DNA of 33,380 bases, taken from NCBI RefSeq assembly GCF_021531475.1, contig NZ_JADYTX010000024.1, positions 1-33,380 on the forward strand. Reading direction: 5' to 3'. This DNA comes from Fusobacterium perfoetens (lineage in GTDB: Bacteria; Fusobacteriota; Fusobacteriia; Fusobacteriales; Fusobacteriaceae). How positions within the stretch are numbered: the first letter of the stretch is position 1; each line of letters begins with the position of its first letter. Both the position numbers and the translations under genes were made by a program. The notes beneath the pieces were generated by a model, which made no database searches, was not told where the DNA came from, and worked only from the letters and a program-made list of their open reading frames with translations. Positions 1 to 33,380 of the stretch are shown piece by piece.

Positions 1-28
1 TATACCCTACAACTCAAATTTTGTCAAC
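1..28 (-). promoter_or_regulatory. Leftward sigma70-type promoter cut by the window edge
   Basis: On the minus strand TTGACA (28 to 23 region) is followed by 17 nt and then TATA at the last four bases of the window, which fits a -35/-10 pair with the -10 truncated. It would drive a transcript leaving the window to the left. The target gene is not visible. Confidence 0.45.
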
Positions 29-141
29 GATATTTTTTTAATTTTATTAAATTTTAAAACTTTTCTTTATTTTTCAATAGATAAAATTTTAAAAATATTT
101 TTATAATTTTTAATTTTTGAGAAAATTTTATAAAAAAATAA

Positions 142-446
142 AAGACTGTTGCATTTTTTATTAAAAAAAATATAGATTAAAATTATGAAAAAATAAAACC
201 AACAAAGATAAATGCTATAAAAAAATTTAAGAATTACATAATTTATTAAAAAAATTAAAACGTCAAGAATTTATATATCTAAAATAATACTACCTCAACG
301 GAATAAATTTATCATTTTTAGTAAAATAAATTTTAGTTAATAATTTTCTAGAAGTATTAAGTAATTCTAAATTTTTTAAATTAAATCAAATTTATAAAAT
401 ATGAAGTGATTTTTAATCTTATATTTCTTAAGTTTACAACAGCCTT
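142..446. repeat. Degenerate copy of the CTGTTGCA palindromic repeat family; fills the gene-free left end
   Basis: The ends match the better copies at 22418 and 27321: a left end with CTGTTGCA (146-153) followed by a TATAGATTAAAA-type segment, and a right end with TTTTTAATCTTATATTTCTTA followed by ACAACAGCC. The middle (about 190-400) is A/T-rich and no longer matches the conserved core of the family. I see no coding capacity in 1-459. The right end lies 14 bases from the 3' end of the ldh-like gene, so the inverted ends could help terminate its transcript. Identification is by eye. Confidence 0.55.
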
Positions 447-459
447 TTCTAAATATTTT

Positions 460-1413
460 CTAAAGTGTCAAAGCTAGTTTATAATTTTTTCTCATTACAT
501 CACAAGAAGCTCCAAATTTTTCTAAATCCTCTTTTGACATAGGAAGTTCTATAACTTTTTCAACTCCATTTTTTCCAACTATAGCTGGAACACTAGCATA
601 AACATCACTTTGTCCATACTCTCCCCTTAAAAGAGTAGACACCATACAAACTTTTCTCTCATCAGCTAAGATAGTTTTTATAATCTCAACACAAGAAGTT
701 CCTATTCCAAATTCTGTAGAACCTTTTCCTTTTAGAACTAGCCAACCACCATATCTAGCATCATTAGCTATCTCTTCAAGATTAAGATGTCCATAAGTTT
801 CTGGCTCCTCTTTCATAAGTTCTATTAAAGATTTTCCAAATATAGTAGCCACAGACCAAGGAACCATTTGAGATTCTCCGTGTTCTCCCATAACATAAGC
901 ATATATTGATTTTTGGTCTATATTTAATTTTTTAGATAAAACCTTTCTAAGTCTAGCTGAATCCAAAGTTGTGCTTGTAGAAAGAATTTTATTTGATGGA
1001 TAATTTAATTTTGTTTGTAAATAATATGTGATAACATCTGCTGGATTTGATATATCTATTATAATTCCAGAAAATTTAGAATTTTTTATCCCCTCTACGA
1101 CACTTTCAAGGCAAGTTATAGTTTTTCCTAAAGTATCCATTCTAGTTTCATTTAAGTTTGGTAGTGGACCAACAGAGATAACAATAATTTCTGCATCATC
1201 TATATCTGAATAATCTCCAGCTTTAACTCTTACTCTGTGTGGAAGATATACAACTGCGTCTGCTGTATCCTCTGCTTGAGCCAAAGCTTTCTTTTCATCT
1301 ATATCTATATAAACTAATTCATCACACACCCCTTGTGTCACTAAAGAAAATCCCACATGAGAACCAACGTGTCCCGCTCCAATTACAACTATTTTTCTGC
1401 TTTTTATTTCCAT
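460..1413 (-). CDS. ldh: L-lactate dehydrogenase-family NAD-dependent 2-hydroxyacid dehydrogenase
   Basis: 317 residues, the usual length of the lactate/malate dehydrogenase family. The N-terminal NAD-binding fold shows GAGHVG (12-17) with the adenosine-binding acid D37. The family catalytic residues are present: R91 on the loop, N123 in DISNPAD, D151 and R154 in LDSARLR, and H178 in MGEHG. These predict reversible NADH-dependent reduction of pyruvate or another 2-oxoacid in the cytoplasm. The residue aligned with the lactate-specific Gln102 is Pro (P85), neither the Gln of lactate nor the Arg of malate dehydrogenases, so exact substrate is uncertain; a branched or longer 2-oxoacid is possible. 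Start is ATG with AAGGAGG about 10 nt upstream. It follows pssA in the same direction but is separated from it by a terminator, so it is probably a single-gene unit. Confidence 0.85.
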   Translation of the reverse strand: MEIKSRKIVVIGAGHVGSHVGFSLVTQGVCDELVYIDIDEKKALAQAEDTADAVVYLPHRVRVKAGDYSDIDDAEIIVISVGPLPNLNETRMDTLGKTITCLESVVEGIKNSKFSGIIIDISNPADVITYYLQTKLNYPSNKILSTSTTLDSARLRKVLSKKLNIDQKSIYAYVMGEHGESQMVPWSVATIFGKSLIELMKEEPETYGHLNLEEIANDARYGGWLVLKGKGSTEFGIGTSCVEIIKTILADERKVCMVSTLLRGEYGQSDVYASVPAIVGKNGVEKVIELPMSKEDLEKFGASCDVMRKNYKLALTL

Positions 1414-1506
1414 AATTCAAGTATCCTCCTTAAAATAAGTTTTCATTAATAATATCACTAATTGAATTTATTTGCTAGTGAACAATTAAAAAAATTTTTT
1501 GTTCCT

Positions 1507-1555
1507 AATAAAAAAATAAAACACCCTACACTCTTTAAAAGTTGTAAGATGTTTT
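1507..1555 (-). terminator. Intrinsic terminator of pssA
   Basis: On the minus strand a 13-bp stem with several G-U pairs (arms 1543-1555 and 1518-1530) is followed by a T-rich tract. It lies just after the pssA stop codon. Confidence 0.75.
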
Positions 1556-1579
1556 AAAAATCTTGTTCGTATATATTTT

Positions 1580-2314
1580 TTATTCTTCCTCTTGAGTTTC
1601 TTGTTCCTCTTGATTTTTTATCTCTTTTCTGTATAAGTGATATTGGAATAAATTATAAATTATATAATAGAATGAGAATATAAATAAACTATATTTTAAT
1701 GTTGCAAGAACACAGATTACAAAAATTCCCATATATTTTTTAGGTACAAAATTAAATACTTTGTCTGGAGTTAAGAAAGTAATAGTAGATACCATTAGTA
1801 TTGCAGAAATTATTGTTATAGAGATAAAGAACTCTGCATTAAAGAAATTGTATCCATATTTTTCTAAAGTTCTACAAAGTAATAAATAAGATATTATAGA
1901 AGCTGCCCCATTTGGAATAGGCATTCCACTAAAATCATCTTTTTCATTAGAAGCGACTGTAACAACATTAAACTTTACAAGTCTCATAACTCCACAAAGA
2001 GCATAAATAAATGCAACAGGGATTGCCATTGTTACAAATCTAGGATATTCCGATAAGATAGAATAAACTAAGATACTAGGAGCTATACCGAATGAGATAG
2101 CATCTGAAAATGAGTCAAACTCTTTTCCAAATTCACTGAAGGCATCAAACTTTCTAGCAGCTTTTCCATCTAATCCGTCACACACCATAGCTAAAAATAT
2201 AAACCAAATAGCATAAGTATAATTAGATTTTATTGATGCAGTAATACTTAAGTAACCAAGAAGCATATTCGCAGCTGTAATTCCATTAGGTGCTAAATAT
2301 TTTTTTTCAACCAT
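1580..2314 (-). CDS. pssA: CDP-diacylglycerol--serine O-phosphatidyltransferase
   Basis: 244-residue integral membrane enzyme that joins CDP-diacylglycerol and L-serine to make phosphatidylserine, the precursor of phosphatidylethanolamine. The CDP-alcohol phosphatidyltransferase signature is complete: D46-x2-D49-G50-x2-A53-R54-x8-G63-x3-D67-x3-D71, the metal- and CDP-binding residues. The PNGITAAN stretch at 9-16 and the run of hydrophobic helices afterwards are typical of the Gram-positive-type PssA. The C-terminus ends in a Gln/Glu-rich tail (KNQEEQETQEEE). Start is ATG with a GGAAGTGAT ribosome binding site. No phosphatidylserine decarboxylase is in view. Other CDP-alcohol transferases (PgsA) share the motif, but the Asn/Thr-rich N-terminus favours PssA. 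Confidence 0.87.
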   Translation of the reverse strand: MVEKKYLAPNGITAANMLLGYLSITASIKSNYTYAIWFIFLAMVCDGLDGKAARKFDAFSEFGKEFDSFSDAISFGIAPSILVYSILSEYPRFVTMAIPVAFIYALCGVMRLVKFNVVTVASNEKDDFSGMPIPNGAASIISYLLLCRTLEKYGYNFFNAEFFISITIISAILMVSTITFLTPDKVFNFVPKKYMGIFVICVLATLKYSLFIFSFYYIIYNLFQYHLYRKEIKNQEEQETQEEE

Positions 2315-2357
2315 TATTAATCACTTCCAATTTTTAGAATTCGTACATAGATACTAT

Positions 2358-2395
2358 ATTTTACCACATCATTTTCATTTTTTCAATTTTTTTTA
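2358..2395 (-). promoter_or_regulatory. pssA promoter
   Basis: Minus strand TTGAAA, 17 nt, then TAAAAT preceded by TGG (an extended -10). About 45-50 bases upstream of the pssA start codon. Coordinates approximate. Confidence 0.6.
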
Positions 2396-2456
2396 AGCTT
2401 CGAAGAAAAAAATCAATTTTTCGTTGTCTAAGTTAATATAACTTAAATAAAAAGTT

Positions 2457-2485
2457 TTGAGTAATTTTAATCTATATGATATAAT
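2457..2485 (+). promoter_or_regulatory. Promoter of the 2513-4603 operon
   Basis: TTGAGT at 2457-2462, 17-nt spacer, TATAAT at 2480-2485. Transcription would start near 2492, only about 20 bases before the GTG start codon. Confidence 0.75.
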
Positions 2486-2512
2486 TATTGACATAAAAAA
2501 GGAGGAATTTTA

Positions 2513-3811
2513 GTGAAAAAAATAGTAAACGGATTAATAGGAATAACAATTTTAGCAGGAGTTGGAGTTTTCGGTCTAAAGGATATGGTTATCCAAAAAG
2601 TTTTAGAAAAACAAATGACTGAGGCTTTGGAAAGCAATGTTAGAATATATGGAGTAGATTATTTTATTTTTAAAGAGAAACTTGAATTAAAAGGAATTGG
2701 TATAGAGAGTAAAGAAGATGAATCAATAGACGCTATCTATATTAATAGAGTTTCTACTAATATTAAACTTCAACAGATTTTTGATAAAAAAATTGGTTTG
2801 GAAAATCTAGAAATAAGAGATATCGAACTTAATAAAAAAACAGATAGAAAAAATACAAAACCTGTTGTTAGAAAAATTGAAACTGAACTTACTAATAAAA
2901 AAATAAGTCCAGAGGAGATGCAAAAGTTAACTGAATCTTTCTTGGTTAATTATCAACATTTGCTTACAAAATTAAAAAGTGATAACAGCGAAAAAAATGC
3001 TAGACTTAAAGCTTTATTTATAAATGTAACAGTTCCAGCTCTAGATAAATTTATTGATTATAAACTTTCTGATATAGCTTCGTCTTATATGATAGACATT
3101 ATCGATAAATACAATACTCTTAAAGCTAACTTCCAAGAATCAAAAGATTCTTTAGAAGAAGATGCTTGGGTAGTAGAGATTTCAGACCTTTTAGTTAAAA
3201 CCTCTCTTCTTGGAAGAAATTTTGAGGGAGTTGTAAAAGGAATAACTACTGACAAAACTAAGATGAATAAAAATATTCCATTTAGTTTGGTGGCAAGTAA
3301 CCAAGATGAAAAGAGTTCTATCACTGGTTATTTGAATATCGGTGCTTTTACTGGAGAGATTGACAGTAAATTTGAAAATATTGATGTTAATAATTTTATG
3401 ACTGAAAAAGATTTAATCGAGGCAAAAGCTAACCTTGTCCAAAAAATATCTCTTGATGAGGAGAAAATATCAATAATCGGTAGACTTGATATGAAAGAAT
3501 TAGATATTAATAAAGAAAAAGTTTCTGATTATTTCTTAAAAGATAAAGATGCTCTAGATATTATCGTCGGAGATACTAATGACAAAATCAAAAATTTAAA
3601 AGTAGAGTATAATTACAATCCTAGTTTTAATAGAGTTTTTGTAAATAGTAATATTGCAAAAGAAGTGGCTTCATATTTAGGTGGAAACGATAGACAATTA
3701 GATAAATTAAAAGAAGATTTTAACAATAAATATGGAGAAAAAATCAATAAAACGAAAGAAGAATTAAAATACAAACTAGAAGAATTTATAAATGTTTTTA
3801 ATAAAAACTAA
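2513..3811 (+). CDS. Membrane-anchored protein of unknown function, AsmA-like look
   Basis: 432 residues starting at GTG with a strong AAGGAGG about 8 nt upstream. Residues 5-27 form one hydrophobic segment (uncleaved anchor or signal), and the rest is hydrophilic and Lys/Glu/Asp-rich. The segment just after the anchor (about 40-110: LELKGIGIES, then VSTNIKLQQIF and LENLEIRDIEL) resembles the beta-strand repeats at the N-terminus of AsmA/DUF748-type envelope proteins, some of which move lipids between membranes. A long central stretch (about 115-215) is probably alpha-helical, and the C-terminus (about 395-432) looks coiled-coil. No catalytic motif is seen. It is followed by coaX after 18 nt, so they share a transcript. 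The AsmA relation is my visual impression only; function is unknown. Confidence 0.8.
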   Translation: MKKIVNGLIGITILAGVGVFGLKDMVIQKVLEKQMTEALESNVRIYGVDYFIFKEKLELKGIGIESKEDESIDAIYINRVSTNIKLQQIFDKKIGLENLEIRDIELNKKTDRKNTKPVVRKIETELTNKKISPEEMQKLTESFLVNYQHLLTKLKSDNSEKNARLKALFINVTVPALDKFIDYKLSDIASSYMIDIIDKYNTLKANFQESKDSLEEDAWVVEISDLLVKTSLLGRNFEGVVKGITTDKTKMNKNIPFSLVASNQDEKSSITGYLNIGAFTGEIDSKFENIDVNNFMTEKDLIEAKANLVQKISLDEEKISIIGRLDMKELDINKEKVSDYFLKDKDALDIIVGDTNDKIKNLKVEYNYNPSFNRVFVNSNIAKEVASYLGGNDRQLDKLKEDFNNKYGEKINKTKEELKYKLEEFINVFNKN

Positions 3812-3829
3812 TTTAGCAAGGAGAAAAAA

Positions 3830-4603
3830 ATGTATATAGTTTTTGATGTTGGAAATACTAATATTGTTACGAGCATTCTTAACTCAGAGGGGATTGTTGA
3901 AGAAACTTTTAGAAATAGAACCAATGACAGAATGACTGAAGATGAGTTTATGGGATTTTTTAAAAGTATGATGGATATTCATAATATCGAAGTTAAAGAT
4001 ATCCAAGGGATAATGATTTCATCAGTGGTACCTGTTATTACAACAATCCTACAAAGATTTGGAAAAAAATATTTTAACTTAGATGTTTTTGTGGTAAATA
4101 TAAAGAAAAAAGTTCCTTTTAAATTTAAAAGGGGAGTAGATGGCTCTAATATGGGAGCTGACAGAATAATAAATGTTGTTCAAGCTCTTAAAGAGTATCC
4201 TGACAAAAATCTTATTATCTTTGACTTTGGAACTGCTACAACATATGAAGTATTAAAAAAAGATGTCTATATAGGAGGAGGGATTTTCCCCGGACCAAAA
4301 ACATATATAAACTCTTTATTTGGTACAACAGCTCGTCTTCCAAAAGTTGAATTTGATGAGATGCCTAGCGTTTTAGGAAAAAATACTGTCGAGGGAATTC
4401 AAGCAGCTACTTTCTATGGATATATCGGTCAAGTAAAATATCTTATTCAAAAAATAAAAGAGGAAGTTGGAGAAGATTGTTTTGTACTAGCCACTGGTGG
4501 TTTTAGTAAAATCATTGGAGAATATGTAAAAGAGATTGACAAATGTAGCTCTAAACTTAGCATAAGAGGAATATATACACTTTATAAAATGAATAAAAAA
4601 TAA
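3830..4603 (+). CDS. coaX: Type III pantothenate kinase
   Basis: 257 residues. It phosphorylates pantothenate with ATP, the first step of coenzyme A synthesis, in the cytoplasm. Family motifs are clear: the phosphate-binding loop DVGNTN (6-11), ADRIINVV near residue 105, FDFGTATTYEV near 130-140, the GGGIFPG turn near 150, and TARLPKVE near 167. Type III kinases (CoaX) are acetate/sugar kinase-Hsp70-fold enzymes that need a monovalent cation and are not feedback-inhibited by CoA. Start is ATG with AAGGAG upstream; it lies 18 nt after the unknown membrane protein and ends at a bidirectional terminator. Confidence 0.93.
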   Translation: MYIVFDVGNTNIVTSILNSEGIVEETFRNRTNDRMTEDEFMGFFKSMMDIHNIEVKDIQGIMISSVVPVITTILQRFGKKYFNLDVFVVNIKKKVPFKFKRGVDGSNMGADRIINVVQALKEYPDKNLIIFDFGTATTYEVLKKDVYIGGGIFPGPKTYINSLFGTTARLPKVEFDEMPSVLGKNTVEGIQAATFYGYIGQVKYLIQKIKEEVGEDCFVLATGGFSKIIGEYVKEIDKCSSKLSIRGIYTLYKMNKK

Positions 4604-4610
4604 TATAATA

Positions 4611-4638
4611 AAGGGTTGCCAAGTAGCAACCCTTTTTA
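4611..4638. terminator. Bidirectional terminator between coaX and glyA
   Basis: Perfect 9-bp stem (AAGGGTTGC at 4611-4619 with GCAACCCTT at 4626-4634) and a 6-nt loop, followed by T5 on the plus strand and a T/A-rich tract on the minus strand. It serves both converging genes. Confidence 0.88.
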
Positions 4639-4643
4639 AATAA

Positions 4644-5894
4644 TTATTCATATAATGGGAATTTTAAGCAAAGTTCTCTTACTTCTTCTCTTATTTTTAA
4701 AAGTTCAGATTCATTGTTGATATTATCTACAACTCTTAAAATAAAGTTTGCTATCTCTTCCATCTCTTTTTCTTTCATTCCTCTAGTAGTCATAGCAGGT
4801 GAACCAATTCTTATACCACTTGTAACCATTGGTTTTTCAGTGTCATAAGGGATTCCATTTTTATTAACAGTTATTCCAGCTATTTCTAAAGCTTTTTCAA
4901 CTTCTGCCCCTGTTAAACCTTTATTTGCTTTTACATCTATTAAGACCATATGGTTATCAGTTCCACCACTTACAACTCTTAAGCCACCTTGTTCTAAAAC
5001 TTTTGCTAAAACTTTAGCATTTGTTACAACTTGATGCTGATATTCTTTGAAACTTGGAGATAATGCCTCTTTAAATGCCACAGCTTTACCAGCTATAATG
5101 TGCATTAAAGGTCCTCCTTGGATTCCCGGGAAGATTGTTTTATTTATTTTTTTCGCAATCTCCTCATTATTTGTCATTATAACTCCACCACGAGGTCCTC
5201 TTAAAGTTTTGTGAGTTGTAGTTGTAACAACATCTGCATAAGGAACTGGGCTTGGGTGTTCTCCTGTAGCTACAAGTCCAGCAATGTGAGCCATATCCAC
5301 CATTAAATAAGCTCCAACTTTATCAGCTATCTCTCTAAATCTTTTGAAATCTATAACTCTTGCATAAGCACTTGCTCCAGCAACAATTATTTTTGGTTTT
5401 ACTTCAAAAGCTAATCTTTCAACTTCGTCATAATCTATTAATTCAGTTTCTTTTGATACGCTATAAGAATAAACTTTATAATCTTTACCAGAAAAGTTTA
5501 CATTTTTTCCGTGAGTAAGATGTCCTCCGTGGTCAAGTTTCATTCCAAGTATAACATCTCCTATATTTATTAAAGCTTTATAAACTCCCATATTTGCTTG
5601 TGAACCTGAATGAGGTTGTACATTCACATATTTTACATTAAAAAGTTCTTTTGCTCTCTCAATAGCTAATTTTTCAGCTACGTCAACAAATGAGCAACCA
5701 CCATAATATCTTTTATCTGGATATCCTTCTGCATATTTATTTGTCATTATACTACCACAAGCTTCTAACACAGCTTCTGATACAAAGTTTTCTGAGGCTA
5801 TAAGTTCTATCCCCTCATTTTGTCTTTTTCTTTCATTTTCTATTGCTTCAAATATCTCTCTATCTGTTTCAAAAAGTTTTTCTAATTTTTTCAT
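4644..5894 (-). CDS. glyA: Serine hydroxymethyltransferase
   Basis: 416 residues, normal for bacterial SHMT. PLP-dependent interconversion of serine and glycine with transfer of the one-carbon unit to tetrahydrofolate. Visible motifs: IASENF (32-37), [13 protein letters not shown] (54-66, the tetrahydrofolate/PLP region), PHSGSQAN (94-101), D200 and H203 stacking and binding PLP, and the Schiff-base lysine K229 in [14 protein letters not shown]. All key residues are intact. Start ATG has GAGGAGG 8 nt upstream. The leader also carries a second AAGGAGG and a start-stop ATGTAA (see findings). Confidence 0.95.
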
Positions 5895-6046
5895 ATTTTT
5901 ACCTCCTCAAATCCACTTTTTATAAACTTACATCAAATCTCAAACCTCCTTAATATTTTATATAGTAACATATTTTTTCTTAAAATAAAAGAAGTTTATA
6001 TTTTTGAATAATAACTCTTTCAACCGTAGATATTTTATTGAAAAAG

Positions 6047-6055
6047 TGTTATAAT
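6047..6055 (+). promoter_or_regulatory. Extended -10 promoter of the lipid kinase operon
   Basis: TGT followed by TATAAT (6050-6055), an extended -10 element; no good -35 is apparent 17 nt upstream. The start codon lies about 42 bases downstream. Confidence 0.55.
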
Positions 6056-6097
6056 CTATTTACTTAATATTTCAAAAAATACTTTTTAGGAGGAGAG

Positions 6098-6985
6098 ATG
6101 AGAAAAGTAAAATTTATATATAATCCTTTCTCTGGCGAAAAAGAGATACTTAAGTATTTGGATTATCTGATTTACTCTTATCAAAAAAAATCTTTTACAG
6201 TTATACCATATAGACTTGGATTTGATAGAGATATATCAGAGGCTTTTGCTGATATTGATGATACTTTTGACCATATATTAATATCTGGTGGCGACGGTAC
6301 TGTCAACGAAGTTGTAAACGGAATGAAAAAATTAAATATAGATTTGCCAATCGGTGTTATCCCTGCTGGTACAGCTAATGATTTTGCTCACTTAATAGGT
6401 ATGCCTCAGAGTATAAGATACTCTATTGATGCTATTTTAAATAGTGAAGTTTCTTTAGTTGACCTTGGAAAAGCTAATGATAAATATTTTGTTAATATTT
6501 TTAGCTGTGGACTTTTTACAGATGTTTCACAGAAAACACCTACAGAATATAAAAATACCTTTGGAAAACTCGCATATTATTTTACAGGAATAAAAGAGTT
6601 GCCTAAATTTAAAACTCTTGACCTTTCTATAAAATCTAAAAACTTTAATTATGAGGGTTCATCTATTTTGTTTTTTGTATTCAACGGTAGAACTGCTGGT
6701 AATCTAGAAGTGGCTCACGACTCAACAGTTGACGACGGATACTTAGATGTTATTATTATTCCTGCTGATAATATATTAGAAAAACTATCTATACTACCAC
6801 ATCTTTTAAATAAAAATAATACCTCTTATCCAAAAGGGATTATTCACTTTAAAACTGATGAAATAGAGATAGATGTAAAAAATTCTAATGAGTATACTAC
6901 TGATATAGACGGGGAGCAAGGACCAAAATTCCCTATAAAAATAACTTGTGAAAAAAATAGCCTAAAAGTTTTGGGCTGGATATAG
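6098..6985 (+). CDS. Diacylglycerol/lipid kinase (DgkB/YegS family)
   Basis: 295 residues of the DAGK catalytic domain family. The glycine-rich nucleotide loop SGGDGTVNEV (63-72) and the GTANDFA motif (91-97) are intact, and the N-terminal KFIYNPFSG start is typical. A C-terminal beta-sandwich with the IDGE-like turn DIDGEQ is present near residue 273. Proteins of this family phosphorylate diacylglycerol to phosphatidic acid (DgkB) or act on related lipids (YegS, on phosphatidylglycerol); sequence alone does not decide which. Start ATG has AGGAGGAG 5 nt upstream. It shares a transcript with the small gene that begins 14 nt later. Confidence 0.88.
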   Translation: MRKVKFIYNPFSGEKEILKYLDYLIYSYQKKSFTVIPYRLGFDRDISEAFADIDDTFDHILISGGDGTVNEVVNGMKKLNIDLPIGVIPAGTANDFAHLIGMPQSIRYSIDAILNSEVSLVDLGKANDKYFVNIFSCGLFTDVSQKTPTEYKNTFGKLAYYFTGIKELPKFKTLDLSIKSKNFNYEGSSILFFVFNGRTAGNLEVAHDSTVDDGYLDVIIIPADNILEKLSILPHLLNKNNTSYPKGIIHFKTDEIEIDVKNSNEYTTDIDGEQGPKFPIKITCEKNSLKVLGWI

Positions 6986-6999
6986 ACTTTGGAGGAAAA

Positions 7000-7278
7000 A
7001 TGAGAAAACTAAAAAACTTTAAAAAAACTGACAAAATCCCACCATATTTAGACAATGAAAAACTTATATTTGCTGGGTTTTATAAAAAATACTCTTGTAT
7101 AGCATCTCTTGAAGAGGGGAAAAAATTCGTTAGTATTTCTGCTGAAAAAGGGGAGGTTAAACTAACTGAATATGAGATGCAAGAGATTACAAATAATTTC
7201 CAAATGGGAGAGTATGAAACTTGGGAGATAAAATCTCCTTTTAGAGAGGGAAAAACTAGATACTTTAGAGAAAAATAA
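7000..7278 (+). CDS. Small conserved-looking protein of unknown function
   Basis: 92 residues, charged and soluble, with no signal peptide or membrane segment. Start ATG has GGAGG 5 nt upstream and lies 14 nt after the lipid kinase stop, so it is almost certainly translated from the same mRNA. The sequence begins with a basic stretch (MRKLKNFKKTDK) and contains an alternating pattern of polar and aromatic residues (WEIKSPFREGKTRYFREK at the end). I do not recognise the family. A palindromic repeat begins a few bases after its stop codon. Confidence 0.7.
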   Translation: MRKLKNFKKTDKIPPYLDNEKLIFAGFYKKYSCIASLEEGKKFVSISAEKGEVKLTEYEMQEITNNFQMGEYETWEIKSPFREGKTRYFREK

Positions 7279-7283
7279 TTAAA

Positions 7284-7480
7284 AAAAATATAAGATTAAA
7301 AATTACTACAGATTACGAAAAATTGATTTATTATAAGCTCATTTCACTAAAATCACAAAACTCGCTAACGCTCAAACAGTTGTGATTTTTAGCGTTCAAT
7401 ATCGCTTTATAAATCTAATTTTTCTCCATAATTTTCGTAATTTTTAATCTATATTCTTATTAATAAAAAATGCAACATCT
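7284..7480. repeat. Palindromic repeat copy 2, left end missing
   Basis: About 195 bases that align by eye along their whole length with the copies at 22418 and 27321. The conserved core (7348-7400) holds the inverted arms AATCACAAAACTCGCT and its partner ending in GTTGTGATTT. The right terminal TGCAACA is at 7471-7477; the left CTGTTGCA end is absent, replaced by the A-rich run after the 7000-7278 gene. The element folds as one long imperfect hairpin. It separates two converging genes (7278 plus, 7493 minus) and could terminate both. Confidence 0.75.
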
Positions 7481-7492
7481 CTCTTTTTATTT

Positions 7493-9004
7493 TTAATTTT
7501 TTTCAGTTCTTTTAATATAATTTAAAATCTCTGATATTGTCATATCCACTATCGCAATAATTTTTTCTCTAAATAAATTAACTATATTTCTTATAGATTG
7601 AGATAAATTAATAGCATTTTCTTCTTTCTCTACTCCTAAATTTCTGAAGAAATATATTGTCATAACTCCGATAACTGTTCCTGCTATAATATCTGAAAGA
7701 GGAGAGGCAAATAAAATTCCATATATCCCTCTTCCTACCTCTTTATTTTCAAAAAATCTACAAAGTCCCAAAGTAAATATTACAAAGCAAAACATATCTC
7801 TAAGGATAGAGGCTATCATTGAGTGAATAGGTTTTCCAATAGATTGGAAGAATATAGATGAAATCTTTATAAAGCAAGTTACAAAGCAAAAACTTAAGAA
7901 AATACGGAAACTTTTTGTTGCAAAATCCATATAAAGTTCATTTTGTTTTCCAAAAATTAAAATTATCATCTCTGGATATAGTTCAAATATCAAAGTGGAT
8001 AAAATCCCAACTCCAAGAGATGAGATTAAAATAAAACGATAAGTTTCTTTTACTCTATCTAATTTCTTAGCTCCATAGTTATAACCTAAAATCGGTTGTC
8101 CACCTAAAGCTATTCCAACAGCGATATTATTTACAATAGTATAAACCTTTGTCTGAATGCTAAAAACAGAGATTGGAATATCGCTACCATAGATAGAAGT
8201 AGCTCCATATTTTGCCAAAGTAATATTACTAAGTAGCGTCATAACTACCATTGAAATCTGAATAATAAAAGTAGAACCACCTAGCATAATAAGATTTTTT
8301 AGCATATCTTTTTTTATGTGGAAACTCTCTTTGGAAAGTTTAAAACTTTTTGGTTTTAAAAAATATAATCCACAAATAATAAAAGATACCCCTTGTCCAA
8401 TCACTGTGGCTATTGCTGCTCCCTCAATCCCCCAATCTAACCAAAATATACAGATAGGGTCTAGAATAATATTTAAAATAGCTCCCGAACACATTGCCAT
8501 CATAGCATAAGTTGGACTTCCGTCAGCTCTTATCATACTGTTCATCACATTAAACATCAGATATGCTGGAAAAAATAAAGCTATAATTTCAAAATAATTG
8601 CAAGCTAAATCAAGAGTAGCCTCTGACGCACCAAATAAAATCATTAAAGGCTCACAAAATAAAATACAAACTCCCGAAAGAATAACACTTATTATAAAAG
8701 TAGTTGTAAGTCCCGTCCCAACACATCTGTGAGCACTTTCACTGTCTTGACGTCCAGAACAGATACTTAAATAAGAGGCTGCTCCATCTCCAACACACCA
8801 AGCAAAAGCATTACAAATACAAATAATGGGAAAAGATATTCCTGTGGCAGCGTTTCCCAAATAACCAAGCTCACTATTTCCAATAAAGATTTGGTCTACA
8901 ATGTTGTAGAGTGCACTTATCAGAAGTCCCATAACACAAGGTACAGAGAATTTTAAAAGCAGTTGAGATACTGGCTTTTCTCCTAAAATTTTGTTTTCTT
9001 CCAT
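7493..9004 (-). CDS. MATE-family efflux transporter
   Basis: 503 residues, a polytopic membrane protein with about 12 transmembrane segments arranged as two halves, the hallmark of MATE sodium- or proton-coupled exporters (NorM/DinF/MepA-like). The start LGEKPVSQLLLKFSVPCVMGLLISALYNIVD-type N-terminus with the NxVDQIFIG segment near 35-42 and the second-half LGYNYGAKK (near 305) are typical MATE signatures. The C-terminal 40 residues form a hydrophilic/amphipathic tail. Start ATG has AAGGAGG about 11 nt upstream. Its leader carries a purine riboswitch, which suggests the substrate or its physiology is linked to purines; this is inference, not a substrate assignment. Confidence 0.9.
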   Translation of the reverse strand: MEENKILGEKPVSQLLLKFSVPCVMGLLISALYNIVDQIFIGNSELGYLGNAATGISFPIICICNAFAWCVGDGAASYLSICSGRQDSESAHRCVGTGLTTTFIISVILSGVCILFCEPLMILFGASEATLDLACNYFEIIALFFPAYLMFNVMNSMIRADGSPTYAMMAMCSGAILNIILDPICIFWLDWGIEGAAIATVIGQGVSFIICGLYFLKPKSFKLSKESFHIKKDMLKNLIMLGGSTFIIQISMVVMTLLSNITLAKYGATSIYGSDIPISVFSIQTKVYTIVNNIAVGIALGGQPILGYNYGAKKLDRVKETYRFILISSLGVGILSTLIFELYPEMIILIFGKQNELYMDFATKSFRIFLSFCFVTCFIKISSIFFQSIGKPIHSMIASILRDMFCFVIFTLGLCRFFENKEVGRGIYGILFASPLSDIIAGTVIGVMTIYFFRNLGVEKEENAINLSQSIRNIVNLFREKIIAIVDMTISEILNYIKRTEKN

Positions 9005-9025
9005 AAAAATTTTTCCTCCTTAATA

Positions 9026-9060
9026 AGCACAAAAACCGTAAACAATTTACTTTTGTGCAT
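9026..9060 (-). promoter_or_regulatory. Riboswitch expression platform hairpin
   Basis: After the aptamer the leader can form a long hairpin, GCACAAAA-GTAAA-TTG-TTTAC-GG-TTTTTGTGC. There is no proper U-tract after it and the ribosome binding site (9015-9021) lies 5 bases outside it. The segment 9036-9051 can instead pair with aptamer bases 9076-9091, so the two folds exclude each other. Confidence 0.55.
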
Positions 9061-9068
9061 TTTTTAAT

Positions 9069-9133
9069 GCCTTATAGTAAACTATTTACGGTAGTCTGTA
9101 GAAACGTCCACCCTATTGTGAACATATATAAGC
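9069..9133 (-). promoter_or_regulatory. Purine (guanine-type) riboswitch aptamer
   Basis: Minus-strand sequence shows the purine aptamer parts in order: P1 (GCTTATA with TATAAGGC), P2 GTTCAC/GTGGAC with a loop ending in GG, the invariant J2/3 GTTTCTAC (9105 to 9098), P3 AGACTA/TAGTTT closed by the canonical loop CCGTAAA, and J3/1 ACTAT. The loop-loop partners (GG in L2, CC in L3) are present. The specificity base equivalent to position 74 is C (complement of g9077), predicting guanine or a related 6-oxopurine rather than adenine. L2 looks one nucleotide shorter than in the B. subtilis xpt aptamer. Confidence 0.88.
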
Positions 9134-9145
9134 TCATTTCCTTTT

Positions 9146-9175
9146 AGAATATCATATTTTTACAGTTATTGTCAA
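9146..9175 (-). promoter_or_regulatory. Promoter of the riboswitch-MATE transcript
   Basis: Minus strand TTGACA (9175-9170), 18-nt spacer, TATTCT (9151-9146). Transcription would start near 9138, just before the aptamer P1 stem. Confidence 0.8.
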
Positions 9176-9309
9176 TATTTTATTATCTATACTAACTTTA
9201 TTTTCTGTAAAAAATATTACTGAACTAGATTTCTTATCAATTTTTTCAGATATAAAAATATATTTCTATTTCTTTATTCCTACTTAAAAATTTTTTTATT
9301 TTATTTTTA

Positions 9310-10658
9310 TTATCCAAAAATTCCAAATACAATAGAACCTATGATTAACATCATTGCTCCTCCAACTCTCGAAGAAATTTGTGCAAATGACATTAACTCC
9401 ATTCTGTCTGCTGCTCCAAGTACAGCCACATCTCCTGAACCACCTCTGTTTGCCATACATAGCCCAGCTGTTATCGCTGCCTCTATAGGATAAAACTTCA
9501 TTGTTCTAGAAAGTAACATTATAAATATAACTGCTCCTAATACAATTCCTATTGCTATTACTAAATTTGCTGGTGTTAAAGAATTTATAATCTCTTGTAC
9601 ATCAGTTCCAAAACCTACTGCTCCCATTAATATCCAAATAGTATATTTTGAGAAAAATGTTTGCATATTTTTAGCTCCAGCTTTTAATGGTGTTGGGACA
9701 ACATTAGTTACATTTAAAATAATTGCATAGATAACTAAAAATGCTAATCTGTGCATTTCAAAAGAAAAATTTAATGTACTCCATAATTCAGCTGAAAGAT
9801 GTGCAAACATAAATAATACTCCTGTAAAAACTAAAGCTGCTGCAAACTCTTTTTGTCCAACTTCCATTTTTACCTCTTCATCTTTAACTGCTTCTTTTGA
9901 ATTTTCTATTATTAAACTTCCATTTCCTGTTAAGCTAGGTTTTGATTTTCCTAATTTATTTAATAAAGCTCCAGTTATAATTACAATAACATTAGCTATT
10001 GTTAAGATTGAAATAGCAAAAGCAAACCATTCACTTGAAGGTCTTCCTGTTTTTTGAGCCCACATCTCAGACATAGGTATAGCTCCAGCTCCTGTTCCTC
10101 CGCCCATTATAGGTAAAACATAATTCATCACAATATCAAGAGGTGCTTTTCCAAAACATAATCCTGTTATTACTCCACCTATTGTTGCTCCTAAAACTCC
10201 TACTAAAATAAGTGGAATATATCCTGATATAGCTTGTACTAATGTTTTTCTATTAACTGTTAAAACTGAACCTACAATCAAAGCAGGTATAAATATTTCC
10301 AAGAAATTTACTGGTTGTTTCCCATAAAATATCTCTATAGAATCTAACATTTTTTGAGGTACTAAATTGTATGTTCCCATTACTGCCGAAATAAAAAATA
10401 CTAAAACTGTTCCTCCACCAATATAATCATTCCATACAGGAATTCTATCTCCAATCTCTCCAAATAAAATTCCAAACACTGCTAATATTGTAAATATTGT
10501 TAGAAAATTAGGTCTAACAAATCCTCCAACAACTCCATTGAAAGGTGTGTAAACAATAAATGTTACTATACCTAATAATACTAAAAACATAGGTAAAGTT
10601 AGTCCACTCCATTTTGCTTCTTTTAAACTGAATAATTCAGAAAAAGTTTTTTTGCCAT
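9310..10658 (-). CDS. 2-hydroxycarboxylate transporter (CitS/MaeN type), frameshifted near its start
   Basis: The body from the internal ATG at 10590 gives 426 residues of a sodium- or proton-coupled citrate/malate/lactate carrier of the 2HCT family. The two family reentrant-loop motifs are clear: GGGTGAGAIPMSE near 165 and CMANRGGSGDVAVL near 392. The VGGFVRPN, FGEIGDRIP and YIGGGTVL segments match the N-terminal half of CitS. The best ribosome binding site (AAAGGAG) precedes ATG 10658 (M-A-K-K), which lies in another frame and reaches a stop after 11 codons. One extra A, or a -1 slip, in the A7 run 10647-10653 joins the frames and adds a sensible leader (MAKKTFSELFSLKEAKWSGLTLP), giving about 449 residues, the family norm. 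Could be a real frameshift, a slippage site or a sequencing error. Confidence 0.8.
10646..10658 (-). other. A_AAA_AAA slippery run at codons 2-4 of the transporter
   Basis: On the minus strand the start codon context is ATG GCA AAA AAA CTT. In the zero frame it contains the heptamer A AAA AAA (10653-10647). A -1 slip gives ACT TTT TCT and enters the frame of the transporter body. See findings. Confidence 0.55.
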
Positions 10659-10705
10659 AATTAAATCTCCTTTGCTTTAAAAAAATATTCTTTTGTTTTT
10701 AACAG

Positions 10706-10738
10706 ATACAGTATACAGTATCTCTTTTTAAAAGTCAA
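10706..10738 (-). promoter_or_regulatory. Transporter promoter with overlapping operator-like repeat
   Basis: Minus strand TTGACT (10738-10733), 17-nt spacer, TATACT (10715-10710). A direct repeat ATACAGT-ATACAGT-AT on the plus strand (10706-10721) covers the -10 box. A repressor binding here would block the promoter; the protein is not identifiable from the window. Confidence 0.65.
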
Positions 10739-10811
10739 TAATATTTTATTCAATTCTTTTATTTTTACCAAGATAGTCTTTTAACCATAATGATTTCATT
10801 TATTTTTTTGT

Positions 10812-10840
10812 AAAAAAAATAGCACGAAATATATCGTGCC
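10812..10840 (-). terminator. Terminator of the winged-helix Cys-rich gene
   Basis: Minus strand GCACGA-TATATT-TCGTGC followed by TATTTTTTTT. Stem 10839-10821, T-run to 10812. Confidence 0.85.
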
Positions 10841-10864
10841 ATAATCTAAAAATTTTTATTATAA

Positions 10865-11173
10865 TTATAATTCAAATTCTATTAATGCTTTTGCTGTGAT
10901 TACTTTTACATTTTTAGTATCTGTTATAGGTGTTCCACAACCTGAACAACCTCCACCACAACAACCGTCTACTCCACAAGAATGATGTTCTTCTTCTCCA
11001 CCCATTCTTTTTAAATAATCTTCATAAGTTTCAATGTATCCATTAGCTAATAAATTATCAAAAGCCACTTTTAGTTCTTCTTCAGTGATTCCTATATTTT
11101 TCATTATCGCCTCATCACTATAAGTTTTACCTGTAACTAAAAACTCCACTATTTTTCTTTCTATATCTGTCAT
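10865..11173 (-). CDS. Small winged-helix protein with C-terminal cysteine cluster
   Basis: 102 residues. Residues 1-57 look like a winged helix-turn-helix: IERKIVEFLVTG, a short helix around SDEAIMKNIG, then the recognition-like EEELKVAFDNLLANGYIE. Residues 63-80 carry HH and five cysteines (C66, C71, C72, C76, C79) among glycines, a likely metal or Fe-S ligand set, followed by a short hydrophobic-alternating tail. The layout recalls FeoC-like and other metal-sensing regulators, but the spacing does not match any family I can name with confidence. It is divergent from the TtcA-like genes and about 2 kb from feoA. A palindrome in its leader (11192-11212) could be its own operator. Start ATG has a weak GGAGG-like site (TAGGGAGGAAT). 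Regulatory role is inferred. Confidence 0.8.
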   Translation of the reverse strand: MTDIERKIVEFLVTGKTYSDEAIMKNIGITEEELKVAFDNLLANGYIETYEDYLKRMGGEEEHHSCGVDGCCGGGCSGCGTPITDTKNVKVITAKALIEFEL

Positions 11174-11191
11174 TATTCCTCCCTATATTCA

Positions 11192-11212
11192 AAATTGTAA
11201 ATATTACAATTT
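11192..11212. promoter_or_regulatory. Operator-like inverted repeat in the leader of the Cys-rich gene
   Basis: Nine-base arms AAATTGTAA (11192-11200) and TTACAATTT (11204-11212) are separated by ATA. It lies about 20-40 bases downstream of the predicted transcription start and just before the ribosome binding site. Confidence 0.5.
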
Positions 11213-11237
11213 AAAAACTATTTTAATTTATATATCT

Positions 11238-11266
11238 ATTATACGCTATATTTTGTAAATTGTCAA
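11238..11266 (-). promoter_or_regulatory. Promoter of the winged-helix Cys-rich gene
   Basis: Minus strand TTGACA (11266-11261), 17-nt spacer, TATAAT (11243-11238): both boxes are consensus. Confidence 0.85.
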
Positions 11267-11282
11267 TAAAATTAAAAGTATT

Positions 11283-11310
11283 TTCACTATTATAAAAATT
11301 ATGATATAAT
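11283..11310 (+). promoter_or_regulatory. Promoter of the TtcA-like gene pair
   Basis: TTCACT (11283-11288), 16-nt spacer, TATAAT (11305-11310), about 28 bases before the start codon. Confidence 0.6.
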
Positions 11311-11338
11311 AAATAGTAAAATTTTTAGGAGGTAATTA

Positions 11339-12157
11339 ATGACTGAAATAAAAGTTAATCTTAGAGAGAGTAATTTAAAAGAGGATATATTTTTGGAAAG
11401 TATCCGTACAAGTTATAGAAAAAAAATCTGGTCTAAGTTTGTGAAAGCTATAAATGATTTTAATCTGATAGAGGATGGAGATAAAATCGCCGTAGGAGTA
11501 TCTGGTGGAAAGGATAGTCTTTTACTTTGTAAACTTTTCCAAGAATTAAAAAGAGATAAAAGTAAAAATTTTGAAGTGGCTTTTATCAGTATGAATCCCG
11601 GTTTTGAGGCTATGGATATTGAGCAATTTAAGAAAAATCTTGAAATTTTAAATATCCCTTGTCATATATTTAACTCTGATGTATGGGAGATCGCTTTTCG
11701 TGAAGATCCTGAAAATCCTTGTTTTCTTTGTGCTAAGATGAGAAGAGGGGTTTTATACAACAAAGTTGAGGAGTTAGGATTTAATAAACTTGCTCTTGGA
11801 CACCACTTTGATGATATTATAGAAACAGCCCTTATAAATATGTTTTACGCTGGAACTATCAAAACAATGGTGCCAAATGTATCATCTACTAGTGGAAAAC
11901 TATCTGTAATAAGACCAATGGCATACATAAAAGAAGAGGATATTATATCTTTTACAAGAAGAAACAATATTCAAGCTATGGGTTGTGGTTGTCCTGTTGA
12001 ATCTGGAAAAACTGACTCTAAAAGAAAAGAGATAAAAAATCTTTTAAAAGACCTTGAACAAAAAAATAAAAATATAAAACAAAGTATATTTAACTCCCTA
12101 AAAAATATAAATCTTGATTTTGTTATGGGATATACTAGAGGAAATAAAAATGATTAG
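11339..12157 (+). CDS. TtcA-like PP-loop ATPase, probable tRNA thiolation enzyme
   Basis: 272 residues. The ATP pyrophosphatase PP-loop is SGGKDS at 55-60. A CxxC pair (C128, C131 in CFLCAKMRRG) and a later cysteine group (C216, C218 in GCGCP) match the Fe-S ligand layout of TtcA, which adenylates C32 of tRNA and replaces its oxygen with sulfur. LGHHFDDIIET (153-163) is the usual second nucleotide-site motif. Assignment to TtcA rather than another member of the TtcA/TilS/Ncs6 group is likely but not certain. Start ATG follows TTAGGAGG at 7 nt. Its last 8 bases overlap the next, paralogous gene. A cysteine desulfurase that could supply sulfur lies at 32050 but not in this operon. Confidence 0.85.
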   Translation: MTEIKVNLRESNLKEDIFLESIRTSYRKKIWSKFVKAINDFNLIEDGDKIAVGVSGGKDSLLLCKLFQELKRDKSKNFEVAFISMNPGFEAMDIEQFKKNLEILNIPCHIFNSDVWEIAFREDPENPCFLCAKMRRGVLYNKVEELGFNKLALGHHFDDIIETALINMFYAGTIKTMVPNVSSTSGKLSVIRPMAYIKEEDIISFTRRNNIQAMGCGCPVESGKTDSKRKEIKNLLKDLEQKNKNIKQSIFNSLKNINLDFVMGYTRGNKND

Positions 12158-13079
12158 AATAAATGATATTTTTGAACTTCATAACCTAAAAGTAGATAAC
12201 TATCTTTTTGAAGTTATGGAGGACAGTTTAAAAATTATAAACAGAAAAGAAAAATTTGAAATAAATCTTAAGTATAACAAAGAAAATGTTATCTCTACCC
12301 TAGAAACTATAAAAAAATTAACAGAGATAAAAATAGTTTTAGATAGCTTTAAGGAAAGAGAGATACTTTCGTATATAGAGAGCAAAGGTTTTAATAAACT
12401 TCTTTGGAATCCTATCGGAAAAGCTATGCACAGATTTAATATGATAGAGGCAGGGGATAGGGTAGCTGTTGGAATTTCTGGGGGAAAAGACAGTATAGTT
12501 CTTTTTAATGCCCTTGTAAGAATAAAAAAAATAGCTAATTTAGATTTTGAGATTATCCCAATCCATATCCATATGAAAGAGGATTTATCAGACCTTAGTG
12601 AGCTTACAGCTTATATCAAAAAATTTGGTTATGATTTAAAAGTTATAGAAACTAACCTTGGAAACTTAGTAAAAGAGAAAAATCCTTGTTTCCTTTGTGG
12701 AAGATTAAGACGTGGGATATTATATACTTTTATGAAAGAGAATAGTATAAATAAACTTGCCCTTGGACATCATAAAGATGATATTATAGAAACTTTCCTT
12801 TTAAATATCATCTATCAAGGGAATAGAAATATTATGAAACCAGCTTATTTTTCTGATGAGCATCAAGTAACAGTTATAAGACCACTTGCTTTTGTAGAGG
12901 AAAAAAATATAATAAGCTATTCTAAAAAACTTTCTCTTCCTATTCTTGAGACAAAATGTCCTTATGAAATGAGTGTGGATTCTAAAAGACTTAGAATAAA
13001 AAATATTATAAAAGATATTTCTCTTGAAACACCTGATGTAAGAAGTACCATTCTTAACAGTATAAATGATTTGTTTTAG
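12150..13079 (+). CDS. Second TtcA-like PP-loop ATPase with extra N-terminal domain
   Basis: 309 residues when started at ATG 12150, which has AGAGG about 9 nt upstream and overlaps the previous gene by 8 bases. Residues 1-85 are an added domain not present in its neighbour. The PP-loop SGGKDS is at 110-115, CxxC at C180/C183 (CFLCGRLRRG), LGHHKDDIIET at 205-215, and a single later cysteine C270 (TKCPYE). The two genes are clearly paralogues over the catalytic part. The overlap suggests translational coupling and perhaps a two-subunit enzyme; the division of labour is unknown. Confidence 0.83.
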   Translation: MIRINDIFELHNLKVDNYLFEVMEDSLKIINRKEKFEINLKYNKENVISTLETIKKLTEIKIVLDSFKEREILSYIESKGFNKLLWNPIGKAMHRFNMIEAGDRVAVGISGGKDSIVLFNALVRIKKIANLDFEIIPIHIHMKEDLSDLSELTAYIKKFGYDLKVIETNLGNLVKEKNPCFLCGRLRRGILYTFMKENSINKLALGHHKDDIIETFLLNIIYQGNRNIMKPAYFSDEHQVTVIRPLAFVEEKNIISYSKKLSLPILETKCPYEMSVDSKRLRIKNIIKDISLETPDVRSTILNSINDLF

Positions 13080-13160
13080 TACCATTTGAATAATTTATAA
13101 GACAAAACATAGAACAGCTATTTGTAATTAAATAATATATTTTAAAAATCAAAGTTTTTC

Positions 13161-13189
13161 TTGACTATTATTTTTTTTTGCTGTATAAT
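13161..13189 (+). promoter_or_regulatory. feo operon promoter
   Basis: TTGACT (13161-13166), 17-nt spacer, TATAAT (13184-13189). I see no convincing Fur box overlapping it. Confidence 0.85.
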
Positions 13190-13217
13190 TAGTTATATTG
13201 TTAAGGGGGGAGTGCGT

Positions 13218-13436
13218 ATGGTTGTTCCTTTGGCATTTGCTGAGATGAATAAAACTCTCACAATAGTAGAGATATCAGACAAATGTAGACATAAAAATTT
13301 TTTACTAGAAAAAGGGTTCTGTGCAGGAACTAGCATTGTTTTAAAAAACTCTTCCGATGGTAACTTTATTGTAGAAATCAACGAATCCCAATATATTATC
13401 GGATTTAGTTATGCAAAAAATATATTAGTAAAATAG
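13218..13436 (+). CDS. feoA: FeoA-domain protein, first copy
   Basis: 72 residues if started at ATG 13218, which has a purine-rich AAGGGGGGAG 6 nt upstream; upstream in-frame codons overlap the promoter, so a longer start is unlikely. It has an SH3-like FeoA fold pattern: TIVEISDKCRHKNFLLEKGFCAGT (the LxxxGhxxGt turn common to FeoA) and a final strand YAKNILVK. FeoA is a small cytoplasmic partner of FeoB in Fe2+ import. This copy is more divergent than the second one. Confidence 0.82.
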   Translation: MVVPLAFAEMNKTLTIVEISDKCRHKNFLLEKGFCAGTSIVLKNSSDGNFIVEINESQYIIGFSYAKNILVK

Positions 13437-13468
13437 TTTTTTACAGCCTTAGAGCTGTAAAAAATTTT
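13437..13468 (+). promoter_or_regulatory. Hairpin between the two feoA genes
   Basis: An 11-bp perfect stem TTTTTTACAGC/GCTGTAAAAAA with a 6-nt loop (13448-13453), followed by only four Ts. It starts right after the feoA1 stop codon. It may be a weak terminator/attenuator or an mRNA-stabilising hairpin that sets different levels for the downstream genes. Confidence 0.55.
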
Positions 13469-13536
13469 GCCAAAAAGATTTGTTATACAAAATATTTTAT
13501 ATAGATAATTTTGAAAAGGAAAATAGGAGGACTTTT

Positions 13537-13764
13537 ATGAACTTAAGCGAGTTAAAAAAAGGGGAAAAAGCAAGAATTATAAAGATTGGAAAAATAGGTG
13601 AACTAAAAAAAAGACTTATTGAAATGGGAATAACTCCGGGAGAAATAATCCTATTTGATAGAAATGCACCACTTGGTGACCCACAAGAATTTCTTGTAAA
13701 AGAAAACGGAATCTCTATAAGAAAAGAAGATTCTAAAAATATTGAAATCGAGTTAGTTAAATAA
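13537..13764 (+). CDS. feoA: FeoA-domain protein, second copy
   Basis: 75 residues from ATG 13537, preceded by AGGAGG at 6 nt. It shows the typical FeoA sequence: LSELKKGEKARIIKI at the start, then LKKRLIEMGITPGEIILF and a closing strand with ISIRKEDSKNIEIEL. It lies 29 nt upstream of feoB and is therefore the likelier direct partner of FeoB. Confidence 0.9.
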   Translation: MNLSELKKGEKARIIKIGKIGELKKRLIEMGITPGEIILFDRNAPLGDPQEFLVKENGISIRKEDSKNIEIELVK

Positions 13765-13793
13765 TTTATTTTATACAGAAAGGTGATGAATTT

Positions 13794-15983
13794 ATGATAA
13801 AAATCGCATTCGCAGGAAATCCAAACGTTGGAAAGAGTGCATTAATTAACGCAATAGCTGGTTCTAACTTAAAAGTTGGTAACTGGGCAGGAGTTACTGT
13901 TGAGAAGAAAGAGGCGTCTTTTGTTCACAATGGTGAAGAAATTACTATGATAGACTTACCGGGAGTTTATAGTTTAAGTCCACGTAGTCTAGAGGAAAAT
14001 ATAACTAGAGATTTTATAACTGATGAAAATCCAGATGTTATTATAAACGTTATCGAAGCACCAAACATTGAAAGAAACCTATACCTTACACTTCTTTTGA
14101 AAGAACTTGGAAAACCTATGGTAATGGCTCTTAACTTCTATGATGAGTTTGAAAATTTAAACCATAGCCTTGATATCCCTCTTCTATCAGAAAAATTAGA
14201 AATGCCTGTTGTTAAAACTTCGGCTATAAAAGGAACTGGGCTTTCTGAACTTCTTAATAAAGCTATTGAAGTGGCTAAAGCTAAAAAAATCCCATCTTTT
14301 AAGATAACATTTGATTCTTACATAGATGAGCAATACAATCTTATTAAGAAAAAAATAACTGCTGACAAAAAATTAGATAAAATCGTTGAAAAATATGGAA
14401 TAAACTTTGTAATCATCAAACTTCTTGAAAAAGATGTAAACTTCTTAAAAAAATCTAAAGATATTTTTGGACTTGATATAGAAAATTATCTTGATGAAAA
14501 TATAAAAGTTATTGAAGATAAATATGATGATGATATTGATACAATTTTAGCAGAGAGAAGATATGGAGAGATAAAAGGAATCCTAGCTGACACTTTAAAA
14601 ACATCTCTAAAATCAAGACTTGACTTCTCTGAAAAAATAGATAAAGTTCTTTTAAATAGAGCTTTCGGTCTTCCAATATTCTTCTTAATAATCGGTCTTT
14701 TAATGACAGTGGTATTTAATGGAAGTGCTCCTTTTATCGATTGGATAGATGGATTTATCGGTGGATTTATTGGAAAATATGTTGGACTTTTGGTAGAGGG
14801 AACACCAGATTGGTTACAATCTCTTGTAGTTGATGGTATAATCGGTGGAGTTGGAGGAGTTTTAACATTTATTCCACTAATGTTCTTACTATATTTCTTC
14901 TTATCTATCTTAGAAGAAAGTGGATATATGTCAAGAGTTGCTTTCTTAATGGATAAAATAATGAGAACTTTAGGATTAAACGGAAAAGCATTCGTTCCAA
15001 TGGTAGTTGGATTTGGTTGTACAGTTCCTGCTATCTATTCTACTAGAACACTAGAAGATCAAAATTCTAGAAAATTAACTGCTGCTCTTGTACCATTTAT
15101 GTCTTGTGGAGCTAGACTTCCAGTTTATGGATTATTTACAGCTGCATTCTTTGGACAAAAAGCAGGATTAGTTGTTATGTCATTATATATGTTTGGTATT
15201 GTTATAGCTATTCTTCTTGGAACTTTCTTAAAAAGATTTGATGAATTTAAAGGAGAAAATAAGGCTTTACTTATAGAACTTGCACCATATAGAATCCCAG
15301 GATTAAAAGTTATATTAAAATCAGCTTGTAGAAGAACTGGTGGATATTTAAAGAAAGCTACTAGTATAATTCTTGGAATATTAATGTTACTTTGGGCTTT
15401 AACTTATTTCCCTAACCAAGGAGATGCGGAACATTCTTATATGGCAACTATCGGAAAAACTATCGCTCCAGTTTTAAAACCTACTGGATTTGCTGATAGA
15501 TGGGAACCTGTTGCTGCTGTTGTACCAAGTATCGCTGCAAAAGAAATCGTTGTTGGATTTATGGCTCAAGTATTAGAGTTACCTGAAGAAGAAACTGAAG
15601 AAGTTGTAGAAGAACCAACAACATTTAGTGAAGATTTAAAAGAACAAGTAGTTGGTTTAGGTCAAGCTTTCGTAGATTCTGCAAAAGGAATTTTAAGCTT
15701 TGATATAGCTGGACTTTTCTCTGCTCCTTCTGCTGAAGAAGTTGAAGAAGAGGGAATGGGAGTTGTAAAAGCTACATCTAACCTTTGGACAGATGATTTA
15801 GCACCACTTAGAGCTTACTCATTTATGGTATTTATCCTTACAGTAGTTCCTTGTGCTGTTACTTTAGGAGCTATCAAACAAGAGTTTGGAACTAAATATC
15901 TATTAAAACTTTCTGGAATTATGTTAATTATTCCATATATCTGCTCTACTTTAATCTTCCAAATAGGTCGTTTATTTATGTAG
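13794..15983 (+). CDS. feoB: Ferrous iron transporter FeoB
   Basis: 729 residues. The N-terminal G domain has G1 GNPNVGKS (8-15), G2 Thr35, G3 DLPG (54-57), G4 N114-x-x-D117 (NFYD) and SAIKGTG (about 152-158) as the G5-like loop. A helical spacer domain follows (about 165-270), then the polytopic membrane part from about 285 with the two Gate regions, including GFGCTVPAIYSTRTL and PFMSCGARLPVYG with the conserved cysteines. An acidic insert rich in Glu (about 598-610 and 645-655) interrupts the C-terminal membrane region, probably a cytoplasmic or periplasmic loop. It imports Fe2+ across the inner membrane, gated by GTP hydrolysis. Start ATG follows AAAGGTGAT. Confidence 0.96.
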   Translation: MIKIAFAGNPNVGKSALINAIAGSNLKVGNWAGVTVEKKEASFVHNGEEITMIDLPGVYSLSPRSLEENITRDFITDENPDVIINVIEAPNIERNLYLTLLLKELGKPMVMALNFYDEFENLNHSLDIPLLSEKLEMPVVKTSAIKGTGLSELLNKAIEVAKAKKIPSFKITFDSYIDEQYNLIKKKITADKKLDKIVEKYGINFVIIKLLEKDVNFLKKSKDIFGLDIENYLDENIKVIEDKYDDDIDTILAERRYGEIKGILADTLKTSLKSRLDFSEKIDKVLLNRAFGLPIFFLIIGLLMTVVFNGSAPFIDWIDGFIGGFIGKYVGLLVEGTPDWLQSLVVDGIIGGVGGVLTFIPLMFLLYFFLSILEESGYMSRVAFLMDKIMRTLGLNGKAFVPMVVGFGCTVPAIYSTRTLEDQNSRKLTAALVPFMSCGARLPVYGLFTAAFFGQKAGLVVMSLYMFGIVIAILLGTFLKRFDEFKGENKALLIELAPYRIPGLKVILKSACRRTGGYLKKATSIILGILMLLWALTYFPNQGDAEHSYMATIGKTIAPVLKPTGFADRWEPVAAVVPSIAAKEIVVGFMAQVLELPEEETEEVVEEPTTFSEDLKEQVVGLGQAFVDSAKGILSFDIAGLFSAPSAEEVEEEGMGVVKATSNLWTDDLAPLRAYSFMVFILTVVPCAVTLGAIKQEFGTKYLLKLSGIMLIIPYICSTLIFQIGRLFM

Positions 15984-16011
15984 TTAGTCTACAATAGAAA
16001 GGAAGTATATT

Positions 16012-16197
16012 ATGAAAACTTATATCTTAATAGGAGTTTTAATAATCTTAGCTCTATATTCTTTTAGAGCTTTATATAGAAATTTTACTGGAAAAGATGG
16101 TTGTGCATCTTGTGGACACGACAAAAAAGATGGAGAGGGTTGTGGTTGTAGCGGAAATTGTGGCTCTTGCAACTGCTCTCACACTGAGAAAAAATAA
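16012..16197 (+). CDS. FeoB-associated Cys-rich membrane protein
   Basis: 61 residues: one transmembrane helix at about 4-20, a basic linker and a cytoplasmic tail with seven cysteines (C31, C34, C44, C46, C50, C53, C55) in CxxC/CxC patterns plus a histidine. This matches the small proteins often encoded after feoB in Firmicutes and Fusobacteria. A metal-binding or FeoC-like accessory role is inferred; none has been shown from sequence. It starts 28 nt after feoB with AAAGGAAG upstream and closes the operon before a strong terminator. Confidence 0.88.
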   Translation: MKTYILIGVLIILALYSFRALYRNFTGKDGCASCGHDKKDGEGCGCSGNCGSCNCSHTEKK

Positions 16198-16212
16198 CAA
16201 AATTACCTTAAG

Positions 16213-16252
16213 AAAAAGAGTTCAAAGAGTTTTAGATTTGGACTCTTTTTTA
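16213..16252 (+). terminator. feo operon terminator
   Basis: A 14-bp stem (16213-16226 with 16237-16250, one G-U pair), 10-nt loop, and T-rich 3' arm ending in six Ts. Confidence 0.88.
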
Positions 16253-16279
16253 AATATTAAAAAAATATTACTAAAAAAC

Positions 16280-16308
16280 TTGCTTATATCCTCTATAAAT
16301 TATATAAT
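16280..16308 (+). promoter_or_regulatory. murI promoter
   Basis: TTGCTT (16280-16285), 17-nt spacer, TATAAT (16303-16308). Confidence 0.75.
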
Positions 16309-16333
16309 GTAGAGTAAAATCGAGGGAATGATT

Positions 16334-16366
16334 ATGAAATACTTTTTAACTAAGGAGTATCAATGA
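16334..16366 (+). CDS. Leader ORF overlapping the murI start
   Basis: ATG 16334 follows GAGGG at 7 nt and reads MKYFLTKEYQ before a TGA that overlaps the murI start as ATGA. It lies within the predicted murI mRNA leader. The murI ribosome binding site (AAGGAG) is inside the leader codons, so reading of the leader could control access to it. No similarity to a known leader peptide; its translation is inferred. Confidence 0.4.
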   Translation: MKYFLTKEYQ

Positions 16367-17151
16367 ATAGAAATTACAACATAGGAGTTTTTGACTCAGG
16401 TCTTGGTGGAGTTACAGTTTTAAAAGAACTTAGAAAACTTTTACCAAATGAAAATATCATATATTTTGGAGATACTAAAAATGTCCCTTATGGTGAAAAA
16501 ACAAAAGAGGAGATTCAAGCTTTATCCCATAAAATAGTGGATTTTCTAACTAAAAATAATTGTAAAGTTATAATAATAGCTTGTAATACAGCCTCTATTG
16601 CTGCTTATGAATACTTAAGAAGTGTATCTTCTGTTCCTATTATTGGAATTATAAATTCTGGTTTGGAGTCTATTAAAAAAAATACATATAAAGAGATCGG
16701 TATAATTGGAACACCTTTTACTGTAAATAGCGGAGAATATCCTAAAAGATTAAGCCTAAGAGATAAAAATCTAAAGGTTAATTCTGTTGGTTGTGATAAA
16801 CTATGTCCTATGATAGAAAAAGGGTGGCAAAATTTTGAAGATAGAGGTGAGGTTTTGGAAAGCTATCTTGATAAACTTCCAAATACCTGCGAGGCTCTAC
16901 TTTTAGCTTGTACACACTATCCTTTCATTATAGAGGATATCAAAAAGAGATTTAAGGGGAATATCTTAGACCCTAGTGAAAAATGTGCTTGTGAGGTTTA
17001 TCGTTCTTTAAAAGAGGCTAACCTTTTAAATGAACAAAAAGAAGTTGGTAAGACAGAATTTTATGTAAGCAGTGATAAAGATAGCTTTAAGAATAAGGCT
17101 CAAGAGTTTTTGGGAGCTAGTATAGATAGTGTTTTTGAGATAAATTTATAG
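16363..17151 (+). CDS. murI: Glutamate racemase
   Basis: 262 residues. It interconverts L- and D-glutamate for peptidoglycan stem peptides. The cofactor-independent two-base mechanism residues are present: the first catalytic cysteine in ACNTAS (about residue 74) and the second in LLACTHYPF (about 186), with FDSGLGG at 10-16 and FGDTKNVPYGEK at about 36-47. The start ATG follows AAGGAG at 7 nt and overlaps the stop of a short leader ORF. It ends at a strong terminator; there are no other peptidoglycan genes nearby. Confidence 0.94.
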   Translation: MNRNYNIGVFDSGLGGVTVLKELRKLLPNENIIYFGDTKNVPYGEKTKEEIQALSHKIVDFLTKNNCKVIIIACNTASIAAYEYLRSVSSVPIIGIINSGLESIKKNTYKEIGIIGTPFTVNSGEYPKRLSLRDKNLKVNSVGCDKLCPMIEKGWQNFEDRGEVLESYLDKLPNTCEALLLACTHYPFIIEDIKKRFKGNILDPSEKCACEVYRSLKEANLLNEQKEVGKTEFYVSSDKDSFKNKAQEFLGASIDSVFEINL

Positions 17152-17156
17152 TAATA

Positions 17157-17189
17157 AAAATAGAGAAAGAAAACCTTCTCTATTTTTTT
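17157..17189 (+). terminator. murI terminator
   Basis: Stem AAAATAGAGAA/TTCTCTATTTT (17157-17167 with 17176-17186) followed by Ts. Confidence 0.88.
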
Positions 17190-17251
17190 ATTCCACTATT
17201 AAAAAAATCATCAATTAAAATACTTCCATCGCAATATCTTCTCTATTTTCT

Positions 17252-17672
17252 TACCACAACTGCCACTTTTATGCCACAAATTAAAAGTTCTAAATAAAGA
17301 TAATTGCTATAATTAAGAGTTTATAAAAAATGTGTAGTAATTTTGTAGAACAGTTATTACCACATCATAACTTTATATAATTAAAATATTTATAACTAAA
17401 AAATACCCTTTGTGGTAAAAAAATTTACTTACATACAAATATATACACAGATACATATATTTATGTAGTAGTATTATTAATGATCTTATATAAAATATTA
17501 TTAAATAACAAGATTTATATACTTCTACCACAATTGAATGTAATATATTTAAATTAAAAGTTTTATAATGTGGTAACAAAAAATATAGTTTTACTACATA
17601 AGATATATTATCTTTATTTTAAATAAGTTACACAAGAAAAATTTTACTACATTTTCTACCATTGTTACTACA
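17252..17672. repeat. Array of TACYACA motifs in a gene-free region
   Basis: Nine exact TACYACA heptamers occur on both strands between murI and phoU: plus-strand copies at 17252, 17358, 17526, 17592, 17645 and 17666, minus-strand copies (TGTRGTA) at 17333, 17411, 17464 and 17569, ten positions in all, plus a GCCACA variant at 17272. Start-to-start distances are 20, 61, 25, 53, 53, 62, 43, 23, 53 and 21. Most are close to whole turns of B-DNA, and 53 occurs three times. The 17190-17700 stretch has no credible gene. What binds here is unknown. Confidence 0.6.
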
Positions 17673-17696
17673 AATCTTATAAATTTAGTTTTAAAT

Positions 17697-17727
17697 ATAA
17701 AAAGAGCCATCGAAAATATGACAGCTC
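17697..17727 (-). terminator. phoU terminator
   Basis: Minus strand GAGCTGTC/GATGGCTC stem (17727-17720 with 17711-17704) with an 8-nt loop, then T5. Confidence 0.8.
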
Positions 17728-17747
17728 CTTTAGAGAAGGGGAGAGCT

Positions 17748-18437
17748 TTAGATATCTTTTTTCTCATCTAAAAGTTCTTTTTTTCTTAGGTTTTCACCTT
17801 TTAGTATATATACCAAATCCACAACTAAATGGATAATATGGTCTGAAAATCTTTCATATTTTTTTACTAGAGATACAACTTGAAGTAACTCATTAGTTTC
17901 AGCTGGATTTCTTTTTATACATTCAGCTATTTTATCAACTATTGCTTTTGTTTCAGAGTTAATATCTTCGTCAGCTGTAACTAAAGTATAAAGTAGTTCT
18001 TCATCAGATGTAGAGAAAGAAACAATATAAGAATCAAATGTACTTTTAATTCTCATAAGGTAGTTGTACATTGCTCCCTCAAGTCTTGTATTAATTTCTG
18101 GATTTATAAGTTCAATCTCTCTCATAACTTTAAAGTTACTTTTTAGAATGTCAGCCATTCTTTCTATAAGTCTAACTCCGTCTATTATCATTATTAATGC
18201 TCTTAAGTTTTTGGCAGCTGGTTGGAATCTAGCAATACAGTTTATAGAATCTTCTTTTACTTTTACTTCAAAAGCATTTATAACATCTTCTATTACAAAG
18301 CATTCTCCATAAAGTTTTGGACTTACTTTTCCATCTTTTACAGCCTCTATATTTATTTCAAGCATTCTACTAAGATGCTTTAACATCTCTAAGTAATGTT
18401 CATTTAAACCAGTTAAGCTTTCTTGTAAATTTCTCAT
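17748..18437 (-). CDS. phoU: PhoU-domain phosphate regulator
   Basis: 229 residues, all predicted helical, in two PhoU repeats (about 15-105 and 118-210). The metal-binding E/D-rich helices typical of PhoU are visible in diverged form (for example GVRLIERMADIL at about 87-98 and KKYERFSDHIIHLV at about 197-210, which matches the conserved ExxxDH pattern). PhoU links the Pst transporter to the PhoR kinase and lowers phosphate uptake when phosphate is ample. It is the last gene of the minus-strand pst cluster but is separated from pstB by 367 bases with a repeat, which is unusual and may uncouple its expression. Start ATG follows AAAAAGGAG. Confidence 0.88.
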   Translation of the reverse strand: MRNLQESLTGLNEHYLEMLKHLSRMLEINIEAVKDGKVSPKLYGECFVIEDVINAFEVKVKEDSINCIARFQPAAKNLRALIMIIDGVRLIERMADILKSNFKVMREIELINPEINTRLEGAMYNYLMRIKSTFDSYIVSFSTSDEELLYTLVTADEDINSETKAIVDKIAECIKRNPAETNELLQVVSLVKKYERFSDHIIHLVVDLVYILKGENLRKKELLDEKKDI

Positions 18438-18485
18438 TTTAACTCCTTTTTCTTCCTTATTAAATTCTATTCTATCAATAATATA

Positions 18486-18790
18486 ATTAAAAATTACATA
18501 ATTTGGTTAAGATAAAAGAAAATTTTAAAAATTATATCTACCTATCAGTTTATATATTAAAAATTACGCAATTTATTCTATTCACCAAGTTAAAAGAAAG
18601 TATTAAGAATTATACCCACTCACCAATTTATATATTAAAAATTACGTAATTTATGGAAAAAATCTAGAGATAGCAAGTGATGTTGAACGCTAAAAAATGA
18701 CACTGTTTGAGCGTAGCGAGTTTGTCATTTTTAGTGAAACGAACTTAGCTAAATCAGATTTTTGGAATATGAAGTAATTTTTATATATAT
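18486..18790. repeat. Repeat-rich pstB-phoU gap: short tandem units and a degenerate palindromic repeat
   Basis: ATTAAAAATTAC recurs at 18486, 18556 and 18634 with partly similar sequence between, giving units of 70 and 78 bases. From about 18634 to 18790 the sequence matches the core of the palindromic repeat family: ATTTATGGA, TTGAACGCTAAAA, the arms AATGACACTGTTTGAGCG and GAGTTTGTCATTTTTAGTG, and GAAGTAATTTTTA. The CTGTTGCA ends are not preserved. No gene is visible. Confidence 0.6.
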
Positions 18791-18804
18791 AAATATTCTT
18801 CTTT

Positions 18805-19563
18805 CTATCCAAATTTTCCTGTGATATAATCCTCGGTTTTCTTATTGTGAGGAGCTGTGAAAATAACTTCAGTTTTATCAAATTCCTCTAAAACTCCTTG
18901 ATAGAAAAATCCAGTGTACTCAGAAATTCTAGCTGCTTGTTGCATATTGTGAGTAACTATAACTATACTATAATCTTTTTCAAGTTGTCTTATAAGTTCT
19001 TCTATTTTTGAAGTTGATATTGGGTCAAGAGCTGATGTTGGCTCGTCCATTAAAAGTATTTCAGGTTTTATTGATATAGCTCTTGCTATACAAAGTCTTT
19101 GTTGTTGTCCCCCTGAAAGTCTTAAAGCTGATTGATGAAGTTTATCTTTTACTTCGTCCCAAAGAGCCACAGCTCTTAATGATGATTCAACTATCTCATC
19201 AAGTTTTTTCTTGTCTGTTTCTCCGTGAAGGATAGGTGCAAAAGTTATATTATCATATATACTTTTTGGGAAAGGGTTTGGTTTTTGGAAAACCATTCCT
19301 ATTTTTTTTCTAAGTTCTGTTACATCAAAATCTTCATCTAAGATATTTTTATTATCAAATAAAACTTCTCCTTCATATCTAGTTCCAGAGATTAGATCAT
19401 TCATTCTATTAAGAGATCTTAAGAATGTAGATTTTCCACAACCAGAAGGTCCAATAAGAGCTGTTACTTTATTCTTTTGGATATTCATATTTATATTTTT
19501 TAATGCTTTAAAATCTCCATAATAGAAATTAAAGTTTTTAACTTCAATCCTTGTATTTTCCAT
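18805..19563 (-). CDS. pstB: Phosphate ABC transporter ATP-binding protein
   Basis: 252 residues, the usual PstB length. Walker [10 protein letters not shown] (38-46), Q-loop VFQKPNPFP (91-99), ABC signature LSGGQQQR (149-156), Walker B ILLMDEP (169-175) with the catalytic Glu174, and the switch histidine in IVTHNMQQ. It powers phosphate import through PstA/PstC. Start ATG has AGAGGTG upstream and lies 20 nt after pstA, in the same operon. Confidence 0.96.
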
Positions 19564-19583
19564 CTAAAAAATTCACCTCTATA

Positions 19584-20429
19584 TTAATATTTATTTTTAA
19601 ATCTATTTCTTAAAAATGCACCAATCAGATTAAATCCAATTGTTATAACTACTAAAACTAAAAGTGTTCCATACATATTACTTAATGGCATATTAGGAAC
19701 TTGTGTTGATATTACAAATAAGTGATATGGTAGAGCCATTACTTGATCGAATATTCCTGTTGGTAGGAATGGGAAGTAAAAGGCTGCTGCTGTAAACATT
19801 ATAGGAGCTGTTTCTCCACTAGCTCTTGATATACTTAAGATAATTCCAGTAAGTATTCCGGGAGATGCTGCAGGAAGAACCACTTTATATATTGTTTCCC
19901 ATTTTGTAGCTCCAAGAGCAAGTGACGCCTCTCTCAAATTATTTGGAACACTTAAAAGTGCCTCACGAACAGCTGTGATAATTACTGGCAGACACATTAT
20001 TCCAAGTGTTAGAGAACCAGAAAGTATTGATGAACCAAAGTTTAAGAATATTACAAACAGTGCCATACCGAATAATCCATATATTATACTTGGAATCCCT
20101 GCAAGGTTTATAATTGTTAGATTTATAAATCTTGTAAGTTTTGTATCTTTGGCATACTCTACTAGATAAACTCCTGTAAATATTCCAAAAGGTACAGAGA
20201 ATAAGATTGTTCCAAGTGTTAGATATATACTACCTATTATTGCTGGAAAAATTCCTCCAGATCTCATTCCGTCAGTTGGCATTCCGAATAGGAATTCAAA
20301 ATTTATTCCCATTATACCTTTTAAAGCTACAAAAATTAATATTACAAATATAGGCAGTATTGTCAAAGCTCCGATAACCGATATAGCTTTTTTAAATATT
20401 TTCTCTCCATTTCTTTTAATAATTATCAT
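19584..20429 (-). CDS. pstA: Phosphate ABC transporter permease PstA
   Basis: 281 residues with six predicted transmembrane helices. The EAA loop that contacts PstB is EASLALGATKWETIYKVVLP, followed by the usual proline-rich end. Start ATG has AGAGGTG upstream; it lies 10 nt after pstC. Confidence 0.95.
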   Translation of the reverse strand: MIIIKRNGEKIFKKAISVIGALTILPIFVILIFVALKGIMGINFEFLFGMPTDGMRSGGIFPAIIGSIYLTLGTILFSVPFGIFTGVYLVEYAKDTKLTRFINLTIINLAGIPSIIYGLFGMALFVIFLNFGSSILSGSLTLGIMCLPVIITAVREALLSVPNNLREASLALGATKWETIYKVVLPAASPGILTGIILSISRASGETAPIMFTAAAFYFPFLPTGIFDQVMALPYHLFVISTQVPNMPLSNMYGTLLVLVVITIGFNLIGAFLRNRFKNKY

Positions 20430-20439
20430 TACTACACCT

Positions 20440-21318
20440 CTAATTTCTAAGTTTACGTGCTTTTGTTACATAGTAATCAGCAACAGTATTTGTTATAAAA
20501 CTTATGATAAAAAGTACAATACCTATGGCAAATAGTGCAAAGTAGTGGTCACTTCCTTGTACTACCTCTCCCATCTCTGCAGCTATTGTAGCTGTCATTG
20601 TTCTAACTGGAGATAGTGGAGATTTTGCAAGTATTGGAGCGTTTCCTGTTACCATTAAAACTGTTAAAGTTTCTCCGATTATTCTTCCAAATCCTAACAT
20701 TATCCCTGCAAATATTCCCGGGAAAGCTGCTGGTAAAAGTACATTAAATATTGTTTCTACCTTTGTAGAACCTAATGCTAAAGCAGCTTCTTTATATGAT
20801 GGATCAAGAGCGTTCAAAGCATCTTCTGTCATTGTAACAATAGTTGGAAGAGCCATAAAAGCTAGCATTATAGAACCTGTAAAAGCTGTCAGACCACTGT
20901 TTAATCCAAAAAGATCTTTTATTGGACCAGATAAAACATAAAGCCCTATAAATCCAAGCACAACTGATGGGATAGCTGACATTACTTCTATTAATATTTT
21001 CATAGCATTCTTAACTTTTAAAGGTGCATACTCAAATATATATACAGCTGTTAAAATTCCTAGTGGCACTGCTATAATTATTGCTATTATAGTTACCCAA
21101 AAAGAACCTACCAAAAGTGGCACAAGTCCATAAAATCCTGACAACGAAATCCACTTTGTACCAAAGACAAAATCTTTAACACTTGAATGTCCAAAGAATT
21201 TCATACCATTTAAAAAAATAAACAAGAACATTGTAAATATTATTACTATATTTAGAAGTCCTGTTCCAAGAAGAAATTTTCTTACTGATAAATCCAAAAA
21301 TTTCCGTGAGTTTTTCAT
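20440..21318 (-). CDS. pstC: Phosphate ABC transporter permease PstC
   Basis: 292 residues from ATG 21318, chosen because GAGGTG lies 9 nt upstream; a GTG at 21330 would add four residues but would overlap that ribosome binding site. Six transmembrane helices and the EAA loop EAALALGSTKVETIFNVLLP are present. First gene of pstC-pstA-pstB(-phoU), divergent from pstS. Its promoter carries a Pho box (21389-21427). Confidence 0.94.
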   Translation of the reverse strand: MKNSRKFLDLSVRKFLLGTGLLNIVIIFTMFLFIFLNGMKFFGHSSVKDFVFGTKWISLSGFYGLVPLLVGSFWVTIIAIIIAVPLGILTAVYIFEYAPLKVKNAMKILIEVMSAIPSVVLGFIGLYVLSGPIKDLFGLNSGLTAFTGSIMLAFMALPTIVTMTEDALNALDPSYKEAALALGSTKVETIFNVLLPAAFPGIFAGIMLGFGRIIGETLTVLMVTGNAPILAKSPLSPVRTMTATIAAEMGEVVQGSDHYFALFAIGIVLFIISFITNTVADYYVTKARKLRN

Positions 21319-21373
21319 AAAATCTTTCACCTCATTTTATAATCTAAATATTTAATTTTTTATTTTTCGACTT

Positions 21374-21427
21374 ATTATAAATTATTTCTGTGAAAAGAGA
21401 GTAAATCCAATGTAAAAAATATGTAAA
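21374..21427 (-). promoter_or_regulatory. Pho box and promoter of pstCAB
   Basis: Read on the minus strand, four hexamers at an exact 11-base period: TTTACA (21427-21422), TTTACA (21416-21411), TTTACT (21405-21400), TTCACA (21394-21389). Nine bases further is TATAAT (21379-21374). This is the layout of PhoP/PhoB-activated promoters, in which direct repeats replace the -35 box. Confidence 0.82.
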
Positions 21428-21433
21428 TTTTTT

Positions 21434-21487
21434 TTTACACAATTTTTACATTAGATTAATTTAACTTTAACAAAAAAATATTAAGAT
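21434..21487 (+). promoter_or_regulatory. Pho box and promoter of pstS
   Basis: Four plus-strand hexamers at an exact 11-base period: TTTACA (21434), TTTACA (21445), TTAATT (21456, the weakest), TTAACA (21467-21472). Nine bases later a -10-like TAAGAT (21482-21487). The geometry mirrors that of the opposite pstC box. Confidence 0.8.
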
Positions 21488-21561
21488 ACAGCTGTCAAAG
21501 GGAAATGACACAAGAAATGAAATAAAAAATAAATTTTAAATATATTACGGAGGTATAATTT

Positions 21562-22398
21562 ATGAAAATGAAAAAATCATTTTTAGCTGGAATGTTAATC
21601 TTAGGAGCATTATTCACAGGTTGTGGAGGTGCAAAAGAATCAAAAGTTATTCAAGCTAAAGGTTCTGATACAATACTTAACGTTACTCAAGGGATAGCTG
21701 AAGAGTTTATGCAAAAAAATCCAAAAGCTAAAATAGCTGTTACTGGTGGAGGTTCAGGAGTTGGAATATCTGCACTACTTAACAAAACAACTGATATAGC
21801 AATGGCGTCAAGAGCTATGAAACAATCTGAAATAGATAAAGCAAAAGAATTAGGAATCGGTGTTGAAGAAGTAGTTTTAGGATTTGACGGAATCACTCTT
21901 ATAGTTAACCAAAACAACTCAGTAAAAGGACTTGATTCTGTAACACTTGGAAAAATCTTCAGAGGAGAAATCACTAACTGGAAAGAAGTTGGAGGAGACG
22001 ACGCTAAAATAGTAGCTCTTTCTAGAGATTCATCTTCAGGAACTCACGAATTCTTCAAAGAACACGTTATAAGAGGTGGAGAAAAAAATAATCTTGAATA
22101 TGGACCAGAAACTTTATATATGCCATCAAATGAAGCTATTAAACAAGAAGTAAAATCAAATAAATATGCTATCGGTTATATCGGAATGGGATATATGGAC
22201 GATTCAGTTCACTCATTATCAATAGACGGAATTGCTCCATCAAAAGAAAATGTATCAAACAAAACTTATCCAATCGCTAGAGAAGTTTACTGGTATGTAC
22301 CAAGTGAAAGAACTGGAACAATGAAAGAATTAGTAGATTTCGCAATCTCTGCTGACGGTCAAGCAGTTGTTGAAAGCGAAGGATTTATCAAAAGATAA
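21562..22398 (+). CDS. pstS: Phosphate-binding lipoprotein PstS
   Basis: 278 residues. A lipoprotein signal peptide ends in LFTGC with the lipidated cysteine C21, so the protein is anchored at the cell envelope. Periplasmic phosphate-binding family motifs: KGSDTILN (about 34-41), the GGGSGVGI loop (61-68), ASRAMKQSE, and SRDSSSGTHEFF (about 154-165) supplying Ser/Thr/Arg contacts to phosphate. It delivers phosphate to PstCA. Start ATG follows GGAGGT. It is transcribed apart from pstCAB, from its own Pho box, which would allow the excess of binding protein that ABC importers need. Confidence 0.95.
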   Translation: MKMKKSFLAGMLILGALFTGCGGAKESKVIQAKGSDTILNVTQGIAEEFMQKNPKAKIAVTGGGSGVGISALLNKTTDIAMASRAMKQSEIDKAKELGIGVEEVVLGFDGITLIVNQNNSVKGLDSVTLGKIFRGEITNWKEVGGDDAKIVALSRDSSSGTHEFFKEHVIRGGEKNNLEYGPETLYMPSNEAIKQEVKSNKYAIGYIGMGYMDDSVHSLSIDGIAPSKENVSNKTYPIAREVYWYVPSERTGTMKELVDFAISADGQAVVESEGFIKR

Positions 22399-22417
22399 CA
22401 CAAATAAATAAAATAAT

Positions 22418-22644
22418 AAAACTGAGGCTGTTGCAAATTTAAGGAATATAAGATTAAAAATTATTACAGATTCCGAAAAATTGATTTATTTAAAGCTCAC
22501 TCCATTAAAATCATAAAACTCGCTACGCTCAAACAGTTGTGATTTTTAGCATTACGTGTCACTTTATAAATCTAATTTTTCTCCATAATTTCATAATTTT
22601 TAATCTATATTCTCACTTATAAAAAATGCAACAGCCCCAGTTTT
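22418..22644. repeat. Palindromic repeat copy 4, complete with terminal inverted repeats
   Basis: 227 bases bounded by an 18-base inverted repeat: AAAACTGAGGCTGTTGCA (22418-22435) and, on the opposite strand at the other end (22644-22627), the same sequence with one G for A. Inside, the two arms match imperfectly over most of their length, and the centre holds ATCATAAAACTCGC and CAAACAGTTGTGATTTTTAG as inner arms. No ORF. It separates pstS from the response regulator gene, and its right end is followed by TTTT, so it can act as a terminator for pstS. Confidence 0.85.
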
Positions 22645-22645
22645 G

Positions 22646-22654
22646 TGCTATAAT
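22646..22654 (+). promoter_or_regulatory. Promoter of the two-component genes at the repeat edge
   Basis: TGC followed by TATAAT (22649-22654), an extended -10. The position of a -35 (22626-22631) falls inside the right terminal repeat and matches TTGACA at only three bases. Confidence 0.55.
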
Positions 22655-22682
22655 ATAGAAAAAAATTAGAAGGGGGAAGATT

Positions 22683-23369
22683 TTGAGAGTTTTAGTAGTA
22701 GAAGATGATAGTGAAATTCGTGAACTAATCGGTTATTTTTTAGAGAAAGAAAATTTTGAAATAGACAAGGTGGATAATGGACTTGACGCTCTTAAGATTT
22801 TAAAAAAGAATAAACATCAAGTGATAGTTTTAGACCTTATGATACCGGGACTTGATGGAAAAAACTTTGCAAAGATTGTAAAAAATCTACCTGAAGAATA
22901 TGGAAATCCAAAAATAATTATGGTTACAGCTAAGACTGAAATAGAAGATGTATTAGAGGGTTTGGAAATAGGTGCTGATGACTATCTTAGAAAACCTTTT
23001 GACCCAAGAGAACTTGTCTTGAGAGTTAAAAAACTTGTAAAAAATGATGAAATTTCAAAAAAAGAAATTGATGAAAATTATCGTTTTGAAAACATCACAA
23101 TAGATAATAGCAAACATATTGTAACTTATGATGAAAAAGAGATTGACCTTTCCAAAAAAGAATATGACTTACTTGCCCTTTTAATAAGAAATAAGGGGCT
23201 TGTAGTTACTCGTGATAAAATCCTAGATGAAGTTTGGAACAGTAGTTACTATACTGGAGATAGAACTGTAGATGTATATATCTCAAAACTTAGAGAAAAA
23301 CTTCCTATTCTTTCTGACTGTATCCATACTGTAAAAGGAGTTGGTTACAAATTAAAAGAAAAGAAATAA
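22683..23369 (+). CDS. PhoB/PhoP-type response regulator
   Basis: 228 residues starting at TTG 22683, with AGAAGGGGGAAG upstream. Receiver domain 1-115: acidic pocket E7-D8-D9, phosphoacceptor D51 in VLDLMIPG, T82 and K104. C-terminal OmpR-type winged helix about 130-226 with LSKKEYDLLALL, the recognition helix region DRTVDVYISKLREKL, and the final VKGVGYKL wing. It is next to pstS and the two Pho boxes lie in the adjacent divergent promoter, so a phosphate-starvation regulator is the best guess; sequence alone would also fit other OmpR-type regulators. The kinase gene overlaps or directly follows. Confidence 0.9.
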   Translation: MRVLVVEDDSEIRELIGYFLEKENFEIDKVDNGLDALKILKKNKHQVIVLDLMIPGLDGKNFAKIVKNLPEEYGNPKIIMVTAKTEIEDVLEGLEIGADDYLRKPFDPRELVLRVKKLVKNDEISKKEIDENYRFENITIDNSKHIVTYDEKEIDLSKKEYDLLALLIRNKGLVVTRDKILDEVWNSSYYTGDRTVDVYISKLREKLPILSDCIHTVKGVGYKLKEKK

Positions 23370-25045
23370 TTGCTGGACTTATAATTTTAATCTGCGAGAT
23401 TTTATTTGTAATTTTAAATACCTCTATGCTGTCTAATATTTACAAAGAGACTGAGAAAAATATTTTAAAAGAGGATACACTTCTTGTAAAACTTGTAGCT
23501 CACGGAAAACCTTTTGAAGAGTATGACGAGCTTTTTAAAGATACAAATATAAGATTTACTATTATAGACTATCAAGGTAAAGTTTATTTTGACTCAAAGC
23601 AACCTAATCAAGAGGTTATGGACAACCATTCTGGTAGACAAGAAGTTTTATCAGCTATCTATGGAAATAGTGGATTTGCTATAAGAAAAAGTAAAACTTT
23701 AGGTAGCTATTATGCTTATTATGCTACAAAATACAAGCTTTCACCAGAAGATAAATATATTATAAGAATTTCTGAAGATTATACTGAAAAAATGGAGCAG
23801 ATAAAAACTGTTGCTTGGATTTTAAGTCTGTTCTTTATATTCCTAAATTTTGTAAGTTATTTTTTCTATAAAAACTATCTAAAAAGAGATTTGGAAAATA
23901 AGATAAAAATAATGAAAGGTTTCTTAGAAAGTGGAGAGCTTGAAAGAAAGATTTTCTATGGTAGAGAGGAAAAATGGCTATATGAGTTTTGGGAAATCCT
24001 AGAAGAGTGGCAAAAAAATAATCTTGATAATATAGCAAAACTTGATTTTGAAAAGAAAATTTTGGATTTGATTATATCATCAGTTGATGCTTTTATAGGT
24101 CTTATTGACAACAATGGAAATTTTGTTTTAAAAAATAACTCCCTTAATCATCTATTGATTATCGACAGCCAAAAATATACTGAGAGTTTTAAATATATCG
24201 AGATAATAACCCTTATAAAAAATAGTATAACTCTTAAAAAAGATATTAGAAAAGAGGTATATGTAAACGGAATTAAAGAATATTTCTTAATCAGTGTAAA
24301 ATATATTAAGAAAAATGACCAGTTCCTAGTAACAATAAAAGATATTACTAGCACAAGAAGAACTGTGGAAATTCAAAAGAATTTCATAAGTAATGTCAGT
24401 CACGAGCTTAAAACACCTCTTACTAATATAAAAGGATATCTGATTGCCCTTGAAGATGCTCCAAAAGAGATAAGACTTAGATTTTTAAATATTATCAATA
24501 ACAATGTAGAAAAATTAGAAAATATAGTTTTAGATTTCCTTAATATCTCCAAGATAGAAAGCTCTAAAATTCTTCAAGTAGTTCCTGTAGAACCTAAACT
24601 TATAGAAGACCAAATTAGAGAATCTCTTTTTGGAATAATCAAAAGAAAAAAAGCAGAACTTAACTTCAATTGGAATCTTTTAGAGATAAATCAAGGTATG
24701 ATAAATACTGATAAAGAAAAACTTATTATGATACTTAAAAACCTTATTGAAAATGGAATTATTTATAATACATCTGATGTCCCTTCTATTAAGGTGGATA
24801 TTACAGAGGAAAAATCAAAATATCTATTCTCAGTAAAAGATAATGGTATCGGAATACCTCAGGATAAACTAAAAAAAGTATTCGAGAGATTTTATAGAGT
24901 TGATAAAGCTAGAACTAGTAATATGGGTGGTACAGGTCTTGGACTTGCCATTGTAAAAGAGCTTGTTGAACAATTTGGAGGAGAGATAGTTATTGAATCC
25001 TCTGAACACGAGGGAAGTAATTTTAGATTCTATTTCTTAAAATAA
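23351..25045 (+). CDS. PhoR-type membrane sensor histidine kinase, probable non-ATG start
   Basis: The first in-frame ATG (23426) gives 539 residues and cuts into the first membrane helix. The frame is open upstream and encodes KRKEIIAGLIILICEILF, a clear transmembrane start. The likely start is ATT 23351, 10 nt after AAAGGAG, giving 564 residues and overlapping the regulator's end; ATA 23366 is the alternative. A second helix (near 150) frames an extracytoplasmic loop of about 100 residues. Then a PAS-like region, the H box SNVSHELKTPL (phosphorylated His at 24401-24403), N box ILKNLIENGIIYN, G1 DNGIGIP, F box FERFYRVDKAR and G2 GGTGLGLAIV. Likely senses phosphate status through Pst/PhoU and phosphorylates the adjacent regulator. 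Confidence 0.85.
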   Translation: MKRKEIIAGLIILICEILFVILNTSMLSNIYKETEKNILKEDTLLVKLVAHGKPFEEYDELFKDTNIRFTIIDYQGKVYFDSKQPNQEVMDNHSGRQEVLSAIYGNSGFAIRKSKTLGSYYAYYATKYKLSPEDKYIIRISEDYTEKMEQIKTVAWILSLFFIFLNFVSYFFYKNYLKRDLENKIKIMKGFLESGELERKIFYGREEKWLYEFWEILEEWQKNNLDNIAKLDFEKKILDLIISSVDAFIGLIDNNGNFVLKNNSLNHLLIIDSQKYTESFKYIEIITLIKNSITLKKDIRKEVYVNGIKEYFLISVKYIKKNDQFLVTIKDITSTRRTVEIQKNFISNVSHELKTPLTNIKGYLIALEDAPKEIRLRFLNIINNNVEKLENIVLDFLNISKIESSKILQVVPVEPKLIEDQIRESLFGIIKRKKAELNFNWNLLEINQGMINTDKEKLIMILKNLIENGIIYNTSDVPSIKVDITEEKSKYLFSVKDNGIGIPQDKLKKVFERFYRVDKARTSNMGGTGLGLAIVKELVEQFGGEIVIESSEHEGSNFRFYFLK

Positions 25046-25055
25046 TTTATATATT

Positions 25056-25092
25056 AAAAGAAAGCCAGTTTTTATTCTGACTTTCTTTTTTT
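25056..25092. terminator. Bidirectional terminator between the kinase and the GH13 gene
   Basis: Arms AAAAGAAAGCCAG (25056-25068) and CTGACTTTCTTTT (25077-25089), 12 of 13 pairs, with Ts on the plus side; on the minus side the stem is followed by an A/T-rich tract. Confidence 0.78.
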
Positions 25093-25093
25093 A

Positions 25094-27148
25094 TTATTTA
25101 TTTAAATCTATATTAGAAATTACTAAGAATCCTAACTCTTTTATTTTTAAATTTAAAGTTTTTGTTGAAGTAAAATATTTTTTACCTTCAAACAACTCAT
25201 AAATAGCTTTACAATTTTTAACAGAGTTTATATTATCAAACTGTTTAAAATCAAACTCAAAATTATATTCTACAACTGGATTTCTATTTATCATAACCAT
25301 TATAAAGTTGTCTGTCCCTCTGCTCTTACCAAATTGGTCAACACCTTTATTTAAGAAACGGATATAACCATAAATGTCTTCATTAATAGAGAATTGTTTG
25401 AAATCCCCAGTTGAAAGAAGTGGATTTTTATTTCTGATACCAATTATTTTTTTATACCAACCAAGTAGGTCTTGATCCTCATTTCCCCAAGGATAAGTTC
25501 TTCTGTTGTCAGGGTCTTTTCCTCCTCTAACTCCAGCCTCATCTCCATAATAAATCAATGGAACTCCTGGGAATGTTAGTTGTACCAAGCTAAATAATTT
25601 TAAAAGACTAACTCCTAATCTCTTTGTAAGCTCATCTTTTAAAAGAAGTCTTTCCTTGTTTAAACTTGATTTATAAAGAGTATCTTTCATAAAGTTTCCT
25701 ATATTTTCACATACAGTAAGGATTCTCTCTACGTCGTGACTTCCTATCATATTTGTAAGAGAGTAAAAATTCTCTTTTGGATAGTTTTCACGAAGATTCA
25801 TAAAAGATCTACATACTTTTTCTGCATCATAATTATTATAGAAAAATTCTAATAATATTTTCTTAAATGGATAGTTGGTAACTGTATCAAGTTCCTCACC
25901 ACACATATACTCTCTTCTTTTATTATAGCTTATTTTATTAGTGGCATCTTCCCAAACCTCTCCTAATAAAATAGATTCATTATCAATCTCGTGGCATCTC
26001 TTTCTTAAAAGTTTCAGAAATTCTCCCGGTAACTCATCAGCTACATCTAATCTCCAACCTTTTATCCCAAGGTTTAACCATTTTGCAACTACACTGTCTT
26101 CATCTCTTATAATATAATTTAAGAAATTAGGGTTCATCTCATTTACACAAGGCAGGTCTGCATTTCCCCACCAAGATACATAATCATTTGGATAATTTTT
26201 AAAAGTATACCAATCATAATATGGAGATCCAACAGAGTTGTAAGCTCCCACTGAATCATAATTTCCAAATCTATTAAAATATTTACTATCTCTACCAGTG
26301 TGGTTAAATACTCCGTCTAAGATAAGATTTATATTATTTTCTTTTAAACTATTAACAAGGTTTGCAAAATCCTGCTCTGTTCCTAAAATAGGGTCAATCT
26401 CTTTATAATCTCCAGTGTCATAACGGTGATTACTAGCAGATTGGAAAATAGGATTTAAGTAAACAAGATTTATTCCAAGCTCCTTTAAATAATCTATTTT
26501 TTGCTCAATCCCTTTTAGATTTCCACCAAAGAAATCCCAACGTAAAATATCTCCGTTTTCCCCTTTTATATACACTGGCAAATCGTTCCAGTTTCCATAT
26601 ATAAAGGTATTTCTTTTGTGGGCAGACAGACTTCCATAAGGATTTCCATTATAAAATCTATCTGGAAATATTTGATAAATTATCGACTCTTTATACCAGT
26701 TAGGAGTTTTACTTCCAGCATAAAAAGTTGTCATCTGATAAGCTGGTGGATTATATAGATATATTTGTCCTTTTCCTCCTAGTTTATCAGTATTATTTCC
26801 ATAATATTTTATTTCACCATTTTTTAATGATATCTCAAAATAGTAAAAAACAAGTCTTGGCAATGTTCCTGTCTTATATGTATAAGAATAAGTTTTATTA
26901 TTTTCATCTTCTAAATTATCCACAGGTTTCATCTCATAAGCACAATGAACTGCAGGTTTTGAAACATCTAAATTATCTACAAAAAAATGTACATAAACAC
27001 AGTTTATCATAGCATTTTTATTTATTTCTATATTAAAAGTTACAGATTGATTACAAGGAACAGCCCCAAAAATAGACTTATATTTTGTATCTTGTGAATC
27101 AAAAGTTACGTATTCATCTTTCCAAGATAAATCAATTAGTTCTACCAT
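25094..27148 (-). CDS. Cytoplasmic alpha-amylase family (GH13) glycosidase, neopullulanase-like
   Basis: 684 residues from ATG 27148, chosen because GAGGGAAG lies 5 nt upstream; in-frame codons further up have no ribosome site. No signal peptide, so it acts inside the cell on imported or stored alpha-glucans. The first 130 residues form a beta-rich N-terminal domain as in cyclomaltodextrinases and neopullulanases. The GH13 barrel follows: region I DGVFNHTG (about 276-283), region II GWRLDVADE with the nucleophile Asp (about 363-371), region III GEVWED with the acid Glu (about 394), and region IV SHD (about 469). Catalytic residues are all present. Maltodextrin or pullulan hydrolysis is likely; exact specificity is not decided. 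Confidence 0.88.
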   Translation of the reverse strand: MVELIDLSWKDEYVTFDSQDTKYKSIFGAVPCNQSVTFNIEINKNAMINCVYVHFFVDNLDVSKPAVHCAYEMKPVDNLEDENNKTYSYTYKTGTLPRLVFYYFEISLKNGEIKYYGNNTDKLGGKGQIYLYNPPAYQMTTFYAGSKTPNWYKESIIYQIFPDRFYNGNPYGSLSAHKRNTFIYGNWNDLPVYIKGENGDILRWDFFGGNLKGIEQKIDYLKELGINLVYLNPIFQSASNHRYDTGDYKEIDPILGTEQDFANLVNSLKENNINLILDGVFNHTGRDSKYFNRFGNYDSVGAYNSVGSPYYDWYTFKNYPNDYVSWWGNADLPCVNEMNPNFLNYIIRDEDSVVAKWLNLGIKGWRLDVADELPGEFLKLLRKRCHEIDNESILLGEVWEDATNKISYNKRREYMCGEELDTVTNYPFKKILLEFFYNNYDAEKVCRSFMNLRENYPKENFYSLTNMIGSHDVERILTVCENIGNFMKDTLYKSSLNKERLLLKDELTKRLGVSLLKLFSLVQLTFPGVPLIYYGDEAGVRGGKDPDNRRTYPWGNEDQDLLGWYKKIIGIRNKNPLLSTGDFKQFSINEDIYGYIRFLNKGVDQFGKSRGTDNFIMVMINRNPVVEYNFEFDFKQFDNINSVKNCKAIYELFEGKKYFTSTKTLNLKIKELGFLVISNIDLNK

Positions 27149-27320
27149 ATTCTTCCCTCTCATAGAATTTTTATTTTTATAATATTCTCCCAAGTATATT
27201 ATAAAACAAAACCAAAGAAATGTATACAATAAAATTTTTTATAAAAAATAAAATTATCAAAAACTATTCAAAATTATAGATTTTCTTTAATTAAAATTTT
27301 TATCTTTTACAAAAAAAATA

Positions 27321-27536
27321 AAAAGCTGTTGCATTCTCATTAAAAGAATATAAATTAAAAATTACGGAAATTATGGAGAAAAATTATATTTATAAAGCAC
27401 ATTGAACGCTAAAAATCACAACTGTTTGGACGAAGTGAGTTTTGTGATTTTAGTGAGATGAGCTTTTAATAAATCAATTTTTCGTAATCTGTAGTAATTT
27501 TTAATCTTATATTTCTTAACTTAGCAACAGCTCCCT
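27321..27536. repeat. Palindromic repeat copy 5, in reverse orientation to copy 4
   Basis: About 215 bases with terminal AAAAGCTGTTGCA (27321-27333) and, inverted, AGCAACAGCT (27523-27532). The reverse complement of copy 4 aligns along its length, including TTGAACGCTAAAAATCACAA, the inner partner TTTTGTGATTTTAGTGA, and TTTTTAATCTTATATTTCTT. It follows the 3' end of the patB-like gene and precedes the GH13 promoter region. The rest of 27149-27549 is A/T-rich with no gene seen. Confidence 0.85.
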
Positions 27537-27549
27537 TTTAATCTAAATT

Positions 27550-28740
27550 TTAATTATTTTTTTCAAAATATTTTTTTATTCTTTCTAAAGCCTCAACTAC
27601 AACTTCTCTTGGACAAGCAAAATTCATTCTTATAAATCCTTTTCCCTCTTCTCCAAACCAATGTCCATAGTCAATAGCTATTTTTAATTTTTCCTCAAAT
27701 AAATCTTCTAAATCTTTTCCATACACTCCATATCCATTAAAATCTATCCAACCAAGATAAGTCCCCTCAGGGATATTAAATTTTAATTTAGGAATGTTTT
27801 CATCAATATATTTTTTAGCAAAAAGTATATTTTGCCAAATATATTCTAACATCTCAGCATACCATTCATCACTTTCTAAATAAGCACCTTTTACAGCCTC
27901 TATTGCAAAAGCGTTAGGAGAAACTACATTATATAATCCCATTGTATTTTTATATTTTTCTCTTAAAATATTATTAAATATTATTACATTTGAAACTTGC
28001 ATTCCTGCTAAGTTAAATGTTTTACTAACTGCATTACAGATTATTCCATTAGCTCTGTATTTTTCAGGTAAGTTTCCATAAGATATAAATTTATTATCTC
28101 CAAATATTAAATCTGAATGTATCTCATCACAAACCATTAATGCTTTATTATTAAGAGAGATTTCAGCCACTTTTTCTAATTCTTCCATTGTCCAAACTCT
28201 TCCTACTGGATTATGAGGAGAACAGAAAATTACCATTTTAACTGATTTTTCTTTCATTAATTTTTCCATATTTTCAAAATCTATTGAATAATTATTATTT
28301 TCATCTTTTAATAAAGGACAGATTACTAATCCTCTTTTGTTATTAAGTATACTTCTTTTAAATGGTCCGTAAACTGGAGTGAAAATCATTACATTGTCTT
28401 GTTCTTTTGTATAAGTTTGTAGTATATAGTTGATAGCTGGCACTATTCCCGGAGTATACATTATCGCTTCTCTTGGAACTTCCCAATTATTTCTAACTTT
28501 ATTCCATCTTATGATAGCATCATAATACTCATCATCTGCTGCACCATACCCATAAATTCCGTGTTCTACAAGTTTTTTTAATCTATTTTGAATACCGTCT
28601 GAGGCTCTAAAATCCATATCAGCTATCCACATAGCTAGTAAATCATCTTGATTATTAAAAACCTCTTTATAATATTTACTGTTCCATTTTCTTGAATTTC
28701 TTTTGCTACGTTTTATTATTTCGTCAAAATTATATTTCAT
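27550..28740 (-). CDS. patB: PatB/MalY-type PLP-dependent C-S lyase or aminotransferase
   Basis: 396 residues of the fold-type I aminotransferase family, MalY/PatB branch, recognised from the start (MWIADMDF, near 37-44) and the GIYGYG segment (61-66). PLP-binding features: SPHNPVGRVW (174-183), D205-E-I-H with the pyridine-binding Asp, and the Schiff-base lysine K240 in NAVSKTFNLAG. Members cleave cystathionine or cysteine to pyruvate, ammonia and a thiol or H2S; fusobacteria are known H2S producers, but which substrate is used here is not shown by sequence. Start ATG follows TTAGGAGG. Confidence 0.87.
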   Translation of the reverse strand: MKYNFDEIIKRSKRNSRKWNSKYYKEVFNNQDDLLAMWIADMDFRASDGIQNRLKKLVEHGIYGYGAADDEYYDAIIRWNKVRNNWEVPREAIMYTPGIVPAINYILQTYTKEQDNVMIFTPVYGPFKRSILNNKRGLVICPLLKDENNNYSIDFENMEKLMKEKSVKMVIFCSPHNPVGRVWTMEELEKVAEISLNNKALMVCDEIHSDLIFGDNKFISYGNLPEKYRANGIICNAVSKTFNLAGMQVSNVIIFNNILREKYKNTMGLYNVVSPNAFAIEAVKGAYLESDEWYAEMLEYIWQNILFAKKYIDENIPKLKFNIPEGTYLGWIDFNGYGVYGKDLEDLFEEKLKIAIDYGHWFGEEGKGFIRMNFACPREVVVEALERIKKYFEKNN

Positions 28741-28771
28741 ATCTAACCTCCTAATTGTCCAATATAACTAA

Positions 28772-28780
28772 ATTATACCA
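28772..28780 (-). promoter_or_regulatory. Extended -10 promoter of the patB-like gene
   Basis: Minus strand TGG then TATAAT (28777-28772). No good -35 at the normal distance. Confidence 0.55.
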
Positions 28781-28917
28781 TATTTATTTTTACTAAAAAA
28801 CAATTTTTTCACATATTTTTATTTATACACTTATCGCTATTACTGACTTTAAATTTCTAATATAAAACATTAAACTTTGTTTTTTGTACTTTTATTGAAT
28901 TTTTTCATATTTAAAAC

Positions 28918-28946
28918 TGTACAAATCAAATTTTTTATGCTATACT
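28918..28946 (+). promoter_or_regulatory. Promoter of the candidate small RNA
   Basis: TGTACA (28918-28923, four of six consensus -35 bases), 17-nt spacer, TATACT (28941-28946) preceded by TGC, an extended -10. Confidence 0.6.
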
Positions 28947-28952
28947 TATAAC

Positions 28953-29037
28953 ATAAGGGATAATTTTCAAAACCCCATACTCCCTACGAAGTAATGTTAT
29001 CAATGTTTCGCCCGCATTGGTAACGTTACTTTTTTTT
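28953..29037 (+). ncRNA. Candidate small regulatory RNA, about 85 nt
   Basis: Between the divergent patB-like promoter and the 3' end of the EF-G-like gene there is a plus-strand promoter, then a C-rich single-stranded stretch (CCCCATACTCCCTACG, 28973-28988), then a long intrinsic terminator. No protein gene fits between them. The EF-G gene has its own terminator pointing the other way, so the plus-strand one must belong to something else. C-rich loops such as CTCCC are typical of sRNAs that pair with ribosome binding sites. I do not recognise it as 6S, SRP, tmRNA or RNase P RNA. A nine-codon ORF (MLSMFRPHW, from 28994) lies in it but has no ribosome binding site. Confidence 0.55.
28989..29037 (+). 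terminator. Strong plus-strand terminator of the candidate sRNA
   Basis: 17-bp stem with two G-U pairs (28989-29005 with 29015-29031), loop TTTCGCCCG, followed by eight Ts from 29030. Confidence 0.88.
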
Positions 29038-29044
29038 ATTTTCT

Positions 29045-29083
29045 AAAAAACAAAAGAGAGATGCCTTTTTACAGGCACCCCCC
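29045..29083 (-). terminator. Terminator of the EF-G-like gene
   Basis: Minus strand 11-bp stem GGGGGGTGCCT/AGGCATCTCTC with three G-U pairs (29083-29073 with 29066-29056), loop GTAAAA, then TTTTGTTTTTT. Confidence 0.87.
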
Positions 29084-29107
29084 TTGTTCTGAGGTTATAC
29101 TATGATA

Positions 29108-31189
29108 CTACTTTTCTTCTTTAGCTTTTTTTGCTTCTTCTATTATTTTTTCTGCTACTTCATTTGGAACATAGTCATATTTTAAGAATTCAAACTCAAA
29201 TCTTCCTCTTGATTGAGTCATAGCTTTTAAGTCAATAGCATATTCTAGTACCTCTTTTTCTGGCACTTCAGCAGATATTTTTTGTTCTCCGAATGTTAAT
29301 GGATCAATTCCTAATATTTTTCCTCTTCTCTTATTCATATCTCCCATAACATCTCCAGTATATTCTTCTGGAACTATTATTTCCATTTTTACGATTGGTT
29401 CTAGAAGTACTGGTACTGCTCCTGATTCCATCGCTTTTCTAAAAGCAAGAATAGCTGCTTGTTTGAAAGATATTTCATTAGAGTCAACTGGGTGATAAGA
29501 ACCATCATATAAAGTTGCTTTAAAGTTGATAACTGGGTATCCAGCTAAAGGTCCTTTAAGAGCTGCTTCGTGAAGTCCTTTTTCAACAGCTGGTAAGTAT
29601 TGTCTTGGAACTACTCCACCTTTTATATTATCTACAAATTCATATTCTTTATCATATAGTGGTTCAAACTTAATAAATACATCTCCGTATTGTCCAGCTC
29701 CACCAGATTGTTTTTTATGTTTTCCTTGTACAGAAACTTCTTTTCTAATAGTTTCTCTATAAGCTACTTTTGGTTTTGTAAGTGTAGCGTGTACTTGGAA
29801 TTTATTAACTAATTTGCTAAGAACTATTTCTAAGTGAGTTTTTCCTTGTCCACCAAGTAATAATTCTTTTGTTTCTGGATTTCTTATAACTTTTAAAGTT
29901 GGGTCTTCTTCTGTTAGTTTTTGTAAACTTGTACTTATTTTTTCATCGTCAGCTTTTTTGCTAGGTACTACGTTCATAAAGATACAAGGTTTAGGGAAAT
30001 CTATTCCTTCATATATGATTGGATTAGCTTTATCACATAAAGTATCTCCTGTTCTTGTATATTGAAGTTTTGTAGTAGCTGCGATATCTCCTGCCACAAC
30101 TCTTTCAGTATCTCTTTGTTTAATTCCTCTTACATAGTATAGGTTACTTAATTTTTCTTTTTTATTTTGACTAGCATTTAAAACTTCTACGTCTCTTGTA
30201 GCCACACCAGAATTTACTTTAAATAAAGATATTTTTCCGATAAATGGGTCAACTATTGTTTTAAATACAAAGGCTGAGAATGGCTCTTGCATATCTACTT
30301 TTCTAACTATTGGGTCTTCTGTATCAGGATTAATTCCTTCAACTTCTCCACCTCTTGCTTCAACTGGAGTAGGCATATAGTCATATATCATTTCAAACAA
30401 TGTTTGGAATCCTATTCCACCTAAAGCTGATCCTACTACTACTGGAACAACGTCACCATTTACTACACCTTTACGTAATCCTTTTTGAATTTCGTCGTGA
30501 GTAAATTCCTCTCCATTAAAGAATTTTTCCATAGCTTCTTCACTTGTTTCAGCAACAGCTTCTATTAAAAGATTTTTTACACTTTCAAAATCTTCGTGTT
30601 CTACTAAAGGTCTATCTTCACACATTTCCCCTGTGAATATTCTACATTTATTTTCTACTACGTTTATAAATCCTTTAAACTTTTCTCCTTCTCCTAATGG
30701 AATACAGAATGGAGCAACTTTTTTACCAAATTTTTCTTTTAAATCCATAAGGATTTTTTTGTAATTTACAGCACCTTTGTCCATTTTATTTATAAATATT
30801 ATTCTTGGGATATGTCTTTCTTCTAATAATCTCCAAGCTTTTTCTGTTCCTATTTCTATACCAGCACTAGCATCTAATACTAATACTGCTCCCTCTGCTA
30901 CTCTTAAAGCTGATAAAACTTCACCTTTAAAATCTGCATATCCTGGAGTGTCCAAAATATTATAAATTCTATCTTGATAATCAAGAGATATTACTGAAGT
31001 ATTGATAGAGAATTGTCTTGCGATTTCTTCTTCATCATAGTCTGATAAAGTACTTCCCTTTTCAACTATTCCAGGTTTAGCGACAACTTTTGCTCTCCAA
31101 AGTAGAGCTTCAACAAGTGATGTTTTACCTGAACCTCTGTGTCCTAAAAAGCTTACGTTTCTGATTTGATCTGTTGTATAATTTTTCAT
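29108..31189 (-). CDS. EF-G-like translational GTPase (EF-G2 type)
   Basis: 693 residues with all five EF-G domains by length. G1 GHRGSGKT (16-23), G3 DTPG (80-83), G4 NKMD (134-137). The G1 and the switch I region (EEIARQFSIN, about 54-63) differ from canonical EF-G (GHIDAGKT, RGITI), which places it in the EF-G2 paralogue group rather than the main fusA product. Domain IV-V features are present (KKQSGGAGQYGDV near 498-510, GDVMGDMNKRRGKILG near 623). Canonical fusA normally sits with rpsL-rpsG-tuf; none are here. EF-G2 may take part in recycling, stress or be partly redundant; function is inferred. Start ATG follows AGGAGGGG. Confidence 0.88.
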   Translation of the reverse strand: MKNYTTDQIRNVSFLGHRGSGKTSLVEALLWRAKVVAKPGIVEKGSTLSDYDEEEIARQFSINTSVISLDYQDRIYNILDTPGYADFKGEVLSALRVAEGAVLVLDASAGIEIGTEKAWRLLEERHIPRIIFINKMDKGAVNYKKILMDLKEKFGKKVAPFCIPLGEGEKFKGFINVVENKCRIFTGEMCEDRPLVEHEDFESVKNLLIEAVAETSEEAMEKFFNGEEFTHDEIQKGLRKGVVNGDVVPVVVGSALGGIGFQTLFEMIYDYMPTPVEARGGEVEGINPDTEDPIVRKVDMQEPFSAFVFKTIVDPFIGKISLFKVNSGVATRDVEVLNASQNKKEKLSNLYYVRGIKQRDTERVVAGDIAATTKLQYTRTGDTLCDKANPIIYEGIDFPKPCIFMNVVPSKKADDEKISTSLQKLTEEDPTLKVIRNPETKELLLGGQGKTHLEIVLSKLVNKFQVHATLTKPKVAYRETIRKEVSVQGKHKKQSGGAGQYGDVFIKFEPLYDKEYEFVDNIKGGVVPRQYLPAVEKGLHEAALKGPLAGYPVINFKATLYDGSYHPVDSNEISFKQAAILAFRKAMESGAVPVLLEPIVKMEIIVPEEYTGDVMGDMNKRRGKILGIDPLTFGEQKISAEVPEKEVLEYAIDLKAMTQSRGRFEFEFLKYDYVPNEVAEKIIEEAKKAKEEK

Positions 31190-31242
31190 AGATATAACCC
31201 CTCCTGTAAAAACTATTTTAGTATTTTAACCTCATATTATGT

Positions 31243-31271
31243 TTATAGCTCATAAATTGCAAAAAATCAAG
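31243..31271 (-). promoter_or_regulatory. Promoter of the EF-G-like gene
   Basis: Minus strand TTGATT (31271-31266), 17-nt spacer, TATAAA (31248-31243). Confidence 0.7.
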
Positions 31272-31355
31272 TCTTTTTTTGAATTTTTTTTATTTTTTTT
31301 AAACATTAAGATTTATATAAATTCATTTTACACTTCAAAATCTTTTTAAGATAAT

Positions 31356-31388
31356 AAAAAAGAGCATCTTAGGGATACTCTTTTTCGG
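31356..31388 (-). terminator. Terminator of the HU gene
   Basis: Minus strand 12-bp stem AAAAAGAGTATC/GATGCTCTTTTT (31385-31374 with 31368-31357), loop CCTAA, T-rich 3' arm. Confidence 0.88.
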
Positions 31389-31425
31389 GAAATATATTAT
31401 GATAAAATTTAGCTTACAATGTTTT

Positions 31426-31701
31426 TTAGTTTAATTTTTCTAGGAATTTTTTACCAGGTTTAAATTTAATTCCTCTTCTTGAATCGATTTGTACTTCTTC
31501 TCCAGTTTTTGGGTTTCTTCCAAGTCTAGGTGCTCTTTGAACAACTTCTAATTTTCCCCAACCGATGAAATTAACATCTTCTCCAGATAATAATGTTTCT
31601 TGTATTAAATCTAATATAGAATCTATTTTTTTCTCAGCGTCTAATTTTGTATCAAACACTTCCTTTAAATATAATATATTAGCTAACTCTTTCTTTGTCA
31701 T
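31426..31701 (-). CDS. hup: HU-family nucleoid DNA-binding protein
   Basis: 91 residues, the standard HU length. Helical dimerisation part 1-40, the IGWGKLEV strand, and the DNA-binding beta arm with GRNPKTGEEVQI (about 61-72), the family signature; the arm-tip is followed by RRGIKFKPGKKFLEKL as in other HU proteins. It bends and compacts DNA. A basic residue pair (RR) replaces the more usual residues just after the arm tip. Start ATG follows TTTGGAGGTTT. Single gene with its own promoter and terminator. Confidence 0.94.
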   Translation of the reverse strand: MTKKELANILYLKEVFDTKLDAEKKIDSILDLIQETLLSGEDVNFIGWGKLEVVQRAPRLGRNPKTGEEVQIDSRRGIKFKPGKKFLEKLN

Positions 31702-31778
31702 TACAAACCTCCAAAATATATATAAATTTTTAATAAATTATTTTAAAAGCAAAAAATCTATTTTTGCATAGCCTATAA

Positions 31779-31807
31779 GTTATATCATATTTTACAGATA
31801 ATGACAA
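31779..31807 (-). promoter_or_regulatory. HU gene promoter
   Basis: Minus strand TTGTCA (31807-31802), 17-nt spacer, TATAAC (31784-31779). The leader contains a small hairpin GCAAAAATAGATTTTTTGC. The remaining gene-free stretch to 32049 is A/T-rich with no other feature but the next promoter. Confidence 0.7.
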
Positions 31808-32003
31808 GTACTTTTTTTAAATTTTTCAATAATTTTTTTAATGATTTCAATGGATATTTTAATTTTTAAAAAAAATTATCCTCTCTTTGGACAAAACATT
31901 TTATTTTAAAAAAAGATGTTTTTATTTTTGATTTTTTATTTTTATGTTACATAATAATACAAATTTTTAAAGATTTTTTTATATTTTATAATTTTGATTA
32001 ATA

Positions 32004-32012
32004 TGTTATAAT
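32004..32012 (+). promoter_or_regulatory. Extended -10 promoter of the cysteine desulfurase gene
   Basis: TGT followed by TATAAT (32007-32012), about 38 bases before the start codon; no clear -35. Confidence 0.6.
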
Positions 32013-32049
32013 CTTATAAAATAATAAATAATAATTGAGGTAAAATTTT

Positions 32050-33207
32050 ATGAATAGAGAATATTATTTTGACCATAGTGCCACATCAAACCCAAAACCA
32101 AAAATAGTTATTGATACAGTTTTAGAGGCAATCACTACTTTTAATGGAAATCCAAGTAGAAGTTCTTATAAAAAAAATATATCTTTAGATAGAAAAATTT
32201 TAGAAGTCCGTGAAAAATTAGCAAATTTTTTTAATATATCTACCCCTTTACAGATAGCTTTTACCAAAAATTCAACTGAATCTCTTAATTTTGCTATCAA
32301 AGGTTTAGGATTTGAAAACTGTCATATTATAACATCAGTTTTAGAACATAACTCTGTCCTTAGACCACTAAATTATCTAAAAGATAATAAAGGAGTGGAG
32401 ATTTCATATATAACTCCTTCTAAAGATGATAAAGAGGTTATAAAAAATATAACTTCACTTATTAGAGAAGATACAAGAGCTATTGTTATAAATCATATAT
32501 CAAATGTCACTGGTTATATTTTTAATATAAAAGAGATTGGAAAAATTGCAAAAGATAATAATCTTATATTTATAGTTGACGTCTCTCAAAGTGCAGGTTT
32601 TTATCCAATAGATGTTACACGAGATAATATTGATATTTTATGTTTTACTGGTCATAAATCTTTAATGGGTATTCAAGGAATAGGGGGGATTTATATTAGA
32701 GAGGGGCTTTCTATCTCTCCAATTATTGAAGGGGGAACTGGTAGTTTTTCAAAACTTCCAAGACAACCTCTGAAAATGCCAGAAATGTTAGAGGCTGGTA
32801 CTTCTAATACTCCGGGAATATTAAGTCTTGGTGCTGGTATTGATTATATAAATTCTATTGGTCTAGAAAATATTAAAAATCATAAAACTAACTTAGTAAA
32901 TTATTTTATAAAATCTCTTTCTGATATTCCAGAAATAATAATATATGATAATTTCAACATAGAAAGAGGACCTGTTGTGGCTTTAAATGTAAAAGATATT
33001 CCATCTTCTGAACTTTCGGATATTTTATCTGAAGAATTTAATATTTGCACAAGAGGTGGGTTTCATTGTGCTCCTCTAGCTCATAAATATTTAGGAACTT
33101 ATGAAGATGGAGCTGTTAGATTTTCTTTTGGATATACCAATACTATTAAAGAAATTGATTATTGTATCTCAGCTTTAAAAGAAATCATCAGTTTTTTCTA
33201 TAAATAA
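32050..33207 (+). CDS. Cysteine desulfurase (NifS-like, class V aminotransferase)
   Basis: 385 residues. PLP-dependent removal of sulfur from cysteine to form an enzyme persulfide and alanine. Markers: FDHSATSNPKP (7-17), LEHNSVLRP with the PLP-stacking H100, D177, the Schiff-base lysine K203 in TGHKSLMG, and the catalytic C340 in RGGFHCAPLAHK. The short active-site loop and stand-alone context suggest the NifS-like group found in Firmicutes/Fusobacteria rather than IscS or SufS in a cluster; no scaffold gene (iscU/sufU) follows. Sulfur may go to tRNA thiolation or Fe-S assembly; inferred. Start ATG has TTGAGGT 8 nt upstream. Confidence 0.9.
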   Translation: MNREYYFDHSATSNPKPKIVIDTVLEAITTFNGNPSRSSYKKNISLDRKILEVREKLANFFNISTPLQIAFTKNSTESLNFAIKGLGFENCHIITSVLEHNSVLRPLNYLKDNKGVEISYITPSKDDKEVIKNITSLIREDTRAIVINHISNVTGYIFNIKEIGKIAKDNNLIFIVDVSQSAGFYPIDVTRDNIDILCFTGHKSLMGIQGIGGIYIREGLSISPIIEGGTGSFSKLPRQPLKMPEMLEAGTSNTPGILSLGAGIDYINSIGLENIKNHKTNLVNYFIKSLSDIPEIIIYDNFNIERGPVVALNVKDIPSSELSDILSEEFNICTRGGFHCAPLAHKYLGTYEDGAVRFSFGYTNTIKEIDYCISALKEIISFFYK

Positions 33208-33261
33208 TTTCTTTTATTTCCAACATTTTTTATTTTTTTTTAGAAATATTTAATTTTTTTA

Positions 33262-33290
33262 TTGACAAGATTTATATTTTTTGATATGAT
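33262..33290 (+). promoter_or_regulatory. Strong promoter of tRNA-Ala (or of a longer stable-RNA operon)
   Basis: TTGACA (33262-33267), 17-nt spacer, TATGAT (33285-33290), directly before the tRNA. Confidence 0.85.
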
Positions 33291-33301
33291 ATACCTTGTT
33301 C

Positions 33302-33378
33302 GGGGATATAGCTCAGTTTGGGAGAGCGACGCACTTGCACTGCGTAGGTCAGCGGTTCGATCCCGCTTATCTCCACCA
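33302..33378 (+). tRNA. tRNA-Ala, anticodon TGC, CCA end encoded
   Basis: Acceptor GGGGATA (33302-33308) pairs with TATCTCC (33368-33374), with the alanine identity pair G3-U70. D arm GCTC/GAGC, anticodon stem ACGCA/TGCGT around loop CTTGCAC (anticodon TGC), T arm with GGTTCGATCC, then A and CCA. The window ends two bases later; whether rRNA or more tRNAs follow cannot be seen. Confidence 0.97.
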
Positions 33379-33380
33379 TT

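What the first reader, a model, noticed from the sequence alone, without database searches (positions are those of the whole stretch)
17252..17672. Helically phased array of TACYACA motifs in a 600-base gene-free region
Ten exact TACYACA/TGTRGTA heptamers and one near match occur within 421 bases between two converging, terminated genes, where no promoter is needed. Spacings of 53, 53, 53, 21, 20, 23 and 61-62 are near whole turns of DNA, as for a protein binding repeatedly on one face. Such arrays are known for partition sites, replication or terminus control sites and iterons, but this motif is not the DnaA box (TTATCCACA), ParB parS or a Tus-type site I know.
Basis: partly seen in the sequence, partly recalled or inferred. 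Interest (0 to 1): 0.62.

Follow-up and report, generated by a model that had tools for sequence, protein, structure and literature searches.

The report
Orphan origin-like repeat array in Fusobacterium
A gene-free stretch of a Fusobacterium chromosome carries ten copies of a short DNA word that looks like a protein landing strip; similar strips in viruses that infect bacteria lie beside a DNA-copying enzyme, so this one may be a replication start site of a mobile element that has lost its own enzyme gene.

Summary
The array is real. The 596-base murI-phoU gap holds ten exact TACYACA sites; shuffles of it give a mean of 0.25 and at most 4 in 20,000. In 467 kb of the same genome the densest other 421-base stretch holds 2. 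The sites share no flanking homology and near-misses are not in excess, so they look like binding sites, not duplications. 10.6-bp phasing is modest (p about 0.009).

It is not an oriC, terminus or canonical parS: Fusobacteriaceae lack DnaA domain IV (0 of 37), the probable origin lies elsewhere, and leading-strand bias does not switch at the array. None of six same-genus genomes has it.

In viral contigs, non-coding TACYACA arrays recur: 32 of 53 loci against 2 of 47 for one control motif. In 23 of 39 mixed-orientation arrays a VapE-type primase-helicase gene lies next to it, array always on the gene's 3' side, the reported SaPI origin layout (PMC7581432). Best reading: an orphan phage- or satellite-type origin (about 0.4). 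No helicase gene was found nearby. By-product: a plasmid-type Rep occupies the dnaA position across Fusobacteriaceae.

The parts
17152..17747 (.). gene-free AT-rich gap between convergent murI and phoU that holds the array
   Evidence: 596 bp, GC 0.21; longest ORF 68 aa
17252..17258 (+). site 1 TACCACA
17333..17339 (-). site 2 TACTACA
17358..17364 (+). site 3 TACCACA
17411..17417 (-). site 4 TACCACA
17464..17470 (-). site 5 TACTACA
17526..17532 (+). site 6 TACCACA
17569..17575 (-). site 7 TACCACA
17592..17598 (+). site 8 TACTACA
17645..17651 (+). site 9 TACTACA
17666..17672 (+). site 10 TACTACA
17471..17525 (.). site-free stretch with the most AT-rich block inside the array, candidate unwinding region (inference only)
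   Evidence: 40-base block 17480-17519 is 90% A+T, the highest of 14 blocks read
16363..17151 (+). murI, glutamate racemase (left neighbour)
   Evidence: TIGR00067 E=1e-58
17156..17187 (+). inverted repeat followed by T run, murI terminator-like
   Evidence: 12-nt perfect arms 17156-17167 and 17176-17187
17700..17731 (-). terminator-like hairpin of phoU
17748..18437 (-). phoU (right neighbour), followed by pstB, pstA and pstC
   Evidence: TIGR02135 E=1e-31, below that model's curated cut-off

Best explanation
The array is a set of about ten binding sites (extended consensus TNYTACYACA) for one sequence-specific DNA-binding protein. Its architecture is that of a mobile-element replication origin: a phage or satellite primase-helicase of the VapE/SF3 kind would bind the short repeats in both orientations through its C-terminal domain, assemble as hexamers, open the AT-rich DNA between the sites and start replication. 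In this chromosome the array stands alone, so it is most likely the origin left behind by such an element, or an origin served in trans by a helicase encoded elsewhere. Shown: the sites, their improbability, their uniqueness in the DNA examined, and the recurrence of TACYACA arrays on the 3' side of VapE genes in viral contigs. Inferred: that a helicase of that kind binds this array, that it fires or once fired, and that an element was lost.
For: Statistics of the array. Independent exact sites: flank identity 0.36 against 0.33 expected, and no excess of one-mismatch sites, which argues against duplication and against long decay. In IMG/VR, loci found by a mixed-orientation TTACYACA triple hold at least 5 non-coding sites per 421 bp in 32 of 53 cases, up to 12; a control 8-mer of equal G+C content gave 2 of 47, both from one contig. 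Of 39 loci with mixed-orientation arrays, 23 have one protein family within 6 kb (median 48 bp), with the array on the 3' side of the gene in all 23. By hmmscan 11 of the 13 members scanned carry PF05272 VapE-like, and the other two carry BT4734-like_N plus PriCT_2 primase domains. In the control loci 1 of 47 has a family member. The 17 distinct members used are diverse (median pairwise identity 23%). Among 16 named or fecal VapE records chosen without regard to the motif, one (Prevotella nigrescens, L591) has 5 TACYACA sites in both orientations directly on the 3' side of VapE, and the Flavobacterium phage lotta8-2 has 9 copies of another word (TGTTCC) there. PMC7581432 (passages) reports that SaPI Rep binds, through its C-terminal domain, an origin of short iterons directly downstream of its gene.
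Against: No helicase gene lies in the window, and none was found with my profile in 467 kb of this genome or in 2.17 Mb of Fusobacteriaceae-side loci held, overlaps and some order relatives included; about 1.5 Mb of this genome could not be checked. The extended motif differs: viral arrays prefer C at -2 and are mostly uniform T or C at the variable position, whereas here -3 is T and the variable position is 5 C/5 T. Spacings here (21-81 bp) are wider than in most viral arrays. 16 of 39 viral arrays have no family member; at least some of those are of another kind. Searches for AT-flanked arrays in viral contigs found none: 0 of 43 loci with 5 or more non-coding sites, and two loci already seen. 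15 of the 16 motif-blind VapE records lack TACYACA arrays. A relic should be decaying, yet near-misses are not in excess.
Confidence: 0.4

Rival explanations
1. A species-specific chromosomal nucleoprotein site: a host DNA-binding protein (nucleoid-associated, segregation or titration factor) occupies the array. It works like datA-, crtS- or plasmid-centromere-type sites, and the motif or the locus turns over quickly between species.
For: Exact, apparently maintained sites; modest one-face phasing at 10.6 bp; a gap between convergent genes where no promoter is needed; the Fusobacteriaceae have an unusual replication system and few strong ParB matches, so unknown chromosome-maintenance sites are conceivable.
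Against: Absent from all 6 other genomes of the genus held; no second array in the own DNA searched; the motif is not enriched or depleted genome-wide (TTACYACA 214 against 235 for the reversed control); murI and phoU are not adjacent in relatives, so the site sits at a rearranged junction.
Confidence: 0.3
2. Operator array of an unrecognised gene, small RNA or mobile-element remnant in the gap, where the sites regulate transcription.
For: Small ORFs of 22-68 aa exist in the gap; among the viral arrays without the helicase, some lie next to a small protein with a weak resolvase-type HTH match (L489 group), so TACYACA can have other owners.
Against: Promoter-like matches in the region are below the shuffle mean (3 against 6.1); no Rfam match in the gap; both flanking genes converge on it.
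Confidence: 0.12
3. A chromosomal replication origin, terminus or DnaA-box cluster of this species.
For: DnaA-like arrangement: short sites in both orientations in AT-rich non-coding DNA; some likeness to DnaA-box sequences (recalled, not from a call).
Against: No DnaA domain IV in the genome or in 37 of 37 family members. A plasmid-type Rep gene with six upstream iterons lies elsewhere (C34), and in the complete relative G011 the GC skew flips at that locus. In the window third-position GC skew is higher on the minus strand on both sides of the array (left 0.20 against 0.00; right 0.06 against -0.10), so no fork switch is seen; these differences are small.
Confidence: 0.03
4. Chance in AT-rich DNA.
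For: The gap is AT-rich and the word is short.
Against: Maximum 4 in 20,000 dinucleotide shuffles of the gap itself against 10 observed; best of 130 own gaps even with free choice of heptamer; any heptamer with two fixed G/C reaches at most 6 in 400 shuffles.
Confidence: 0.02

Closest known systems
SaPI rep-ori and related satellite or SCCmec origins (Rep, Cch2)
   Same: Many short repeats in AT-rich non-coding DNA; PMC7581432 (passages) describes the origin directly downstream of the helicase gene and bound by the helicase's C-terminal domain; the viral TACYACA arrays found here have that place relative to VapE genes.
   Different: The window array has no adjacent helicase, primase, integrase or satellite genes; its motif is TACYACA; binding is untested.
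P4 alpha protein origin (ori1/crr)
   Same: Octamer-like repeats in both orientations read by a primase-helicase (recalled, not from a call).
   Different: Different repeat word; P4 carries the alpha gene itself (recalled).
VapE-type phage arrays found here (for example L477, L441, L470, L404) and Prevotella nigrescens NZ_CP072340 (L591)
   Same: Core word TACYACA, both orientations, non-coding, 5-12 sites.
   Different: They sit on the 3' side of the helicase gene; most are tighter and many carry C at -2.
Fusobacteriaceae chromosomal Rep iteron origin
   Same: Iteron array in AT-rich DNA of the same genome (L140).
   Different: A bipartite 17-mer ATTAWTGANNATAWACA, all copies in one orientation and about 104 bp apart, directly upstream of rep; none of the window array sites is such an iteron, and the best window match is weak (12.2 bits at 17473).
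DnaA-box oriC
   Same: Clustered short sites in both orientations.
   Different: No DnaA domain IV in this genome or family.

Membership tests
Phage/satellite primase-helicase (VapE/SF3) iteron origin | Cluster of short repeats, both orientations, in non-coding AT-rich DNA | tested here: met
   10 sites, 6 in plus and 4 in minus orientation, GC 0.21, no gene
Phage/satellite primase-helicase (VapE/SF3) iteron origin | Same repeat word as arrays of that kind | tested here: met
   Core TACYACA shared with 23 viral arrays that were selected by that word and with L591, which was not; flanking preferences differ
Phage/satellite primase-helicase (VapE/SF3) iteron origin | Helicase gene directly 5' of the array, or somewhere in the genome | tested here: inconclusive
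Phage/satellite primase-helicase (VapE/SF3) iteron origin | Autonomous replication when the initiator is supplied | not testable with these tools
   needs a bench test
DnaA-dependent oriC | DnaA with a box-binding domain IV in the genome | tested here: not met
   PF08299: 0 of 37 family genomes against 24 of 24 of the other families of the order; the TIGR00362 search found only a 49-bit match below the cut-off, on a 257-aa ATPase ORF that I read as DnaC-like
Replication origin or terminus | Switch of leading-strand skew at the site | tested here: not met
   Third-position GC skew higher on the minus strand on both sides; small differences
Fusobacteriaceae Rep iteron origin | 17-bp bipartite iterons about 104 bp apart upstream of rep | tested here: not met
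ParB-parS partition site | Chromosomal ParB | tested here: not met
   Own best TIGR00180 score 28.8 bits (cut-off 58.45); best of 23 Fusobacteriaceae searched 66 bits, against 181-195 in three genomes of other families

The most novel reading that the evidence does not exclude
The array is a stand-alone, maintained copy of a mobile element's origin: either a decoy that titrates the primase-helicase of an incoming phage or satellite (a passive chromosomal anti-phage device), or an origin-only parasite that replicates with a helicase supplied in trans. This would explain exact sites with no excess of decayed copies, no resident helicase gene in the DNA seen, and absence from sister species.
Probability: 0.07. 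Interest if true: 0.75.

Novelty: new variant of a known kind. Interest (0 to 1): 0.45.

Why it matters
If right, the simple motif TACYACA in dense mixed-orientation arrays is a way to find origins of VapE-type phages and satellites, and orphan arrays in chromosomes mark lost elements or decoys. The test also brought out that the Fusobacteriaceae lack DnaA domain IV and carry a plasmid-type Rep with regularly spaced iterons at the dnaA position, which would make chromosome initiation in this family directly testable.

Tried and rejected
DnaA-box oriC: rejected. Array as the Fusobacteriaceae Rep origin: rejected, different motif and place. Terminus or origin by skew: rejected. parS: rejected. 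BlaI/MecI-type dyads (half-site TACTACA, recalled): considered and rejected by eye, because the opposed pairs found here lie 16-18 bp apart and face outwards. Symmetric inverted repeats around the array: at first suggestive (7283-7366 and 27434-27517), rejected because they belong to a dispersed intergenic repeat family. DNA homologs of the gap: only short, AT-rich matches. Literature for the motif string: 18 papers listed, by their titles on other subjects and none on bacterial replication (search listing only). AT-rich viral arrays: none. Two iteron scripts failed through wrong regular expressions and were corrected; one summary script failed half-way and was completed. Only one control motif was used for the viral scan; it has equal G+C content (one T replaced by A) and is not an exact permutation.

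Full report
The window is contig C24 of a 2.02-Mb draft genome in 92 contigs from the Fusobacteriaceae; the nearest named relatives found are Fusobacterium sp. MAGs and F. gastrosuis. The finding lies between murI (16363-17151, +) and phoU (17748-18437, -). Both genes end in terminator-like repeats. The 596-bp gap has GC 0.21 and no ORF above 68 aa.

Observation. All ten exact TACYACA sites are there. Dinucleotide shuffles of the gap itself give a mean of 0.25 and never more than 4 in 20,000. In 467,494 bases of the same genome 122 other sites occur; the densest other 421-bp stretch has 2. Among 130 own intergenic gaps of 200-1500 bp, scored for any one-degenerate heptamer with two fixed G/C, this gap is first with 10 and the next has 6. 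The 8-mer TTACYACA is not over-represented genome-wide: 214 against 235 for its reversed control. Full spacings are 81, 25, 53, 53, 62, 43, 23, 53 and 21; the best phase is 10.6 bp, R=0.755, p about 0.009 after choosing among seven periods.

Nature of the sites. Aligned with flanks, the sites extend to TNYTACYACA (T at -3 in 9 of 10, T or C at -1 in 10 of 10). Flank identity is 0.36 against 0.33 expected, so the copies did not arise by recent duplication. One-mismatch sites in the gap number 4 against 3.1 expected from the rest of the window, so there is no tail of decayed copies. I read this as binding sites under selection or of recent origin; that is inference.

Conservation. None of the six other genomes of the genus shows the array: same-strand pairs there are isolated, opposed pairs likewise, and murI and phoU are not neighbours there; in the closest relative G003 murI follows feoB as here, but its contig ends about 320 bp beyond murI, without the array. 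Both opposed pairs found in the own genome lie in the array. Blast of the gap against 37 genomes, plasmids and phages gave only short AT-rich matches.

Is it a host origin, terminus or partition site? PF08299 (DnaA domain IV) is absent from 37 of 37 Fusobacteriaceae genomes and present in 24 of 24 genomes of three other families of the order; TIGR00362 in the own genome gives only a 49-bit match on a 257-aa ATPase ORF that looks DnaC-like to me. At the dnaA position (rnpA side, and in several genera next to recF-gyrB-gyrA) a gene for a protein of about 600 aa is found, homologous in 35 of 37 Fusobacteriaceae and in 1 of 24 others; two of four members scanned match PF10134 'Replication initiator protein A' (E=1e-6 and 1e-7), the own copy and one other do not at E 0.1, but the own copy and the G030 copy used as query are 62% identical. 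Upstream of it in 7 of 7 genus genomes lie copies of a 17-mer ATTAWTGANNATAWACA in one orientation, mostly about 104 bp apart (4-6 per genome at 8 bits or more; own: -597, -493, -389, -284, -141, -49). The matrix trained on these finds at least two copies (10 bits or more) in 18 of 19 rep-upstream gaps of other genera (the exception is a 156-bp gap), and only 1 hit of 15 bits or more in 447 kb of other own DNA. In the complete chromosome G011 the GC skew flips from -0.244 to +0.224 between the two 19-kb blocks that adjoin this locus. So the probable origin is there and not in the window. In the window, third-position GC skew is higher on the minus strand on both sides of the array (left 0.20 against 0.00; right 0.06 against -0.10), so no fork switch is seen. 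ParB scores in 23 Fusobacteriaceae genomes are weak or plasmid-like (best 66 bits; own 28.8; three genomes of other families 181-195).

Where else do such arrays occur? A scan of IMG/VR for TTACYACA-TGTRGTAA-TTACYACA triples gave 53 loci; 32 of them have at least 5 non-coding TACYACA in 421 bp. A control 8-mer of equal G+C content gave 47 loci, of which 2 (same contig) pass that test. Together with a first, truncated scan there are 39 loci with non-coding mixed-orientation arrays of 5-12 sites. Clustering ORFs within 6 kb gives one dominant family: 23 of 39 loci, median distance 48 bp, with the array on the gene's 3' side in 23 of 23. hmmscan of 13 members: 11 carry PF05272 VapE-like, and the other two carry BT4734-like_N plus PriCT_2; PHROGs call the three of them scanned DNA primase or helicase. 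One member matches solved structure 7pds, 'Similar to D. nodosus vapE'. The 17 distinct C-terminal regions have a median identity of 23%, so this is not one phage; near-duplicate loci exist within the 23. In the control loci 1 of 47 has a family member, and there the control word (3 non-coding copies) lies next to it. Of the 16 other array loci, at least two (L456, L462) lie at the end of a gene that looks to me like another primase-helicase (by eye), and some look different.

Motif-blind check: of 16 VapE records fetched by protein similarity (12 measured, 4 fecal records), one, Prevotella nigrescens L591, has 5 TACYACA sites (4 minus, 1 plus) within 93 bp at the 3' end of VapE; the Flavobacterium phage lotta8-2 has 9 TGTTCC-type sites there, against at most 5 in 200 shuffles. 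So 3' repeat arrays occur with various words, and TACYACA is one of them. PMC7581432 (passages read) states that SaPI Rep recognises, by its C-terminal domain, an origin of short repeats directly downstream of the helicase gene, and shows this layout for SCCmec Cch2.

Conclusion. The window array works most plausibly like such an origin, but membership is incomplete: no helicase gene is adjacent, none was found in the quarter of the genome that I could scan, flanking preferences differ from the viral arrays, and AT-rich viral counterparts were not found. I put 0.4 on the orphan phage/satellite origin, 0.3 on a fast-evolving host site, 0.12 on operators, and little on oriC/terminus or chance.

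Literature. Searches (search listings) showed no paper that reports DnaA loss in Fusobacteriaceae; PMC1924603 (passages) places the F. [quoted passage not shown]

Noticed in passing
L140:449-2293 (-) with iterons at L140:2322-2891; same layout in L097, L099, L101, L104-L107, L141-L147, L149, L152-L157, L159: Fusobacteriaceae genomes lack DnaA domain IV (0 of 37) and carry at the dnaA position a conserved plasmid-type initiator (PF10134-like, 35 of 37) preceded by same-orientation 17-bp iterons about 104-117 bp apart; GC skew flips at this locus in the complete genome G011. Looks like replacement of DnaA by a plasmid initiator in a whole bacterial family.
   Followed up: partly
L140:6913-6940, 10645-10767 and 337-358; palindrome also in L142, L143, L145: Further Rep-type iterons lie within about 12 kb of the origin, one a palindrome in the mnmE-mnmG gap that recurs in G002, G003 and G005; only 1 hit of 15 bits or more in 447 kb elsewhere. 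Possible titration or operator sites.
   Followed up: no
window 122-445, 7283-7458, 18629-18746, 22416-22634, 27344-27542: A dispersed intergenic palindromic repeat family (arms 71-100% complementary between copies), at least five places in 33 kb; may explain local rearrangement of the pst block relative to G003.
   Followed up: no
L535:6055-7069: Even the control-motif scan hit a VapE-family gene with three non-coding copies of the control word on its 3' side: 3' repeats at VapE genes may be common and their word varies.
   Followed up: no
L540:3724-4060; L596:2484-2800; L595:2502-2930: VapE genes of a Flavobacterium phage, a Limosilactobacillus plasmid and a Salmonella 9.3-kb plasmid have 3' clusters of TGTTCC (9), GTTACC (7) and TGACACC (6) words respectively; the last only equals its shuffle maximum of 6.
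   Followed up: partly
window 11339-13079: Two consecutive TtcA-like genes, overlapping as listed (272 and 321 aa), both matching tRNA 2-thiocytidine synthetase TtcA below its cut-off.
   Followed up: no
window 9055-9151 (-): Purine riboswitch aptamer just upstream of, and on the same strand as, the MatE gene 7493-9004.
   Followed up: no

What the first reader, a model, noticed from the sequence alone, without database searches (positions are those of the whole stretch)
22418..27536. Family of about 220-bp imperfect palindromes with CTGTTGCA ends (five copies in the window)
Copies at 142-446 (degenerate), 7284-7480, 18634-18790 (core), 22418-22644 and 27321-27536, in both orientations, all intergenic and mostly at gene 3' ends. 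The two good copies have inverted ends containing CTGTTGCA, inner arms AAATCACAA/TTGTGATTT and no ORF, which fits a non-autonomous mobile element. The ends resemble those of some IS families (IS6-type ends contain CTGTTGCA), an analogy only. No target-site duplication could be made out.
Basis: partly seen in the sequence, partly recalled or inferred. Interest (0 to 1): 0.52.

Follow-up and report, generated by a model that had tools for sequence, protein, structure and literature searches.

The report
Mobile DNA hairpins with conserved tip
The repeated palindromes are real and are copies of a mobile, non-coding hairpin family found in many fusobacterial genomes, mostly at gene ends: the stems are rewritten freely but stay paired, while the tip of the hairpin keeps nearly the same letters, and a similar tip caps hairpins in a few bacteria of other phyla.

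Summary
Confirmed and enlarged. The five copies are real and belong to a genome-wide family: 32 covariance-model matches in the 2.02-Mb genome. Matches occur in 24 of 61 genomes of the family Fusobacteriaceae and 25 of 98 of the phylum, with over 40 copies in three genomes and none in most. Copies move: three window copies are absent at the matching sites of G001 and G003.

CTGTTGCA ends mark one subfamily only. What is conserved is a long hairpin. In 74 fusobacterial copies 95.2% of stem cells pair and 34 of 39 pairs show compensated changes (537 double-change cells, 144 in shuffles), without G-U excess (27 G-U, 51 A-C of 2693). The tip, consensus AACTCGCTWCGCTCAAACAG, is nearly constant; on one strand 60 of 70 parsed tips read as a short stem with a GNA or GNNA loop, a loop class known from very stable DNA mini-hairpins, though only 24 of the 60 have the two G-C pairs those need. 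A similar tip caps long hairpins in a few Bacteroidota, Pseudomonadota and Bacillota replicons.

Best reading: a non-autonomous element mobilised as folded DNA, landing mostly at gene 3' ends and probably working there as a terminator. The mobiliser was not found; IS6 and Y1 transposases do not fit. No target duplication.

The parts
142..446 (-). Copy 1: composite. Outer arms of an A-type element (375-445 and 146-190) with a degenerate second core (225-372) in place of its own tip
   Evidence: BLAST pieces, CM match E 0.004, sequence read
7283..7488 (+). Copy 2: A-type element lacking the left CTGTTGCA arm; core 7295-7449
18633..18785 (-). Copy 3: D-type core (central stem TGACA/TGTCA), no CTGTTGCA arms, between genes that I read as pstB-like and phoU-like; absent in G001, G003, G004
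18509..18654 (.). Direct repeat of 68 bases at a spacing of 78 (84% alike) that includes the 3' end of copy 3
22418..22644 (+). Copy 4: full A-type element; arms GCTGTTGCA at 22427-22435 and TGCAACAGC at 22627-22635; core 22453-22605
22517..22536 (+). Tip AACTCGCTACGCTCAAACAG of copy 4, between covarying stem arms
27321..27536 (-). Copy 5: full A-type element in the other orientation; core 27353-27505
27422..27441 (-). Tip of copy 5 (AACTCACTTCGTCCAAACAG on the - strand)

Best explanation
A family of non-coding mobile hairpins. Each unit is a core of about 154 bases that folds into one long imperfect hairpin with a nearly constant tip, often wrapped in further inverted arms that differ between species and subfamilies. 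Shown here: dispersal, recent bursts, absence at matching sites in relatives, nesting of one unit inside another, maintenance of pairing while the stem letters change, and a bias to gene 3' ends. Inferred: the unit is mobilised in trans as a folded single DNA strand, recognised by shape and by the tip rather than by terminal sequence; it prefers, or survives best, in or beside existing terminator hairpins and then serves as a terminator. The enzyme is unknown and may be a host factor.
For: Dispersal and mobility: 47 HSPs of copy 4 in G000, which include the self-match and some reverse matches at the same copies, and 32 CM matches; identical cores at two unlinked loci. Sites without the element: copy 4 in G001, G003, G004 (84-86 or 38 bp between the flanking matches instead of 223-277); copy 5 in G001 (110 bp instead of 308) and G003 (another gene lies between); copy 3 in G001, G003, G004 (10-37 bp instead of about 360); R1 finds no copy there, best E 0.43 in 13 loci. 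Patchy: 24 of 61 family and 25 of 98 phylum genomes. Nesting: window 142-446 and C39:13741-14020.

Pairing: 95.2% of cells paired, 34 of 39 pairs with double changes, covariation score 0.529 against 0.164 shuffled and at most 0.095 when slid. Within the recent A burst (17 copies) 20 double paired changes where 0.7 are expected if sides change independently, and paired positions change at 4.3% against 10.4% for unpaired ones. The outermost 9 bp of 14 A copies also match copy by copy (112 of 126 against 98.5 shuffled).

DNA rather than RNA pairing: G-U 27 against A-C 51 of 2693 cells, while 7 tRNAs from held fusobacterial loci show G-U 9 and A-C 0 of 161. Tip: GNA 53 and GNNA 7 of 70 parsed of 74; GNA and GNNA loops with two or more G-C pairs are described as extraordinarily stable DNA mini-hairpins (PMC4686876, passages).

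Gene ends: convergent 30, tandem 34, divergent 5 of 72 copies, 3 undetermined; convergent against divergent p = 2e-5.
Against: No mobiliser, no autonomous copy, no target duplication found. Of the 60 GNA/GNNA tips only 24 have two G-C pairs in the tip stem; 36 have one (counted). ViennaRNA's DNA parameters do not fold the tip mini-hairpin. Within the A burst one-sided changes lean slightly to G-U (22 against 14 A-C). The consensus terminator scan finds none at copies 4 and 5; it allows loops of 3-8 bases only. G002 and G005 have no hairpin at the copy-4 site, and copy 3 sits where relatives have no terminator, so insertion into a terminator is not general. The pairs rest on an alignment fitted to the model, and those on a structure predicted from the same 17 copies; both lean towards pairing. 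Copies are related, so counts are not independent events.
Confidence: 0.5

Rival explanations
1. RNA-level element: a dispersed 3'-end hairpin (terminator or mRNA stabiliser, like ERIC or NEMIS) whose pairing is selected in the transcript; spread is by some unrelated mobility or by conversion.
For: Bias to convergent pairs and gene 3' ends. A-run before and T-run after the arms in many A copies and in most G024/G025 copies read (by eye). Relatives G001, G003, G004 have a hairpin plus T-run at the copy-4 site (-19 to -21 kcal/mol per 100 bases) and G001 and G003 at the copy-5 site (-30 and -24 per 110 bases). One-sided changes in the A burst lean slightly to G-U.
Against: No G-U excess over A-C across 74 copies, although 7 tRNAs show it. 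The most conserved part is the tip, which termination does not need. Pairing extends over 66 predicted pairs in the A copies, more than a terminator needs.
Confidence: 0.22
2. Mutation bias: palindromes correct themselves by template switching during replication, so the arms covary without selection; the unit is otherwise an inert repeat.
For: Clustered double changes in one young copy (four pairs in L012); double changes are already common among closely related copies.
Against: Stem positions change less than unpaired ones (4.3% against 10.4%), which correction alone does not predict. A copies keep shared arm mismatches. The constant tip is unexplained.
Confidence: 0.13
3. Classical MITE of an insertion sequence with double-stranded terminal repeats (IS6-like GGCTGTTGCA ends).
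For: Most A copies share GCTGTTGCA-like ends; G006 and G028 have similar ends around other cores. Draft assemblies can lack multi-copy insertion sequences.
Against: IS6 model over cut-off in 0 of 8 genomes. No target duplication. The ends themselves vary in a compensated way. Many copies have other ends or none. Most of the 9-mer places that I read outside the copies lie in coding sequence.
Confidence: 0.1
4. REP-like element moved by a Y1 (HUH) transposase of the IS200/IS605 or RAYT type.
For: Such enzymes act on single-stranded hairpins (PMC8266576, passages). G000 has one Y1 match and G024 four.
Against: G006, G025, G028 and G035 have 23 to 47 copies and no Y1_Tnp match; G037 has 5 Y1 matches and no copies. 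Core of 154 positions, not 20-50.
Confidence: 0.05

Closest known systems
Dispersed intergenic palindromes (ERIC, NEMIS and the Yersinia and Enterococcus families of PMC1590033, passages read; Rickettsia palindromic elements recalled)
   Same: Hairpin folding, intergenic position, dispersed repeats without coding capacity; 3'-end clustering for some
   Different: No such tip or rewriting of the stem under covariation is mentioned in the passages read; none of these families was compared by sequence here
REP/REPIN with TnpA_REP (PMC8266576 passages; PMC3116915 seen in a search listing only)
   Same: Single-stranded hairpin logic, intergenic, multi-copy
   Different: REPs are 20-50 nt and preceded by a tetranucleotide, most often GTAG; here 154-position cores, and no Y1 match in four copy-rich genomes
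Integron attC sites (recalled)
   Same: Recognition by folded-strand shape with variable stem sequence
   Different: Not tested; no integrase was recognised among the window's ORFs, by my reading
Very stable DNA mini-hairpins with GNA or GNNA loops (PMC4686876, passages)
   Same: 60 of 70 parsed tips have such a loop on one strand
   Different: Only 24 of the 60 have the two G-C pairs named there; the paper's passages concern aptamers, not genomic repeats

Membership tests
MITE of an IS6-family element | Terminal inverted repeats shared by all copies | tested here: not met
   Complete GCTGTTGCA-like arms in most A copies and in some G006 and G028 copies; other copies differ
MITE of an IS6-family element | Target-site duplication of fixed length (8 bp for IS6, recalled) | tested here: not met
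   15 copies, lengths 4-10, offsets 0-8: no signal
MITE of an IS6-family element | Related transposase in the genome | tested here: not met
   0 of 8 genomes over cut-off, one weak match in G035; draft assemblies may lack repeats
REP/REPIN | Palindrome of 20-50 nt | tested here: not met
   Core is 154 positions
REP/REPIN | Conserved GTAG tetranucleotide before the palindrome | not tested
   Not scanned
REP/REPIN | TnpA_REP/Y1 gene in copy-rich genomes | tested here: not met
   No match in G006, G025, G028, G035
Intrinsic terminator | Stem-loop followed by T-run at a gene 3' end | tested here: inconclusive
   3'-end bias and T-runs, but the consensus scan is negative at copies 4 and 5 and the hairpins are long
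Known RNA family (Rfam 15) | Match at gathering score | tested here: not met
   Window: only a tRNA and a purine riboswitch. In 14 related loci no match at gathering score lies on the tip hairpin; below it, miRNA-precursor models match the long palindrome of L312 (65.1 bits, 211 needed). Other fusobacterial copies were not scanned
Integron attC | Cassette array and IntI nearby | not tested
   Only the window's ORF list was read

The most novel reading that the evidence does not exclude
A cross-phylum class of selfish or domesticated DNA hairpins defined by the tip AACTCGCTWCGCTCAAACAG and by shape, with stems free to change. A folded single DNA strand, held at its tip by a GNA-type mini-hairpin, is the unit that a widely shared host factor recognises and inserts, often into other hairpins, so that nested palindromes build up.
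Probability: 0.3. Interest if true: 0.82.

Novelty: new variant of a known kind. Interest (0 to 1): 0.62.

Why it matters
Small dispersed palindromes are common in bacteria, but how many of them move is unknown. Here one family can be followed across genera, with stems rewritten around one nearly constant tip. That separates shape from sequence and gives a direct test of whether a folded DNA strand is the mobile form. Filled and unfilled sites in related fusobacteria, and the 3'-end bias, also make it a natural test of how mobile hairpins become terminators.

Tried and rejected
Tried and rejected or without result.

(a) IS6 parent: none over cut-off. The 9-mer GCTGTTGCA has 83 places in G000, 0 for the reversed control. 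By my count 15 lie in element copies, 53 in 40 regions that I fetched (read) and 15 were not fetched. Of those read most look like coding sequence (by eye; the in-frame reading Ala-Val-Ala is my inference); seven regions hold short bare hairpins with the same or similar arms. I saw no single end beside a transposase, but did not search these regions for transposases.
(b) Y1 transposase: does not follow copy number.
(c) Target duplication.
(d) DNA-uptake-signal idea for GCTGTTGCA: dropped, since most places read are coding; PMC1852404 (passages) names Fusobacterium nucleatum among organisms that use intrinsic terminators widely.
(e) sRNA-Xcc1: one Rfam match, over its gathering score, lies elsewhere on L220 (555-640), not at the hairpin.
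(f) Phage and plasmid records: the 225 bases of copy 4 give no phage match and one weak plasmid piece (Priestia, 27% of the query). The 34-base tip query gives 19 phage records, 17 of them one Vibrio-phage gene; these were not examined for hairpins.
(g) Two further regions (C18, C20) compared with G001, G003, G004 were not cleanly syntenic. Only C20:22547-22875 gave a contrast, 85 bp in G004 against 1272 bp, which is more than the two copies alone.
(h) G024 against G025: three syntenic blocks in 140 kb; the largest (22.9 kb) holds two copies, both shared.
(i) Literature: ten searches. The listings showed no paper on the tip letters or on a Fusobacterium repeat of this kind; the library holds open-licence papers only, and most listed papers were not opened.

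The tip motif also occurs without a hairpin: of 81 places in IMG/VR loci, 64 have fewer than 6 perfect flanking pairs, many of them in a few recurrent sequence families; some of the 64 (L223, L230, L272) still fold into longer imperfect hairpins. The motif alone is not evidence of the element.

Mended: the range of copy numbers, gaps at the matching sites, identity range of subfamily A, arms outside A, the count of mini-hairpin tips with two G-C pairs, the coding annotation in Aureibacter, and the Rfam hits below threshold.
Full report
1. Is it there? Yes. The sequence at 22418-22644 and 27321-27536 shows a long imperfect palindrome with GCTGTTGCA and GCAACAGC arms. Both fold far beyond shuffles: -59.7 kcal/mol, z -7.9, and -53.9, z -5.6, none of 200 shuffles as good. 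Copies 2 and 3 are confirmed and copy 1 is a degenerate composite. No ORF of 90 aa overlaps them.

2. How many? Against the window's own genome (2,016,703 bases, 92 contigs) the 225 bases of copy 4 give 47 HSPs at E <= 0.01, the self-match and some reverse matches included; besides itself 16 are near full length at 85-91% identity (40 of 150 candidates were scored). A covariance model R1 of the core (25 copies; 154 positions, 39 pairs) finds 32 copies at E <= 0.001. Cores fall into subfamilies: A (17 copies, 85-100% alike, L002 and L005 identical), B (L018, L020), C (L022, L023, L028) and D (L024, L027, L029). Complete CTGTTGCA-like arms are seen in most A copies; L022 (C) has a left arm alone.

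3. Distribution. In the genus, BLAST finds pieces in 2 of 6 congeners. With R1, 24 of 61 genomes of the family match at E <= 0.001 (at most 49 candidates scored per genome, so high counts may be low): G035 47, G024 43, G028 41, G000 32, G025 26, G006 23, G042 18, others 1-10, and 37 genomes none. In the phylum 25 of 98 match at E <= 1e-4, with at most 31 candidates scored each. The family is Fusobacteriaceae: the only genome-collection hit is Fusobacterium mortiferum An814, on a contig of 137,902 bases, the length of G027's contig C229, and the same sequence lies around the match. That the window's family is the same follows from the kinship column.

4. Mobility. At the copy-4 site the flanking matches lie 38 bp apart in G004, 86 in G001 and 84 in G003, against 223-277 bases of query. 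G004, G001 and G003 have a hairpin with a T-rich tail there (-21.2, -19.6, -19.2 kcal/mol for 100 bases); G005 and G002 do not. G000 and G004 share the tail AGTTTTGTG(C/T)TATAATA next to the element or hairpin; G001 and G003 have similar tails. At the copy-5 site G001 and G003 have their own short hairpins (-30.2 and -24.1 for 110 bases) and no element; in G003 another gene lies between. At the copy-3 site G001, G003 and G004 have 37, 30 and 10 bp between the flanking matches and no element. R1 finds no copy in the 13 site loci, best E 0.43. So three window copies are absent from relatives; two of them sit where relatives have a terminator-like hairpin. The order of events (gain here or loss there) is inferred; the D-type copy between two genes that relatives keep tightly spaced reads most simply as a gain.

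5. Nesting. Two copies sit at the centre of another copy: window 142-446 and contig C39:13741-14020. Short bare hairpins made only of the outer arms also occur (three exact cases in G000, two in G006). Pieces lacking the centre occur at C43:8422-8556 and C12:4789-4888. The outer arms of A copies vary in a compensated way: 112 of 126 terminal pairs match within copies against 98.5 when arms are exchanged among 14 copies (p 0.0002), and the next 4 bases also pair more than expected (39 of 56 against 26.3, p 0.0006), but not those further out.

6. Structure under constraint. In A2, 74 fusobacterial copies aligned to R1 (70 distinct rows; the 25 used to build R1 are among them), 95.2% of 2693 cells pair, 34 of 39 pairs have double changes, and 537 cells carry double changes. 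Shuffles give 75.5%, 25.1 and 144.3; sliding the partners gives at most 54.5%, 21 and 109. The alignment leans towards the model, and copies are not independent. In species such as G035 and G006 the stem letters have little in common with those of G000, by eye, yet the hairpin persists around a nearly constant tip. Within the A burst alone, on a structure predicted from the same copies: 1105 cells, 51 one-sided changes (22 G-U, 14 A-C), 20 double paired changes against 0.7 expected and 2 double unpaired; paired positions change at 4.3%, unpaired at 10.4%.

7. DNA or RNA? If pairing were selected in RNA of one strand, G-U should exceed A-C. Across A2 there are 27 G-U and 51 A-C cells, and 8 and 11 after leaving out six poorly paired positions. 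Seven distinct tRNAs from held fusobacterial loci show 9 G-U and 0 A-C of 161 pairs in ARAGORN's structures, a small control. Copies lie in both orientations to genes, so this test is indirect, and the A burst leans slightly the other way. The tip on the bottom strand reads as a short stem with a GNA (53) or GNNA (7) loop in 60 of 70 parsed tips; 4 of 74 could not be parsed. PMC4686876 (passages) describes GNA and GNNA loops with at least two G-C pairs as extraordinarily stable DNA mini-hairpins. Against this: 24 of the 60 tips have two G-C pairs and 36 have one (counted), and ViennaRNA's DNA parameters do not form the mini-hairpin.

8. Gene context. I classified 30 copies in 29 G000 loci: 15 between tandem genes, 11 convergent, 4 divergent (two of the four are a tandem pair of copies at one site); A copies alone 7, 10 and 0. 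Of 42 copies in 40 loci of other species, 19 are convergent, 19 tandem, 1 divergent and 3 undetermined; 7 overlap a short mechanical ORF (ORFs are mechanical and flanks short). Convergent against divergent 30 to 5, p = 2e-5.

9. Beyond the phylum. The pattern AACTCRYTNNRYTCARACAGT finds 7 IMG/VR stretches; in 5 it lies in the loop of a hairpin with unrelated stems. The shorter ACTCRCTWCGYTCARACA finds 93 stretches, 80 of them fetched. Of 81 places examined, 17 have 6 or more perfect flanking pairs (1.25 expected after exchanging flanks), but 8 of the 17 share one stem, and the other 64 fail this test. The hosts of these contigs are not known here. In PLSDB the tip gives 16 records at E <= 10. 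I fetched 7: one is in a Pseudomonas chemotaxis gene, an annotation that five more, unfetched, records share. In five of the other six the tip caps a long hairpin (Variovorax paradoxus, Butyrivibrio fibrisolvens, Aureibacter tunicatorum, where a 189-base hypothetical CDS is annotated over it, Fusobacterium vincentii, whose record carries hardly any annotation, and Parabacteroides distasonis); in Ilyobacter polytropus the predicted fold does not show it. Four records (Lysinibacillus, two Enterococcus, a second Aureibacter) were not examined. R1 matches 17 of 21 loci that I had picked as hairpins at E < 1 (15 at E < 0.01, best 7e-9; not L230, L311, L313, L316) and 0 of 8 with the motif but no hairpin or in coding sequence. 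This suggests one wide family, but convergence on the tip cannot be excluded.

10. What it is not. IS6. Y1. Rfam: with the reservation in the membership table. Described stem-loop families: the word Fusobacterium occurs in neither PMC1590033 nor PMC2267715.

11. How it most likely works. Shown: a mobile, bursting, hairpin-constrained, 3'-end-biased family with a nearly constant tip. Inferred: movement as a folded DNA strand, by an unidentified and perhaps host-borne enzyme, with terminator use after landing. I put this whole chain at 0.5; the first half (mobile hairpin family) I hold at about 0.85.

Noticed in passing
L113 (G024) and L127 (G025); L144 (G031), L147 (G033) and L146 (G034): Copies at what looks like the same intergenic site lie in opposite orientation in related species (read by eye), as if the hairpin flips in place or was gained twice.
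   Followed up: partly
L119 (G024) and L125 (G025); G024:C8:314041 and G025:C3:1045284: Copies shared at matching sites in two related species, so some copies are old and vertically kept.
   Followed up: partly
L215, L218, L220, L222, L223, L230, L235, L239, L242, L249, L258, L272, L311, L314, L316: Upstream of the tip hairpin in these loci lies a second hairpin of the form TTACTTTCTTT..AAAGAAAGTAA followed by (C)CAAAGAA, with variations (by eye). I did not see it in L216, L219, L312, L313, L315 or the fusobacterial copies read. The two hairpins may form one composite element.
   Followed up: no
IMG/VR loci such as L224, L227, L233, L246, L261: The 18-base tip motif recurs in non-hairpin sequence families (..TTTAACTCGCTTCGCTCAAACAAACC.. 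and ..ACTCGCTTCGCTCAAACACTGGCGC..), for which I have no explanation.
   Followed up: no
window 18509-18654: A 68-base direct repeat at a spacing of 78 next to copy 3, including its 3' end.
   Followed up: partly
window 9055-9151 (-): Purine riboswitch (Rfam RF00167) upstream of the - strand ORF at 7493-9004, which I read as MATE-like.
   Followed up: no
G004:C34:2675-6383: A 3.7-kb stretch of G000 contig C18 is 96% identical in G004 while other matches of that region to G004 are 73-85%, suggesting recent transfer.
   Followed up: no

What the first reader, a model, noticed from the sequence alone, without database searches (positions are those of the whole stretch)
28918..29037. Free-standing plus-strand promoter-terminator unit: candidate small RNA with a C-rich, RBS-like seed
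Seen in sequence: an extended -10 promoter, about 85 transcribed bases with the single-stranded run CCCCATACTCCC, and a 17-bp intrinsic terminator with eight Ts. It lies between a leftward promoter (patB-like) and a leftward terminator (EF-G-like), so neither gene explains it. Established: sRNAs with CU-rich loops often mask Shine-Dalgarno sequences. I do not recognise it as a known housekeeping RNA.
Basis: partly seen in the sequence, partly recalled or inferred. Interest (0 to 1): 0.68.

Follow-up and report, generated by a model that had tools for sequence, protein, structure and literature searches.

The report
Conserved C-rich Fusobacterium small RNA gene
The spot holds what is very probably a free-standing gene for an 85-base regulatory RNA, whose C-rich core is unchanged in six related Fusobacterium genomes and which most likely switches off messenger RNAs by covering their ribosome-binding sites; it is a new RNA of a well-known kind.

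Summary
Confirmed, and strengthened by comparison. 28918-29037(+) holds an extended -10 promoter, a predicted ~85-nt RNA (28953-29037), the run CCCCATACTCCC and a 17-bp terminator with T8; neither flanking gene explains it. Five of six other genomes of the genus carry one strong copy (83-101 bits; G001 lacks it); 91 further genomes of the phylum hold no convincing one. The 16-mer AACCCCATACTCCCTA is identical in all six copies. The -10 box keeps its 7-nt distance from the predicted start. In two genomes the unit lies at an unrelated locus (NhaC-like/SSS symporter) with its own promoter, so it is an autonomous gene. No Rfam family fits. Most likely it is a trans-acting sRNA whose CAUACUCCC complements GGGAGUAUG (Shine-Dalgarno plus start codon), repressing translation in the manner of FoxI or LhrC. 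Targets remain open: predicted pairing in G000 did not exceed shuffled C-rich seeds, and the one candidate tested across the genus (an alanine-symporter-like gene) is not conserved. New RNA family, known kind. Transcription was not tested.

The parts
28918..28923 (+). -35-like hexamer TGTACA (weak, not conserved between copies: TGTACT, TAGTCA, TTGAAA)
   Evidence: other copies read
28938..28946 (+). extended -10 box TGC-TATACT; TATAAT in all other copies, always 7 nt before the predicted start
28953..29037 (+). predicted sRNA, about 85 nt
   Evidence: sequence; fold z -5.7; covariance model hits in six genomes
28956..28960 (+). AGGGA, predicted to pair with UCCCU 28981-28985 (5' hairpin; G000, G005 and G003 copies)
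28971..28986 (+). invariant 16-mer AACCCCATACTCCCTA, the proposed main seed; CATACTCCC is the complement of GGGAGTATG
28989..29031 (+). intrinsic terminator hairpin, 17 bp; stem sequence varies between copies while pairing is mostly kept
29006..29014 (+). terminator loop UUUCGCCCG (UYUCGCCCR over all copies), proposed second C-rich recognition site
29030..29037 (+). T8 tract of the terminator
29054..29085 (-). separate terminator of the leftward EF-G-like gene; not part of the sRNA

Best explanation
The element is an autonomous gene for a trans-acting, base-pairing small RNA of about 85 nt. Housekeeping RNA polymerase starts at A28953 from an extended -10 promoter and stops at the T8 terminator (inferred from sequence, supported by conservation). 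The C-rich stretch CCCCAUACUCCC pairs with GGGAGUAUG-like sequences over the Shine-Dalgarno and start codon of several mRNAs and blocks initiation (inferred). The C-rich loop of the terminator hairpin, kept while its stem changes, may serve as a second contact (inferred). The 5' AGGGA may partly cover the UCCC half of the seed in some species (predicted).
For: Five more copies in the genus at 83-101 bits, one strong copy per genome, none convincing in 91 other phylum members. 16 of 16 seed columns and 6 of 7 loop columns invariant against 8 of 17 in the 5' part and 19 of 36 in the stem. Stem 89% paired although varying, with changes on both sides at two pairs; slid controls at most 63% paired. 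TATAAT-type -10 box and 7-nt spacing to the start kept in all copies, the TG extension in most. The unit lies beside fusA2/patB in four genomes and between an NhaC-like antiporter and a sodium/solute symporter in two. In Fusobacterium nucleatum about 89% of primary start sites have a strong -10 and weak -35 box, FoxI and FoxJ use cytosine stretches on fomA mRNA (PMC11005410), and FoxI pairs around the fomA start codon (PMC12153356).
Against: No transcript was measured. Predicted pairing with 1,892 translation starts of G000 is no stronger than for shuffled C-rich seeds (98 vs 91 starts at -15 kcal/mol or better). A perfect 11-bp match over the start codon of an alanine-symporter-like gene is not kept in the orthologues of G003, G005 or G002. 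The 5' hairpin is not kept in G006. The number of pairs changed on both sides does not exceed column shuffles.
Confidence: 0.72

Rival explanations
1. The RNA is transcribed but acts by binding a protein or another RNA (sponge or decoy) through the invariant C-rich stretch and loop, not by antisense pairing with mRNA starts.
For: The invariant block is longer (16 nt) than a minimal seed and no conserved mRNA target was found.
Against: Exposed C-rich elements in a linear stretch and a terminator loop are a layout known from mRNA-pairing sRNAs of low-GC bacteria, e.g. LhrC (PMC4132741).
Confidence: 0.14
2. It is a terminator, leader or antisense remnant tied to the neighbouring genes (bidirectional terminator for the EF-G-like gene, or patB leader).
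For: In four genomes it lies directly between fusA2 and patB.
Against: Wrong strand for both genes; the EF-G-like gene has its own terminator at 29085-29054(-); the next sizeable plus-strand gene starts 3 kb on at 32050; the whole unit recurs at an unrelated locus in G004 and G006.
Confidence: 0.04
3. It encodes a very small peptide.
For: An ATG or TTG frame in the terminator stem reads M-S/F-R-P-H/Q in the copies (read by eye from the sequences).
Against: Only 9 codons from the first ATG in G000, no Shine-Dalgarno just upstream, start buried in the terminator stem, frame length not kept; the invariant C-run lies outside it.
Confidence: 0.03
4. A conserved DNA element (e.g. a protein-binding site) that looks like a transcription unit by chance.
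For: Promoter-like matches are as frequent as in shuffles.
Against: One strong copy per genome, stem pairing kept while its sequence changes and the loop is kept, promoter spacing kept.
Confidence: 0.06

Closest known systems
FoxI (sigma-E-dependent sRNA of Fusobacterium nucleatum)
   Same: Trans-encoded fusobacterial sRNA with a cytosine stretch in a linear region; represses fomA by pairing around the start codon (PMC11005410, PMC12153356).
   Different: FoxI has a sigma-E promoter; here the promoter is of the TGN-TATAAT type. No convincing copy of this RNA was found outside its genus.
FoxJ (~156 nt, upstream of ylmH, F. nucleatum)
   Same: C-stretch in a hairpin loop as proposed seed; terminator-bounded sRNA (PMC11005410).
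   Different: Length, locus (der - foxJ - ylmH - 4.5S RNA) and sigma-E promoter.
LhrC of Listeria monocytogenes
   Same: CUCCC in a single-stranded stretch and in the terminator loop, able to bind the Shine-Dalgarno region of lapB (PMC4132741).
   Different: Multicopy, different sequence and phylum; this RNA has one strong copy per genome.
RepG of Helicobacter pylori
   Same: C/U-rich terminator loop as targeting site (PMC8295292).
   Different: RepG reads homopolymeric G-repeats; here the longest invariant stretch lies upstream of the terminator.
RsaE and other UCCC-motif sRNAs of low-GC bacteria
   Same: UCCC motif proposed to block translation initiation (discussed in PMC4132741).
   Different: No Rfam match; shared motif only.

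Membership tests
Stand-alone bacterial sRNA gene | own promoter and intrinsic terminator, conserved as a unit | tested here: met
Stand-alone bacterial sRNA gene | independence from neighbouring genes | tested here: met
   two unrelated loci
Stand-alone bacterial sRNA gene | detected transcript of the predicted size | not testable with these tools
   no RNA-seq available
UCCC/C-rich translation-blocking sRNA class | conserved UCCC-containing stretch, exposed | tested here: inconclusive
   conservation met (invariant in six copies); exposure mixed: CCCCAUAC open, UCCC half predicted paired in G000, G005, G003 and mostly in G004, open in G006
UCCC/C-rich translation-blocking sRNA class | conserved pairing with translation starts of target mRNAs | tested here: inconclusive
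   no excess over shuffled seeds; the one candidate tested across the genus is not conserved
FoxI/FoxJ | sigma-E-type promoter | tested here: inconclusive
   promoter is TGN-TATAAT type, but the fusobacterial sigma-E motif itself was not available to test
FoxJ | synteny der - foxJ - ylmH - 4.5S RNA | tested here: not met
   neighbours are fusA2/patB or NhaC-like antiporter/SSS symporter
FoxI/FoxJ | sequence homology | tested here: inconclusive
   model R1 finds nothing convincing outside the genus among 98 phylum genomes; FoxI/FoxJ sequences were not at hand
Any Rfam family (sbrA, RsaD, Prevotella-2 and the rest) | score above the gathering cut-off | tested here: not met
   best 23.3 bits vs 72.1; sbrA 17.3 vs 45

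The most novel reading that the evidence does not exclude
A genus-specific global regulator with two conserved reading heads: a linear anti-initiation seed matching Shine-Dalgarno plus start codon (GGGAGUAUG) and a C-rich terminator loop, acting in a phylum whose model species lacks Hfq and ProQ, possibly with a 5' segment that gates the seed.
Probability: 0.2. Interest if true: 0.6.

Novelty: new member of a known kind. Interest (0 to 1): 0.42.

Why it matters
The functionally studied fusobacterial sRNAs met here, FoxI and FoxJ, are from F. nucleatum, a species reported to lack Hfq and ProQ (PMC11005410). A short, single-copy RNA with an invariant 16-nt core in another Fusobacterium lineage gives a clean case for asking how such bacteria run antisense regulation and whether terminator loops serve as seeds there.

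Tried and rejected
Rfam at gathering and at E <= 1: nothing near a cut-off. Weak model hits G012:C68 (35 bits, in a stretch of repeated CTCCCTC units), G000:C34 (28.6 bits, a structured RNA of another architecture) and G003:C118 (27 bits, contig edge) were judged not homologous. Exact 16-mer matches in viral contigs and pattern matches in three other bacteria are not homologues by the model. Genome-wide target scan: no excess over shuffled C-rich seeds. Alanine-symporter candidate: pairing -21 kcal/mol in G000 but -8 to -10 in G003, G005 and G002. trkA (G002, G005), feoB (G003), recN (G002) and an RpiR-like regulator (G002, G005) show good pairing in one or two genomes only, as far as looked. 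The region upstream of the symporter gene in G001, G000, G002, G003 and G005 holds no copy. Sequence search of the literature: only three unrelated papers, on mice and the honey bee. The two papers that I expected to hold FoxI's sequence are not in the library.

Full report
What is there. The plus strand at 28918-29037 carries TGTACA-17-TATACT with a TG before the -10 box, then about 85 bases of predicted transcript, CCCCATACTCCC at 28973-28984, and a 17-bp hairpin followed by eight T. The RNA folds far better than shuffles (z -5.7). The promoter hit by itself is no rarer than in shuffled sequence (18 vs 19.5), so the case rests on comparison. The flanking genes, a PatB-family C-S lyase and an EF-G family protein, both run leftward, and the EF-G-like gene has its own terminator at 29085-29054(-). 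The next sizeable plus-strand gene starts at 32050.

Conservation. The window lies in G000, a 2.0-Mb genome. DNA search found the element in five of six other genomes of the genus. A covariance model built from five distinct copies scores 102.6, 100.7, 100.7, 95.6, 87.8 and 83.4 bits on the six copies, which match by construction; among the 91 other genomes of the phylum searched, only G012 gave a hit (35 bits, judged unrelated). The search of many genomes used stricter filters, so a diverged relative could have been missed. G001 of the same genus lacks it. The only named copy is NZ_JARHZE010000092.1, 'Fusobacterium sp. isolate cluster1_bin.39', apparently the same contig as G003:C39 (same length and position).

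Where it is conserved is informative. The 16-mer AACCCCATACTCCCTA is invariant in all copies; the terminator loop reads UYUCGCCCR in all; the 5' part (8 of 17 columns invariant) and the stem (19 of 36) vary more. Aligned by eye on structure, G000 and G006 differ at three stem pairs on both sides (A-U to G-C, G-C to U-A, A-U to U-A); the tool's count on the model alignment finds two such pairs and 89% of cells paired, against at most 63% when slid, though the number of pairs changed on both sides is no higher than in column shuffles with so few sequences. An ordinary terminator has little need to keep its loop, so the loop may have a function (inference; 6 of 7 columns is suggestive, not conclusive). 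The -10 box (TATACT here, TATAAT elsewhere) ends 7 nt before the start purine in all copies, while the -35 region differs. This fits the promoter type reported for F. nucleatum, a pronounced -10 and weaker -35 box (PMC11005410).

Autonomy. In G000, G002, G003 and G005 the unit lies between fusA2 and patB. In G004 and G006 it lies between a gene of the NhaC antiporter type and a sodium/solute symporter followed by lysA. The promoter travels with it. The region upstream of the symporter gene in the other genomes and in G001 holds no copy. It is therefore best read as a gene in its own right.

Mechanism. The heart of the seed, CAUACUCCC, is the exact complement of GGGAGUAUG, a Shine-Dalgarno-like sequence next to a start codon. 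In F. nucleatum FoxI represses fomA by pairing around the start codon (PMC12153356), and FoxI and FoxJ use cytosine stretches (PMC11005410). LhrC of Listeria has CUCCC in a linear stretch and in the terminator loop (PMC4132741); RepG of Helicobacter uses its terminator loop (PMC8295292). By analogy the RNA most likely represses a set of mRNAs at initiation. In G000, G005 and G003 a 5' AGGGA is predicted to pair with UCCCU; in G006 it is not, so this gate is not a conserved feature.

Targets. About 98% of G000 was fetched and 1,892 starts, called by a simple script, were scanned. Strong pairings are no more numerous than with shuffled seeds of the same composition, as may be expected when any C-rich RNA pairs with Shine-Dalgarno sequences. 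A perfect 11-bp match over the start of a sodium:alanine-symporter-like gene (named from its sequence, not by a family search) is not kept in the orthologues of the closest genomes. TAGGGAGT within 14 nt of an ATG occurs 4-12 times in genomes with the RNA and not at all in G001, which lacks it, but those counts include the RNA itself, are small, and the reversed control gave 4 in G001. No target is claimed.

Membership. By layout it resembles the broad class of C-rich, translation-blocking sRNAs. No Rfam family fits. It is a new RNA family of a known kind.

Noticed in passing
L098 about 1420-1680 (+), G000:C34: A structured, leader-like stretch with a promoter-like TTGACT...TATAAT, a closing stem TAGAAACT/AGTTTCTA and ACAACCCCAGAG; no Rfam match near a cut-off. 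Possibly an undescribed leader RNA.
   Followed up: partly
L098 278-365 (-), G000:C34: SAM riboswitch (S-box), 68.7 bits against a cut-off of 44.4.
   Followed up: no
window 9055-9151 (-): Purine riboswitch aptamer, 56.8 bits against a cut-off of 37.
   Followed up: no
window 28880-28925 and upstream of the copies in L002, L005, L006: GTAC-containing words (TTGTACTTTT, AAACTGTACAAAT, AAACAGTACAAAT) recur upstream of the sRNA promoter at differing distances; could be a regulator's binding site or chance.
   Followed up: no
L097 1501-1571 (-), G012:C68: Repeated AGCTCGAACTCCCTCTAAATAGC / AGCTCAAACTCCCTCTAAATC units before a hairpin followed by T-rich sequence; drew a weak model hit (35 bits).
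   Followed up: partly
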